Assembly: GCA_036557285.1 (NCBI GenBank)
Contig: DATBHW010000024.1
Coordinates: 1-43,445 of the forward strand
Direction of reading: 5' to 3'
From: Ktedonobacterales bacterium
Lineage (GTDB): Bacteria > Chloroflexota > Ktedonobacteria > Ktedonobacterales > DATBGS01
Length of the DNA stretch: 43,445 nt
Shown: piece after piece, positions 1-43,445 of the stretch
Layout of the letters: the number at the start of each line of letters is the position of its first letter
Position numbering within the stretch: the stretch's first letter is position 1
Notes under the pieces: model-generated
Databases searched by the model: none
Told to the model about the DNA's origin: nothing
What the model saw: only the letters and a program-made list of their open reading frames with translations
Program-made: the position numbers and the translations under genes

Positions 1-1
1 C

Positions 2-121
2 TTTCGACGCTTGGTAAGAGACTATGAGCGCCTGCCTCAGACCCTGGCGGGGTTGCACTTCCTGGCCTTCGCTATTCTGCTGCTGCATCGCTTTATCACT
101 CTGGTCGTTCATTGTCTCTGA
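2..121 (+). CDS. IS5-like transposase, C-terminal end only (partial at window edge)
   Basis: An open frame enters from the left edge and stops at TGA 119-121. Its 39 residues contain RDYERLPQTLAGLHFLAFA followed by a short hydrophobic tail with LLLHRFI. This resembles the C-terminus of IS5-superfamily DDE transposases, where a conserved arginine/tyrosine segment and a leucine-rich tail follow the catalytic glutamate. The catalytic residues lie outside the window, so it is not possible to tell whether the gene is intact. The sequence right after the stop (about 120-140) may hold the terminal inverted repeat of the element, but the other end is not available to prove it. Confidence 0.7.
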   Translation, partial: FRRLVRDYERLPQTLAGLHFLAFAILLLHRFITLVVHCL

Positions 122-343
122 AGTTCATAACAGGCTCTAGAGACGCGCCTGCGGCTGCTTGAATCTGTGGCCGAGAACCTCGGCAGCAGCGTCGCTGATG
201 ATACCACATCGGGCGGCGCTGTTCTCTTTGCCCTGATAGGGCTGGTATAGGTCATGCTGGAATGGGCGCTAGAGGGATGGGCGAGGGGAAGCAGCAGCGA
301 AACCCAACCTGGAGCATCACTGGAAAACACCAAGAAAGGATAG

Positions 344-928
344 ATGCGGATGTCTACCACTATTCCGACCAGGCCCGGCCAGCCTGAGCAGCGAGCGAGA
401 GGGGATAATCGTGTGCGCTCGTATCCGGCTCCGAAGCCGCTGGCGACGATCACCGATCTGACCTCGCAGGAGGCGCAGGCTGTTACCGAGGCGCTCAATC
501 CGTTGATCGCGGATGCTTTTGCGCTCTATGCCAAGACCAAAAACTTTCACTGGCACCTGTCCGGGTCGCATTTCCACGATTTTCACGAGCTTTTTGACGA
601 GCAGGCCGATCAGATCTTTGCCGCCATTGACATCCTGGCCGAGCGCGTGCGCCGCGTTGGTGGGACGACCATTCGCAGCATCTCGCACATCGGTCAACTG
701 CAAACCATCGAGGACGATAACGAGGACTTTGTGCCAGCGGGCGAGATGATACGCCGCTTGATGCAAGATAACCTGCATATCGCCGAAATGCAGCGGGCAG
801 CCATTGACGTGTGCGAGAAGCGCCGCGATTCGGTGACGGCCAATCTGCTGCAAGAGATTCTGAATGGGACCGAGCGGCGGAAATGGTTCCTCTACGAGGT
901 TCTTCAGGGTGCGAATAACACAGACTGA
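344..928 (+). CDS. dps: Dps-family ferritin-like DNA-protection protein
   Basis: Dps proteins form dodecamers that oxidise Fe(II) with peroxide, store the iron and shield DNA in stress. The 194-residue protein has a divergent 45-residue N-terminal tail rich in Arg and Pro, which could bind DNA, followed by a four-helix ferritin-like domain. The diagnostic block is near residues 66-105: KNFHWHLSGSHFHDFH, then DEQADQIF and DILAERVR, which supplies the His/Asp/Glu ligands of the inter-subunit ferroxidase centre. The start ATG at 344 follows AAGAAAGGA; a second ATG lies two codons on. It is monocistronic: a strong hairpin follows the stop and the next gene runs the other way. No convincing promoter was found in 122-343. 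Confidence 0.93.
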   Translation: MRMSTTIPTRPGQPEQRARGDNRVRSYPAPKPLATITDLTSQEAQAVTEALNPLIADAFALYAKTKNFHWHLSGSHFHDFHELFDEQADQIFAAIDILAERVRRVGGTTIRSISHIGQLQTIEDDNEDFVPAGEMIRRLMQDNLHIAEMQRAAIDVCEKRRDSVTANLLQEILNGTERRKWFLYEVLQGANNTD

Positions 929-981
929 GGCGCGCCTCGTGAAAGGGCGCAATCCCATCTTAAGGAAGAAAGATAGTACAG

Positions 982-1032
982 AGGCAGCCAGCCGGTAGCG
1001 CGCATCAGATGCGCACTACCGGCTGGCTGCCT
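982..1032. terminator. Long convergent hairpin between dps and the zinc-ribbon gene
   Basis: Arms 982-998 and 1016-1032 pair perfectly over 17 bp. After one C/A mismatch a further 7 bp (1000-1006 with 1008-1014) close on a single-base apex. The 51-base near-perfect palindrome lies between two convergent genes and could stop transcription from both sides. There is no long T run, so it may act as a barrier or in RNA stabilisation rather than as a classical intrinsic terminator. Confidence 0.75.
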
Positions 1033-1075
1033 GATTCATGCTGCTGCCTGAAACGTATCCAGGCCCGCGCACTGG

Positions 1076-1609
1076 CTAGCCGCGTTCGCCAGCGCGCACG
1101 CCGCTGGCGCGAGCGGATGAGCGGCCATCGCTGCCAGCGCCATAGGCGCAGTAGGGGCAGACGTTCCACTTAAGTTCCAGCAAATGCTCGCAGCGTGGGC
1201 AGGGGCGGCGCAGCTTTGTGCCACAGGATGGACACACCTGGAAATCGCCCTCGACGCGATAGTGGCAGGTTGGGCAGGTGGGCCGCTCAGTCATTTCGGC
1301 CAGCAGGGACTCTTCCTCCAGTTGGCGCTCGTACAACTCGGCCAGCGTATGGCGCGGACGAAGAATCAGGTAAATGAAGAGGCCACCAACGGAGAAGACG
1401 GTGACGAGCAGCGTTGCGGCGACTTGCAGCACCATGTCCTGGCTGCGCGAGCGAATATCGCGCCAGGTCCAGATAATCAAGCTGGCCCAGAAGACCGCGA
1501 GGAATGCGAAGAGAAACGAGCCGCCAATGACCAGCCATTGCGTTATGTTGGTGGGTGTGTCTGCCATGACAGGCCCAATTGCCAGCGTTACCAGTATACC
1601 TTCAAACAC
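1076..1609 (-). CDS. Membrane-anchored double zinc-ribbon protein
   Basis: The 177-residue protein has two predicted transmembrane helices (about residues 25-47 and 60-83), a short acidic linker, and a C-terminal pair of zinc ribbons with CPTCHYRVEGDFQVCPSCG and CPRC...CPYC. The four CxxC knuckles fit two tetrahedral Zn sites (DZR-type). Such modules usually mediate protein contacts; no enzymatic function is visible. The start is taken as GTG at 1609 because AGGGGAG stands about 9 nt upstream; an internal ATG at 1567 (MADTPTN) has no good ribosome site. The last 20 residues are low-complexity Arg/Ala/Gly. It sits alone, convergent with dps. Confidence 0.75.
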   Translation of the reverse strand: MFEGILVTLAIGPVMADTPTNITQWLVIGGSFLFAFLAVFWASLIIWTWRDIRSRSQDMVLQVAATLLVTVFSVGGLFIYLILRPRHTLAELYERQLEEESLLAEMTERPTCPTCHYRVEGDFQVCPSCGTKLRRPCPRCEHLLELKWNVCPYCAYGAGSDGRSSARASGVRAGERG

Positions 1610-2101
1610 GAGAATCTACTCCCCTTTCGTGGTTCCCTGGGACAGCGATCAGCAGCGCGCACAATAGCATGTCTTTATACATAATTTCTTTCAGTATAAC
1701 GAGGCGCTGATCATCAAGATAACAGAATCCAAGCTCATGTATTACTTTCTGGCTTTTCCCTTTACTTGCCTGTGCCGCTTCCCGCTCCTCTCACTGCTGT
1801 AATAGATGCTGCAATATATCGCATGGCTGCCACGAGATGATCACCCGACGCAGCGTAGCAAGGTCAATGCCACATTGACACTCTTTCCGCCTGCTGAAGA
1901 AAGCGCCCCATTTATTCTCGCAGCCCATGATTTAAGACGGCCAGCTTTGCTTATATATAGCAGGAGAAATGCCAAATTATGCATAGCTGTCTGCGGCGCC
2001 AGCAGAGTCATTCGCCCCATTATAAGCCAGGAGAGTGCAAGGTGGCAAGCGCCAGCCGAACTCTAGCCAGAATGGGGGTGAGGGCGCGGGGAGCGCAGCG
2101 C
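1610..2101. other. Intergenic stretch without a recognisable gene
   Basis: This stretch of about 490 bases is richer in A+T than its surroundings. Short frames, such as one of 86 codons from 1806, lack a convincing ribosome site and any recognisable domain. AT-rich runs around 1676-1700 (TATACT- and TATAAA-like on the minus strand) could include the promoter of the zinc-ribbon gene, but no -35 element is correctly spaced. Nothing else was seen. Confidence 0.5.
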
Positions 2102-2133
2102 AAAAAACGACCGGGCATTATCAACGCCCGGTC
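2102..2133 (-). terminator. Intrinsic terminator of the MFS gene
   Basis: Read on the minus strand, an 8-bp perfect GC-rich stem (GACCGGGC with GCCCGGTC, + coordinates 2109-2116 and 2126-2133) has a 9-base loop and is followed by GTTTTTTG (2102-2108). Stem plus T run is the classical rho-independent form. It lies 28 bases beyond the stop of the efflux gene. Confidence 0.88.
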
Positions 2134-2160
2134 TACACACGCGGATTGCGAGTGATTTGG

Positions 2161-3729
2161 CTAATCGCCCGGCATGGGGGCAGGGGCCTGCTCAATCGTT
2201 CTCCCCTGCTTTTTCGCTTGCCTCGCTGCTTCTAGCGCGGGATCGCGGCCAACGAAGAGCGCCAGTGCTGTACAGATGCCGCAGCCAATGAGCGAGAACA
2301 GGAACGTATCATTCAGGCCCATCGTCACAGCGTGGTGGGTTACACAGGTCTGGAGCGCCTGCTGGCCGACCTGCTGGACACAGGCGCCCGCCACGCCGCT
2401 GAGCGGGTGTGTCGAGAAACCAGCAGCTATATCGCTGGCGTGGACGGTCGTTCGCTGCGTCAGGTAGGTGGTGAGGACTGCCACCCCCACCGCTCCGAAG
2501 ACTATCTTGGTCGCGCTTATCAGTGATGTTGCTTTTGCCATTTGTTGATTGCTGACGACTGAGACGGCCAGCGTTTGCAGGGGCTGACCGACCAGACCGA
2601 GGCCGATGCCGCGCAGGATCAGCCAGAGTTGTAGATCGGCCCCGCTGGTCGTCACGTCCAGGTGCGTAAAGCCGATCATCGAAATGGCGACAAGGGCGAC
2701 GCCGGTGACGGCCAGGATACGCGGTCCCACGTTGTTATAGAGCTTTCCGCCAATCGCCAGCCCTACAGCCGTAGCCAGACCCTGAAGGATCAAAATCTCG
2801 CCGGTAGTCAGCGCGGACAAGTCTTCCACTTGCTCGAAGAAGAAGGGTACGAGAAAGAGGCTGCCGAAAAGGACGGCCACCGTAGCCCACTGGAGGATAT
2901 TGGCGATGGTAAACGTGTAGCTGCGGAAGAGCCGAATATCAATCACCGGGTCTTTGGCCCGCAGCTCGACCAGAATAAACGCGATCAGCAGCGCGCCACC
3001 GGCGGCCAGGAAGGCGAGGACCGTTGTATCGCTCCAGCCGTGTATCCCGGCCTCGTTGATGCCGTACACGAAGGCACTGAAGCCTGCCATAGAGAGTACC
3101 AGGCCGGGCAGATCAAAGCGGCGCGCGCCTGGCTCGCCGCTGCCGTTGGCCTCGTCCGCGCGTTCGGAGGCTCTTCCATGCAGGACCAGGAACGCCAGGG
3201 CAAAGGCCAAAACGCCAATCGGCAGATTGATGGTGAAGATCGCGTTCCAGCTAAAGTTTGTCGCCAGGTAGCCTCCCAACGTCGGGCCAAAGGCTGGCCC
3301 AAGCAGCAGCGGAATCATCAGCAGCACAATCGCGCTCGCGCGCTCGGTAGGCCCAAAAAGACGGAAGATAATCGCCATCGCCACCGGCACCAGAGCGCCG
3401 CCGCCAAGGCCCTGAAGGATACGGAAGCCGATCAGCCATTGCTCTGTGGGGGCGATCACACAGAGCGCGGAGCCGAGGGTAAAAAGTCCCAGGGCGATAA
3501 GAAAAATGGTTTTGGTACCCACGCGATCACTGAGATAGCCGGTGATGGGGATGACGGCTGCCTGCGCCAGAAAGTAGCCAGTACCGACCCAGGTAATCGT
3601 CTGGAAATCAGTATGGAATGCGGTGGCGATCTGGGGCAGCACTACGGTCACAATGGTATTATCGAGGATCGCCATCAGCATGCCCAGCGCAATCACCAGC
3701 GTGGCCTGCCACCTGTAACTGAGACCCAT
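2161..3729 (-). CDS. DHA2-family MFS multidrug efflux transporter (EmrB/QacA type)
   Basis: This proton-driven drug exporter of the major facilitator superfamily is 522 residues long with about 14 hydrophobic segments, the size and topology of the DHA2 (14-TM) group. Motif A is seen as GYLSDRVGTKTI in the loop after helix 2, and the antiporter motif C as LLGPAFGPTLGGYLA in helix 5; D-x-T-I-V in helix 1 (LDNTIVTVVLPQIA) is the DHA2 motif D1. The start at 3729 (MGLSYRWQ) is chosen because AAGGAG precedes it by 7 nt; an upstream ATG at 3753 lacks this. The C-terminal tail is short and charged. It has its own consensus promoter (3803-3832) and terminator. No TetR or MarR regulator gene is adjacent, so control must come from elsewhere. 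Substrate unknown. Confidence 0.92.
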   Translation of the reverse strand: MGLSYRWQATLVIALGMLMAILDNTIVTVVLPQIATAFHTDFQTITWVGTGYFLAQAAVIPITGYLSDRVGTKTIFLIALGLFTLGSALCVIAPTEQWLIGFRILQGLGGGALVPVAMAIIFRLFGPTERASAIVLLMIPLLLGPAFGPTLGGYLATNFSWNAIFTINLPIGVLAFALAFLVLHGRASERADEANGSGEPGARRFDLPGLVLSMAGFSAFVYGINEAGIHGWSDTTVLAFLAAGGALLIAFILVELRAKDPVIDIRLFRSYTFTIANILQWATVAVLFGSLFLVPFFFEQVEDLSALTTGEILILQGLATAVGLAIGGKLYNNVGPRILAVTGVALVAISMIGFTHLDVTTSGADLQLWLILRGIGLGLVGQPLQTLAVSVVSNQQMAKATSLISATKIVFGAVGVAVLTTYLTQRTTVHASDIAAGFSTHPLSGVAGACVQQVGQQALQTCVTHHAVTMGLNDTFLFSLIGCGICTALALFVGRDPALEAARQAKKQGRTIEQAPAPMPGD

Positions 3730-3802
3730 GAGTCCGCTCCTTTTGAGCAACACAAAAACTTGAAAAACGTTCTCTAATAAACTTATTTTGAGCCTAACCT
3801 CA

Positions 3803-3832
3803 ATTATAGGGAAGAGCTTCTGGTATTGTCAA
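3803..3832 (-). promoter_or_regulatory. Sigma70-type promoter of the MFS gene
   Basis: On the minus strand TTGACA (3827-3832), an 18-nt spacer and TATAAT (3803-3808) match both hexamers perfectly. Transcription would start near 3796, giving a leader of about 67 nt. That leader holds the imperfect palindrome AATAAGTTTATT, a possible operator. On the opposite strand a TATAAT (3854-3859) may serve the cupin gene, but without a good -35. Confidence 0.82.
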
Positions 3833-3917
3833 GGGTTTACGCCAGGTGAGGTTTATAATGGTCGTAGGACAATGCGTCTGTGGCGTGAGACGCTGAAGCT
3901 TGAAGGAGCTTGAAAGG

Positions 3918-4241
3918 ATGAACCAGGCAATGGAGATTACCCGCTGGCAGGATGAAAAGCTGCCGCGCGAAGAGGAATTACGGGGGCGCATGGTGGCGGA
4001 AGGCTTATCGCCGCATAGCTGGTCGAATGGGCCAGGCGACGAGTATGCTGTCCATAGCCACAGCTATACCAAGGTGCTGTACTGCGTGCGCGGCGGCATT
4101 CGCTTCACGCTGCCCGATCAGCAGGAAGGTATTGATCTGGGGCCAGGAGACCGAATGATAGTGCCCGCCGGAACGCAACATGGCGCGGTGGTCGGTCCGG
4201 CGGGCGTGACGTGCATCGAAGCGCCGCGCTACGAGCGTTGA
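3918..4241 (+). CDS. Small single-domain cupin protein
   Basis: A 107-residue protein made of one cupin beta-barrel. Motif 1 is represented by HSHSYTKVLYCVRGGIRFTL and motif 2 by GPGDRMIVPAGTQHGAVV, which supply a plausible His/His/His (or Glu) metal site. Stand-alone cupins of this size are often sugar or small-molecule binding proteins or dioxygenase-like enzymes; the substrate cannot be deduced. The ATG at 3918 follows AAGGAG by 9 nt; an upstream TTG at 3900 overlaps that ribosome site and is unlikely. It is convergent with the VOC gene, with only 14 bases between stops and no hairpin. Confidence 0.8.
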   Translation: MNQAMEITRWQDEKLPREEELRGRMVAEGLSPHSWSNGPGDEYAVHSHSYTKVLYCVRGGIRFTLPDQQEGIDLGPGDRMIVPAGTQHGAVVGPAGVTCIEAPRYER

Positions 4242-4255
4242 GGCGCAGTGGCGGT

Positions 4256-4636
4256 TTAGTGCTTGTGCGGCAAGGTGGTAAAGAGGCCAATCTTGTTGCC
4301 GGTTGGGTCGGCGAAGACGGCAAACCAGCCCACTTGCGGGATGTCGGTCTTGGGCAGCACGACTTTGCCGCCAAGAGACTGTACCTTTGCCAGAGAGGCT
4401 TCGATGTCGTCGGTGTCAATGTAGATCAGGACTTCGCCGACCTTATAGCTGACACCCATAGCTTCTCCTGGCTTGACGAATCCGCCGCCGGGGCCGCCCT
4501 CAGCCTGGAACATGGGGTAGCCTTCAAAGCTCGGGTCAGTCTGGATGTTCCAGCCGAAGGCATCCTCGTAGAACTTGGCAGCGGCTTTGGTATCGGTGCC
4601 GGGAATTTCGATATGGACAATGGGGTGGTTGGACAT
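4256..4636 (-). CDS. VOC-family (glyoxalase/bleomycin-resistance fold) protein
   Basis: This 126-residue protein has the beta-alpha-beta-beta-beta vicinal oxygen chelate fold: PIVHIEIPGTDTKAAAKFYEDAFGW at the N-terminus, a Gly-rich GGPGGG central loop, and the ending VFADPTGNKIGLF. The family covers glyoxalases, extradiol dioxygenases and antibiotic-binding proteins. Sequences of this type are usually annotated as VOC proteins of unknown substrate. The start at 4636 follows GGAG with 9-nt spacing. It is transcribed from a perfect promoter that contains a GAAC-N4-GTTC operator (4704-4732), so it may be damage- or stress-inducible; this is inference from the site. Confidence 0.85.
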   Translation of the reverse strand: MSNHPIVHIEIPGTDTKAAAKFYEDAFGWNIQTDPSFEGYPMFQAEGGPGGGFVKPGEAMGVSYKVGEVLIYIDTDDIEASLAKVQSLGGKVVLPKTDIPQVGWFAVFADPTGNKIGLFTTLPHKH

Positions 4637-4703
4637 GAAACGGGTCTCCTTCTTGTATACAAGCGTGTTCATCGAAAGGATGATAGGCTTCGGACCTGCT
4701 GCA

Positions 4704-4732
4704 AGTATAGAACATAAGTTCAATGGTGTCAA
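4704..4732 (-). promoter_or_regulatory. Consensus promoter with embedded LexA-like operator (VOC gene)
   Basis: On the minus strand TTGACA (4727-4732), a 17-nt spacer and TATACT (4704-4709). The spacer contains GAAC-TTAT-GTTC (4710-4721), the core of the Gram-positive SOS box, directly abutting the -10, where a bound repressor would block RNA polymerase. The same architecture recurs at 21210-21238. The divergent DUF4291 gene starts 29 bases beyond the -35, so the site could also affect it. Confidence 0.78.
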
Positions 4733-4760
4733 GAGTGGCGGTTTTTTTTCTGGAGGTTCG

Positions 4761-5360
4761 ATGGCTGAGCGAGAGATTCGGGCGGATTATGATGAACGCT
4801 CGATCATTGTCTATCAAGCGTATCGTAAAGAGATCGCGCTGCCTGCCATTGCGCAGAACCACTTTGTGCCGCCGTTTTCCTTGAATCGGATGACGTGGAT
4901 TAAGCCGTCATTTCTCTGGATGATGGAGCGGAGCAACTGGGGAAGAAAGCCGGGGCAGGAATATATCCTGGCGATTCGCATTACGCGCCAGGGCTGGGAA
5001 GAGGCGTTGTCGCAGGCGGTGCTGACAACGCCAGACAGCGGCATCTATCGTGACGCCGACGAGTGGCGCAGCCAACAAAAGCAGGCGCTGGTCAACATCC
5101 AATGGGATCCAGAGCGCACGATTCACGGAGCCAGCCTGCCCTATCGCAGCATTCAAGTGGGCCTGAGCCGCCATATCATCGAAAAATACGTCAGTGAGTG
5201 GACGCTGGAGATACGCAATGCGACGCCGCTGGTGCGCAAAATCTCCGCCTTGCTGAAGGCCGGGGAAACCAGCAAAGCACAGGATTTGCTGCCCAAAGAA
5301 CGGGTGTATCCAGTCAGCCCGGCCATTGCCAGGCGGTTAGGCATAAAATTGCCAGAGTAG
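4761..5360 (+). CDS. DUF4291 family protein
   Basis: The 199-residue protein fits the DUF4291 family over its whole length. Features are the N-terminal IRADYDERSIIVYQAY segment, the block MTWIKPSFLWMMERSNWG around residues 45-62 and the core VQWDPERT-like segment seen as IQWDPERTIHG. The family has no established biochemical function; it is widespread in bacteria and fungi as a single-domain cytosolic protein. The ATG at 4761 follows GGAGG with short 4-nt spacing. The gene is divergent from the VOC gene and shares its intergenic region with the GAAC-N4-GTTC promoter. Confidence 0.82.
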   Translation: MAEREIRADYDERSIIVYQAYRKEIALPAIAQNHFVPPFSLNRMTWIKPSFLWMMERSNWGRKPGQEYILAIRITRQGWEEALSQAVLTTPDSGIYRDADEWRSQQKQALVNIQWDPERTIHGASLPYRSIQVGLSRHIIEKYVSEWTLEIRNATPLVRKISALLKAGETSKAQDLLPKERVYPVSPAIARRLGIKLPE

Positions 5361-5394
5361 GGAGGAGACGGAGGGGTAGTACATAATTTCGCGC

Positions 5395-5423
5395 TTGACA
5401 GGGGCCGGGCAAGCTACTATGCT
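5395..5423 (+). promoter_or_regulatory. Promoter of the SDR/acyl-CoA ligase/R2lox operon
   Basis: TTGACA (5395-5400), a 17-nt spacer and TATGCT (5418-5423) form a near-consensus sigma70-type promoter. The predicted start near 5430 leaves a leader of about 78 nt before the SDR gene. A second TTGACA at 5466 has no -10 partner. Confidence 0.82.
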
Positions 5424-5507
5424 TAGGACAGAAGCCCACTTTTTCTCCTGATGTCGTTGTGTATCCTTGACAGGCTGATTGTTCCACCAACAGAAAGAGG
5501 ATTGCTG

Positions 5508-6275
5508 ATGGGCAGACTCGATGGACGAGTCGCGTTTGTGACCGGCGCGGGGCGCGGCATTGGCGCTGCGACGGCGCTGCGCCTGGCGGAAGAGGGCGCG
5601 CGGGTGACGCTGGCAGATGTTGATACGGAGAACTGCGCACAGGTGGCCCGCGAAATAGAGACGCTGGGTTCCGAGGCGCTGGTCGTCGCGTGCGATGTCT
5701 CGAATGCCGATGCGGTTCAGCAGGCTGTTGATCAGGCGGCCAGCAAGTTTGGGCGGCTGGATATTCTGGTCAATAACGCCGGAATTACGCGCGATAATTT
5801 GCTTTTCAAGATGAGCGATGGGGACTGGGATGCCGTCATCAACGTCCATCTCAAGGGCGCGTTTCTCTGCTCGCGGGCGGCGCAGAAGTATATGGTTGAG
5901 CAGCACTATGGGCGCATTATCAGTATGTCGTCCACCTCGGCGTTGGGCAATCGCGGCCAGACGAACTACTCCACTGCCAAGGCGGGCTTGCAGGGCATGA
6001 CGCGGACGCTGGCGATTGAGCTTGGGCCATTTGGGGTGACGGCCAACGCCATCGCGCCGGGCTTTATTGATACGGAGATGACGCGAGCCACCGCGCGGCG
6101 CCTGGGCATTACGCCTGAGCAAATGATCGAAGAGGCGAGCAAGCGCATTCCGGTGCGGCGCGTGGGCCAGCCGCGCGATATTGCCAATGTGATCTGCTTC
6201 CTGGCCTCAGAAGAGGCGGGCTTTGTGAGCGGCCAGGTCATCTATGTCGCTGGCGGTCCGGCGCGCAACGAATAG
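5508..6275 (+). CDS. Short-chain dehydrogenase/reductase (FabG-like)
   Basis: A classical SDR oxidoreductase of 255 residues using NAD(P)H. The nucleotide-binding motif TGAGRGIG is at 12-19, NNAG at 89-92, and the catalytic Ser141-Tyr154-Lys158 triad lies in the segment ISMSSTSALGNRGQTNYSTAK. The PG motif (APGFIDTEM) follows. Overall it resembles 3-oxoacyl-[ACP] reductase, so a 3-oxo or 3-hydroxyacyl substrate is likely, but FabG-like SDRs are often recruited to other pathways. The ATG at 5508 follows AAGAGG with 7-nt spacing; an upstream in-frame ATG at 5451 lacks a site. It is the first gene after a consensus promoter, and the acyl-CoA ligase starts 13 bases after its stop, which suggests action on CoA thioesters or their products. 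Confidence 0.9.
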   Translation: MGRLDGRVAFVTGAGRGIGAATALRLAEEGARVTLADVDTENCAQVAREIETLGSEALVVACDVSNADAVQQAVDQAASKFGRLDILVNNAGITRDNLLFKMSDGDWDAVINVHLKGAFLCSRAAQKYMVEQHYGRIISMSSTSALGNRGQTNYSTAKAGLQGMTRTLAIELGPFGVTANAIAPGFIDTEMTRATARRLGITPEQMIEEASKRIPVRRVGQPRDIANVICFLASEEAGFVSGQVIYVAGGPARNE

Positions 6276-6288
6276 GAGTACAGCAACT

Positions 6289-7833
6289 ATGCAGCTTGGC
6301 GAACTGGTGGCGCGGGCCGCGGCCCGCTTTCCTGACAAGGCGGCCATCCTCTTTAAAGATCAGCGGATCAGCTACAGCGAGTTGAACGCGCGGGTGAATC
6401 GCGTGGCGAATGGGCTGGCGAAGCTGGGCGTGCAGCGGGGTGATCGAGTTGCCATCTATATCCATAACCTGCCGCAGTTTGTGGAGGCGTTTTATGGCGT
6501 GCAGGTCTGTGGAGCGACGGTCATCCCGATGAATGTGATGTACAAGGCCGGTGAGATTGAGTACATCATGAACGACGCGGGAGTCAAGGCTATTCTCACG
6601 CTCGCGCCGTTCTATCCCAATGTCCAGGCCATCCGCGAGCAGGTGCCTGCGCTGGAGCACGCGATTGTGCTGGGCGCGGAGCCGCTGCCGGGGGCTATGC
6701 TCTGGCATCAGGCGTTTGCCGGGCAATCCGACCAGGCGACGCCAGCCGCAGGCGAAGAGGAAGATGTGGCCGTCATCCTCTATACGTCGGGTACGACGGG
6801 CCGACCCAAGGGCGCGATGCTGACGCATAAGAACCTGATTGTGAATATCGAGCAAACGAGCCAACTGCCCCGCCTCCAGTTTGATGAGCACGATATTGTC
6901 TGGATTGGCCTGCCGCTGTTCCACAGCTACGCGCTCAGTGTTGGCATGAACGCCTGCATCTATCACGGAGGGACGCTGGATATTATGGAACGCTTTGACC
7001 CGGCGGCGTCCCTGGAGATGTTCCAGAAGGATAAGGTCAGCATCCTGCTGGCCGCGCCGCCGATGTATGTGGCCTGGGTTCTCAATCCGGCGGCCAGTGC
7101 CTATGATCTCTCCTCGATTCGCGTTGCCAGTTCTGGCGCGGCGGCTTTGCCGGTGGCGGTGCTGGAAAAGTTCAAGCACCTGACGGGCGTGGACATTATG
7201 GAGGGCTACGGCCTGACGGAAACCGCGCCGGTAGCGACGACGAACGCGGCAGGCCCGGTGACAAAGCCCGGCTCGATTGGTCCGGCGCTGCCGCAGATGG
7301 AGATCAAGATCGTTGACGACAACGATAACGAGGTTCCAGTTGGGCAGATTGGCGAGCTGGTCTGTCGCGGCCCCAATGTGATGAAGGGCTACTTCAATAA
7401 GCCGGAGGCCAACGAAGAAGCCTTCCGCAACGGCTGGTTCCATACCGGCGATATGGCGCGGGTGGATGAAGACGGCTACTACTACATTGAGGACCGCAAA
7501 AAGGATATGATTCTGGTATCGGGCTTCAATGTCTATCCGCGCGAGGTGGAAGAGTTCCTGTATCGCCATCCCAAGATTGCCGATGCGGCGGTGGTGCAGG
7601 CGCCAGATGAATATCAGGGCGAGTCGGTGCTGGCCTTTGTGGTTCTCAAGCAAGGCGAGACAGCTACCGAGGAAGAGATTATTGAATACTGCCGCAACGG
7701 GATCGCCGTCTTCAAGAGTCCGCGCCGCGTCGAGTTCCGCAGCGAACTGCCCAAGAATATGACCGGCAAGGTGCTGCGCCGCGAACTGCGCGAGGAAGCT
7801 GCGCGGCTGGCCGCGGCGCGCAAGAAGGGGTAA
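6289..7833 (+). CDS. Acyl-CoA synthetase (fatty-acid/carboxylate CoA ligase, AMP-forming)
   Basis: An ANL-superfamily enzyme of 514 residues that activates a carboxylic acid to its CoA thioester through an acyl-AMP intermediate. The P-loop-like A3 motif YTSGTTGRPKG is at 165-175, followed by the A5 motif GYGLTET, the DDND/GELVCRGPNVMKGY region, the hinge motif DRKKDMILVSGFNVYPREVE, and the catalytic C-terminal lysine in PKNMTGKVLRREL. These are features of medium/long-chain fatty acyl-CoA ligases. No membrane segment is seen. AGGAG lies about 10 nt before the ATG at 6289. It is second in the operon; the R2lox gene starts one base after its stop, so the two are probably translationally coupled and act on related substrates. 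Confidence 0.93.
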   Translation: MQLGELVARAAARFPDKAAILFKDQRISYSELNARVNRVANGLAKLGVQRGDRVAIYIHNLPQFVEAFYGVQVCGATVIPMNVMYKAGEIEYIMNDAGVKAILTLAPFYPNVQAIREQVPALEHAIVLGAEPLPGAMLWHQAFAGQSDQATPAAGEEEDVAVILYTSGTTGRPKGAMLTHKNLIVNIEQTSQLPRLQFDEHDIVWIGLPLFHSYALSVGMNACIYHGGTLDIMERFDPAASLEMFQKDKVSILLAAPPMYVAWVLNPAASAYDLSSIRVASSGAAALPVAVLEKFKHLTGVDIMEGYGLTETAPVATTNAAGPVTKPGSIGPALPQMEIKIVDDNDNEVPVGQIGELVCRGPNVMKGYFNKPEANEEAFRNGWFHTGDMARVDEDGYYYIEDRKKDMILVSGFNVYPREVEEFLYRHPKIADAAVVQAPDEYQGESVLAFVVLKQGETATEEEIIEYCRNGIAVFKSPRRVEFRSELPKNMTGKVLRRELREEAARLAAARKKG

Positions 7834-7834
7834 T

Positions 7835-8770
7835 ATGAGCGCATCCGCGAACCAGATTGGCAATTTTACATTGGGGCAGCTAGCCGAGACGCCCGTAGAA
7901 GATGTGCTGGCCTTGATTGATGAAGGGGAGACGCGCCTGCCAACCCCGCAGGATTTGTATTATCGCTGGGAGCGCCAGCAGTGGCGCGCGCAGGACATTG
8001 ATTTCTCGGCGGATAAGGGGCAGTGGGCGGAAATGGTCACACCGGATGTGCGTCCGATGCGCATGGCGGGTGTCTCGGCCTTTTTCGTTGGCGAGGCCAG
8101 CGTGACCGATACGCTGGCGCCCATCTGCCTGGCGATCCCCGGCGAGGCCGAGCGCATCTTTCTGACGACGCAGCTTGTTGATGAAGCGCGGCACGTCGTC
8201 TTCTTCGAGCGTTTTTTCCGCGAGGTGGTACTTTTGCCTGGGGAGCGCCTGGAGGATTTGCTGGCGGAGGCGCGCCCGTTTGTGCGCAAGGCGACGGCGA
8301 CGATGTTGCTGGACGTGCTGCCAGCGGCCACCAATCAGGTGCAGCGCGAGCCGGGCAATATGGAGGCGCTGATCGAGGCGATTACCGTCTATCATATTCT
8401 GATCGAGGGCGCTATGGCGTTGGCCGGTCAGCGTGGTATGCTGAATACATATCGGCAAATGAATGTGCTGCCGGGCTTTCGCGGCGGGTTCACGGCGGTA
8501 GCGCGGGATGAGTCGCGGCATGTCCTCTTTGGCGTGGCCTTCCTGCGTCGCATGGCTCAAGAGGATGCGCGCTATGGGCGTCTGGTCGAAGAGGTCGTCC
8601 ACCGCCACGCGCCTATGGTCTGGGAGGCGCTGGGGCCGCCCCCCGAAGTGATTCCGCTGATCCTGGCAGAGGGCGGCAATCCACATGAGACCCAGGAGTT
8701 CGCCTTTCATTCGCTGCGCAAGAAGCTGCGCGTGATGGGCCTCTCCACCGATTTGCCCGACGTTGCGTAG
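7835..8770 (+). CDS. R2-like ligand-binding oxidase (R2lox, heterodinuclear Mn/Fe)
   Basis: A ferritin-like di-metal oxidase related to the ribonucleotide reductase R2 subunit. Known R2lox proteins assemble a Mn/Fe site, bind a long-chain fatty acid and form a Val-Tyr ether cross-link. At 311 residues the length fits (about 300-315). Proposed ligands are E87, E117 and H120 (DEARH), E191, E226 and H229 (DESRH). The two cross-link positions are also present: Val90 three residues after E87 (GEASV) and Tyr186 five before E191 (YHILIEG), as in the Mycobacterium and Geobacillus proteins. The radical-transfer tyrosine and C-terminal tail of true R2 are not apparent, and no nrdA is nearby. The physiological reaction of the family is unknown; the neighbours here (acyl-CoA ligase, SDR, HACL-like lyase) suggest an acyl substrate. 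Confidence 0.9.
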   Translation: MSASANQIGNFTLGQLAETPVEDVLALIDEGETRLPTPQDLYYRWERQQWRAQDIDFSADKGQWAEMVTPDVRPMRMAGVSAFFVGEASVTDTLAPICLAIPGEAERIFLTTQLVDEARHVVFFERFFREVVLLPGERLEDLLAEARPFVRKATATMLLDVLPAATNQVQREPGNMEALIEAITVYHILIEGAMALAGQRGMLNTYRQMNVLPGFRGGFTAVARDESRHVLFGVAFLRRMAQEDARYGRLVEEVVHRHAPMVWEALGPPPEVIPLILAEGGNPHETQEFAFHSLRKKLRVMGLSTDLPDVA

Positions 8771-8791
8771 TATTGGAAAGGCCAGGGTTCT

Positions 8792-9070
8792 ATGATTACG
8801 GCTCTGGTGTTGGTGAATGTGCAGCGCGGCGAGATCAATCGCACCGCGCAGGAACTGTTGGAGATTCCGGGCGTTGCTGAGGTATACTCGGTGACAGGCG
8901 AGTATGATCTGGTGGCTGTGCTGCGTCTGAAGGCGTATGAAGACCTGGCAGACGTGGTGACAGAACGGATGATCGGCCTGGCCGGGATTACCAGAACCCA
9001 TACCCTGATGGCCTTTAAGGTCTACTCGAAAGAGGATCTGGAGCAAGCCTGGGATATTGGTGTAGAATAG
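8792..9070 (+). CDS. Stand-alone Lrp/AsnC ligand-binding (RAM) domain protein
   Basis: This 92-residue protein is a single alpha-beta sandwich RAM domain as found at the C-terminus of Lrp/AsnC regulators: ITALVLVNVQ, then GVAEVYSVTGEYDLVAVLRL and the strand THTLMAFKVYS. There is no helix-turn-helix. Such SraM-type proteins bind amino acids or other small ligands and form dimers or decamers; some modulate full-length Lrp proteins. The residues GEYDL in the beta-turn correspond to the ligand-pocket region. It lies 21 bases after R2lox in the same orientation. Its presence suggests ligand sensing for the operon product, but no DNA-binding partner is in view. The ribosome site is weak. Confidence 0.88.
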   Translation: MITALVLVNVQRGEINRTAQELLEIPGVAEVYSVTGEYDLVAVLRLKAYEDLADVVTERMIGLAGITRTHTLMAFKVYSKEDLEQAWDIGVE

Positions 9071-9242
9071 TGTTCCCCAGGGCTGCTTCCTGGGAAGTGA
9101 CCCACAGGGCGGGCCTGCTGTTGATAGCCCATCCTGCGGGAGATGCTTTATCTCTTCTGTAAGGCGAGAGACCGCTACGTAGCTGGGAGGTGCTGGCGGT
9201 TATTTGCGATTGCACATCGCTTGTAGGTAAGGGGAACACAAA

Positions 9243-9689
9243 ATGGAGTTGAACCTGGACCATCTCGAAGACCAACGTGCGCGTCTGGTCCGGCAGATTC
9301 AGGATGCCGAAGAGGCGCGCGATAGCGCCGGGCATGTAGCAGTGGCTCAGTTTGACGATCACCGCGAACGGGTGAATGCGGAACTGGCGCAGCTACGCCA
9401 GCAACTCACCTGGCTGGAGCGTGAGATCGGGCAAGTGAAGACGCTGCAACACCCTGCCGCAAAGGATGCCATTGAAGTGGGCCATGTCGTTACCCTGCAA
9501 ATTGGGGAGAACCGCCCCAGCGATTATGTGCTGGTGAAGGACTTTGGCGGGCGCGCAGTGGGCGAGGCCAAGACCCTTTCGACCCAATCGCCCATTGGCG
9601 CGGCGCTGCTGGGGCGCACGCCCGGCGAAACAGTGACGGTTGAGACGCCGGGCGGCATGCGCACCATTAAGATTGTCGCGGTGCAGTGA
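9243..9689 (+). CDS. Small GreA/GreB-family-like protein
   Basis: The 148-residue protein has an N-terminal antiparallel coiled coil (about 1-75, rich in Glu, Arg and Gln) and a C-terminal FKBP-like domain with the Gre signature STQSPIGAALLGRTPGETVTVE around 115-136. Gre factors enter the RNA polymerase secondary channel to stimulate transcript cleavage; this needs two acidic residues at the coiled-coil tip, and here only FDDHRE is a candidate. It could be a true cleavage factor or a Gnk/Rnk-like paralogue with a different role. AAGGGGA precedes the ATG. The TPP enzyme follows after 19 bases. The 172 bases before it hold a short CCAGG/CCTGG hairpin but no clear promoter or terminator. Confidence 0.78.
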   Translation: MELNLDHLEDQRARLVRQIQDAEEARDSAGHVAVAQFDDHRERVNAELAQLRQQLTWLEREIGQVKTLQHPAAKDAIEVGHVVTLQIGENRPSDYVLVKDFGGRAVGEAKTLSTQSPIGAALLGRTPGETVTVETPGGMRTIKIVAVQ

Positions 9690-9708
9690 GCGCCCAGGGA
9701 GATTTTTG

Positions 9709-11355
9709 ATGTCCGAACATGTTCTCGGCGGTTGGCTCATCGCCCGCGCACTCAAGCGCGAAGGCGTAGAGGTCGTTTTTACGCTCAGCGGCGGGCATAT
9801 TGCCCCCATCTATGATGGCTGTGTGCGCGAGGGTATCCGGGTGATGGATACCCGCCACGAGCAGGCGGCTGTGCATGCCGCCGAGGGCTGGGCCAAGGTG
9901 ACGCGCCGACCTGGTGTGGCGCTGATTACGGCTGGGCCTGGCGTGACCGATGGCGTAACCGGGCTGGCAAATGCCTATCTTGCCGGTAGCCCGATGATTG
10001 TCTTTGGCGGCGCGGCGCCTGTGCATCAGTGGGACCGGGGCGCGTTGCAGGAAATGGGCGCGATTGAACTGGTGCGCCCCATTACCAAGTGGGCGCGCAC
10101 GATTGTGGAGACCGGGCGGCTGGAGGAATACGTTGGCTTTGCCTATCGCCAGGCGACCAGCGGCAAGCCTGGCCCGGTCTTTCTTGAATGCCCGATGGAT
10201 GTCCTGAGCAATATTATCCCCGATAGCCAGGTAACGCATCTGGGCGAGGGGTATCGCGCCGAAGGAAAACAGCCGGGCGATCCCGCGCTGGTGGAGCGCG
10301 CCGCCGATCTGCTGCGCAAGGCCGAGCGCCCGGTGATTATGGCGGGTACGGCGGTCTGGTGGTGCGATGCCGCTGCCTCGCTGCGGGCGTTCGCCGAGCG
10401 CGCACAGGCGCCGGTTTTCCTCAACGGCGGCGGGCGCGGCAGCCTGCCGCCCGATCATCCGCTTTTCTTCTCGCTGGCACGCCGCACAGCCCTGGGCGGG
10501 GCGGATACAATTGTGCTGGTGGGGACGAAGCTGGATTTCCGCCTGAACTTTGGCGAAGCCCCGCTGATCCCAGCAACCGCTAAGGTGATCTGGCTGGATA
10601 TGGCGGCAGAAGATATTGGCGTGAATCGCGGGGCGACGGTGGGCATTGCCGGAGATGTGGGCGCGGTAATGAGCCAGCTAGTGGAGGCGCTGGAAAAGCC
10701 GCTCTGCCATGACGAGTGGCTGGCGACGGTGCGCCAGGATGAGGAGAAGAAGCGCCAGGCGGATGAACCGCTTTTGCGCTCCGATCAGACGCCGATTCAT
10801 CCGATGCGGCTCTGCGCGGAGATTCGGGATTTTCTTGACCGCGATGCGATTGTGGTCGGCGACGGCGGCGATATTGTCAGCTTCGGTGGGCGCGTCATTC
10901 AGATGTTTGAGCCGGGCCACTGGCTGGACCCCGGCCCGATGGGCTGCCTGGGCGTCGGCACCGGCTATGCCCTGGCGGCCAAACTGGCGCATCCTGAGAA
11001 GCAGGTGCTGATCCTGCACGGCGATGGAGCTTTCGGGCTGAATGGGATGGAGTTTGAGACGATGGCCCGCCATCATCTGCCGATTGTTTCGGTGATTGGC
11101 AACGATGGGCAGTGGGCGCAGATCAAGCACCCTCAGAAAGACGCGCTGGGCCACAGTACGGCGGCTGATCTGGCGCCGAAGATTCGCTATGATCGTATGG
11201 TAGAGGCGCTGGGTGGCTCTGGCGAGATGGTGGAGCGGCCAGAAGATATTCGCCCCGCGCTGGAGCGAGCCTTTGCCTCTGGCAAACCGGCGTGTGTCAA
11301 TGTGATTACCGACCCGACGGCGCGCTATGGCCGAAGCACGAACGCGGCCTACTGA
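9709..11355 (+). CDS. TPP-dependent enzyme, acetolactate-synthase superfamily, 2-hydroxyacyl-CoA lyase-like
   Basis: A 548-residue thiamine diphosphate enzyme with the three domains of the acetolactate synthase/oxalyl-CoA decarboxylase superfamily. The N-terminal PYR domain includes [18 protein letters not shown], whose Glu would activate the cofactor. A Rossmann-like middle domain follows, then a C-terminal PP domain with [21 protein letters not shown] and the IGND end of the metal-binding motif. The segment after it ([10 protein letters not shown]) resembles bacterial 2-hydroxyacyl-CoA lyases more than acetolactate synthases, and no regulatory subunit (ilvN) or other ilv gene is nearby. HACL enzymes cleave 2-hydroxyacyl-CoA to an aldehyde and formyl-CoA. 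That activity is inferred from motif resemblance and from the ligase and oxidase neighbours. AGGGAGA precedes the ATG. Confidence 0.82.
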
Positions 11356-11364
11356 TCAGCAAGG

Positions 11365-11400
11365 GGGCGAGATGGCGCCTGGTGTCTCGCCCTTCTCTTT
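11365..11400 (+). terminator. Intrinsic terminator after the TPP-enzyme gene
   Basis: GGGCGAGA (11365-11372) pairs perfectly with TCTCGCCC (11385-11392) around a 12-base loop and is followed by the T-rich TTCTCTTT. It closes the SDR-to-TPP-enzyme gene group 10 bases beyond the last stop. Confidence 0.85.
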
Positions 11401-11452
11401 CGCACGTATAGCAGAAGGTTTCCGGTAGTATGGAGAAAGCGCGAGGGGCTGA

Positions 11453-12052
11453 ATGAGTATGACAAAGCTGCTGGAACAGGTTCAAGTGCATCTCCATTCG
11501 GCAAATACCGATCAGCAGGTGGCGGCGGCGCAGCAGCTATGTGAGCAGCGCGAATGGGCCGCGCTGCCGGAGTTGCTGCGTTTGCTGGCGCAGGATGAGT
11601 GCGGCTATTCGGTGGCGCAGGCGCTGTGGGCTTTTGGGCCGGAGGTGTGCGATCAGGTGGGCCTGCTGCTGCTGCACGAGCAGAGGGCGGTGCAGTATCG
11701 GGCCGCCTGGACGCTGGCGGCCTTTGGCGATCAGCGCGCCGTGAAGCCAATGCTGGCGGCGCTCAGCGAGCCGTTTTTCCACGAGCCGTTTTTGCCAGCC
11801 TTAAGTCGGATGGGCGTTCCCGACTTTGATCACATTCTGGTGAAGGAGCTTTCCCGGCATCACCAGTCCACCAGCCACCCCTCGGCGCGCTTTCGCGCCT
11901 CTTCGTTCTTGTGGGCGCTGACTCAGATGCGCTCGCCCGCCGCCGCAGACCTGACACCCCACTTTACCCAGGACCACCACGCGCCGCTGGTGCGCCAGCG
12001 CGCCCAACGCTACCTTGAGGCGCTTACCTCCAACCGCGACGAGCAGGCGTGA
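11453..12052 (+). CDS. HEAT-repeat protein
   Basis: This 199-residue, wholly helical protein is made of about four to five HEAT-like helical pairs, for example YSVAQALWAFGPEVCDQVGLLL, YRAAWTLAAFGDQRAVKPMLAAL and ASSFLWALTQM. The pattern AxxALxxFGD..AVxPLLxAL is typical of PBS-lyase/HEAT scaffolds, which serve as protein-binding surfaces. No catalytic motif is visible, so the partner and role are unknown. The ATG at 11453 follows GAGGGG; a second ATG two codons later is possible. It is convergent with the GNAT gene, 19 bases apart. Confidence 0.75.
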   Translation: MSMTKLLEQVQVHLHSANTDQQVAAAQQLCEQREWAALPELLRLLAQDECGYSVAQALWAFGPEVCDQVGLLLLHEQRAVQYRAAWTLAAFGDQRAVKPMLAALSEPFFHEPFLPALSRMGVPDFDHILVKELSRHHQSTSHPSARFRASSFLWALTQMRSPAAADLTPHFTQDHHAPLVRQRAQRYLEALTSNRDEQA

Positions 12053-12071
12053 TAGGGACGCGCGCGGCGGG

Positions 12072-12680
12072 TCATTGCCGCCTCTCCGGGTTTCTGCTGG
12101 TCGGCCAGCGTGGATCGGTAGGTATCAGGCTGAAGACCAGGGTATCCCTGGTGGTTCCATCGGCAGCCCGGCGCATATTGCGCAGCCTGGCCTCCTGAAT
12201 GAACCCCAGGCGCTCTGCTACAGACGCGCTGCGCCTGTTCAGCGCATCGCAGCGAATCTCCACTCGCTGCGCGCCCAGCCCCTCGAAGAGAAAATCGCTA
12301 ACGAGCCGCACCGCCTCAGCCATATAGCCATGTCCTTCCGCTGATGGGCGCAGCCAGTAGCCGATCTCAAAGCAGGGCGGTTCCCAACTGCGCACATGAA
12401 AGCCGGTGCCGCCAAGAAACGCCCCGGTTGCGCTCTGCCAGATGCTGAGCGGGAAATCCTCGCGCCGCAGCCAGCGTGCCATGCAATGGATGATGAAATC
12501 GCGGGACTCGTCAACGCTCTGATGGGCATCGGCGAACGGAAGCCAGGGGCGCAGATGATCGCGTGATTCCCGCACCGCTTCATAGAGCGATTCAGCGTCT
12601 TCAACGCGGTAGGGGCGAACGGTAATCCGCTCTCCACGCAGTTCCTCAAAGAGTGGGATAAGGGTACGGTATTGGCTCAT
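12072..12680 (-). CDS. GNAT-family N-acetyltransferase (RimJ/RimL type)
   Basis: This 202-residue GCN5-related acetyltransferase begins with LRGERITVRPYRVEDAESLYEAV, typical of the RimJ/RimL/SpeG branch that acetylates N-terminal amines of proteins or small amines with acetyl-CoA. The acetyl-CoA-binding motif A is at about 116-138 (IGYWLRPSAEGHGYMAEAVRL), with the variant EGHGYM in place of Q/RxxGxG/A. Motif B follows as RVEIRCDALNRRSASVAERLGF. GGAGA precedes the ATG at 12680 by 7 nt. It stands alone between convergent HEAT and ResB genes. The substrate cannot be deduced. Confidence 0.88.
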   Translation of the reverse strand: MSQYRTLIPLFEELRGERITVRPYRVEDAESLYEAVRESRDHLRPWLPFADAHQSVDESRDFIIHCMARWLRREDFPLSIWQSATGAFLGGTGFHVRSWEPPCFEIGYWLRPSAEGHGYMAEAVRLVSDFLFEGLGAQRVEIRCDALNRRSASVAERLGFIQEARLRNMRRAADGTTRDTLVFSLIPTDPRWPTSRNPERRQ

Positions 12681-12754
12681 GTAGTTCTCCGCATCTGCTA
12701 GAGCGCCTGTGACTGGATACGCTTCGAGGGGCGCAGCCGGGAACGCCTGACGAG

Positions 12755-14647
12755 TTAATCGCCAGCCGCCACCTCTTTTTTCGCGTGTGAAGCTGCGGAT
12801 GCGTGGGCCTGGCTCGTTTCCTCTGCTTCATCCGTCATCTCAGATGCATCAGCGTCGCTGGCTTCGGTCTCGACCTCGCTGGGCGCTGTCGCTTCGGCCT
12901 CCTCTGCCTCCGCTGCTCTGGCTCGCGCGCCCGCCGAGGATTTGCTTGATTTGGCAGATTTCGGCTTGAGCATTTCAGCCGCGCTCGCCCCTGGCGGGTC
13001 TTTGAGCCGCTCGCGGGGCGTCGTGCGCCCGGCTTTGGCGTCCAGTGCGGCCAGTTCCAGGGCCAGGCTGTTGAAGTCGCGCTGGACGTTGATGAAGTGT
13101 TCTTTCAGCCCGGCGAACTGGAGATGGCCGTCGCGGAAGCGCATCCAGACGCGGCGCTGGGGGAAGTAGAAGGTGACGCACAGGCTCAGGATCAGCAGGG
13201 CCGAGATCGGCCAGATCAGCGGCGAGCCGGAGTCTTTGGTGATGAGCAGGACGGTACCCTGTTTGACCAGCTTGACATCGAGCGTCCAGCCTTTGAGCTG
13301 CAAACCCTGCTGACCAAGTTGCAGGGCGGCAAACGCTTTGCTGCACGAGAGATTGCTTTGCGAGAGATCAATGACCGGCGCGCTGTTGCCCGCGCTTGCC
13401 AGGCTGCAAAAAGAAGGATTCCCTTTGAGATCGCTGCCGTTGACGATCACGGCCCAGCCGTCGGGCGTCAGCGTCGCGGCCACATTCATATCCTGCTGGA
13501 CGTTGGGAATGGGGATGTTCTCCGCGATGCTGACCGGGACGCTGTTGCCGGTGTTGGGGTTAATATCGTTCAAGCTTTCGTTGAGGACCGGCTTCTGATT
13601 GAAGATCACGTTGCCTTTGGCGTCGGTGATGGTGATCCAGGCGTACAGGATGAACGACGCCTGGTGGAAGGTGACGCCCTGATAGGTGAGCGGGTCGTTG
13701 ACGCGGATGCGCTGCTGGGCGACCTGCTTGCCATCCTGGAAGAGCGTCAGGTCGGTATAGAAGTCGGTTGGCTGTCCGTTGGTCGGGTTGAACCTGGCGA
13801 CGAACTGATCGGCGCGATACTCGATGTTGTGCGCGGTACCGATGGGGTAGACGACGCCGTTTTCGCCATCGGGCAGCGGCTGAGTGTAGCTGAATCCGGC
13901 CAGGTTTTGCAGGTAGTTGTAGATGGGTTCAGGCAAGATATGCTGGGCCATGCTGTTCGTGCCGAAGCCATGCCAGCCGGTCAGGACGGTGGCAAGCATG
14001 AGCGAGACCAGGCAGGCATGGAAGACGAAGGTGGAGAGCGTGGCCCAGGCGTTCTTATAGGCATACAGATAGGTGGCGCCGCTGCCGCTGCCTTCTTTAA
14101 CCAGCACGCGGTAATGCTTCTTGCGGAAGAAGCGCCGGATGCCCTCGACATCTTGATTGGTATCAAAGTCCTGGCGCGCCAGGGCGTTTTGATAAAAACG
14201 CTCATTGGTGCGCACTGCCGGGTTGCGGAAGTTGTACCAGATGCCCGGCGCGCGGTTCAGTGTGCAGATGGCGACGTTGATTGCCAGCAGCACCATGAGC
14301 GCCTTGAAATACCACATGGAGAAGATGGTGAAGAAACCCAGGCTGCTGAAGATGCTCGTCCAGGTTGGACCATATTTCCCGCCCATTTCCTGGCTTACCC
14401 AGAGGGCGAAATCGTTGGGGGAAGAAGTAATCTCAACTGGCGCTTGAATGACGATGATGCCGATGATGCAGACAACCGCGATCAAGGCGATCAGGACAAT
14501 CGCCGTTTTGACGGAGCTAAAGAGACCCCAGAGCGAGTTGACCGGATGCTTCCAATAGCGTCTGTAACGGTTTGTGTGCCTGGGGGGCGCGGCTTTGCTG
14601 GCGGCGCGCCTGCGGCTGACGACTCGTGGAGCGTGTGTTGTAGACAT
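12755..14647 (-). CDS. resB: ResB-family cytochrome c biogenesis protein
   Basis: ResB/Ccs1 is the membrane partner of ResC/CcsA in system II haem delivery to apocytochrome c. The 630-residue protein shows the ResB plan: a basic cytoplasmic N-terminus, helices near residues 45-65 (FSSVKTAIVLIALIAVVCII), 110-130 and about 220-240, a large extracytoplasmic domain with YRADQFVARFNPTNGQPTDFY and VTFHQASFILYAW, then a final helix (WPISALLILSLCVTFYFPQRRVWMRF). A 100-residue Ala/Glu-rich, probably disordered tail follows, which is unusual. The start is set at 14647 (MSTTHAPR) from promoter position and protein alignment logic, since the upstream in-frame ATG lies before the promoter. A ResC/CcsA gene is not adjacent. 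Confidence 0.88.
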   Translation of the reverse strand: MSTTHAPRVVSRRRAASKAAPPRHTNRYRRYWKHPVNSLWGLFSSVKTAIVLIALIAVVCIIGIIVIQAPVEITSSPNDFALWVSQEMGGKYGPTWTSIFSSLGFFTIFSMWYFKALMVLLAINVAICTLNRAPGIWYNFRNPAVRTNERFYQNALARQDFDTNQDVEGIRRFFRKKHYRVLVKEGSGSGATYLYAYKNAWATLSTFVFHACLVSLMLATVLTGWHGFGTNSMAQHILPEPIYNYLQNLAGFSYTQPLPDGENGVVYPIGTAHNIEYRADQFVARFNPTNGQPTDFYTDLTLFQDGKQVAQQRIRVNDPLTYQGVTFHQASFILYAWITITDAKGNVIFNQKPVLNESLNDINPNTGNSVPVSIAENIPIPNVQQDMNVAATLTPDGWAVIVNGSDLKGNPSFCSLASAGNSAPVIDLSQSNLSCSKAFAALQLGQQGLQLKGWTLDVKLVKQGTVLLITKDSGSPLIWPISALLILSLCVTFYFPQRRVWMRFRDGHLQFAGLKEHFINVQRDFNSLALELAALDAKAGRTTPRERLKDPPGASAAEMLKPKSAKSSKSSAGARARAAEAEEAEATAPSEVETEASDADASEMTDEAEETSQAHASAASHAKKEVAAGD

Positions 14648-14690
14648 GTGCCTGTTGCTTTCCTGTCCTGGCGATTCTTCTGCGCTCAAT

Positions 14691-14719
14691 ATTATACTGG
14701 AGAGTGAGGATGTGCGCAA
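14691..14719 (-). promoter_or_regulatory. Promoter of resB
   Basis: On the minus strand TTGCGC (14714-14719), a 17-nt spacer and a perfect TATAAT (14691-14696). Transcription would start near 14684, leaving a leader of about 37 nt. The TTGCGC -35 recurs in the DUF4190 promoter. Confidence 0.68.
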
Positions 14720-14775
14720 GGTCGAAGCCCAGCTATATGCACGCGCTACCCCGCTGGCGATACAGGAGGAAAGCC

Positions 14776-15252
14776 ATGTCCAGAGATAGAGAGACATTGG
14801 ATGCAGCGTCATCGTATGCGCAATTTCGTATAGGCGTTTTTGGCGTGATTATCGAGGATGGGAATGTGTTGTTGGGGCTGCGGCGCGATGTTGACTGGTG
14901 GAATCTGCCGGGCGGCGGCATGGAACTGGGCGAGACGGTGGATGAGGCGCTGCGCCGCGAAGTGCTGGAGGAGACGGGCTTAGCGGTCAGGGTCGGGCGA
15001 TTGGTGGGCGTCTATTCCAAGCCGCAAAAGCAAGAAGTGGTGCTGACGTTTCTGTGCCATGTGGAGGGCGGCGCACTGAAGGAGACCGAAGAAATGCGCG
15101 CGTGTCGCTATTTTGCGCCGGATGCCCTGCCCCCCAATACCCTGCCCAAGCATGTCGAGCGGATACACGATGCCTGGCCGGGCCAGCCAGAGGCGGTGGT
15201 GCGCGCCCAGCGTTCCAGCACGCGGGAAGATCAAAAATTGCCAGGCAAATGA
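14776..15252 (+). CDS. Nudix hydrolase
   Basis: This 158-residue protein carries a complete Nudix box at residues 47-69: G47, E53, then R61-E-V-L-E-E-T-G-L69, the Mg-binding motif that hydrolyses nucleoside diphosphates linked to another moiety. The preceding DWWNLPGGGMELGE is typical of MutT/ADP-ribose pyrophosphatase-like members. Substrates of such short Nudix enzymes cannot be read from sequence. AGGAGGAAA precedes the ATG at 14776, a strong ribosome site that rules out the upstream in-frame ATG at 14704. It is divergent from resB. Confidence 0.92.
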   Translation: MSRDRETLDAASSYAQFRIGVFGVIIEDGNVLLGLRRDVDWWNLPGGGMELGETVDEALRREVLEETGLAVRVGRLVGVYSKPQKQEVVLTFLCHVEGGALKETEEMRACRYFAPDALPPNTLPKHVERIHDAWPGQPEAVVRAQRSSTREDQKLPGK

Positions 15253-15339
15253 TGGCAAGGATGAGCTTGCCATTGGGTGTATGCTGTTGTCTGTAAACTG
15301 CATTCGCAGGTATCCCAGAGAAGATTGAGGAAATCCGGC

Positions 15340-16323
15340 ATGGCAACGATTTTAGTGGTTGAGGATGAGCCTCTGATTGCCGGGCTGCTGCGCGAGACAC
15401 TGAGCTTTGAGGGGTATACACCGATCATCGCTCATACCGGCGAGGAGGCGGTGCATATTGCCTTGCGCGAGACGCCACATCTGGTAATCCTGGATATTAT
15501 GCTGCCCGGTATGGATGGCTTTGAGGTGGTCAAGGCGCTGCGCGCCAACCTGAAGACCGCCCATATTCCGGTGATTATACTCAGCGCGCGGCATGATACG
15601 GCAGATAAGGTGCGCGCCTTTGAGCAGAAGGTGGATGATTACCTCACCAAGCCCTATAACACCGATGAACTGCTGGCGCGCATCCGCACGCAGCTTCGGC
15701 ATGTACAGGAGAACTGGCTGCACCCGCTGACAGGGCTGCCGGGCGGTGTGCAGGTGGAGCGAGCCATTATGGCGATGCTGGAGCAGGGGTCTCACTGGAG
15801 CCTGCTCTATCTGGACCTCAACAACTTTAAGGCGTATAACGACGCCTATGGCTTTTTGCGCGGCAACGAAATGATCCGGGTGGTGGCGCGCATCAGCCTG
15901 GATGTAGTGCGGCGCCTGGGGGACGAGACCGATTTTGTCGGCCATGTGGGCGGCGATGATTTTGTGGTGGCGACAACGCCTGATCGCGTGGTGTCCATCT
16001 GCCAGGCACTGACAGAGGCGTTTGATCGCTCGCGCTCGTTGTTCTACAACGAAGAAGATTTGCAGCGTGGCTCGATTCTCTCTTCTGATCGGCAAGGCAA
16101 GGCATGCTTCTATCCGCTGGTGGGCATGGCAATTGGCGTGGTGACGAACCAGCACCGCCCGGTGCGCAGCATTGAGGAAGTGAGCCGCGTGGCCGCCGAA
16201 GTCAAGAAAAAGGCCAAAGAGTCCGAACACAGCGCCTACTACATTGACCAGCGCGGCCCCCAGTATCCGGCGCGCCCGGAATTGCATCTGGCCCACTTCC
16301 CAGGGCCGATAGACCTGGGCTAG
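15340..16323 (+). CDS. Response regulator with GGDEF-like output domain
   Basis: The 327-residue protein has an N-terminal receiver domain (1-120) with acidic pocket E8/D9, phosphoacceptor D52 (VILDIMLPGMDG), S82 and K104 (TKPY). The C-terminal domain (about 125-300) is of diguanylate-cyclase type: LDLNNFKAYNDAYGFLRGNEMI matches the nucleotide and Mg site region, but the signature is GGDDF (204-208) rather than GG(D/E)EF, preceded by HV rather than the usual Arg-x. The Glu-to-Asp change may weaken or abolish c-di-GMP synthesis, in which case it may be a nucleotide sensor. No histidine kinase gene adjoins. GAGGAAAT precedes the ATG at 15340. Convergent with the PCMT-like gene, 11 bases apart. 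Confidence 0.88.
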   Translation: MATILVVEDEPLIAGLLRETLSFEGYTPIIAHTGEEAVHIALRETPHLVILDIMLPGMDGFEVVKALRANLKTAHIPVIILSARHDTADKVRAFEQKVDDYLTKPYNTDELLARIRTQLRHVQENWLHPLTGLPGGVQVERAIMAMLEQGSHWSLLYLDLNNFKAYNDAYGFLRGNEMIRVVARISLDVVRRLGDETDFVGHVGGDDFVVATTPDRVVSICQALTEAFDRSRSLFYNEEDLQRGSILSSDRQGKACFYPLVGMAIGVVTNQHRPVRSIEEVSRVAAEVKKKAKESEHSAYYIDQRGPQYPARPELHLAHFPGPIDLG

Positions 16324-16334
16324 CGGGCGCGGCG

Positions 16335-17747
16335 CTAGCCTGCGGCGCTCGCTGATGGCGGCTGAAACGAGAGCAGCAGTTGGGCGGATCGCTTGGTAAT
16401 CAGCCACTCATCGGCGGCGGGAGTCGGCGCGCAGCCCGGCGGGTAGACGCGCACAGAGAGGGCCGAGAGATCAGGTGTCTTGAGGCGCTTCCATTCGCGG
16501 ATGATGCTCTGGAGCCGACGCAAGGCGTTGTTGCTGCCATAGAGGATCGCCTGATCCAGCCCGGCGTCATCAGGGCTGCTGGTGGCGGCGCGCAGCAGCG
16601 CCAGCCCTGGCTGATGGCTGAAGCGGCCCGAAAGCGGCGCGAAAGGGGGCATATTGCTCTGCTCGCGCGCCGGGTGAACCAGCACCCCGGCGGTCCAGCC
16701 GTCAAATCCCCAGAGGGCATTTGCCGACCAGGCATAGATTGTTTCTTCTTCCCCATAGCGCAGTTCAAGATAGGCCAGCAGATCGCGCGCCGCGCCATCC
16801 AGCCGCAGATCGCGGGTCTGATATGGCCCGCTGAGCAGATGCAGCACATCGCGGCGAATGTCGGCGGAGCCGTTGAGCGGCGCGCCATAGAGGTGAAGTT
16901 CCCAGCGATGGCTGGTGTCGTGGGTGGCAACGACTGAGAGCGGCGCGGCGCGCCCCGCGCTCATTGCCTGGTCGCCGCGCATGGGAATAAAAAACGCATA
17001 GGCTGCGGCGGCGCTTTCCAGATGCTCTTCGCGCTTGACCAGCGCCAGCGAGACCTGCCCGCGCTGCTGGCGGTGCAGTTCCAGGGGCAGGACAAGGCGT
17101 CCGCCTGGAGTAAGCTGGCTCGTCCAGGCGGGGGCGATGTCGTCTGCCGCGACGGTCAGTTCGATGCGATCAAAAGGGGCCAGATGAGGGACACCCTCGG
17201 CGCCATCTGCGCAGAGAACAGTGATCGCGCCATAGCCCGCGTTGGCAAGGCGCTGCTTCGCCTGCTCGACAACATCGGGTTCTATGTCTATAGTGACGAT
17301 GCTGGCCGGGTCGCCAACGAGTTCGGCCAGCAGGGCCGCGTTGTATCCGGTCCCCGCGCCGATTTCCAGAATGCGCAGACCGGGGCGCAGATCAAGCTGT
17401 TCCAGCATGATCGCCATCATCGAAGGCGCTGATGAGGAACTGATCGGCGCGCCCTGGCTGCCGCGCTTGGTGACGATGGCCTCATCGGTGTAGATGCGTT
17501 CCAGCCCCTCGCGCGCCGCAATGTCAGGGAGAAACAACTCGCGTGGGACGCGCAGCAGCGCCTGCTCCAGCGCCTCGCTGTGCAGGAGACCCCGCGCTTT
17601 GAGCTGATCGACAAGCTGCTGCCGCAGGCGTGCCGATTCAGCAGCCAGTTCTTCCGCGCTAAGCGGCGCTGCCTCGCCCGCCGCCGCTTCTGGCTGCCGG
17701 GATGGTTCTGCTGCCGGGTTCTCTGCTGGAAGCTGCTCTTCGGCCAT
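16335..17747 (-). CDS. Protein-L-isoaspartate O-methyltransferase-like protein with C-terminal extension
   Basis: PCMT enzymes repair isoaspartyl residues using S-adenosylmethionine. The 470-residue protein has an Ala/Glu-rich N-terminus and a PCMT-type Rossmann domain from about residue 40 to 240: RVPRELFLP, YTDEAIVTK, SSSSAPSMMAIMLEQL (the PCMT substrate/cofactor loop), and motif I as ILEIGAGTGYNAALL. A 220-residue C-terminal region follows with no recognised family but with conserved-looking Trp and Tyr (WELHLYGAPLNGSADIRRDVL). It is about twice the length of ordinary PCMT, like PCMT homologues with accessory domains found in actinomycete peptide clusters. The start is uncertain: 17747 (AGG 8 nt upstream) or 17804, which lies 18 bases after the FHA stop. 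Same orientation as the FHA gene, so probably co-transcribed. Confidence 0.82.
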   Translation of the reverse strand: MAEEQLPAENPAAEPSRQPEAAAGEAAPLSAEELAAESARLRQQLVDQLKARGLLHSEALEQALLRVPRELFLPDIAAREGLERIYTDEAIVTKRGSQGAPISSSSAPSMMAIMLEQLDLRPGLRILEIGAGTGYNAALLAELVGDPASIVTIDIEPDVVEQAKQRLANAGYGAITVLCADGAEGVPHLAPFDRIELTVAADDIAPAWTSQLTPGGRLVLPLELHRQQRGQVSLALVKREEHLESAAAAYAFFIPMRGDQAMSAGRAAPLSVVATHDTSHRWELHLYGAPLNGSADIRRDVLHLLSGPYQTRDLRLDGAARDLLAYLELRYGEEETIYAWSANALWGFDGWTAGVLVHPAREQSNMPPFAPLSGRFSHQPGLALLRAATSSPDDAGLDQAILYGSNNALRRLQSIIREWKRLKTPDLSALSVRVYPPGCAPTPAADEWLITKRSAQLLLSFQPPSASAAG

Positions 17748-17822
17748 GCGCTGCCTGTACTGAAAGCGCGCCTGTGGCGCAAAAATGGGTCTTCTCGCAA
17801 GCATACCATATGTTCATCATGT

Positions 17823-18860
17823 TTATTCATCGCGGCGATTGGCGAGTGGTTCCATGATGAAGGTGAGTTCGGTATGGCCGATGCGAATCTGGTCGCCTGA
17901 GCGCAGTATGGCTGGCTCAGTGAGCATCGCGCCATTCAGGAACGTGCCGTTGGCGCTGCTTAGATCGGTCAGAATATAGGCGGTGGGCGCGCGATGAATG
18001 ATGGCATGCTGGCGCGAAACCCGCCGATCTTCTTTGAGAGAGAGGTCGCTGTCGGGCTGGCGGCCAATCGAAGTGGCGTCTTTGGTCAGCAAACACTCGC
18101 CGGACCAGTCATCCTGTTTGATGAGCAGCTTCGCAATCGCGTCGCCAGGCATGAGGAGCGGGGCCGATGGCTTGCGCTCAGGTGCGGTAGGCGGCGCGCT
18201 GATTTTAGTCACGGATGGTTTTGGACGAAGGGCGCGCATCGGTTCGGTGTATTGAGAGGCGGATTTGCCCGCTGGCGTGGGCGCATCGGGAAGAGTGGGC
18301 AGGATCAGGGTGGTCAGGGTCGCGCCAAAGGTTTCATCGGCCACGCCGCGCACATTGATGCTGTGCAGCACAACGGGGACTCTGAGGCCAAAGCGCAGGT
18401 TGCAGCCATGCTCGAAGGCGCGCAGAAAACGCTCGGCCAGATCGTCATGCAGGGCGAATCCGCGAATGGCGGAAGCCTTCAATTCGGCGCGAACGTCGGG
18501 CATGTAGGGCATGCCCGCCTGCCCATAGCGTTCCAGGCGGAAGGTGAGCATGTCGTTGACCGCTTCCTGGGCCAGCAGCAAGAGTTCGCGTCGGCTGGGC
18601 TGGTATTCGAGGAGACGAGCGGCGGTGAGCCACTTCGCAGCCTGCTGCCGGAGGCTCGCGTCTGGGCTGAGGCTGTCTTGCGCGCGCTGCTGCTTGTCAC
18701 GCGCGACGACCTGCGCGATGAGGATGGGATCATCGCAGGCCGGCAGGTCCAGCGCCTGAAAGAAGCCGACAACATCCTGAGCCGTGTAGCGTTGGCGCAG
18801 CACGGCCAGGTCTTCTTCGTTCAGTTCACGCCCGTCATCTCTGGGCCGTTCGTCAGTCAT
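17823..18860 (-). CDS. DUF3662 plus FHA domain protein (FhaA-like)
   Basis: The 345-residue protein has an N-terminal region (about 10-180) resembling the DUF3662/FhaA N-terminal domain, with basic and acidic helices and strands (GCNLRFGLRVPVVLHSINV). A Pro/Lys-rich linker leads to a C-terminal forkhead-associated domain (about 255-340). The FHA motifs are clear: SIGRQPDSDLSL, RRVSRQHAII and LTDLSSANGTFLNG, which include the Arg, Ser, His and Asn that bind phosphothreonine. FHA proteins read Ser/Thr-kinase signals, often at the envelope. No kinase gene is adjacent. GAGGAGG before the ATG at 18860 fixes the start. A TATACT lies upstream (about 18918) but without a clear -35. The PCMT-like gene follows. 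Confidence 0.9.
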   Translation of the reverse strand: MTDERPRDDGRELNEEDLAVLRQRYTAQDVVGFFQALDLPACDDPILIAQVVARDKQQRAQDSLSPDASLRQQAAKWLTAARLLEYQPSRRELLLLAQEAVNDMLTFRLERYGQAGMPYMPDVRAELKASAIRGFALHDDLAERFLRAFEHGCNLRFGLRVPVVLHSINVRGVADETFGATLTTLILPTLPDAPTPAGKSASQYTEPMRALRPKPSVTKISAPPTAPERKPSAPLLMPGDAIAKLLIKQDDWSGECLLTKDATSIGRQPDSDLSLKEDRRVSRQHAIIHRAPTAYILTDLSSANGTFLNGAMLTEPAILRSGDQIRIGHTELTFIMEPLANRRDE

Positions 18861-18987
18861 AGGAAGCGCCTCCTCTGAGCATAGGAGAGCATGATCGGAT
18901 GCTGTGTTTCTCAGCTTCCAGTATAACAAAGAGAACAAGCCCCAGGCCAGAGCATATTGCACTCGATGAGCGTGAAATAGGGCATAT

Positions 18988-21006
18988 TCACGGCTGTTCC
19001 AGGGTGAGCGCCATATCAAACAGCGCCTGCTGCGGCGTGTACGTGACGTTCAGGGCGCTGATGCGGGCGCTGGCCGATTGGCCTGTGCCGGTGGGCGCGG
19101 GGCTATCCGTCAAGGTGATGACATCCAGCAGTTGCAGGCCAGGGTTGGCCGGGACGCTGATAGTATGATGCGCGCCCGCGCGCTGCTCGTTGGCGAGCAT
19201 GAACGACGCTTTGAGCGCGGCCTGCGCGCCGGTGGTCAGGCGCGGGTCGGTGCGATAGAGCGTGCGCTCCTGGCCGGTCTGCATCAGGTGGGCGAAGTCA
19301 TAGCTTTCGCCAAAGACCAGCGCGCCGCTGGTGGCGCGTCCAGTGACGATGATATGGTTGGCGCGCTGGTCATCAGCGCCCAGCGTGAGCGTTTCAATTT
19401 CGGGCTGATAGGTCCAGACCGGGGCGTCCGAGGCGCTGAGTTCGCGGAACTGGAGCGTTTCCGTCTGGTCGAGAAAGTAATACACGGCGTAGATGGAGCA
19501 GAGTTCGTTGAGCGCCTGGCGCAGCGTATGCCCGGCGGGTACGACAAAGAGCGGCACGGTCTGGCTGAACTGGCTGGTCGCCGGGATGGAGAGAGCAAAG
19601 AGGCCAGCGCGGGCGGCCAGTTCGGTGAGCAGAAAGGCAAGGGTGTGGCTGCTGTAGGTGGTTTGCAGGCGCGCGGCGCGATCAAGCCGTTTGGTGGTGT
19701 CGCGGGCGATAATCAGCAGTTCGTTCGTGTCGGGGGCGCGCAGGTATTGATAGCGATCAACATAGTAGACGCCAACGGGGATGACGCTGGGCGCGCCACT
19801 GCCGGGGTCATGGTAGCCTATAGCCAGGGTGATGCTGGTGTTCAGGCCAAGCATGGAGAGGTTGTTGTACTGGCCGCCAGCGTTGCTGAGGCGCAGGCTG
19901 ATCTGTCCGGCAGCCCCGGTCTTTTCGCTGCGCTGAACTTCCACCGTTTGCGCGGAGACATCGAGCAGGCTGGCCGGATTGGCCGGATTATAGACGGGGG
20001 CGCGCCAGGCGAAGGCGTTGTTCAGGATGTAATAGGCCGGACTGGCTGAGCCAGCGGGCGGTGTGGGAGCTTTGATCCAGGTGGGACCGAAGGCGAAGGT
20101 CTGACTGATCAGGAGGCCATCGCTCCAGTGAACGAAATCGGGCGACTGGCGCAGCCGGGCGTAGCTGTAGGCCAGGCCGGTAAACGCGCCGTTGTCCACT
20201 TCGAGATAGCTCAGGCTGTAGAGGCCATCGAAGGATGCCAGGCGCGGGTAGAGGCGCGCCAGCCCCAGGCTGGTGGCGCTGTCGAGCGGCGCAATGGAGC
20301 CGACAAACCCCCAGGTGTCGGTTGAGGGGGTATAGCGGTAGCCGGTAATCTCGCGGCCATCGGAGACGGCCAGCAGAGCGCGGCTATTGGCGTCATCCCA
20401 GGCGGCGTCAATGCCGACGCAGGCAGGTAGGACACCGAATGCCCAGATGACGGGCGCAGACCACGCGCCGAGGCTCCAGAGCGAGACGGCCAGGGCCACG
20501 CCGCCTTCGCTGTCAAAGGCGTAGAAGAGATCGTTTTGTCCGCTGCTGCCCAGGCCACGAATGGCGATGGCTCCGGCGGCAATGGTCGTGGGACCGCTCC
20601 AGGCGCCGCCGTTATCGAGGCTTTCCCAGACGAGCAGATCGAAGGGGCTGACGCCGGATTGAGCGAAGAGGCGCAGCGTGCCGCCATTATTGCTGAGCGT
20701 GCATCCGGCGTCGCGCAGCAGGTTGGCGCTAGAAAGCACTGTCCAGGTGGACCACTCGGAGGCATTGTCGGGGTCACTGATGCGCTGGACAGAGAGCGTG
20801 GCGGCGAAAGCGCCCAGCGGGCTATCGGTGTAGGCGCGGATGATCGCGCCATCGTCGGCGATACATGCGGCGCTGCGGCCTTCGCTGATCGCCAGCGTTT
20901 GATAGGCGCTGTAATGCTGGATGGGGTCGTACAACTGGACGCTGATAGCCGGGGTGCGCGTGGCAGCCGCCAGGGCGTTCTGAATCGAGGGCGTGAGGGT
21001 GCGCAA
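18988..21006 (-). CDS. Large beta-rich protein with phage tail-hub-like C-terminal half
   Basis: The 672-residue protein has no signal peptide. Residues about 25-330 look like a beta-propeller, with repeated aromatic-Asp/Gly blades (WSTWTVLSSANLL, VWESLDNGGAWSGPTTI, LWSLGAWSAPVIW, FVHWSDGLLI). Residues about 350-672 resemble phage tail/baseplate hub proteins: TVEVQRSEKTGAAGQISLRLSN, VGVYYVDRYQYLRAP, LTELAARAGLFALSIP, TLRQALNELCSIYAVYYFLDQTETLQFREL and LQLLDVITLTD. No other phage or tail gene is near. The start is TTG at 21006, because AAAGGAG stands 7 nt before it; an ATG in another frame is only 2 nt from that site. A promoter with a GAAC-N4-GTTC operator lies about 200 bases upstream. Assignment to tail proteins is pattern-based and moderate. 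Confidence 0.62.
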   Translation of the reverse strand: MRTLTPSIQNALAAATRTPAISVQLYDPIQHYSAYQTLAISEGRSAACIADDGAIIRAYTDSPLGAFAATLSVQRISDPDNASEWSTWTVLSSANLLRDAGCTLSNNGGTLRLFAQSGVSPFDLLVWESLDNGGAWSGPTTIAAGAIAIRGLGSSGQNDLFYAFDSEGGVALAVSLWSLGAWSAPVIWAFGVLPACVGIDAAWDDANSRALLAVSDGREITGYRYTPSTDTWGFVGSIAPLDSATSLGLARLYPRLASFDGLYSLSYLEVDNGAFTGLAYSYARLRQSPDFVHWSDGLLISQTFAFGPTWIKAPTPPAGSASPAYYILNNAFAWRAPVYNPANPASLLDVSAQTVEVQRSEKTGAAGQISLRLSNAGGQYNNLSMLGLNTSITLAIGYHDPGSGAPSVIPVGVYYVDRYQYLRAPDTNELLIIARDTTKRLDRAARLQTTYSSHTLAFLLTELAARAGLFALSIPATSQFSQTVPLFVVPAGHTLRQALNELCSIYAVYYFLDQTETLQFRELSASDAPVWTYQPEIETLTLGADDQRANHIIVTGRATSGALVFGESYDFAHLMQTGQERTLYRTDPRLTTGAQAALKASFMLANEQRAGAHHTISVPANPGLQLLDVITLTDSPAPTGTGQSASARISALNVTYTPQQALFDMALTLEQP

Positions 21007-21032
21007 GACATAGCTCCTTTAGAATCGTTATT

Positions 21033-21149
21033 GCGTGTACCGCCGCCGTCCCTGGCGGCGCAACGCTGCGCCAGCACGAACGTTGCCCTCTAAAGTCCTA
21101 CGACTCGGCAGGCCAGCAACTCGCCGCCAGGGGCGGCGGCGGTACACGC
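21033..21149. repeat. Large imperfect inverted repeat in the leader of the tail-like gene
   Basis: Arms 21033-21060 and 21122-21149 are inverted copies of 28 bases with a single mismatch, separated by 61 bases that contain a smaller CAACG/CGTTG pair. The arms are GC-rich (core CCGCCGCC). In RNA it would make one very stable stem just upstream of the ribosome site at about 21014. It could be a MITE-like or intergenic palindromic repeat, or a regulatory leader structure. Confidence 0.8.
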
Positions 21150-21209
21150 GATAGGGGCAGCAGGGCAGCAAGGGGCGCGCCAGGGAGGCAGGCGCAAAAG
21201 GACAATTCT

Positions 21210-21238
21210 AGTATAGAACAAAAGTTCTATTTTGTCAA
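21210..21238 (-). promoter_or_regulatory. Consensus promoter with embedded LexA-like operator (tail-like gene)
   Basis: On the minus strand TTGACA (21233-21238), a 17-nt spacer and TATACT (21210-21215). The spacer carries TAGAAC-TTTT-GTTCTA, a 16-base palindrome with core GAAC-N4-GTTC (21216-21227) that touches the -10. Hexamers, spacing and operator position are the same as at 4704-4732. The next minus-strand gene is the tail-like protein at 21006. Confidence 0.78.
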
Positions 21239-21337
21239 GCCCAAAGGCGCTTGACAGGAAAAGTTGGTCAGGTTTCTCAGGGTGATGGACAAGTCGCCAG
21301 GCGGTTGCTTATCGGGACCACATCAGCAGCGCGCCTT

Positions 21338-21793
21338 CTATGGATAGAACACGGACCCAGGAAAGAAGACGCTAAACAGTAGGATAGAAAAGGCGAAGAT
21401 AGCAAGCCCAGCGGCAATAGAGACGTAGCCAAGGACAAAACCGGCTATTGCCATCTCTTTTCCGCCCTGCATGCCGCTGCTGGCGTTGATCTCCTTCAGC
21501 GCCATGTGTCCAAGGATGACGGCAGGAATGCCGGTACCAAGGCCAAGCAGGGCAGCGAGCGGGAAAAAGGTGAAAAAGCTGCACACGGTCAGAGCGAGGC
21601 ATATCCCCAGGACCATCGAGGTGATGGCTTTTCCATTGGTTGGGCGCTGAACAAGGATGGGCTGTATGATATAGCCACCGGCCCAGGGCTGCTGATAGGG
21701 GGGTGGTTGATACGAGGGCTGTTGATATGCTGATTCCTGCTGCGGAAACTCCTGATATGAGGGGTAGGGGTCGCCCGGATATTGGCTGCTCAT
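21338..21793 (-). CDS. DUF4190-domain membrane protein
   Basis: A small 151-residue protein. Residues 1-45 are Pro/Gln/Tyr-rich and probably disordered (repeats of YQQPSYQPPPYQQP type). Then comes the DUF4190 pattern: KAITSMVLGICLALTVCSF, the loop AVILGHMALKEIN, and MAIAGFVLGYVSIA, with two to three transmembrane helices. The family is common in Chloroflexota and Actinomycetota and has no defined function. The start at 21793 follows GAGGAAGG; an upstream in-frame extension precedes the promoter and is not used. It is divergent from the 21986 membrane-protein gene. Confidence 0.85.
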   Translation of the reverse strand: MSSQYPGDPYPSYQEFPQQESAYQQPSYQPPPYQQPWAGGYIIQPILVQRPTNGKAITSMVLGICLALTVCSFFTFFPLAALLGLGTGIPAVILGHMALKEINASSGMQGGKEMAIAGFVLGYVSIAAGLAIFAFSILLFSVFFPGSVFYP

Positions 21794-21866
21794 AGGAACC
21801 TTCCTCTGCCTTGGCAGGCGCAAGCTGCATCGAGAATAGCTGGATACCTTGCTCGCTCTGCTCTTC

Positions 21867-21895
21867 ATTCTAACAGGATCGCAGCAAGCGCGCAA
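21867..21895 (-). promoter_or_regulatory. Promoter of the DUF4190 gene
   Basis: On the minus strand TTGCGC (21890-21895), a 17-nt spacer and TAGAAT (21867-21872). It lies about 75 bases upstream of the ATG and matches the resB promoter in its -35 hexamer. Confidence 0.6.
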
Positions 21896-21930
21896 CGCGA
21901 TCTGGAGGCTGAAGATACTCCCCGATTGGT

Positions 21931-21941
21931 TATGGTATAAT
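21931..21941 (+). promoter_or_regulatory. Extended -10 promoter of the 21986 gene
   Basis: TGG-TATAAT (TATAAT at 21936-21941) is an extended -10 element. No good -35 is seen 17 bases upstream. The predicted start near 21948 is about 38 bases before the ATG. Confidence 0.6.
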
Positions 21942-21985
21942 AGACCTGAGCAACCGCTGAAGCGCCATAACCCGGGAGGGAGAAG

Positions 21986-22831
21986 ATGCTCAAAGCTGAT
22001 ACGCGGCTCTGGAAGGAAACACTGGAGGATATAGTCTATCCTGTTCTTTTTTTTGCTTTGGGTACGTGGATGTTCAAGGGCGTTCCTCTCTGGCAGGTGT
22101 TCACTGGAACCTGTTTGCCTTGGCTCCTGAGAGGTGGTATTCGGGCTGCGCGTAACTTCGGGGGATTGTGGCGTGTCGAGCAACGGAGGCAGGCGGCGGC
22201 GAAACGTTACGAGTGGGTTCCGCTGGCCCAGCCCCAACCAATTGCTGACCCGGCAGTGCTTCCGCTGCCTTGCATGATCTCCTCTAAACCCGGCTGGCTA
22301 TTCTATCCGCTCATGCTGATTGTGATCTGGATTGTAATCATTCTTTGGATGCTCGTCTGGATTTGGCAGTACGCTGGCCCCCCAGTTCATGCTCTCGTGC
22401 TTAGCCTCATTATTACTCTGCCGTTGAGCAGTATATGGTATCTAGCTGAGTATCAATGGATAGAGGCGCGCGAAGAGGGGCTGACCATCCGCTCTCGCTT
22501 CCGGCGTCGGAGCATCCACTGGGACGAGGCGCGCCTGTTTGCCATTGACGCCACCGTGAAAACCGACCAAACACCAGACCGCTACGAACTCTCCAGCGCG
22601 ACAACCATCTTGCGCTGGTCGCGCAAACTGGAATCCTCGCGCTTTACCCGGCTCTCCAGCCCCATTCAAGAGTATGCCCGGCAGATGGATAGCCTGCTGG
22701 CGCTGATTGCCGCGAGAACCGGCTTGCCCCTCTATGATTTGCGCGATTGGCGTCTGCCACCTCTGCCCGCGCCGCCGTATCCGCCCACTTTTTCGCTGAA
22801 TGAACCACAGCCAAACGTCCCAAAGGCTTGA
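21986..22831 (+). CDS. Membrane protein with possible PH-like cytoplasmic domain
   Basis: The 281-residue protein has hydrophobic segments at about 15-35 (VYPVLFFALGTWMF), 105-128 (LFYPLMLIVIWIVIILWMLVWIW) and 133-153. A cytoplasmic stretch follows: YQWIEAREEGLTIRSRFRRRSIHWDEARLFAIDA resembles the bacterial PH-like (bPH) strand pattern seen in YdbT/DUF304-type proteins. The tail is Pro-rich. Function unknown; similar proteins are often near lantibiotic-immunity or envelope genes, which is not the case here. AGGGAGA precedes the ATG at 21986. Its stop codon overlaps a TTGACA that may start a separate RNA. Confidence 0.65.
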   Translation: MLKADTRLWKETLEDIVYPVLFFALGTWMFKGVPLWQVFTGTCLPWLLRGGIRAARNFGGLWRVEQRRQAAAKRYEWVPLAQPQPIADPAVLPLPCMISSKPGWLFYPLMLIVIWIVIILWMLVWIWQYAGPPVHALVLSLIITLPLSSIWYLAEYQWIEAREEGLTIRSRFRRRSIHWDEARLFAIDATVKTDQTPDRYELSSATTILRWSRKLESSRFTRLSSPIQEYARQMDSLLALIAARTGLPLYDLRDWRLPPLPAPPYPPTFSLNEPQPNVPKA

Positions 22832-22857
22832 CAGGCGCGAACGCGGTACGGTAGGAT
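22828..22857 (+). promoter_or_regulatory. Putative promoter of the structured RNA region
   Basis: TTGACA (22828-22833) overlaps the stop codon of the membrane-protein gene. With an 18-nt spacer it is followed by TAGGAT (22852-22857). Initiation near 22864 would begin right at the first hairpin. The -10 matches 4 of 6 positions, so support is moderate. Confidence 0.5.
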
Positions 22858-22863
22858 AGCAGC

Positions 22864-22978
22864 AGACGCTCCCATCAGGGAGCGTTGCAGCACATTTCCA
22901 GCATGAGAACGGCTGATGCGGTCAGCGTCATATCGCTGCCGCATCATACCCCAGACCTGGGAAGACCAGGAGATGGGG
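22864..22978 (+). ncRNA. Candidate structured RNA: three consecutive hairpins
   Basis: Three compact stems occur in 115 bases. H1 is 8 bp perfect with an ATCA loop (22866-22873 with 22878-22885). H2 has 7+5 bp with one bulged base (22915-22921/22939-22945 and 22923-22927/22934-22938). H3 has 5+5 bp with a purine-rich internal loop (22949-22953/22974-22978 and 22956-22960/22966-22970). No frame spans it convincingly. It could be a small RNA, a long 5' leader of the gene at 23219, or in part the terminator of the gene before (H1 lacks a T run). No known RNA family was recognised. The remaining bases to 23218 are GC-rich, with nothing further recognised. Confidence 0.45.
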
Positions 22979-23218
22979 CTGAGTGGGATTGTACCATCCT
23001 GACGTGATGGGTCAATCTTCCTGAGCGACCACCTTCTGGCGGGTTGGGACGCCACGGTGCCGGGTGTGCGAGAGCAGGCGCTGTGTGGGGGCAAGCTCCC
23101 ACGCGGCGCTTTCCCTCCGCGCGCGCTAGCCTGGCGTGGGCCTGTGTGGGGGTGGCCGCTTGTGCCTGGGGCGCTGTGGATTCGTAGTGACAGTGCAAAG
23201 GCAGAAGGAGAACGACCC

Positions 23219-23770
23219 ATGCGTGGAGCCTTTCGGGAGCGGTGGTATGTGTATGTCGCCTGGCTCGGTTCAGGCGTGTCGGGCATTCGGCCCGAGGAAG
23301 TGCGGCGGACGGTGGGGCCGGTGTGGGCGCTGCTGCCGCTGGCGCGGCAGGTGGCCCAGGCGCTTGGCCCCTGGCTGGCGGCGCTGCTGGCGGCGCGCCA
23401 GGGGCGCGGACTGGCGGCGCTGAGCGCCGAGGACGAGCAGGAAGTGGCGGAGGTGTTCGCAGAAGAGACGCGGCTGCGGCCCTTCGAGCGGCAGGAGGCG
23501 TGGCGCAGCGACGCCTGGCTGGGGTGGCTGCTGGTGGGGGAACTGCGGCGGCTGGCGCAACTGGCCGAAGCGCCAGAAGCGACGATGCGGCGGCCCGGCT
23601 GGCTGGCGTGGGAAGTGCGCTACTGGGCGCTGGCGGTGAGCCTGGTGCGCATCGGGCAGGTGTATGGCGCGCTGGAGCAGCGGGAGGGAGTGGAGGCGGC
23701 GCAGGGGATATTCAAGGGGGCGCTGGCGCGGGTCTGGCGGCAGGCTGTGCAGACGGAACGGGCCGCCTGA
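23219..23770 (+). CDS. Unrecognised helical protein
   Basis: The 183-residue protein is not recognised. It is very rich in Ala, Arg, Glu, Leu and Trp and predicted to be almost entirely alpha-helical, with amphipathic or weakly hydrophobic stretches (VGPVWALLPLARQVAQALGPWLAALLAA) and a central acidic region (LSAEDEQEVAEVFAEETRLRPFERQEAW). The start at 23219 follows AAGGAG with 8-nt spacing. GC content is clearly higher than in adjacent genes, and an overlapping +1-shifted frame of similar length exists, but only this frame has a ribosome site and a normal amino-acid composition. It is preceded by about 240 GC-rich bases and the candidate structured RNA. Confidence 0.6.
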   Translation: MRGAFRERWYVYVAWLGSGVSGIRPEEVRRTVGPVWALLPLARQVAQALGPWLAALLAARQGRGLAALSAEDEQEVAEVFAEETRLRPFERQEAWRSDAWLGWLLVGELRRLAQLAEAPEATMRRPGWLAWEVRYWALAVSLVRIGQVYGALEQREGVEAAQGIFKGALARVWRQAVQTERAA

Positions 23771-23777
23771 GCGGCGG

Positions 23778-23806
23778 TTGACTTTTGGCGCGCGCAATGC
23801 TATCGT
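23778..23806 (+). promoter_or_regulatory. Promoter of the 23900 gene
   Basis: TTGACT (23778-23783), a 17-nt spacer and TATCGT (23801-23806) form a plausible promoter. Transcription from about 23813 would give a leader of about 87 nt that contains the hairpin at 23838-23865. Confidence 0.6.
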
Positions 23807-23837
23807 GAGAAGGCGGCTTGCGCGTAGATGAACCGAT

Positions 23838-23865
23838 GCCTGGGAGTCTGTGTCGTCTCCCAGGC
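23838..23865 (+). terminator. Leader hairpin with attenuator-like T run
   Basis: GCCTGGGAG (23838-23846) pairs perfectly with CTCCCAGGC (23857-23865) around a 10-base loop. The run CTCTTTT begins about 8 bases later. It lies between a promoter and the next ATG, so it could act as an attenuator; it could equally be a late terminator of the gene before. Confidence 0.5.
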
Positions 23866-23899
23866 GTGTATACTCTTTTGAGCCAGGGTTACAGAAGCC

Positions 23900-24316
23900 A
23901 TGACAGACCACGAACCAGAAGTATTTGAGTCGGAAGCCGGGCAGGAGATTGACGAGGCCGAGCGGCAGGCGCGGCGCGAGAACGCGAAGCGTGTCTTGCA
24001 AGAGAGCGGCTGCGCGGCTATGCTGCGCACGTTGAATCGAGAGCAGTTGAAGGGGCGCGGCTTCTTCGATGAGTATGATTCTGGCGTTATTTTTAAGTGG
24101 GGGAACTGGTCCACCCGGCGGCATGTCTGGGTGGACATCCAGGGGGACGCCATTCGTTTTCGGCTCCTGCCGCATCGTAAATGCCAGGCGGCGGTCCCCG
24201 TCTGCGACGGGGAATATCATACGCTGCTGCGGGAGCATTGGCAGAAGCGGGAGGTTCTCAAGGAGGAACTGGCAAAAAACTTCGCCAGGCCGGTAGCAGA
24301 GCCATCTGCTGATTAA
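23900..24316 (+). CDS. Unrecognised small acidic protein
   Basis: The 138-residue soluble protein is of unrecognised family. The N-terminal 50 residues are charged and helical (EIDEAERQARRENAKRVLQES). The middle has beta-like and aromatic content (GFFDEYDSGVIFKWGNWSTRRHVWVDIQGDAIRFRLLPHRKC), and a helix closes it. There are three cysteines but no metal-binding pair. The ribosome site (AGG at about 15 nt, AGAAG at 5 nt) is weak. It has a possible own promoter and a leader hairpin. The coding frame is supported by composition and length; function unknown. Confidence 0.6.
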   Translation: MTDHEPEVFESEAGQEIDEAERQARRENAKRVLQESGCAAMLRTLNREQLKGRGFFDEYDSGVIFKWGNWSTRRHVWVDIQGDAIRFRLLPHRKCQAAVPVCDGEYHTLLREHWQKREVLKEELAKNFARPVAEPSAD

Positions 24317-24385
24317 CCGCCACCCACTCGCTCATCCACAGCCACGTATTCAGACTCGTAATTCATACCAGGGAAAGGGAGACTT

Positions 24386-25264
24386 ATGGCGACGAAGCGC
24401 CGGTTGAGTTTTGGCATCAAGACCGCGCCTATGCACTCCACCTATGAGGAGATGCTGGTTGTCTGGCGCGAGGCGGATGCGCTGCCGATTTTTGAGCATG
24501 CCTGGCTGTTCGATCACTTCATCCCGATTGCGGGTGATACGTCTGGCCCCTGTCTGGAAGGCTGGACGCTGCTGGCGGCCTATGCGGCGCAGACGGAGCG
24601 GCTGCGCGTGGGGCTGATGGTTGCGGGCAATACCTACCGGCATCCGGCGGTGCTGGCGAATATGGGCGCGACCATTGATATTATTTCGGGTGGACGCATG
24701 GATTTTGGCATCGGGGCAGGCTGGAACGAGCTAGAACATACCGCTTATGGCATCCCGCTTTACAGGCCGGGCGAGCGGATTGCCCGGCTGGCGGAAGCCT
24801 GCGAGGTCGTCCGGTTCATGTGGACCGAAGAAGCGCCCGATTTTGAGGGCCGCTATTATCAACTCAAAGGGGCGCGCTGCGAGCCAAAGCCGGTGCAGAA
24901 GCCCTATCCACCGTTTGTGATCGGCGGCAGCGGCGAGCAAAAGACGCTGCGCGTGGTGGCGCAGTACGCCGACATCTGGAACTTTGGCGGCGGGCCGGTA
25001 GAGGATTTTGTGCATAAAAGTCAAGTGTTGGATGGACATTGCGCGGCGGTTGGGCGCGATCCGGTCAGCATCGAGCGTTCGGTGCAGTATCGGGTAGCTC
25101 CTGACGCTGATCTGGGCGCTGTACGCAGTACGCTGCGCAGCTATATCGAGGCAGGGGCGACGCATATCATCCCCTATCTGACCCCGCCATACCTTGCAGG
25201 CTTTGCCAGCCGACTGGCGCATGAAGTGGCCGAGCCGCTGAAGGCGGAGTTTGCTGACGCTTAA
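24386..25264 (+). CDS. LLM-class F420-dependent oxidoreductase
   Basis: The 292-residue protein is a luciferase-like monooxygenase-fold TIM barrel of the F420-dependent branch. Diagnostic features are FGIKTAP at the first strand, EHAWLFDHFIPI, RLRVGLMVAGNTYRHPAVLANMGATIDIISGGRMDFGIGAGWNELEH (the cofactor-binding region with the GIGAGW motif) and PFVIGGSGEQKTLRVVAQYADIWN. Members transfer hydride to or from deazaflavin F420, which implies that the organism makes F420. The substrate is unknown. AAGGGAGA precedes the ATG. The S9 peptidase gene follows after 70 bases. Confidence 0.92.
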   Translation: MATKRRLSFGIKTAPMHSTYEEMLVVWREADALPIFEHAWLFDHFIPIAGDTSGPCLEGWTLLAAYAAQTERLRVGLMVAGNTYRHPAVLANMGATIDIISGGRMDFGIGAGWNELEHTAYGIPLYRPGERIARLAEACEVVRFMWTEEAPDFEGRYYQLKGARCEPKPVQKPYPPFVIGGSGEQKTLRVVAQYADIWNFGGGPVEDFVHKSQVLDGHCAAVGRDPVSIERSVQYRVAPDADLGAVRSTLRSYIEAGATHIIPYLTPPYLAGFASRLAHEVAEPLKAEFADA

Positions 25265-25334
25265 AACCGCCAGGGTGGGCGGAGGTAATATCGCTGGATT
25301 CGTAGGATCAAGATAACACAGAATTAGGAGCAGT

Positions 25335-27377
25335 ATGAGCCGAGGAATCACCGCAGAAGACCTGTATCGCTGGAAGTGGGTCAGCGATCCGCAAATCTCA
25401 CCGGATGGCAAGCGCATCGCCTATGTGCTCAAGACGGTTGACCAGGAAGCCGGGGAGTATCGCCACGCCATCTGGATGGTACCCACAGATGGCAAGATTG
25501 GCGATGCGCGCCGCTTCACGTTTGGCCTCAAGAGTGACCGCTCTCCAGGCTGGTCGCCAGACGGCAAATGGCTGGCGTTTGTCTCGGACCGCGAGGGCGC
25601 GAGCGGCAAAGACAGCAAGGAAGAGAAAGAGAAGGGCAGAGGCAAGCCGCAAATCTGGCTGATTCCGGCGGATGGTGGCGAGGCGCGCCAGGTGACGTTT
25701 ATGAAGCACGGGGCGGATAGCCCTGTCTGGTCGCCGGATGGCCGCGCGCTGACCTTCACAGCACAGACGGGCGGCGAAGATGAGCCAGAGGAGAAAGATG
25801 GGAAGAAGACGCCCAGGGCGCGCAAGATTGATCGCCTTGCCTATAAACTGGATGGGACCGGCTGGACGTATGAACGGCGCACGCATATCTTTCTGATCAC
25901 GCCGGAGGGTGGCGAGCCGCGCCAGTTGACCGACGGCGATTGGGATGATGGCGATGTCGCCTGGTCGCCCGATGGACAGATGATCGCCTTTTCGTCTGAT
26001 CGCTCTGAGGACCGCTGGGCGTGGCCTGCGGGCGACATCTGGGTGATGTCAGTGACAGGCGGGGAGCCGCGCAGCCTGACCGATGACGACAAGATCGTCG
26101 CTGGCGCGCCGGGCTGGTCGCCGGATGGCAAAACGATTGCGTTTTTGGGGCAGCCTCAGAAGAAGTCGGGCGGGCATATGGATGTCTACAGCGTGCCGGT
26201 CCATCGGGACGACGGCGCGCCGACGCAGTATCGCTCGCTGAGCGATGATTTTATCGGCAATTGCCAGGATTCGATTGGCGACGATATGCGCGAGGGACAC
26301 GGGCGTCCGGCTCCCATGTGGTCGCCCGATGGCAGCACGCTCTATTTTATGGCCGAGGTACGCGGCAGCAGCCATGTCTTCTCGATGCCTGCAACGGGCG
26401 GCGCGCCCATACAGATCACGCTGGGCGAGCAGCACCTGCTCGATTTCACGATGGACCCGACGCGCCAGCGGCTGGGCCTGGCGATTGCGGCATACGATCA
26501 TCCGGGCGATATTTTCACGCTGACGATTGCCGAGCCAGCGCCGCGTCGGCTGACCGAGGTCAACGCGGATTTCTTGAGCGAGATTTACATTGCTAAGCCG
26601 GAGCGGCTGGAGTTCAAGGGGGCAGCGGGGTGGAGCGTGGAAGGCTGGATACTCAAGCCGCAGGGCTTTGACCCGTCGAAGAAATATCCGATGATTCTGG
26701 AGATTCACGGCGGGCCAAACACGGCGTATGGCTATACCTTCCACCAAGAGTTTCAGATGCACTGTGGCAAGGGCTATGTGGTGCTGTATACGAATCCTCG
26801 CGGCAGCACAGGCTATGGGCGCGAGTTCAGCGTGGCAGTGCGTGGCAGGTGGGGCGAGGAAGATTATGAGGATGTCATGAGCGGCGTTGAGGCGCTGCTG
26901 CAACAGGGCTACATTGACGAGACACGCCTGGGGGTGACGGGCGGCAGCTATGGCGGCTTCATGACCAACTGGATCGTGGGTCATACAGACCGCTTCAAGG
27001 CGGCGGTGACGCAGCGCAGCGTCGTCAATCTTGCGTCTTTTTTTGGCTCCGCCGATATTGGCTGGGACTTCGCCGACGATCATTTCGAAACGACGCCCTG
27101 GGATGATCCGCAGCGTTATGCGTTCCATTCACCGCTCACCTACGTCGGAAATATCAAGACGCCGCTCTTGATTCTGCACAGCGAGCAAGACCTGCGCTGC
27201 CCAATTGAGCAGGCAGAGCAACTCTGGACGGCGCTGAAGTATCTCAAGCGCGAAGTGGAGTTTGTGCGTTTTGAGGGGCAGAGTCACGGGTTGTCGCGCT
27301 TCGGGCATCCGAAGCTGCGCGTGGAACGCTTGAATTTGATTGCTGAATGGTTCGAGAGATATATGCCCGCGAAATAG
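25335..27377 (+). CDS. S9-family prolyl oligopeptidase / acylaminoacyl-peptidase-like enzyme
   Basis: A 680-residue serine peptidase. The N-terminal beta-propeller (about 20-400) shows repeated WSPDGK-type blades (PGWSPDGKWLAF, PVWSPDGRALTF, VAWSPDGQMIAF, PGWSPDGKTIAF, PMWSPDGSTLYF). The alpha/beta-hydrolase domain (about 420-680) has the catalytic Ser538 in GGSYGG, Asp619 in LHSEQDLRCP and His651 in GQSHG, spaced as in clan SC. LEIHGGPNTAYG gives the oxyanion HGGP motif. It lacks a signal peptide, so it acts on short peptides in the cytosol. A Lys/Glu-rich insert at about 94-107 (SKEEKEKGRGK) is an exposed loop. AGGAG lies just before the ATG. A perfect palindrome overlaps the stop. Confidence 0.95.
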   Translation: MSRGITAEDLYRWKWVSDPQISPDGKRIAYVLKTVDQEAGEYRHAIWMVPTDGKIGDARRFTFGLKSDRSPGWSPDGKWLAFVSDREGASGKDSKEEKEKGRGKPQIWLIPADGGEARQVTFMKHGADSPVWSPDGRALTFTAQTGGEDEPEEKDGKKTPRARKIDRLAYKLDGTGWTYERRTHIFLITPEGGEPRQLTDGDWDDGDVAWSPDGQMIAFSSDRSEDRWAWPAGDIWVMSVTGGEPRSLTDDDKIVAGAPGWSPDGKTIAFLGQPQKKSGGHMDVYSVPVHRDDGAPTQYRSLSDDFIGNCQDSIGDDMREGHGRPAPMWSPDGSTLYFMAEVRGSSHVFSMPATGGAPIQITLGEQHLLDFTMDPTRQRLGLAIAAYDHPGDIFTLTIAEPAPRRLTEVNADFLSEIYIAKPERLEFKGAAGWSVEGWILKPQGFDPSKKYPMILEIHGGPNTAYGYTFHQEFQMHCGKGYVVLYTNPRGSTGYGREFSVAVRGRWGEEDYEDVMSGVEALLQQGYIDETRLGVTGGSYGGFMTNWIVGHTDRFKAAVTQRSVVNLASFFGSADIGWDFADDHFETTPWDDPQRYAFHSPLTYVGNIKTPLLILHSEQDLRCPIEQAEQLWTALKYLKREVEFVRFEGQSHGLSRFGHPKLRVERLNLIAEWFERYMPAK

Positions 27378-27399
27378 CTGGCGGTTGCAACCGCCAGCT
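27376..27399. terminator. Perfect 24-base palindrome at the end of the S9 peptidase gene
   Basis: 12-base arms meet without a spacer (AGCTGGCGGTTG and its complement). The palindrome begins inside the stop codon. As RNA it forms a 10-bp stem with a 4-base loop, but only GAAAATCTTG follows, so termination would be weak. It might instead protect the 3' end or bind a dimeric protein. Confidence 0.5.
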
Positions 27400-27425
27400 T
27401 GAAAATCTTGTCCTTGGAGGTCGTC

Positions 27426-28976
27426 ATGGTGGATGGGGCTGATGAGCGCGAGGGGCCGCCTGAAGCTGCGGCGGGCGTGGCGCCAGAGCCTGAAGAGCGC
27501 GGCGCGCCAGAACAAGCCCTGAGCGCCACTCAGGCAGTGACCGAAGATCAGGCGAATGAAGTGACCTGGCAGGCGACTCAGCCAATCCTCCCAACCGTGG
27601 GGGAACGCTCAGCAGAGGGCGATCTGGACCAGACCTTGCCGGATGCTCGTATGCGCCAACTGCGAGAGCAGGCGGAGGAAGAGGCTCGCCTGCTCCGCCA
27701 GGTCTTAGGAAATCGCCTGGGAACACCAGATCGCGCGCAAGATGAACTGTCGCAGGTGGTCTCGCGCGATACCGTGCTGCGGCTGCTGGGCGAACGAGTG
27801 ACGCAGGCCCAGCCACCGGCGCTGCTGGCTATCTGGCGGCATGAGGTGCGCATGGCGCACTGGCGCGCGTTTGGCGGGCTGGAAGATTGGTCAGCGCCGG
27901 TCAGCCGCGCCTGGGAGCGCACCGAGCAGCAGCTTGAAGGGCTGTTTGAGCAGCTTGAGCGTTGGCTGCCAGATCATCCCTATGTTGATGAAATCATCAA
28001 TCTGGCCGAGGATGTACACGGCCCGCCGCGCTGGTTCCGGCGCTTCTTGCTGAAGAGTGAACGCTCTTTTTCCAGGTGGTTGCAGCCGGTGATGGAGAGC
28101 GAAGAGGTGGTGGTAGATGTGGTGGCGCTGACGCGCTACGCTACCGATGAGCTTGAGCATGCCGTTCCCTGGTTTACGCTGCAACGGGCAGTGCTGGAGA
28201 CAGAGGTGCAGCCGGATCAGGCGCAGTTGATCGAACTGCTGGGTGGCGTGCGCGCCATTGTTGAACTAGTCCGCGAGGCGTTTGGCGGGCGCAATAAAGA
28301 GCTTCGTATCCTGGGGCTGTTGTCGGGCGCATCAGGCGGGGGCCGCATGGAGCTTGAACTGGCCCGTCGGCTCGGCAAGGATTGGCGTCTGCATATCCAG
28401 GCGACTGACGCCGATTCGCTGACGGCGCTGCGCTCTCTGGCAGGGGCGCGGGTAGCGTTTCGCCAGGCGCAGGCGCGCGGTGAATTGGCTGCCGAATCGT
28501 CTTTCGAGGTTTCCGAGACACGGCCCGCCGACCTTTCGGGCTGGGAGCCAGGGACGTTTGATCTGGTCGTGATGGTAGGCGGCTTGCATCATCTGCGTAT
28601 GACGGACCAGGCGCGCTGTCTGGCGGAGGCGCAGCGCGTGGGCCGCCTGGTGATGGTGTTGGAGCCGCTGTACGGGGAAGAAGAGCGTATGGAGGCGTTT
28701 TGTCGGCGCCTGGTGCGCGCTGGCGAGCAGGAGCCAGCGGCGCTGGCGCAATCTGCTGCCTGGGCCAGACGCACGCGCGGCAGGGGCAGCGAGCGCAGCT
28801 TGCTGCATGCCAGCGGCGCGTATGATGCGCGGGTTTCCTGTGCGCGGGCGCTCAGCGCCGACGAGATGCAGCGCCTGGTGGCGTCCAGCGGCGCAAGCTA
28901 TACGGTGCGCACGCTGGATGAGGGGAGGCCGACGAATCGCCCGCAGTGGTTGGCAGTGGTGGGCAGCAGCGTATAA
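27426..28976 (+). CDS. Large protein with class I SAM-dependent methyltransferase domain
   Basis: The 516-residue protein begins with about 95 acidic, Pro/Ala-rich residues, then a helical region of unknown family (about 95-275). The methyltransferase domain follows from about 280 to 440: ILGLLSGASGGGRMELELARRLG is a variant motif I, IQATDADSLTALRSL gives the acidic end of strand 2, and FDLVVMVGGLHHL is motif post-II. A helical tail of about 70 residues contains an Arg-rich loop. Motif I has GASGGG where G-x-G-x-G is usual, so cofactor binding is likely but not certain. The ATG at 27426 follows TTGGAGG; an earlier in-frame ATG lacks this. No partner gene suggests the substrate. Confidence 0.75.
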   Translation: MVDGADEREGPPEAAAGVAPEPEERGAPEQALSATQAVTEDQANEVTWQATQPILPTVGERSAEGDLDQTLPDARMRQLREQAEEEARLLRQVLGNRLGTPDRAQDELSQVVSRDTVLRLLGERVTQAQPPALLAIWRHEVRMAHWRAFGGLEDWSAPVSRAWERTEQQLEGLFEQLERWLPDHPYVDEIINLAEDVHGPPRWFRRFLLKSERSFSRWLQPVMESEEVVVDVVALTRYATDELEHAVPWFTLQRAVLETEVQPDQAQLIELLGGVRAIVELVREAFGGRNKELRILGLLSGASGGGRMELELARRLGKDWRLHIQATDADSLTALRSLAGARVAFRQAQARGELAAESSFEVSETRPADLSGWEPGTFDLVVMVGGLHHLRMTDQARCLAEAQRVGRLVMVLEPLYGEEERMEAFCRRLVRAGEQEPAALAQSAAWARRTRGRGSERSLLHASGAYDARVSCARALSADEMQRLVASSGASYTVRTLDEGRPTNRPQWLAVVGSSV

Positions 28977-29003
28977 CGGGCGTTTTTAGCTGCCACTCGC
29001 TCA

Positions 29004-29426
29004 TCAGTTGGTGCTGTTGATATTGACGCTTAGCTGCCGGGCGGCTTTCGATTCGCGGCGAACGGCTTTTCCGGCGCGCAGGTTGCGAGCGTTGGCGCGG
29101 TCTTTCTGCGCTTCCAGGTGAACGAGCGGGAAGGGGCGGCTGTAACGCGCCTCGCTGTCTCTGGCCCACTGCTCGGATTGCGCGGCGCGCGCCTCGTAGG
29201 CGCTGGCAAGGAGGTCGCGCTTCTCCTGGTCAGGCAGATCAATGACGAGCAGATAGGCCAGCACAAACTCCGGTTTGCCCTTCTCGCTGTAGACTTGCGC
29301 CAGGTCTGCCGGGTCGGCTCCCCCCTCGATGGATTTCTGTACTAACTCCCGAAAGGTGTCTTTTACCAGGGCGCGGTGCTGGTCATCGAAGCTGGCCGCT
29401 GGTGTGGGCTTTGGTATTTCGGTCAT
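29004..29426 (-). CDS. Unrecognised small charged protein
   Basis: The 140-residue soluble, helical protein is of unrecognised family. Residues 15-100 look like tetratricopeptide-like helices (HRALVKDTFRELVQKSIEGG, PADLAQVYSEKGKPEFVLAYLLV, EKRDLLASAYEARAAQSEQW). The C-terminus is basic (NARNLRAGKAVRRESKAARQ) and could bind nucleic acid. GGGGAAA precedes the ATG at 29426. It is convergent with the methyltransferase gene and divergent from the SMI1/KNR4 gene. Confidence 0.65.
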   Translation of the reverse strand: MTEIPKPTPAASFDDQHRALVKDTFRELVQKSIEGGADPADLAQVYSEKGKPEFVLAYLLVIDLPDQEKRDLLASAYEARAAQSEQWARDSEARYSRPFPLVHLEAQKDRANARNLRAGKAVRRESKAARQLSVNINSTN

Positions 29427-29465
29427 AGGTCGTTTCCCCTGTGTTTTTGCATGTCCTCATTCTCG

Positions 29466-29495
29466 ATGATACCGCATGGCGGCGCAAACGTGCAA
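29466..29495 (-). promoter_or_regulatory. Possible promoter of the 29426 gene
   Basis: On the minus strand TTGCAC (29490-29495), an 18-nt spacer and TATCAT (29466-29471), about 40 bases before the ATG. Each hexamer matches four or five of six positions. Confidence 0.45.
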
Positions 29496-29590
29496 AGGTT
29501 TGCTTCTTCTTGCCATTTTTCTGGCCTCTGTGGAGAAGATGTCATTACCATGATCCCCTGCCTGAAATTTTTATACCGAGGAGGAAGAGC

Positions 29591-30220
29591 ATGCAAACGA
29601 TGGAAGAAGTCTGGAAACGCATCGAAGTCTGGCTTGCCACTCATGCCTCGCACATCTTAGGCTATCTCCAACCAGGGGCTACTGATGAGGAGATTCGCCA
29701 GGCGGAAGTCGTCATGGGGGTTGAGCTTCCAGAGGACGTCAAAGCGTCATATCGCCTCCACAACGGAAGCGCCCATCTTCCGCTGATTGAACGGTTGAGC
29801 CTCAATTCGTTAGAAGAGATGGTTCAGCTTTGGCAGGGGATGAAACGCATCCTAGATGACCAGGATCCAACGGATGAATACATCTTTGGCGTTGATGAAG
29901 AGCAAAGCGACTTGGAACCTCTCCCAGTCAAGGCCGTATGGTGGTGTCCAAAGTGGATTCCTCTGCTGGAGTTTGGGAATGGGGACGGACTCTATGTGGA
30001 CTTAGCCCCTGGCCCAAAAGGACGCAGCGGACAACTCGTTTCGTTCTGGCATGAAGATGCCAGCATGAACGATCTGGTTGCCCCAAGCTGGCAGGCGTAC
30101 TTGTCAGCGTTTGCCGATGATTTAGAGGCTGGAAAGTACTTCATAGACGAGTGGGACGACCTGGCGACGACGGATGATCTCACCCAACAGGCTCGCTGGA
30201 CCTGGGTAGACCGCTACTAA
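29591..30220 (+). CDS. SMI1/KNR4 family protein
   Basis: The 209-residue protein has the SMI1/KNR4 (SUKH) fold: YLQPGATDEEIRQAEVVMGVELPEDVKASYRLHNGS is the family's opening, followed by LIERLSLNSLEEMVQLWQGM and the core WIPLLEFGNGDGLYVDLAPGPKGRSGQLVSFWHED. In bacteria SUKH proteins often act as immunity factors against polymorphic toxins, though many have other roles. No toxin gene is adjacent here. GAGGAGGAA precedes the ATG at 29591, a strong site; an upstream in-frame start at 29441 is rejected. The gene has slightly lower GC than its neighbours. Confidence 0.9.
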   Translation: MQTMEEVWKRIEVWLATHASHILGYLQPGATDEEIRQAEVVMGVELPEDVKASYRLHNGSAHLPLIERLSLNSLEEMVQLWQGMKRILDDQDPTDEYIFGVDEEQSDLEPLPVKAVWWCPKWIPLLEFGNGDGLYVDLAPGPKGRSGQLVSFWHEDASMNDLVAPSWQAYLSAFADDLEAGKYFIDEWDDLATTDDLTQQARWTWVDRY

Positions 30221-30276
30221 CCGTCTCAGCCGTGAATGTGGTATCATCTTGTCTTGCCAGTTACTGGCGCTTTGTT

Positions 30277-30298
30277 AGAGCGCGCCATGACGCGCTCT
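30277..30298 (+). promoter_or_regulatory. Leader hairpin before the HAD-TGT-methyltransferase operon
   Basis: AGAGCGCG (30277-30284) pairs perfectly with CGCGCTCT (30291-30298) around CCATGA. An extended -10-like TGG-TATCAT (30239-30247) lies upstream, so the hairpin would be in the 5' leader about 26 bases before the first ATG. A regulatory role is possible; it might also be a weak terminator of the SMI1 gene. Confidence 0.45.
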
Positions 30299-30324
30299 GT
30301 CTCTGGTAGGAAAGAGGAAAAACT

Positions 30325-31092
30325 ATGGCGCATTGGGCGGTGTTTCTGGATGATGGTGGGGTGATGAACGATAGTCGTTTACGTGGCCCGCAGTGGCGTC
30401 GGCTGGTGGCTGAGTTCTTTGCGCCCCGGCTTGGTGGGGCGCCCGAAGCCTGGGCAGAGGCCAACAGCGCATTTATGGATGCTCTACTTGAGCCGAATGC
30501 CTGGCGCGAGCGTCTCCAGTCGGCTCGTGACTATCAACATTTTGATAGGGCGTATCAGCTTGATTGGTTGAAGGGCATGTGCGCGCTGGTCGGCGTAGAG
30601 GCTCCGACTGATGATGAGTGCTATGAATTGGCTCTCCAGGCGGCAGCCCTCATCACCCGGCAGGTTCGTTCGGCGTTCCCAGGGGTGATAGAAGCGATTC
30701 GCGCGCTGCACCAGCGTGGCTATCCGTTACATACCGCTTCTGGCGAACCCTCTACCGATTTAGCGGGCTACCTGGAAGCGATGGGCGTGCGCGATTGCTT
30801 CCAGCGCCTCTATGGGCCGGACCTTATTAACACCTTCAAGAATGGTCCAGACTATTATGAGCGCCTCTTTGCGGATGCTGGCGTTGATCCTGGCGAAACG
30901 CTGGTGCTTGATGATAGCCCGCAGGCTGCTGCGTGGGCCAGGCGGGCTGGCGCGCACGCCATTCTGGTTGGGCAGGCATCTGCCGGGCAGGATGGTGTGG
31001 CCCACCACATCGCTAGCCTGGCTGAATTACCAGCGATCATTCAGGACATCGAAGATCATCCCTTGAATATATCCTCTTCGGACGCCTCATGA
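30325..31092 (+). CDS. HAD-superfamily hydrolase
   Basis: The 255-residue protein is a haloacid dehalogenase-like hydrolase with a helical cap. Motif I is FLDDGGVMND (D9), motif II TASGEPS near 140, motif III the Lys in FKNGPDYYERL, and motif IV ETLVLDDSPQAAAWA with two Asp for Mg. Motif I reads D-D-G-G-V rather than D-x-D-G-T/V: the acid/base Asp at +2 is replaced by Gly, which would weaken phosphatase activity. The Ser/Gly-rich motif II suggests sugar-phosphate or nucleotide-like phosphatase ancestry. AAGAGGAAAAA precedes the ATG. Its stop overlaps the start of the TGT-like gene (ATGA), so the two are translationally coupled. Confidence 0.88.
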   Translation: MAHWAVFLDDGGVMNDSRLRGPQWRRLVAEFFAPRLGGAPEAWAEANSAFMDALLEPNAWRERLQSARDYQHFDRAYQLDWLKGMCALVGVEAPTDDECYELALQAAALITRQVRSAFPGVIEAIRALHQRGYPLHTASGEPSTDLAGYLEAMGVRDCFQRLYGPDLINTFKNGPDYYERLFADAGVDPGETLVLDDSPQAAAWARRAGAHAILVGQASAGQDGVAHHIASLAELPAIIQDIEDHPLNISSSDAS

Positions 31093-32204
31093 ATTGTGTG
31101 AACACCTGTCTACGATTGCCGCATGGTGACGTGCGACTTCCGGCTTTTTTGCCGGACGCCACGCTCGGCGTGGTGCGCGGCGTTGACAGCATGGACCTGG
31201 AGAACTGCGGCATCGAGGCGCTGGTGATGAACAGCTTTCACCTGATGCAGCGTCCCGGCTCCTCGACGGTGCAGGCGCTGGGCGGCCTGCACCAGATGGC
31301 TGGGTGGCAGCGCCCGATTGTGACCGATTCGGGCGGCTTCCAGGCGTATTCCTTGATTCGGCAAAATCCCAAATATGGTTCGCTGAACGACAGGGGCATC
31401 ACCTTTCAGCCCGATGGGGCGGCGCGCAAGTTCCATTTTTCGCCGGAAAAGACCATCCAACTGCAACTCAGCTATGGGGCTGACGTGGTGATCTGCCTCG
31501 ATGACTGCACGCATGTAGATGACACCCTGGCGGAACAAGAGGTCTCGGTGCAGCGAACGATTGCCTGGGCCAGACGCTGCAAGCGCGAGTTTGAGCGCCG
31601 CGTCGCGCAAAAAGAGATGCCGCCAGCGCAGCGCCCGCTGCTGTTTGGCGTGATTCAGGGCGGCGGCTCGTTCGATCTGCGCAAACGCTGCGCCAGCGAA
31701 CTGCTGGAGATTGGCTTCGATGGCTTTGGCTTTGGCGGCTGGCCGCTGGACGACAAAGGCAATCTGCTCACTGAAATTATCGCCTATACCAGATCGCTTG
31801 TGCCGCCAGCACTGCCCATGCACGCGCTGGGTGTGGGGCATCCGGCCAATGTAGTCGAATGCTTCCGGCTGGGCTATGATCTCTTCGACAGCGCGATGCC
31901 CACGCGCGACGCCCGGCATGGGCGGCTGTATCGCTTTGAGGGCGAGGCGCTTTCTGCTGCTCAGCCGTTGGCGGGTAAGTGGTTTTCCTATATCTATATC
32001 AATGACGACCAGCACATGAAAAGCGATCAGCCCATCTCGTCGGTGTGTGATGGCCTCTGCTGTAGGCGCTATTCGCAGGGCTATCTGCGCCATCTGTTTA
32101 AGGTTGGCGACAGCCTTTTTATCCGGCTTGCCACCATCCACAACCTGAGCTTCATGGCTCAACTCATGAGGCGGCTGCAAACCCTAACGGCTCCAAACGC
32201 ATGA
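31089..32204 (+). CDS. tRNA-guanine transglycosylase-like protein with atypical pocket
   Basis: TGT swaps a guanine in RNA for a 7-deazaguanine base (preQ1 in bacteria, at anticodon position 34). The 371-residue protein covers the whole TGT barrel. Catalytic aspartates are kept: D80 in VTDSGGFQAYSL and D267 in LFDSAMPTRDARHG. D138 (LDDC) and Q190 (VIQGG) bind the base. Two features deviate. The pocket loop, usually GGLAVGE, is FGGWPLDD (215-222). The zinc motif, usually CxCxxC plus His, reads C320-D-G-L-C324-C325 with H351 kept, so the second Cys has moved. It could be the normal TGT of this lineage or a paralogue with another substrate. It overlaps both neighbours by four bases. Confidence 0.85.
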   Translation: MNCVNTCLRLPHGDVRLPAFLPDATLGVVRGVDSMDLENCGIEALVMNSFHLMQRPGSSTVQALGGLHQMAGWQRPIVTDSGGFQAYSLIRQNPKYGSLNDRGITFQPDGAARKFHFSPEKTIQLQLSYGADVVICLDDCTHVDDTLAEQEVSVQRTIAWARRCKREFERRVAQKEMPPAQRPLLFGVIQGGGSFDLRKRCASELLEIGFDGFGFGGWPLDDKGNLLTEIIAYTRSLVPPALPMHALGVGHPANVVECFRLGYDLFDSAMPTRDARHGRLYRFEGEALSAAQPLAGKWFSYIYINDDQHMKSDQPISSVCDGLCCRRYSQGYLRHLFKVGDSLFIRLATIHNLSFMAQLMRRLQTLTAPNA

Positions 32205-33019
32205 ACAAACTCCCCGACTCTCTAAGCCATCTGGACACGCTTACCCAGGCAGTGCTTACCAGCCCCAGGTATCGCAGCATCTGCCCGGAGGTGGTCCGCG
32301 ACATTGGGGCGTGCGAACTGACGAAACGACGGAATCTGCCCGAAGCGATCAAAGCCACCAAAGCGAAACTGCATCAAATTGGGGGAGCCTATCTTACCGG
32401 CAGGCAGTATGCGCAGTGGCTTGACGCGCTTACGCAGGCGTATCAGACGGGAGGAGAGCCATCGCTCAAAGATGCGTGCAGGCAGGTGATGGCTTATCAC
32501 TCGTCTACGCGGGAGCGCCTGCCCATCCTTGAGCGGTTCTATGTCAGCGCCTTGGCCGATCTGCCTCCAGCGCGGGTAGTGCTTGATCTGGCCTGTGGGC
32601 TGAATCCGCTTGCCGTCGCCTGGATGCCGCTGGCGGCGGACGTTGAATACCATGCCTATGATCTGTATCAGGATATGGCTGATTTTCTAAACGGCTTCCT
32701 GGCGCTGGCGCGTGTTCAGGGACACGCAGAAGCCCGCGATGTGCTGAGCCGCTGTCCCACTCAACACGCTGATCTGGCCTTGCTCTTGAAAGCACTGCCC
32801 TGCCTTGAGCAGTTGGACGCGCAGGCAGGTATCCGGCTGCTGGAAGGGGTCAACGCCGATCACCTGCTGGTTTCGTTTCCCGCGCAGAGCCTGGGCGGGA
32901 AGAAGAAGGGGATGGTTCAGCACTACGAGGCGCACTTTCGCCAACTGGTCGCGGGCAAGCCCTGGTCCATCAAGCGTCTGGAGTTCGCAACCGAAGTAGC
33001 GTTTCTTATCAGCAAGTAG
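32201..33019 (+). CDS. 16S rRNA m7G1405 methyltransferase homologue (ArmA/RmtB/FmrO family)
   Basis: Family members methylate N7 of G1405 in the 16S A site and give high resistance to 4,6-disubstituted aminoglycosides such as gentamicin and kanamycin. The 272-residue protein aligns over its whole length with RmtB/ArmA-type enzymes. It has the N-terminal helical recognition domain with YRSICPEVVRDI, AIKATKAKLHQIGGAY and HSSTRERLPILERFY (100-114). SAM motif I is VLDLACGLNPLAV (127-139). Then come DLALLLKALPCLE (191-203) and SFPAQSLGGKKKGM (225-238). All key stretches are intact, so it is probably active. No aminoglycoside biosynthesis genes and no mobile element are adjacent. It is coupled to the TGT-like gene by an ATGA overlap. 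Confidence 0.92.
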   Translation: MNKLPDSLSHLDTLTQAVLTSPRYRSICPEVVRDIGACELTKRRNLPEAIKATKAKLHQIGGAYLTGRQYAQWLDALTQAYQTGGEPSLKDACRQVMAYHSSTRERLPILERFYVSALADLPPARVVLDLACGLNPLAVAWMPLAADVEYHAYDLYQDMADFLNGFLALARVQGHAEARDVLSRCPTQHADLALLLKALPCLEQLDAQAGIRLLEGVNADHLLVSFPAQSLGGKKKGMVQHYEAHFRQLVAGKPWSIKRLEFATEVAFLISK

Positions 33020-33302
33020 CTGCTTGACGGAGCGGGTATAATTATTACATGCGATTTCCACCATCTCTCCGCTATCACTATCATATGTTCCACGCCTGGG
33101 GTGAAGCTCAGGCCACCACAGGGCGCTGTACGGCGCGCTGATGGCGCTGTGCGCTCACCCGCTTCTTTCTTTTCCTCTCTTTTCCTTGCTATACTCTATT
33201 ACCTGGCTATGCGCAGCGCCGCCAGGAAAACACCCCTCCTCAAGCGGATGTGGTGTAACTTTTTGCGATAACTTGAGACCGTATACATAAGGGAGTGGGA
33301 TC

Positions 33303-34586
33303 ATGGCAAGCTATAAGGCGGTGGCCGGAACACAAGACATCTTGCCGGATGAGCAGCCATACTGGCGCTTTGTGGAGCAGACCGTGGCGGAGGTGATGCG
33401 CCTGTATGGCTACCAGCGCATCGAGACGCCGACCTTCGAGGCGACGCCGGTCTTTCAGCGCAGCGTCGGCGAAGGCACGGATATTGTCGAGAAGGAGATG
33501 TACTCGTTCGAGGATCGCGGCGGCGATCACCTGACGCTGCGCCCGGAGGGTACGGCGGGCGTCGTGCGGGCCTATCTGGAGCATGGCCTGTTTATGAAGC
33601 CGCAGCCGGTAAAGCTCTATTATCTGCGCCTGCCGATGTTTCGTTACGAACGCCAGCAGCGCGGGCGCTATCGAGAGCATCATCAGTTTGGCTGCGAGGC
33701 TCTGGGAGAGACCGACCCTGCCGTTGACGCCGAAATTATCGGCGTCTTGATGCAGGTGTATAGCGCGCTGGGGCTGCGCGGGATCGATCTGCACCTGAAC
33801 AGCGTGGGGGATCGGGTGTGCCGCCCGCGCTATGTGCAGGCGCTGCTGGATTACTACCGGCCTCTCTACGCTGATCTTTGCCAGGATTGCAAGGTGCGTT
33901 TTGACAAGAACCCGCTGCGGCTGTTGGATTGCAAGCAGCCGCAGGACCAGCCGAAGATCGCGGGCGCGCCCAAGATGCTGGAATATCTGTGCGAGGAGTG
34001 CGCGACGCATTTTGCTGAGGTGCGGCGGCTGTTGGAGGCCGAGGACATCGCCTATGTCATTGATCCGCTGCTGGTGCGCGGACTTGATTACTATACACGC
34101 ACGGCGTTTGAGGCGGTGCCGCAGACGGGCGCGAGCCGCAGGCAGGGTGTGGTGGGCGGCGGCGGACGTTATGATGGGCTGGCCGAACTGTTGGGCGGAC
34201 GCTCGACGCCAGGGATTGGCTTTGGCGCGGGGATGGAACGTATCATTGAGTTTATGCAGGAGCAGCAGATTCAACCGCCTGCCGAGCCGGAGCCGCTGGC
34301 CTATGTGGCCTATGTCGGCGCCGAGGCAAAGGCAGAGGCCATGCGGCTGACGGCTGAATTGCGCCGGGTAGGTGTGGCTGCTGCGCTCGCTTTTGGGGAT
34401 CGCCGCTTAGCAGCCCAAATGAAGCAGGCGGATGCGAGTGGCGCGCGGTATGCCTTGATCCTTGGCGAAGAGGAAATCAAGAGCGGCATGGTGAAGGTGC
34501 GTGATCTGGCTGCGCCAAAAGAGGAGAGAGACAGGAAGGATTTCAGTATCAGGCGCGATGAGGCGCTGGCGTTCATGCGAGGCTAG
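33303..34586 (+). CDS. hisS: Histidyl-tRNA synthetase
   Basis: A class II aminoacyl-tRNA synthetase that charges tRNA-His. The 427-residue length is normal. Seen are the N-terminal GTQDILPDEQPYWRFVEQTV, motif 2 with MFRYERQQRGRYREHHQFGCEALG, the histidine-specific RGLDYYTRTAFE near residues 259-270, motif 3 in GGGRYDGLAELLGG...GFGAGMER, and the C-terminal anticodon-binding domain (about 335-420). AAGGGAG precedes the ATG. The 283 bases upstream contain a TATACT (33190-33195) without a good -35 and a pyrimidine-rich tract; a T-box was looked for and not seen. It probably heads a hisS-cysE-cysK operon (21-base gap to cysE). Confidence 0.96.
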   Translation: MASYKAVAGTQDILPDEQPYWRFVEQTVAEVMRLYGYQRIETPTFEATPVFQRSVGEGTDIVEKEMYSFEDRGGDHLTLRPEGTAGVVRAYLEHGLFMKPQPVKLYYLRLPMFRYERQQRGRYREHHQFGCEALGETDPAVDAEIIGVLMQVYSALGLRGIDLHLNSVGDRVCRPRYVQALLDYYRPLYADLCQDCKVRFDKNPLRLLDCKQPQDQPKIAGAPKMLEYLCEECATHFAEVRRLLEAEDIAYVIDPLLVRGLDYYTRTAFEAVPQTGASRRQGVVGGGGRYDGLAELLGGRSTPGIGFGAGMERIIEFMQEQQIQPPAEPEPLAYVAYVGAEAKAEAMRLTAELRRVGVAAALAFGDRRLAAQMKQADASGARYALILGEEEIKSGMVKVRDLAAPKEERDRKDFSIRRDEALAFMRG

Positions 34587-34607
34587 CATAGGAAAGGAAC
34601 GATAACT

Positions 34608-35333
34608 ATGGCGCTTATCGAGAGCCGAGAGCAAGAGACGCAAGCAGCCCCGGAGCGGCCCGGCGAATCTGAGGCGCCCCCTCGATTGATGCGCAGCCTG
34701 GAGAGCGGAAGCCCGCCGAAGCCGCGTGAGCGTCGTCGTCGCTTCCGCTGGCCGGATGCGATTGATGTTATTTTTGAGAAAGACCCGGCGGCGCTCAACA
34801 TCTTCGAGGCGCTGATGTATCAGGGGCTGCACGCGATAGCCCTGCATCGCGTGGCCCACACGCTCTACCGGGCGCATATTCCCATCCTGCCCCGCTTGAT
34901 CTCGCAGATTGGCCGCTTGCTGACAGGGGGCATAGAGATTCATCCGGGCGCGAAGATCGGCAAACGGTTCTTCATCGATCATGGCTCCGGTGTGGTGATC
35001 GGTGAGACGGCGGAGATTGGGCAGAACGTCATGCTCTATCATCAGGTGACGTTGGGAGCCACAGGCTGGTGGAAAAGTATGGGGCCGAATCGTCGGGTGA
35101 AACGCCACCCGACAATTGAGGATAACGTCACGATTGGCAGCGGGGCCTTTATCCTGGGGCCAGTGACCATCGGGCGCAACAGTAAGATCGGCGCGATGGC
35201 GCTGGTACTGGAGGATGTGCCGCCAGATTCAGTCGTGGTCGCCAAGCCCGCTGAACTCCTGGTGCTGCGTGGCAAGCCATTGCCGCAGCACCGGGAACTG
35301 ACGCAGGGTTGGGAGCCAGACTATCAGATTTAA
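34608..35333 (+). CDS. cysE: Serine O-acetyltransferase
   Basis: CysE makes O-acetylserine from serine and acetyl-CoA, the first step of cysteine synthesis. The 241-residue protein starts with a 60-residue Pro/Arg/Glu-rich tail that is not part of the family core. The helical domain ([32 protein letters not shown]) and the left-handed beta-helix follow, with hexapeptide repeats from about 105: [63 protein letters not shown]. The catalytic His is in FIDHGSG and the second in [17 protein letters not shown] precedes the ATG. The cysK gene 42 bases downstream gives the next step, and the two proteins usually form a complex. Confidence 0.95.
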
Positions 35334-35375
35334 TACCCGGGCTGGATAGCTCGGAGAACAAGGAGCAACACCTAC

Positions 35376-36314
35376 ATGGCATGGGCCAACGATGCAACCG
35401 AGTTGATGGGGCGCACGCCGCTGGTGCGCCTGAACCATGTGACCGATGGGGCGCAGGCGACGGTGCTGGCGAAAATCGAGGCGTTTCAACCCGGCTATAG
35501 TGTGAAGGACCGCATTGCGGTCAGCATGATCCGCGAGGCCGAGAAAGAAGGGATACTGACGCCAGGCAAGAGTGTGATCGTCGAGCCGACCAGCGGGAAT
35601 ACCGGGATTGGGCTGGCCTGGGTGGCGGCAGCGCGCGGCTATCGCTGCATTCTGATTATGCCCGATACGATGAGCGTGGAGCGGCGGATGGTGCTGGCCC
35701 ATTATGGCGCGCAGCTTGAACTGACCCCCGGCGCGCAGGGTATGAAAGCCGCCATCGCGCGCGCCGAGGAGATTGTAGCAACGACGCCCGATGCCTGGAT
35801 GCCCCAGCAGTTTCAGAATCCGGCAAACCCCAAGATTCATCGGGAAACAACAGCCGAAGAAATCTGGAACGATACCGAAGGGCAGGTTGATATGCTGGTC
35901 GCCGGAATCGGCACCGGCGGGACGATTACCGGCGTATCGGAGGTCATCAAGCCCCGCAAGCCGTCGTTCCGCGCGATTGCCGTTGAGCCAACGGCTTCGC
36001 CGTTCCTCTCTGGCGGGCAGCCGAATCCACCCAATCGGATTCAAGGTCTTGGCGCTGGCTTTGCGCCCGATGTCCTGCGCACAGAGCTGCTGGATGAGAT
36101 CGTCACCGTAGATAACGATGACGCAATCAACATGACGCGGCGGATGGCCCGCGAGGAGGGTTTGCTGGTTGGCATCAGTTCCGGCGCGGCGGTATATGCG
36201 GCGGCGCAGATAGCTAAGCGCCCGGAGAGCGCCAATAAGGTGATTGTCGTTGTGCTGCCGGACCTCGGCGAGCGTTATCTCAGCACGCCGCTCTTCGACC
36301 ACGTGCGTGAATAG
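35376..36314 (+). CDS. cysK: Cysteine synthase (O-acetylserine sulfhydrylase)
   Basis: A PLP enzyme that joins O-acetylserine and sulfide to give cysteine. The 312-residue protein has the PLP-binding K44 (GYSVKDR), the substrate loop TSGNTG (72-77), the phosphate-binding GTGGT (178-182, in [10 protein letters not shown]) and a Ser near the pyridine N in GISSGAA. The segment [13 protein letters not shown] is typical of CysK rather than cystathionine beta-synthase. AAGGAG precedes the ATG. It ends the hisS-cysE-cysK gene group. The C-terminus [12 protein letters not shown] lacks no family part. Confidence 0.96.
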
Positions 36315-36381
36315 GGTGTATCGCCGCAGCAGGGCTTCTTCGTGGAACACAAGGAAGAACACTGCATGCAGTTCGACGCCC

Positions 36382-36410
36382 TTGACAAGCGGCAGTAAGC
36401 TTGGGATAAT
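36382..36410 (+). promoter_or_regulatory. Promoter of the RNHCP gene
   Basis: TTGACA (36382-36387), a 17-nt spacer and GATAAT (36405-36410) form a near-perfect promoter. The start near 36417 lies about 178 bases before the coding start, so a long leader is transcribed. The 67 bases between cysK and this promoter hold no clear terminator. Confidence 0.82.
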
Positions 36411-36419
36411 TCACCCTGT

Positions 36420-36594
36420 TTGAGAGGCATCTTGTTAATACGATGAGTCTCCCCCATCCGGGGGCTAGAAGTGAAGGGGCCTTTGATGCGTGCGCTTGTA
36501 AGCAAGGTCGCGACCCCCGAAATACCGGCTAGTCGGTGTGAAGCCTGTATGGCTTCGCCGACCTGGCGCCGAAAGGCAATCAAGAGGAGAACCC
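36420..36594 (+). ncRNA. Long hairpin-rich 5' leader of the RNHCP gene (candidate cis-regulatory RNA)
   Basis: Between promoter and start codon lie several local stems: a C-rich/G-rich pair (36450-36464, CCCC with GGGG), CTTG/CAAG closed by TAAG (about 36495-36506), the self-complementary GGTCGCGACC, ACCG/CGGT (about 36524-36537), a 6-bp perfect GAAGCC/GGCTTC with loop TGTAT (36540-36556), and GCC-GAAA-GGC, a GNRA-capped stem (36569-36578) just before the ribosome site AAGAGGAG. The last stem is placed to control translation. No known riboswitch class was recognised. The long GGGG (36475) to CCCC (36513) pairing could enclose a multi-branched domain. Confidence 0.5.
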
Positions 36595-37128
36595 TTGTCT
36601 CACAACACTACACAGGCCCCGGACGACGCATGGGAGGAGGCCGACGCTGAGGCTGGCGGCTCCGCCTATACGCTGCGCAAGCAAAACCGTCTGCGCAGCC
36701 AGCAGCAGTATGCCAGCCAGCGTGCCTCGCGCGAGCGTGGTGATGGCTCCGACGCTGCGCGGGCGCGCCCGGCGCAGCGCCGCCAGCGCCCCAACCAGCC
36801 TGAAGAGTTCAGGTGCCGTCACTGCCGGACGATGATCGGGCCGGTCCCAAGCGGTGGGCGGCATCGCAATCACTGCCCGATCTGCTTGCATTCACGCCAT
36901 GTGGATGAGAAGATGCCGGGAGACCGCCTCAGTCCTTGCGGCGGGACGATGGCTCCTATCGGTCATTTTGCCCGGCCCACTGGCGAATACGGACTCGTGC
37001 ATCACTGTCTCTCGTGTGGCGTCAGGCGCCATAACCGCATCGCTGCCGATGATGATTTCGATCTGGTCCTGGCGCTGCCCGATCTGACACGCGCCTGGCT
37101 GACAGAGGATAGCGAACACACGGCGTAA
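36595..37128 (+). CDS. RNHCP-domain zinc-binding protein
   Basis: The 177-residue protein has a 70-residue Gln/Arg-rich, probably disordered N-terminus. The RNHCP domain follows (about 72-145), recognised by the motif itself, RNHCP at 91-95. Cysteines C74/C77, C94/C97, C115 and C138/C141 are spaced like zinc ribbons. The family has no established function; Zn-dependent RNA or DNA binding is a reasonable guess. The TTG at 36595 is chosen because AAGAGGAG lies 5 nt before it; a GTG at 36538 lies in a leader hairpin and has no ribosome site. It has its own promoter, leader and terminator, so it is a single-gene unit. Confidence 0.8.
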   Translation: MSHNTTQAPDDAWEEADAEAGGSAYTLRKQNRLRSQQQYASQRASRERGDGSDAARARPAQRRQRPNQPEEFRCRHCRTMIGPVPSGGRHRNHCPICLHSRHVDEKMPGDRLSPCGGTMAPIGHFARPTGEYGLVHHCLSCGVRRHNRIAADDDFDLVLALPDLTRAWLTEDSEHTA

Positions 37129-37136
37129 CCTTTCAG

Positions 37137-37189
37137 CATGAACAACGGGCAGCGGAGAGGTCATTACTCTCCGCTGCCCGTTGTTCATG
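37137..37189. terminator. Very long perfect hairpin after the RNHCP gene
   Basis: Arms 37137-37159 and 37167-37189 are perfectly complementary over 23 bp with the 7-base loop GTCATTA. It begins 8 bases after the stop codon. No strong T run follows (CCCGTTTCG). It is of the same style as the hairpins at 982-1032 and 42676-42721, but the sequence differs. Confidence 0.8.
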
Positions 37190-37274
37190 GCCCGTTTCGT
37201 GCAAGCAACAAGTATCTATTCTGCTCTGGATTGATATGCTGCTTCCACCTCTGGCTCTGCTGAAAGGGGTTCCA

Positions 37275-37757
37275 ATGCTCCCTTCCGATAGTTTTCCTGG
37301 CGATGCCTCTGCGCTTCCCGATCACCCGCTTGATTTCGCGGAGGGCATGGCCCATCCAGACACGCGGGGGGCCAGTGATGGCCGTCTGGATCGTGAAGTA
37401 GTGATTGAGGCGCTGCGCGCGTGTTATGACCCTTGCTGTCGGGAGCGCGGAGTGAGTGTGGTTGATCTGGGGCTGATTCAAGCGGTGCAGGTAGAGGGTG
37501 GGCAGGTCTCGGTGACGATGCTGCTGACGAGCGGCTGGTATCCGTTTTCGGCGCATCTGGAGCAGATCGTCGAGGCGGAGGTCCGGCGGCTGCCAGGCGT
37601 GGAGCAGGCCCATGTAGAGGTGGTCTGGCATCCGGTCTGGACACCTGCGCGCATGTCCGATGAGGCGCGGCATCGCCTGACGCTGCCAATGGCCCAATTG
37701 CTGCCGCTGCGCGAGGCGCTGTCAGGGGAGCGCGAAGACGCCGCGCCCTCCTCCTGA
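37275..37757 (+). CDS. MIP18/DUF59 (SufT/PaaD-like) metal-sulfur cluster assembly protein
   Basis: DUF59 proteins help mature Fe-S proteins. The 160-residue protein has a 35-residue flexible N-terminus, then the DUF59 core at about 40-130: EVVIEALRACYDPCCRERGVSVVDLGLIQAVQVEGGQVSVTMLLTS. The usual DPE(I/L).NI.DLGL sequence is altered to DPCCRERGVSVVDLGL, so the acidic residue after DP is replaced by Cys-Cys, which might itself bind a cluster. Trp-rich VEVVWHPVWTPARMSDEAR follows. AAAGGGG precedes the ATG at 37275. The ISAs1 element is inserted at its end: the stop TGA (37755-37757) lies in the target duplication, and the protein is intact. Confidence 0.8.
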   Translation: MLPSDSFPGDASALPDHPLDFAEGMAHPDTRGASDGRLDREVVIEALRACYDPCCRERGVSVVDLGLIQAVQVEGGQVSVTMLLTSGWYPFSAHLEQIVEAEVRRLPGVEQAHVEVVWHPVWTPARMSDEARHRLTLPMAQLLPLREALSGEREDAAPSS

Positions 37758-37760
37758 TGC
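37752..37760. repeat. Left copy of 9-bp target-site duplication
   Basis: TCCTGATGC directly abuts the left end of the ISAs1 element and is repeated exactly at 39103-39111. The copy includes the stop codon of the SufT-like gene. Lengths of 8-10 bp are usual for ISAs1 elements. Confidence 0.88.
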
Positions 37761-39102
37761 CAGGGCTATTTAATAGTCAGTAAAGAACGAAGGAGAAGGC
37801 GGACAGCCAAAGTAGGGTGCGCATCCAGGCGGCGCATCAACTGGGGAGCATTGCGCACCCCCAAGAAGTCGAACAGAGCCAGAACCAGATTGTTGAGAGC
37901 CGCTACCACTTGAGGTGCTGCCCCTTTGCGGACCTGGCAGTGATCTTCACGGAGGGTCACATCGCGCCTCCAATGCAAGCGGTTTTCGATGTGCCAATGC
38001 GCCCGGACCAACGCCAATAGACGCGAGGCGTCCGCCTGTTTTGGAGACAGGCTGCTGATGCCGTAGATTGTCTGGCTGCGCTTCTGTCCCCGCTGTTCAA
38101 CGCTGCGCCGCAGGCAAAAGACCTGTTCGACACCCGACCAGGTGGAGGCCAGGAACTCGTTCAGTTCGGTGCTGGCAATGAGTTCGCGCCGTTCCAGCCG
38201 TCCATGTCCCTTGGTGCAGGTTGCTGCTTGCCGCCAATCCCGACAATCGGGCGGTGGCTCGCTGAAGAAGAGGCGCAAGTCTTCCTCCAGCGTGGGCTGA
38301 TTGGCCTTGGCGAACAGGACGTAATCGCCTCCACAGCGGATAATCTGGGCACAGCACCCGCGTTGGGTGTGCAGGGCGTCCGCTGTCACGATGCGTCCGG
38401 TGACGTGGGCGGGCGTGAGCAGGGTAGCTTCCAGCGTGATCTCATTGCCTTTGTCAGGCACCGCCTGTTGGGCCAGAACCACGCCCGTCTGGGCCTCATA
38501 GAGCGCGACCAGATGGCAACTCGGCTCATCAGGAGCAGCATGGCCGAGTGTACCCCGCAGCGTTTTCCCATCTAAGACCACCTGGTCGTGCTGCTCGTGT
38601 GCATCTGCTTGAGTCAGCAATCGGCTTGGCTCCCCTGCGCAGCGGCGCTCAGCTTCCAGCCGCGTCAGCCAACTAGCGAGCAGGTGTGTGACCTCCTGGT
38701 CATCCACCATGCGTAACACGTTGCTGTAGGTCGCCACACAAGGAAACTGCTGACGGGCAGCAGGCAACACTTGATGCAGCCAGTCCGCGCGGAGCCGCAC
38801 CCACTCGGCAATGGCGGCCAGCGTGGTCATCCCTGCCAATTTGCCTAAAGTCAGCAGGCTCAGAACCAACACTAGGCTATACCGCTTCCCGCGTGGTCGC
38901 CGCCTATCAGTTATCTGTTCAAAGACGTGATAGAGGGACAAGGCAGCTATCTCCTGCTCGTGGTCGACGGGGGCCAAGGCTCGGTGGAACGTGTTAGAGT
39001 GCATAGAGGGCCAGGTCTCGCTTTCAATGAGGATGAGTGTTCGCTCATTGTAGCAAGGCATGGCTCCCTTCTTCTCTGCTTCTGGACTTTTAAATAGCCC
39101 TG
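37761..39102 (-). mobile_element. Complete ISAs1-family insertion sequence (1342 bp)
   Basis: Terminal inverted repeats at 37761-37778 and 39085-39102 match in 17 of 18 positions (outer end CAGGGCTATTTAA). Perfect 9-bp direct repeats flank them. The single transposase gene fills the element and is intact. Exact target duplications and near-identical ends indicate a recent, probably still mobile insertion. It separates the SufT-like gene from the promoter of the parvulin gene without damaging either. Confidence 0.93.
37766..39061 (-). CDS. ISAs1-family DDE transposase
   Basis: The 431-residue protein is full length. The N-terminal DDE_Tnp_1-associated region has LYHVFEQITDRRRPRGKRYSLVLVLSLL. 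Catalytic segments of the ISAs1 group follow: VVLDGKTLRGT (first Asp), the GRIVTADALHTQRG block (second Asp), and HWHIENRLHWRRDVTLREDHC, which holds the catalytic Glu near the C-terminus. No frameshift or stop is seen. The start at 39061 lies 24 bases inside the right end after AAGGGAG, with short spacing; an ATG at 39004 (MHSNTFHR) is an alternative. The stop almost touches the left inverted repeat. Confidence 0.95.
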   Translation of the reverse strand: MPCYNERTLILIESETWPSMHSNTFHRALAPVDHEQEIAALSLYHVFEQITDRRRPRGKRYSLVLVLSLLTLGKLAGMTTLAAIAEWVRLRADWLHQVLPAARQQFPCVATYSNVLRMVDDQEVTHLLASWLTRLEAERRCAGEPSRLLTQADAHEQHDQVVLDGKTLRGTLGHAAPDEPSCHLVALYEAQTGVVLAQQAVPDKGNEITLEATLLTPAHVTGRIVTADALHTQRGCCAQIIRCGGDYVLFAKANQPTLEEDLRLFFSEPPPDCRDWRQAATCTKGHGRLERRELIASTELNEFLASTWSGVEQVFCLRRSVEQRGQKRSQTIYGISSLSPKQADASRLLALVRAHWHIENRLHWRRDVTLREDHCQVRKGAAPQVVAALNNLVLALFDFLGVRNAPQLMRRLDAHPTLAVRLLLRSLLTIK

Positions 39103-39111
39103 TCCTGATGC
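39103..39111. repeat. Right copy of 9-bp target-site duplication
   Basis: TCCTGATGC directly follows the right end of the ISAs1 element, an exact copy of 37752-37760. The -35 of the parvulin gene begins 9 bases further on. Confidence 0.88.
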
Positions 39112-39119
39112 TGCCTCGA

Positions 39120-39149
39120 TTGACACCCTTTCTGGCGCGGTGCGATAAT
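39120..39149 (+). promoter_or_regulatory. Promoter of the parvulin lipoprotein gene, possibly leaderless
   Basis: TTGACA (39120-39125), an 18-nt spacer and GATAAT (39144-39149). Initiation 7 bases downstream would fall at 39156-39157, the A of the ATG start codon, so the transcript may have no leader. Confidence 0.72.
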
Positions 39150-39156
39150 CAGTGGT

Positions 39157-40155
39157 ATGAACAGCAGGGGTCTCCACCTTCACCACGTTTCCTCTTCATA
39201 TAGACATACATCCACCCGCTGGGGTCTTGCGCTGGCCCTCTGGCTGCTGGCGCTGCTGGCGTTGGGCGGCTGCGCCAACCCAACTACCGATCTGGTCGGC
39301 GCGGCGCAGGTGAACGGGCAGGCGATCTCGCTCGATCAATATCTGCGTTTTGTGCAAATCAACAAGAGCCTGTGCCAGTTGCAGAATCAGATTAACCGGA
39401 CCATCAGCGCGCCGATTGATTGGACCAACCCGGCGCGGCGCGACGATCTGGCGGCGGTGCGGCGGCAATCGCTGGATGAATTGATTACCGCTGACCTGAC
39501 CGACGCGCAGGCGACGGCGCGTCATATTGCTATCACCCCCCAGGCAATAGACCAGTTAATTAATGAATTGCAGCAGCAGGGAACGCTGCTGCCGAGCAAT
39601 CTTCTGTCCAGCTTGCACAGCAGCAGGGATGATCTGCGGGTGCTGGCGCGCCAGGCATTGCAGCAGCAGGCGATTCTGCGACTGACGCCAACCGCCACGA
39701 CGGCTGAAGCGCATGTAGCCTGGATTGCGGTGAAGTCTCAGGCGACAGCGGAGCAGGTACTGGCGCAGTTGCAGCAAGGCGCGAGCTTTGAGGCGCTGGC
39801 GCAGAAATATTCCCAGGATGCGACGCGCTCCACTGGCGGCGACGCTGGCGCTTTCGTGCCAGGGCAGAATCCGCCTGCGCTAGAGAGCGTTATTTTTGGG
39901 GCGCCGCTCAATAAAGTGATCGGACCAGTTGCGGTTGCGACGCCCAGGGATCGGCTGTGTTTTGCCTCGTCGCCTGGCGTGGAGCCGCCCATCAGCGCCC
40001 CGCAAGCGCCAAACATGTTCTATGTCGTGAAAGTCCTCTCGCGGGACACGACACCCATCTTCAATGTATCCAATCAGCCAAATCTGGCGCAGGATGCGGC
40101 CTTTAGGCGCTGGGTGCGGCAGGGCGCGAACATTCAGGTGCTGATTGATTTTTAA
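39157..40155 (+). CDS. Parvulin-type peptidyl-prolyl isomerase lipoprotein (SurA/PrsA-like)
   Basis: An exported folding factor. The 332-residue protein has a lipoprotein signal: basic n-region, hydrophobic LALALWLLALLALGG, and lipobox LGGC with Cys39. A SurA_N-like helical domain follows (about 47-180: VNGQAISLDQYLRFVQINK...). The PpiC-type rotamase domain spans about 185-315 (AHVAWIAVKSQATAEQVLAQLQQGASFEALAQKYSQD, GGDAGAFVPGQ). An insert at about 262-285 (PRDRLCFASSPGVEPPISAP) is not part of the usual domain. No ribosome site precedes the ATG at 39157, and the promoter is so close that the mRNA may be leaderless. It is probably anchored to the outer face of the cytoplasmic membrane. mazG follows after 78 bases. 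Confidence 0.9.
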   Translation: MNSRGLHLHHVSSSYRHTSTRWGLALALWLLALLALGGCANPTTDLVGAAQVNGQAISLDQYLRFVQINKSLCQLQNQINRTISAPIDWTNPARRDDLAAVRRQSLDELITADLTDAQATARHIAITPQAIDQLINELQQQGTLLPSNLLSSLHSSRDDLRVLARQALQQQAILRLTPTATTAEAHVAWIAVKSQATAEQVLAQLQQGASFEALAQKYSQDATRSTGGDAGAFVPGQNPPALESVIFGAPLNKVIGPVAVATPRDRLCFASSPGVEPPISAPQAPNMFYVVKVLSRDTTPIFNVSNQPNLAQDAAFRRWVRQGANIQVLIDF

Positions 40156-40233
40156 TTTCAATATCCTCTTTTCAATATCTTCAAATCAGCGAACGCCGAA
40201 CAGGTCAATTGATTTTGCATAGGAGCGATATTC

Positions 40234-41826
40234 ATGGCGGCTGAGATCGTGATTCTGGGGTTGGGGCCAGGGCGCTGGGAAGATTTGACCCTGGAGGCGC
40301 AAGCGGCGCTGGAAACAGCGGCGTCTGCTGGGCAGATCATCTATTTTCGGACGCTGCGGCATCCCACCGTTGAGGCGATTCAGGCGCGCTATCCGAAGCT
40401 GGCAGCGCGATCATTTGACGCGCTCTACGAGCAGAGTGAGACCTGGGACAGCCTCTATACAGAGATGGCGCGGCAGGTCTGCACCGCTGCCACAGCCGCC
40501 GAGCAGCATCATGGGCAGGTGATCTACGCGGTTCCGGGGCACCCGCTGGTAGGGGAGCGTTCGGCGTCCATTGTGCGACGGCTGGCGGCAGAGCAGGGCA
40601 TTGCGACGCGGCTGGTAGCGGGCCTCTCGTTTCTGGAGCCGGTCTGCGCGGCGCTGGGCGTGGACCCGATGGATGGCCTGCAAGTGCTAGACGCGACAGA
40701 GTTGGCGGGCATGGGGCCAGAGCGCGTAACGGCGGCGGTCATTCCGACGCGGCCCGCGCTGGTGGCGCAGGTCTATAACCGACGGCTGGCAAGCGGCGTG
40801 AAGCTGGCGCTGGGCGAATTGTATCCCGATGATTGGGAGGCGCAGTTGGTGCGCGCCGCTGGCATGCCAGGAGACGAAGCGGTTGTGTCGCTGAAGCTGT
40901 ATGAACTGGATCGCGGGGACCATGCCGATCATCTCACCTGCCTCTATCTGCCTCCGCTCGACCCGCTGACCCCGCTGCGCGCGCCAGAGACGCTGCGCTA
41001 CATCACCCAACGCCTGCGTGGGCCGGATGGCTGCCCCTGGGATAAGAAGCAGACGCACCATTCGCTCAAGCGTTACGTGCTGGAGGAGGCGTATGAGGTA
41101 GCCGATGTGCTGGATGAGATCGGCCCGACGCCGCTGCCCGATGAGTTCACGCCGGAGACCGTCGCGCCTGAACTGGGGCTGAAGCTGGCGAACGAACTCG
41201 GCGATCTGCTCTTGCAGGTCTATCTGCACGCCGAGGTGGGCCGCCAGGAGGGACTTTTCACGCTGGGGGATGTGCTGGAAGAGGTGAACGCCAAGCTGAT
41301 TCGGCGGCATCCGCATGTCTTTGGCGATGTCGCTGCGCCCACAGCCGAGCATGTGCTGCGCAACTGGGAAGAGATTAAGCGCCGCGAGCGCCGCGAAAAC
41401 GGCGAGGATACACAGGCCGAAAGCCTGCTGCATGGAATCCCGATTCATACCCCGGCGCTGGCCTACGCCCAGGAACTCCAGAAGAAGGCGGTCAAAACCG
41501 GCTTCGAATGGCCCCAGGTGGAGGATATTCTGGCGAAGGTGACGGAAGAAGCCCGCGAAGTTGGCGAGGCGATTGAAAGCGGCGAGAGCGATCACCAGGC
41601 CGAGGAACTGGGCGATCTGTTCTTTTCGCTGGTGGGATTGGCGCGGCGGCTGCATGTTGATGCGGAAGAGACGCTGCGCGCGGCGAACAAGAAGTTCGAG
41701 CGGCGCTTTGCGGCGATGGAAGCGCGCGTTCGCGCGCAGGGCCGGGCGTTTGAGTCGCTCGCGCGGGCAGAATTGATCGCGCTCTGGCGCGAGGTGAAAG
41801 GGGCGAGCGATGCTGCTGGCGATTGA
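40234..41826 (+). CDS. mazG: MazG nucleotide pyrophosphohydrolase with N-terminal tetrapyrrole methylase-like domain (YabN type)
   Basis: MazG hydrolyses (d)NTPs to NMPs and PPi in house-cleaning and stress. The 530-residue protein is a fusion. Residues 1-225 form a SAM-dependent tetrapyrrole methylase-like domain (VILGLGPGRWEDLT, then YAVPGHPLVGERS). From about 255 there are two MazG domains. The first has GPDGCPWDKKQTHHSLKRYVLEEAYEVADVLDE with ELGDLLLQVYLHAEV. The second has GFEWPQVEDILAKVTEEAREVGEAIE with ELGDLFFSLVGLAR. Both carry the E-E-x-x-E...E-x-x-D Mg motif. The same fusion is known as YabN in Bacillus; the role of its methylase half is unclear. AGGAG precedes the ATG. It overlaps coaX by 17 bases. 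Confidence 0.95.
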   Translation: MAAEIVILGLGPGRWEDLTLEAQAALETAASAGQIIYFRTLRHPTVEAIQARYPKLAARSFDALYEQSETWDSLYTEMARQVCTAATAAEQHHGQVIYAVPGHPLVGERSASIVRRLAAEQGIATRLVAGLSFLEPVCAALGVDPMDGLQVLDATELAGMGPERVTAAVIPTRPALVAQVYNRRLASGVKLALGELYPDDWEAQLVRAAGMPGDEAVVSLKLYELDRGDHADHLTCLYLPPLDPLTPLRAPETLRYITQRLRGPDGCPWDKKQTHHSLKRYVLEEAYEVADVLDEIGPTPLPDEFTPETVAPELGLKLANELGDLLLQVYLHAEVGRQEGLFTLGDVLEEVNAKLIRRHPHVFGDVAAPTAEHVLRNWEEIKRRERRENGEDTQAESLLHGIPIHTPALAYAQELQKKAVKTGFEWPQVEDILAKVTEEAREVGEAIESGESDHQAEELGDLFFSLVGLARRLHVDAEETLRAANKKFERRFAAMEARVRAQGRAFESLARAELIALWREVKGASDAAGD

Positions 41827-42589
41827 TATTAGCAATACCGGCATCAAGTTTGGGTTGTATCAGGGGAAGGACATGCGGGCGCGCTGGCGCATTGCAACGG
41901 TGCGCGAGAAAACTGCCGACGAATACGCGATGCTGCTGGGGGAACTGCTGCGGCACGCGGGCTATAGCTATGGGGATATTGATGTCGTGATGGTCTCCTG
42001 TGTGGTGCCGCCGCTGACACCGATCTTTCAGGAACTGGCGCTCCAGTATTGCGCACAAGAGGCGATTGTGATTGACCACACGATGGATGTGGGTGTGCGC
42101 CTGCTGACCGATAACCCCTGGGAGACAGGCACTGATCGCATTATGAGTACGCTGGCGGCCCACCGGCTCTATGGTGGCCCGGCCATCGTCATTCAGTGCG
42201 GGACGGCGACGAGCTTTGATGTCGTCTCGGCTGAAGGTGATTTTCTAGGCGGGGCGATTGCGCCCGGCATGGGCATTTCGGCAGAGGCGCTGGCGCGCGT
42301 GGCCTCGCAGCTTTATCAGGTGGAACTGAAGCCCCCGCCGCACGCGATTGGGCGCAATACGATTCATTCGATGCAATCGGGCATTGTCTTTGGGCATGTG
42401 GGGCTGGTCGAAGGGATGGTGGCGCGGCTGCGAGTCGAGCTGCCTGGCGGCGAACGCGCCAGGGTCATCGCGCATGGCGGGCTGGCGGAGATTATCGCCC
42501 AGGCCACGCCGGTAATTGAGGTGGTGAATCAATTCCTGATCCTCGAAGGGCTGCGCCTGGCCTACGAGCATCTGAGCCAGCGCACCTGA
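41810..42589 (+). CDS. coaX: Type III pantothenate kinase
   Basis: CoaX phosphorylates pantothenate, the first step of coenzyme A synthesis, and resists feedback by CoA. The 259-residue protein belongs to the ASKHA fold: phosphate-1 motif DISNTGIKFGLY at the N-terminus, pantothenate site around NPWETGTDRIMS (about 102-113), phosphate-2 motif IQCGTATSFDVVSAEGDFLGGAIAPG and the adenosine motif IAHGGLAEII. The second motif position reads DIS where DxG is usual. The start overlaps the end of mazG by 17 bases, so its translation is likely coupled to that of mazG. A long hairpin terminator follows. Confidence 0.95.
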   Translation: MLLAIDISNTGIKFGLYQGKDMRARWRIATVREKTADEYAMLLGELLRHAGYSYGDIDVVMVSCVVPPLTPIFQELALQYCAQEAIVIDHTMDVGVRLLTDNPWETGTDRIMSTLAAHRLYGGPAIVIQCGTATSFDVVSAEGDFLGGAIAPGMGISAEALARVASQLYQVELKPPPHAIGRNTIHSMQSGIVFGHVGLVEGMVARLRVELPGGERARVIAHGGLAEIIAQATPVIEVVNQFLILEGLRLAYEHLSQRT

Positions 42590-42675
42590 GTCGCTTTACC
42601 CTGACCTTCCATTTCATGGTTCCCTGAGATAGTGGTTGGTAGAAGAAGAGATACGGTCCCCAGTAAGGGAAGCAT

Positions 42676-42721
42676 AAACGCTGAGCGGCTGGTACATGGC
42701 AGTACCAGCCGCTCAGCGTTT
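42676..42721. terminator. Long bidirectional hairpin between coaX and the rRNA locus
   Basis: Arms 42676-42695 and 42702-42721 pair perfectly over 20 bp with the 6-base loop ATGGCA. Because the arms begin with AAA and end with TTT, both strands gain a short T run (GTTTTAG on +, GTTTATG on -). It would end coaX transcription and the 5S transcript coming from the right. Confidence 0.85.
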
Positions 42722-42768
42722 TAGTAAACGATGATGGGCAGAAAAAATCCGACTGTGCAGGCGGAGGG

Positions 42769-42885
42769 ATCGGCGGCGTCCTATTGTCCCACAAGGTTGC
42801 CCCTGCAGTATCGTGGGGGCTGAAGGGCTTAACGACCGTGTTCGGGATGGGAACGGGTGTTCCCCCTTCGCTATAGTCACCGACC
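42769..42885 (-). rRNA. rrf: 5S ribosomal RNA
   Basis: The minus strand shows the 5S signature: TCGGTGACTATAGCG at the 5' end, CCCGTTCCCATCCCGAACAC in loop B/C, and CGCCGA at the 3' end pairing with the 5' TCGGTG. The terminal stem can be extended outward (GGAGGG with CCCTCC). Length is about 117 nt; ends are approximate. It follows tRNA-Ala directly, without a 23S gene between, and has its own promoter upstream. Confidence 0.95.
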
Positions 42886-42936
42886 CCTCCGCATGCGCAC
42901 TCGGATTGAGAATGATACGCGATGCGAAGCTTTTAT

Positions 42937-42965
42937 AGTCTATTCGATTGTTTCCCAGTTGTCAA
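42937..42965 (-). promoter_or_regulatory. Promoter between tRNA-Ala and 5S rRNA
   Basis: On the minus strand TTGACA (42960-42965), a 17-nt spacer and TAGACT (42937-42942). Initiation near 42930 would precede the 5S 5' end by about 45 bases. It would allow 5S to be made independently of the 16S-tRNA transcript. Confidence 0.65.
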
Positions 42966-42982
42966 GAGGCTTTCGCGCTCAG

Positions 42983-43055
42983 TGGAGACGAGGGGATTCG
43001 AACCCCTGACCCCCTGCTTGCAAAGCAGGTGCTCTCCCAACTGAGCTACGCCCCC
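42983..43055 (-). tRNA. tRNA-Ala (TGC anticodon)
   Basis: The minus strand folds into a 73-nt cloverleaf: acceptor GGGGGCG with CGTCTCC, including G3-U70, the alanine identity pair; D arm AGCTCAGTTGGGAGAGC; anticodon loop CTTTGCAAG with TGC; T arm with GGTTCGAATCC. The discriminator is A. CCA is not encoded. Confidence 0.97.
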
Positions 43056-43089
43056 GGCTCGCATGTACATACCGAGGTATGTAGCGCGG

Positions 43090-43163
43090 TGGGCCTTCCT
43101 GGACTCGAACCAGGGGCCTCAGTCTTATCAGGACTGCGCTCTAACCACCTGAGCTAAAGGCCC
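43090..43163 (-). tRNA. tRNA-Ile (GAT anticodon)
   Basis: The minus strand folds into a 74-nt cloverleaf: acceptor GGGCCTT with AAGGCCC, D arm AGCTCAGGTGGTTAGAGC, anticodon loop CTGATAA with GAT, T arm with GGTTCGAGTCC. CCA is not encoded. It lies in the usual place after 16S, 34 bases before tRNA-Ala. Confidence 0.97.
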
Positions 43164-43309
43164 AGAGAGGGGAGGCGAGGTGCGAGACCTGCGACAACTC
43201 AAGAGTGGTAAGGATGGCTTTGGGTCAATGCCAGGACTGCCAAAGGATAGACAAGGAACTTGATCGACCTGGAAGCTTCCCCTCTTCCCGAAGAAGAGGA
43301 TGCTCTCCC

Positions 43310-43445
<136 letters not shown>

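Follow-up and report, generated by a model that had tools for sequence, protein, structure and literature searches.

What is a 16S rRNA methyltransferase of the ArmA/Rmt/Sgm family doing next to a tRNA-guanine transglycosylase paralogue in a Ktedonobacterales genome: is it a resistance gene, or part of an intrinsic system that modifies the ribosome? The window, by which we mean the whole stretch of 43,445 nt analysed here (contig DATBHW010000024.1 of assembly GCA_036557285.1), carries the two genes on the plus strand behind a HAD hydrolase gene, with the following features.

30325..31092, plus strand: HAD-IA hydrolase, 255 aa (Pfam Hydrolase, 50.6 bits); local bystander, outside the conserved module.
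31089..31092, plus strand: ATGA overlap of the HAD stop and the TGT2 start, read from the sequence.
31089..32204, plus strand: TGT2, paralogue of tRNA-guanine transglycosylase, 371 aa (Pfam TGT, 312.9 bits); module core.
31326..31328, plus strand: codon of D80, catalytic Asp (Z. mobilis D102), kept in 57/57 TGT2.
31740..31748, plus strand: codons of W218-P219-L220, the substituted base-pocket loop (Z. mobilis L231-A232-V233); W-P in 57/57 TGT2.
31887..31889, plus strand: codon of D267, the nucleophile (Z. mobilis D280), kept in 57/57 TGT2.
32046..32063, plus strand: zinc-site segment C320-D-G-L-C-C325 of TGT2, with Gly at the Z. mobilis C320 position.
32201..32204, plus strand: ATGA overlap of the TGT2 stop and the FmrO start, read from the sequence.
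32201..33019, plus strand: FmrO/Rmt-type 16S rRNA (m7G1405) methyltransferase, 272 aa (Pfam FmrO, 223.2 bits); module core.

The three open reading frames and both overlaps proposed by the initial annotation were borne out by the sequence, and its family assignments by Pfam, each protein scoring over its cut-off. Its remark that no biosynthetic or mobile genes adjoin the locus is true of the neighbours checked, the downstream genes hisS, cysE and cysK being ordinary flanks. A promoter scan of the region returned no more sites than expected by chance.

We first consider the transglycosylase. Its description as atypical is well founded: it scores 299.8 bits against the tRNA-G34 TGT equivalog model TIGR00430 (cut-off 306.75), and a second, canonical TGT scoring 497 bits is encoded elsewhere in the same genome, as one is in nearly all genomes with TGT2. 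Three TGT2 proteins of other loci score slightly over or under the TIGR00430 cut-off, so that this value alone does not separate TGT2 from Tgt; in a tree, TGT2 splits from canonical TGTs as a separate clade (SH-aLRT 100). Identification as DpdA or as archaeal TgtA (ArcTGT) was ruled out by scores far under both NCBIfam cut-offs (17.9 vs 200 bits and 99.2 vs 350 bits, respectively). Among solved structures, tRNA TGTs are closest to the window protein, and its AlphaFold model (pLDDT 92.2) retrieved tRNA TGTs as the best 50 Foldseek matches in the PDB, with best TM-scores of 0.84–0.86. The hallmarks of the TGT superfamily (PF01702), namely the fold, the catalytic Asp pair and the zinc site, are present, with Gly at one of the four zinc-ligand positions in the window protein. 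Across 57 TGT2 sequences, residues D102, D156, Q203, G229, G230, D280, R286, R289, C318, C323 and H349 (Z. mobilis numbering) are invariant; position 320 is Cys in 53/57 and Gly in three, including the window protein, whose zinc segment has an additional Cys adjoining the last Cys ligand. Judged by these residues, TGT2 is an intact but altered TGT that keeps all catalytic residues.

The alterations include the base-pocket loop. At loop positions 231–232, Trp-Pro is found in 57/57 TGT2, whose position 233 is L, I or F, whereas 30/30 canonical Chloroflexota TGTs have L/V followed by S/A. Glu235 is present in 2/57 TGT2 versus 30/30 canonical TGTs, and the L231-A/S232-V233 plus Glu235 combination that marks the tRNA-TGT pocket is thus missing from TGT2. 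Val45 is replaced by Asp and Lys52 by Arg in 56/57. In a second collection, built around named FmrO loci, a simple pattern search found W-P in 60/63 TGT2, and a 37-row alignment made from these shows no variation at either residue. Asp267 is kept in 30/30 canonical TGTs and in 0/57 TGT2, so recognition has probably changed; the tRNA G34 enzyme needs UGU in the anticodon loop as a minimum (PMC10103133).

We next consider the methyltransferase. The window protein, METHYLTRANSFERASE, matches Pfam FmrO over its whole length, far over the cut-off of 27 bits, falls under the cut-off of the NCBIfam general model 16S_rRNA_Rmt_gen (228.5 vs 250 bits), and has Sgm (3lcu) as its closest solved structure (E = 9.5e-49). 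It keeps 20/20 of the positions that are invariant in Sgm, ArmA, RmtB, RmtC, RmtF and RmtG. Nearly all of these are also kept in FmrO copies adjacent to TGT2, and fewer in second or unlinked copies. FmrO very probably makes m7G at 16S G1405. The phylogeny with known enzymes that the initial annotation had called for gave a mixed answer: three well-supported groups hold most of the Chloroflexota copies (one with TGT2 upstream, one with TGT2 downstream and one of second copies), and the known resistance enzymes lie apart from them; support for the deepest split is low (22), however, and a single Chloroflexota sequence is placed among the resistance enzymes. Whether the clinical resistance genes descend from Chloroflexota FmrO is neither shown nor excluded by the tree.

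How general is the arrangement? FmrO was found in 77/400 Chloroflexota genomes. With a TGT2 profile at a strict cut-off, TGT2 was found in 69/400, all among the 77 with FmrO, and in 0/323 genomes without FmrO (Fisher 5e-69 over the 400 genomes, kinship ignored). In 57 of the 77 loci fetched from these genomes, the two genes follow one another directly on the same strand, mostly overlapping or a few bases apart, with TGT2 preceding FmrO in 47 and following it in 10; six more of the 77 loci contain both. Several genomes keep both genes well apart (e.g., G041, G094, G198, G230 and G371). Of the eight FmrO genomes missed by the profile, three (G301, G204 and G053) carry all or part of TGT2 at the FmrO locus, one (G220) has a short TGT fragment elsewhere, in two (G274 and G107) FmrO sits at the edge of a contig, and two (G176 and G381) have FmrO with a canonical TGT alone. 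Among 80 named FmrO loci, a set that partly overlaps the 77 and is not independent of it, TGT2 lies within ~6 kb in 67–68, including loci of Dictyobacter, Tengunoibacter, Ktedonosporobacter, Ktedonospora, Ornatilinea and Longilinea. No TGT2-FmrO fusion proteins were found when these were looked for. The survey centres on Chloroflexota; within the phylum, TGT2-FmrO is a real module kept across many families. The functional link between transglycosylase and methyltransferase that had been proposed is supported by both the co-occurrence and the adjacency. Its asymmetry, with TGT2 never found without FmrO and FmrO sometimes found without TGT2 (G176 and G381), is what would be expected if TGT2 acts after FmrO.

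The hydrolase gene does not share in this conservation. A HAD homologue was found in 0/80 named FmrO loci, and in the loci fetched from sampled genomes the only match was the window's own copy. Its closest relative among near kin (53%, Dictyobacter vulcani) lies on a different contig from the TGT2 of that genome. HAD as a functional partner was thus ruled out for want of conservation beside the pair in other loci; it is a bystander. Of the three-gene order put forward by the initial annotation, the TGT2-FmrO part stands and the HAD part, absent from the other loci examined, does not, and the idea of a three-gene functional unit falls with it.

The same distribution bears on ordinary explanations of FmrO, in which the methyltransferase provides self-protection for an aminoglycoside cluster or was acquired as a resistance gene, and stands beside its neighbours by chance. 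Membership in the family of Sgm, FmrO, ArmA and Rmt speaks for such a role. It fits poorly with a gene that is widespread in Chloroflexota, has a fixed partner and no biosynthetic genes among its checked neighbours, and lies largely apart from known resistance enzymes in the tree, if across a weakly supported deep split. We consider it very improbable, and the self-protection that the initial annotation had kept as an option was not upheld.

The neighbours of the pair point to the decoding site. RsmI methylates 16S C1402 on the 2'-O, RsmF acts on C1407 and RsmE makes m3U1498. RsmI (TIGR00096, above cut-off) occurs in 24/77 loci from 11 family-level groups, mostly directly adjoining TGT2-FmrO, and in 25/80 named loci. 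An RsmF-type protein then follows on the same strand in 8/77 loci and 12/80 named loci; its best model is the m5C1407 enzyme RsmF, at 280 bits, under that model's cut-off. A weaker RsmF homologue (26–30%) on the opposite strand in seven more named loci was excluded from this count. RsmE is present in 9/77 and 7/80 named loci; a queuosine-precursor transporter, scoring over the TIGR00697 cut-off, is present in 7/77 and 5/80. Same-strand arrays include transporter-RsmI-TGT2-FmrO-FmrO-RsmF (L118), transporter-RsmI-TGT2-FmrO (L126) and RsmI-TGT2-FmrO-FmrO-RsmE (L160). It is chiefly Anaerolineae-type loci that contain RsmF, RsmE and the transporter. In 20 neighbourhoods of canonical TGTs from the same genomes (mostly ~17 kb each), none of RsmI, FmrO, RsmF, RsmE or the transporter was found. 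In helix 44, positions C1402, G1405, C1407 and U1498 are mutually close, and the action of RsmF and RsmI is disturbed by known G1405 enzymes (PMC12406665); the grouping of a native G1405 methyltransferase with RsmI and RsmF makes sense for these reasons. A sequence signature of TGT2 in 16S rRNA was also considered and dropped, since the decoding region is identical in genomes with and without TGT2; the window's own assembly gave no 16S match.

Based on these results, we favour a reading in which the pair belongs to an intrinsic 16S decoding-site (helix 44) modification module of Chloroflexota with an rRNA-directed TGT paralogue, and put its probability at roughly 55%. Gene context makes rRNA the most likely target of TGT2. 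The view of the initial annotation that this is an intrinsic rRNA-modification module and a chromosomal relative of ArmA, Rmt and Sgm gains from the many Chloroflexota families, the 20/20 invariant positions and the decoding-site gene neighbours. The clustering may nevertheless reflect a common translation theme rather than a common target. In the main rival reading, TGT2 would be a second tRNA transglycosylase with a different tRNA, position or base as its target, in a general decoding-fidelity operon that co-expresses tRNA and 16S modifications. tRNA is the substrate of known TGTs with this fold, the fold and best structural matches of TGT2 are those of tRNA TGTs, and arginines R286 and R289 are invariant. 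Yet nearly all TGT2 genomes already have a canonical TGT, whose neighbourhood lacks the cluster genes, TGT2 strictly tracks a 16S methyltransferase, and the loss of Asp267 suggests altered recognition. We regard a tRNA substrate as a serious possibility, though on balance doubtful.

Under the rRNA-directed reading, what might TGT2 do? In the scheme that we infer from the genes, families, residues, co-occurrence and context described above, and which extends to the substrate of TGT2, its position, the incoming base and the order of steps, FmrO would write m7G at 16S G1405; TGT2, a predicted active transglycosylase, would work on 16S rRNA in the same region and not on tRNA, which the separate canonical TGT would serve. 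TGT2 might then exchange the N7-methylated guanine left by FmrO for another base, probably a salvaged 7-deazaguanine, with guanine also possible. The structure of the pocket offers a rationale. Proline carries no amide hydrogen; since Pro occupies position 232 and Glu235 is gone, the guanine-reading state should be lost in TGT2. The Z. mobilis enzyme has a 231/232 peptide that flips between two orientations: in one, the 232 amide faces the pocket and touches guanine N7 via water; in the other, with preQ1 bound, it is the 231 carbonyl that faces the pocket. Glu235 supports both states (PMC3660597). If locked in the carbonyl-out state, the TGT2 pocket would be suited to 7-substituted guanine. 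Free 7-methylguanine is a known competitive TGT inhibitor and therefore fits TGT pockets (PMC9299380). With N7-methylguanine as the FmrO product and a pocket that would suit 7-substituted guanines, our hypothesis is that m7G1405 is the base exchanged. A two-step modification by TGT and methyltransferase, as first suggested for this locus, thus appears plausible, with the Trp-Pro loop as its rationale at the level of the pocket. The full proposal, that TGT2 is the first rRNA transglycosylase, taking out the m7G1405 made by FmrO and inserting a 7-deazaguanine-type base in the decoding centre, is tentative, with a probability that we judge to be rather low.

The genes for supply of 7-deazaguanine vary. 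Clear QueC matches, which indicate de novo synthesis, were confined to Ktedonobacterales plus one other genome; QueA together with the queuosine-precursor transporter is present in several further lineages; and in Chloroflexaceae-type genomes (as we take G118 and G238 to be; G166 is presumably Roseiflexus-like) QueC, QueA and the transporter were not detected, so a 7-deazaguanine is not assured as the incoming base everywhere. A second QueA homologue in several Ktedonobacterales was rejected as a step following TGT2, being neither beside the module nor present in other TGT2 genomes. Genomes in which QueC, QueA and the transporter were not detected would suit an eraser, which would convert m7G1405 back to plain guanine as a reversible rRNA mark or a guard against mis-methylation: it needs no 7-deazaguanine and fits the strict dependence of TGT2 on FmrO. 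However, with Trp-Pro in the loop the amide that senses guanine N7 is lost, which should disfavour guanine (PMC3660597), and some lineages have the precursor transporter in the cluster; an eraser is, in our estimate, quite unlikely. Still less weight is given to action on free nucleosides or nucleotides, such as m7G salvage from rRNA turnover. The binding of 7-methylguanine to TGTs as an inhibitor would be in keeping with it (PMC9299380), but TGT2 has retained R286, R289 and the greater part of the zinc site, and the cluster contains modification enzymes and no recognized nucleotide-salvage enzyme.

If the rRNA-directed reading is true, base replacement would be a new rRNA modification chemistry, located where the ribosome is functionally most sensitive. 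The family behind high-level clinical aminoglycoside resistance would also have a native, non-resistance role, and Chloroflexota would be a candidate setting in which G1405 methyltransferases are housekeeping enzymes. Cultured isolates carry the TGT2-FmrO pair, which makes these ideas directly testable; those with TGT2 include Dictyobacter aurantiacus, Tengunoibacter tsumagoiensis, Ktedonosporobacter rubrisoli, Longilinea arvoryzae and Ornatilinea apprima. In the literature, mostly openly accessible papers, we found no TGT linked to an rRNA methyltransferase, no 7-deazaguanine in rRNA and no description of the TGT2-FmrO pair.

Comparison with known systems places both proteins in known families. 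TGT2 shares with bacterial Tgt (Z. mobilis 1ozm/1q2r, T. maritima 2ash) the fold (TM 0.84–0.86), the catalytic Asp pair, Gln203, Gly229-230 and most zinc ligands; it differs in its 30–35% identity, invariant W-P loop, loss of Glu235 and Asp267, V45D and K52R changes, separate clade, linkage to 16S methyltransferases and co-occurrence with canonical Tgt. The window FmrO is homologous over its whole length to the G1405 N7-methyltransferases Sgm, ArmA, RmtB-H and FmrO, with the 20 invariant positions of six enzymes, whereas FmrO of the window type is chromosomal, widespread in a phylum, coupled to TGT2, grouped with Chloroflexota copies and under the curated general-model cut-off. RsmI, RsmF and RsmE work on the same stretch of 16S rRNA and are themselves housekeeping enzymes; we know of no report of their grouping with a TGT or a G1405 methyltransferase. 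DpdA and ArcTGT belong to the same superfamily as TGT2, which scores far under their models. They act on DNA and on G15 of tRNA, respectively, and show that enzymes of the TGT fold can switch to a different nucleic acid. To our knowledge, every TGT characterized so far has tRNA or DNA as its substrate; an rRNA substrate for TGT2, if confirmed, would make its reaction one of a new kind.

The tRNA-guanine transglycosylase paralogue of the window, TGT2, has an altered zinc-site segment with an extra cysteine, C324, adjacent to its last Cys ligand.

32052-32054, + strand: Gly in place of the middle zinc-ligand Cys of TGT2

C324 might substitute for the missing ligand.

A second paralogue of the adjoining gene for FmrO, a probable 16S rRNA m7G1405 methyltransferase, was found in loci L069, L071-L074, L076, L077, L112, L118, L128, L129, L160, L168, L172, L173, L176, L188 and L190. 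Where two copies are present, the second frequently follows the first in tandem. The second paralogue forms its own clade in the FmrO tree, and G237, M238 and Y242 (window numbering) are frequently changed in second or unlinked copies; because of these changes, it may target another guanine. In L069, L071-L074 and L077, a paralogue of RsmI, the 16S C1402 methyltransferase, is encoded immediately before TGT2, and a second RsmI gene, a few kb away, adjoins the queuosine-precursor transporter gene.

Canonical TGT is retained in genomes G118, G238 and G166, where genome searches found neither QueC nor QueA and the transporter match was absent or weak, a combination that suggests salvage via some other route. 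Some Ktedonobacterales (L273, L274, L275 and L276) carry a second QueA homologue, scoring ~255-305 bits and preceded by a short-chain dehydrogenase gene in 3 of the 4 loci.

L273, 7795-8856: second QueA homologue in the window's own genome

Loci in which FmrO is accompanied by TGT2, or by a fragment of it, also occur in MAGs labelled Njordarchaeum (L120), Poribacteria (L127), Armatimonadetes (L134) and Chthonomonadaceae (L183). Given their identities to the nearest Chloroflexota copies (53-58% for FmrO in all four; 66-71% for TGT2 in L127, L134 and L183), these loci may stem from either transfer or mis-binning.

Follow-up and report, generated by a model that had tools for sequence, protein, structure and literature searches.

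The gene for an RNHCP-domain protein in the stretch of Ktedonobacterales DNA analysed here (43,445 nucleotides, hereafter the window) lies behind a leader that probably works as an upstream open reading frame (uORF) attenuator. The RNHCP protein would be made when ribosomes on the uORF fail, and would then probably act as a ribosome-associated translation-stress factor. The RNHCP domain is widespread, its cysteines and histidines are conserved, and it has no known role. No biological paper in the literature searched uses the term RNHCP; because most subscription journals lie outside that literature, the claim that RNHCP leader control is new applies to it alone.

The RNHCP gene occupies positions 36595–37128 of the forward strand, starts with TTG, as the initial annotation had it, and encodes 177 amino acids. 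By its Pfam score the product is a member of the RNHCP domain family (PF12647; E value 3.2e-30; 104.4 bits, the gathering cut-off for membership being 24 bits), with profile positions 2–86 of 90 covered. A Shine–Dalgarno sequence (SD), AAGAGGAG, is found at 36582–36589, and a long perfect inverted repeat, terminator-like and without a T run, lies at 37137–37189. Because this repeat follows the gene end at 37128, the gene appears to form a single-gene unit, which is flanked by a PLP-enzyme gene (cysK-like) and an iron-sulfur assembly-like gene. Close downstream of the unit, the reverse strand carries a DDE transposase with a DDE_Tnp_1-associated domain (37766–39061). Also on the reverse strand, the 3′ end of a 16S rRNA gene, two tRNA genes and a 5S rRNA gene stand in a row at 42768–43445; since the gap between the second tRNA and the 5S gene is only ∼100 nt, there is no 23S gene between them, and the row reflects either a split or otherwise unusual rRNA operon or an artifact of assembly.

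The sole promoter-like site in 1.6 kb is a strong sigma-70-type promoter at 36382–36410 (forward strand), composed of a −35 element TTGACA, a 17-nt spacer and an extended −10 element TGgGATAAT; with 11 of 12 matches, it deserves its earlier description as near-perfect. Transcription is expected to start near 36417, which would give the RNHCP mRNA a 5′ leader of ∼178 nt (36417–36594). This leader had been described as untranslated, which is very likely wrong. An ATG at 36486, preceded by the SD-like GAAGGGG (36473–36479), opens a uORF of 54 codons (MRALVSKVATPEIPASRCEACMASPTWRRKAIKRRTLVSQHYTGPGRRMGGGRR; 36486–36650) that spans the ribosome site as well as the start codon of RNHCP and ends 56 nt past that start in a different frame. 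Because 12% of dinucleotide shuffles of the window leader yield an overlapping, SD-preceded ATG uORF by chance, the window alone is weak evidence and the claim rests on relatives, in which such a uORF likewise crosses the RNHCP start. Judged from sequence, the window leader is very likely translated from the uORF.

RNHCP genes for comparison were drawn from the same order, from a public genome set, and from sets centered on one genome each of Intestinibacillus, Sphaerobacter and Streptomyces; none of the relatives is close to the window's own family. Among 16 leaders from three Ktedonobacterales families (f1–f3), 13 contain an SD-preceded ATG uORF, and in 12 of these 16 leaders it overlaps the RNHCP start, whereas 300 shuffles gave 0.88 such leaders on average and never more than 5 (uncorrected for shared ancestry). 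Overlap was found in 14 of 21 leaders of the Thermomicrobia set (shuffles: mean 1.37, maximum 5, again uncorrected for ancestry) and in none of the seven leaders of family f4. By way of control, 73 genes were roughly predicted at the same loci, 72 of them non-RNHCP, and an overlapping uORF precedes 4 of these 72. The combination of an SD with a TTG or GTG start recurs in relatives: under the start-choice rule used, RNHCP begins with TTG or GTG in all f1–f3 genes tested, and with ATG in 6 of 7 genes of f4. Every indel in the Dictyobacter uORFs is a multiple of three, and pN/pS of the uORF peptide is near 1 in all clusters, giving no clear sign of purifying selection; the Dictyobacter uORF is kept open while its peptide is without clear constraint. 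Some relatives have a frame offset of +1 between uORF and RNHCP and others one of +2, which argues against programmed frameshifting from the uORF into RNHCP. A conserved stalling peptide, considered on account of R-x-x-V-L-like N-termini, was also rejected, the common codons being the anti-SD itself in the f3 and Dictyobacter/Tengunoibacter leaders.

In Dictyobacter, Tengunoibacter and two f3 leaders (six relatives altogether), this anti-SD occupies uORF codons 8–14 and can pair with the RNHCP SD. In the hand-anchored alignment of this small sample, which is supportive only, 87% of cells are paired as compared with 43–57% in slid controls, and two of nine pairs have changed on both sides. The consequences for initiation were modelled by positioning a ribosome with a footprint of 30 nt along the uORF and computing the cost of opening the RNHCP SD. 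With the P site at uORF codons 7–15 this cost drops by up to 7.9 kcal/mol, and the drops summed over 12 relatives amount to 41.9 kcal/mol, against 1.4 ± 2.7 kcal/mol (maximum 9.7) in shuffles, ancestry being uncorrected. The computed behavior, an SD closed when the leader is free and opened by a ribosome on the uORF, is clear in 7 of the 12 relatives and weak in two more; the computed effect is absent in the other three (L047, L056 and L059). The modelled switch is also absent from the window leader, where opening the SD costs 3.9 kcal/mol and the drop is −0.9 kcal/mol. As the window leader has the uORF and the overlap without this switch, we infer that its RNHCP site is occluded by the ribosomes translating the uORF.

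Leaders with a uORF precede RNHCP genes in other phyla as well. Stand-alone RNHCP genes of Oscillospirales have a short closed uORF followed by GGGAGG, CCUCCC and the SD, in that order, with a conserved stem. In six of eight such leaders (L131, L132, L134, L143, L152 and L160), opening the SD costs less with the ribosome mid-uORF than near the uORF end; of the remaining two, L157 shows no effect and L107 an effect at the first codons only. On the strand opposite to RNHCP, a few hundred bases upstream, L107 also contains a match to the S10-Clostridia ribosomal protein leader (3470–3543, reverse strand). A second Oscillospirales group (L125, L167, L170 and L174) combines a short uORF with a long leader and has no modelled SD switch; its uORFs have 9–10 codons, start with [MV]SV and lie ∼155–160 nt 5′ of RNHCP, with strong hairpins in between. 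Genes for RsgA-RNHCP fusions (L122 and L137) carry terminator-like hairpins in their leaders. In Nocardia, Nocardioides, Streptomyces and Spongiactinospora, tandem RNHCP genes are located downstream of a closed uORF, and the model predicts no mid-uORF opening of the SD in these actinobacterial leaders. The tandem pair consists of two diverged copies (L123, L133, L142, L136, L139, L121 and L140). A putative WblC site, the box GAAAWY-N3-(−35)-N16–18-TANNNT, is present in 3 of 9 actinobacterial leaders, with 0.002 expected from mononucleotide shuffles; this is the motif given for WblC (PMC7157823). The recurrence of these leaders in several phyla suggests that trouble at the ribosome is what turns RNHCP on.

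In the mechanism we propose for the window, ribosomes would load at the AUG at 36486, translate the uORF and run across the RNHCP SD and UUG start, holding initiation there low. An early stall or failure on the uORF, caused for example by a ribosome-targeting antibiotic, would leave the RNHCP site free, and the protein would be made. RNA pairing would add to this control in Oscillospirales and in the majority of Ktedonobacterial relatives, where an anti-SD would close the SD and a ribosome held mid-uORF would open it. Once made, RNHCP would probably act as a ribosome-associated translation-stress factor together with an RsgA-type GTPase.

Other explanations of the leader can be weighed against this one. 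The window uORF could be a chance ORF within a long 5′ UTR, with RNHCP expressed constitutively from a weak TTG start. The frequency of such uORFs in shuffles, the missing SD switch in the window, and a family (f4) that lives without the uORF are consistent with this view, but related families repeat the SD, the non-ATG start and the overlap far above both shuffles and control genes, and we consider a chance ORF unlikely. Translational coupling, in which translation of the uORF opens a hairpin and promotes RNHCP initiation, draws on a stem-loop at 36532–36562 that lies inside the uORF, 5′ of the ribosome site of RNHCP, and that ribosomes moving along the uORF would melt. However, the uORF stop is 56 nt past the RNHCP start, unlike in stop-start coupling, the uORFs of relatives stop in either of the other two frames at varied distances, and in Oscillospirales the model has the SD closing once the uORF is completed; coupling is accordingly very improbable.

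The same stem-loop is stable (local z of −4.2 in a region picked post hoc; z of −2.7 for 36510–36582) and would suit a structured untranslated leader, that is, a riboswitch or protein-binding RNA that senses a ligand or zinc or that binds RNHCP for autoregulation, much as the initial annotation had envisaged. A GNRA-capped hairpin reported beside the ribosome site is indeed present (GCC-GAAA-GGC, 3 bp, 36568–36577), and the claim of a structured leader stands for these two elements but not for the leader as a whole, which is no more structured than expected by chance (z of −1.42, with 19 of 200 shuffles folding equally well; z of −1.05 against shuffles for 36417–36594). An Rfam scan of the leader detected no family at gathering or permissive thresholds, and a DNA search for similar leaders in 150 relatives returned only short low-scoring matches and no related leader; one match that was checked falls in a livM-like coding region. 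Relatives have the uORF architecture in common and not a single aptamer fold, nothing observed favors autoregulation by the zinc protein, and an untranslated sensor RNA of any of these kinds is improbable. A stand-alone guide-type RNA (IscB/OMEGA-like), raised earlier as an alternative, has next to no likelihood. A HEARO RNA is present in a related genome, that of Tengunoibacter tsumagoiensis (L069:7770–7988, reverse strand; RF02033, 125.7 bits; ∼4 kb from the RNHCP gene), but the window contains no RF02033 match, and its leader directly precedes the coding gene of an ordinary single-gene unit in an arrangement kept in relatives. The idea that a regulated leader offers a clue to RNHCP function is retained at its core, with uORF translation taking the place of a ligand-binding RNA.

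RNHCP is fused C-terminally to the GTPase RsgA in Clostridia and relatives, and on a Vibrio plasmid the RNHCP gene overlaps rsgA. An RNHCP pair adjoins an FBP_C zinc-finger gene on a Streptomyces plasmid and a chloramphenicol acetyltransferase (CAT) gene in another Streptomyces strain. FBP_C is a domain of EF-G-binding proteins of the FusB type. Additionally, the RsgA paralogue SCO6149 is activated by WblC (PMC7157823). The RsgA fusion and overlap, the FBP_C and CAT neighbors, SCO6149 and the leaders predicted to respond to ribosome position all point to a ribosome-linked stress protein, which RNHCP probably is. Sequence searches of solved structures gave no confident relative, and an AlphaFold model of the protein (mean pLDDT of 86.7) gave fold matches that are only weak (best Z of 3.3), so we claim no function on the basis of fold. 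Relatives on mobile DNA comprise three plasmid records and, among phage records, six unannotated faecal contigs; none was detected in viral contigs. More tentatively, RNHCP may represent a class, so far undescribed, of inducible factors for ribosome stress or antibiotic protection that operates with a second RsgA GTPase and has come under translation-sensing leaders several times, with an overlapping uORF in Chloroflexota, a closed uORF with an SD switch or terminators in Clostridia, and a closed uORF with a WblC-type promoter in Actinomycetota. Leader control across phyla, the fusion to RsgA and the FBP_C and CAT neighbors raise a direct question: does RNHCP work on the ribosome under antibiotic stress?

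The window product belongs to a Pfam family (PF12647) without a described function, and its leader is best compared with known uORF attenuators. In cat-type attenuators, a ribosome held on the uORF breaks the anti-SD pairing. The ermC/ermCL translational attenuator works likewise (PMC10219788), and this is the release modelled in Ktedonobacterial and Oscillospirales RNHCP leaders; the difference from both is that RNHCP is no known resistance enzyme and that the Chloroflexota uORF overlaps the start of its gene. The toiL uORF of Escherichia coli topAI-yjhQ responds to ribosomes stalled by antibiotics of several classes and exposes the ribosome site of the gene that follows (PMC12121999), a control by stall sensing similar to that proposed for RNHCP. 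In contrast to RNHCP, toiL regulates a toxin-antitoxin system and represses via RNA structure and Rho termination (PMC12121999), whereas the window leader lacks a modelled SD switch and has a uORF that overlaps its gene. The gene wblC/whiB7 and its regulon are subject to uORF-mediated attenuation (PMC7157823); these too belong to a translation-stress response, and the WblC-type boxes found upstream of some RNHCP genes in actinobacteria provide a putative regulon link, although wblC encodes a transcription factor and RNHCP does not. With moderate confidence we place the window leader partially among the uORF attenuators, as it has an SD-preceded uORF kept in relatives and lacks the SD switch. 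Control of RNHCP by its leader was not found in the literature searched, and we propose, also with moderate confidence, that it works like the ermCL, toiL and wblC leader attenuators.
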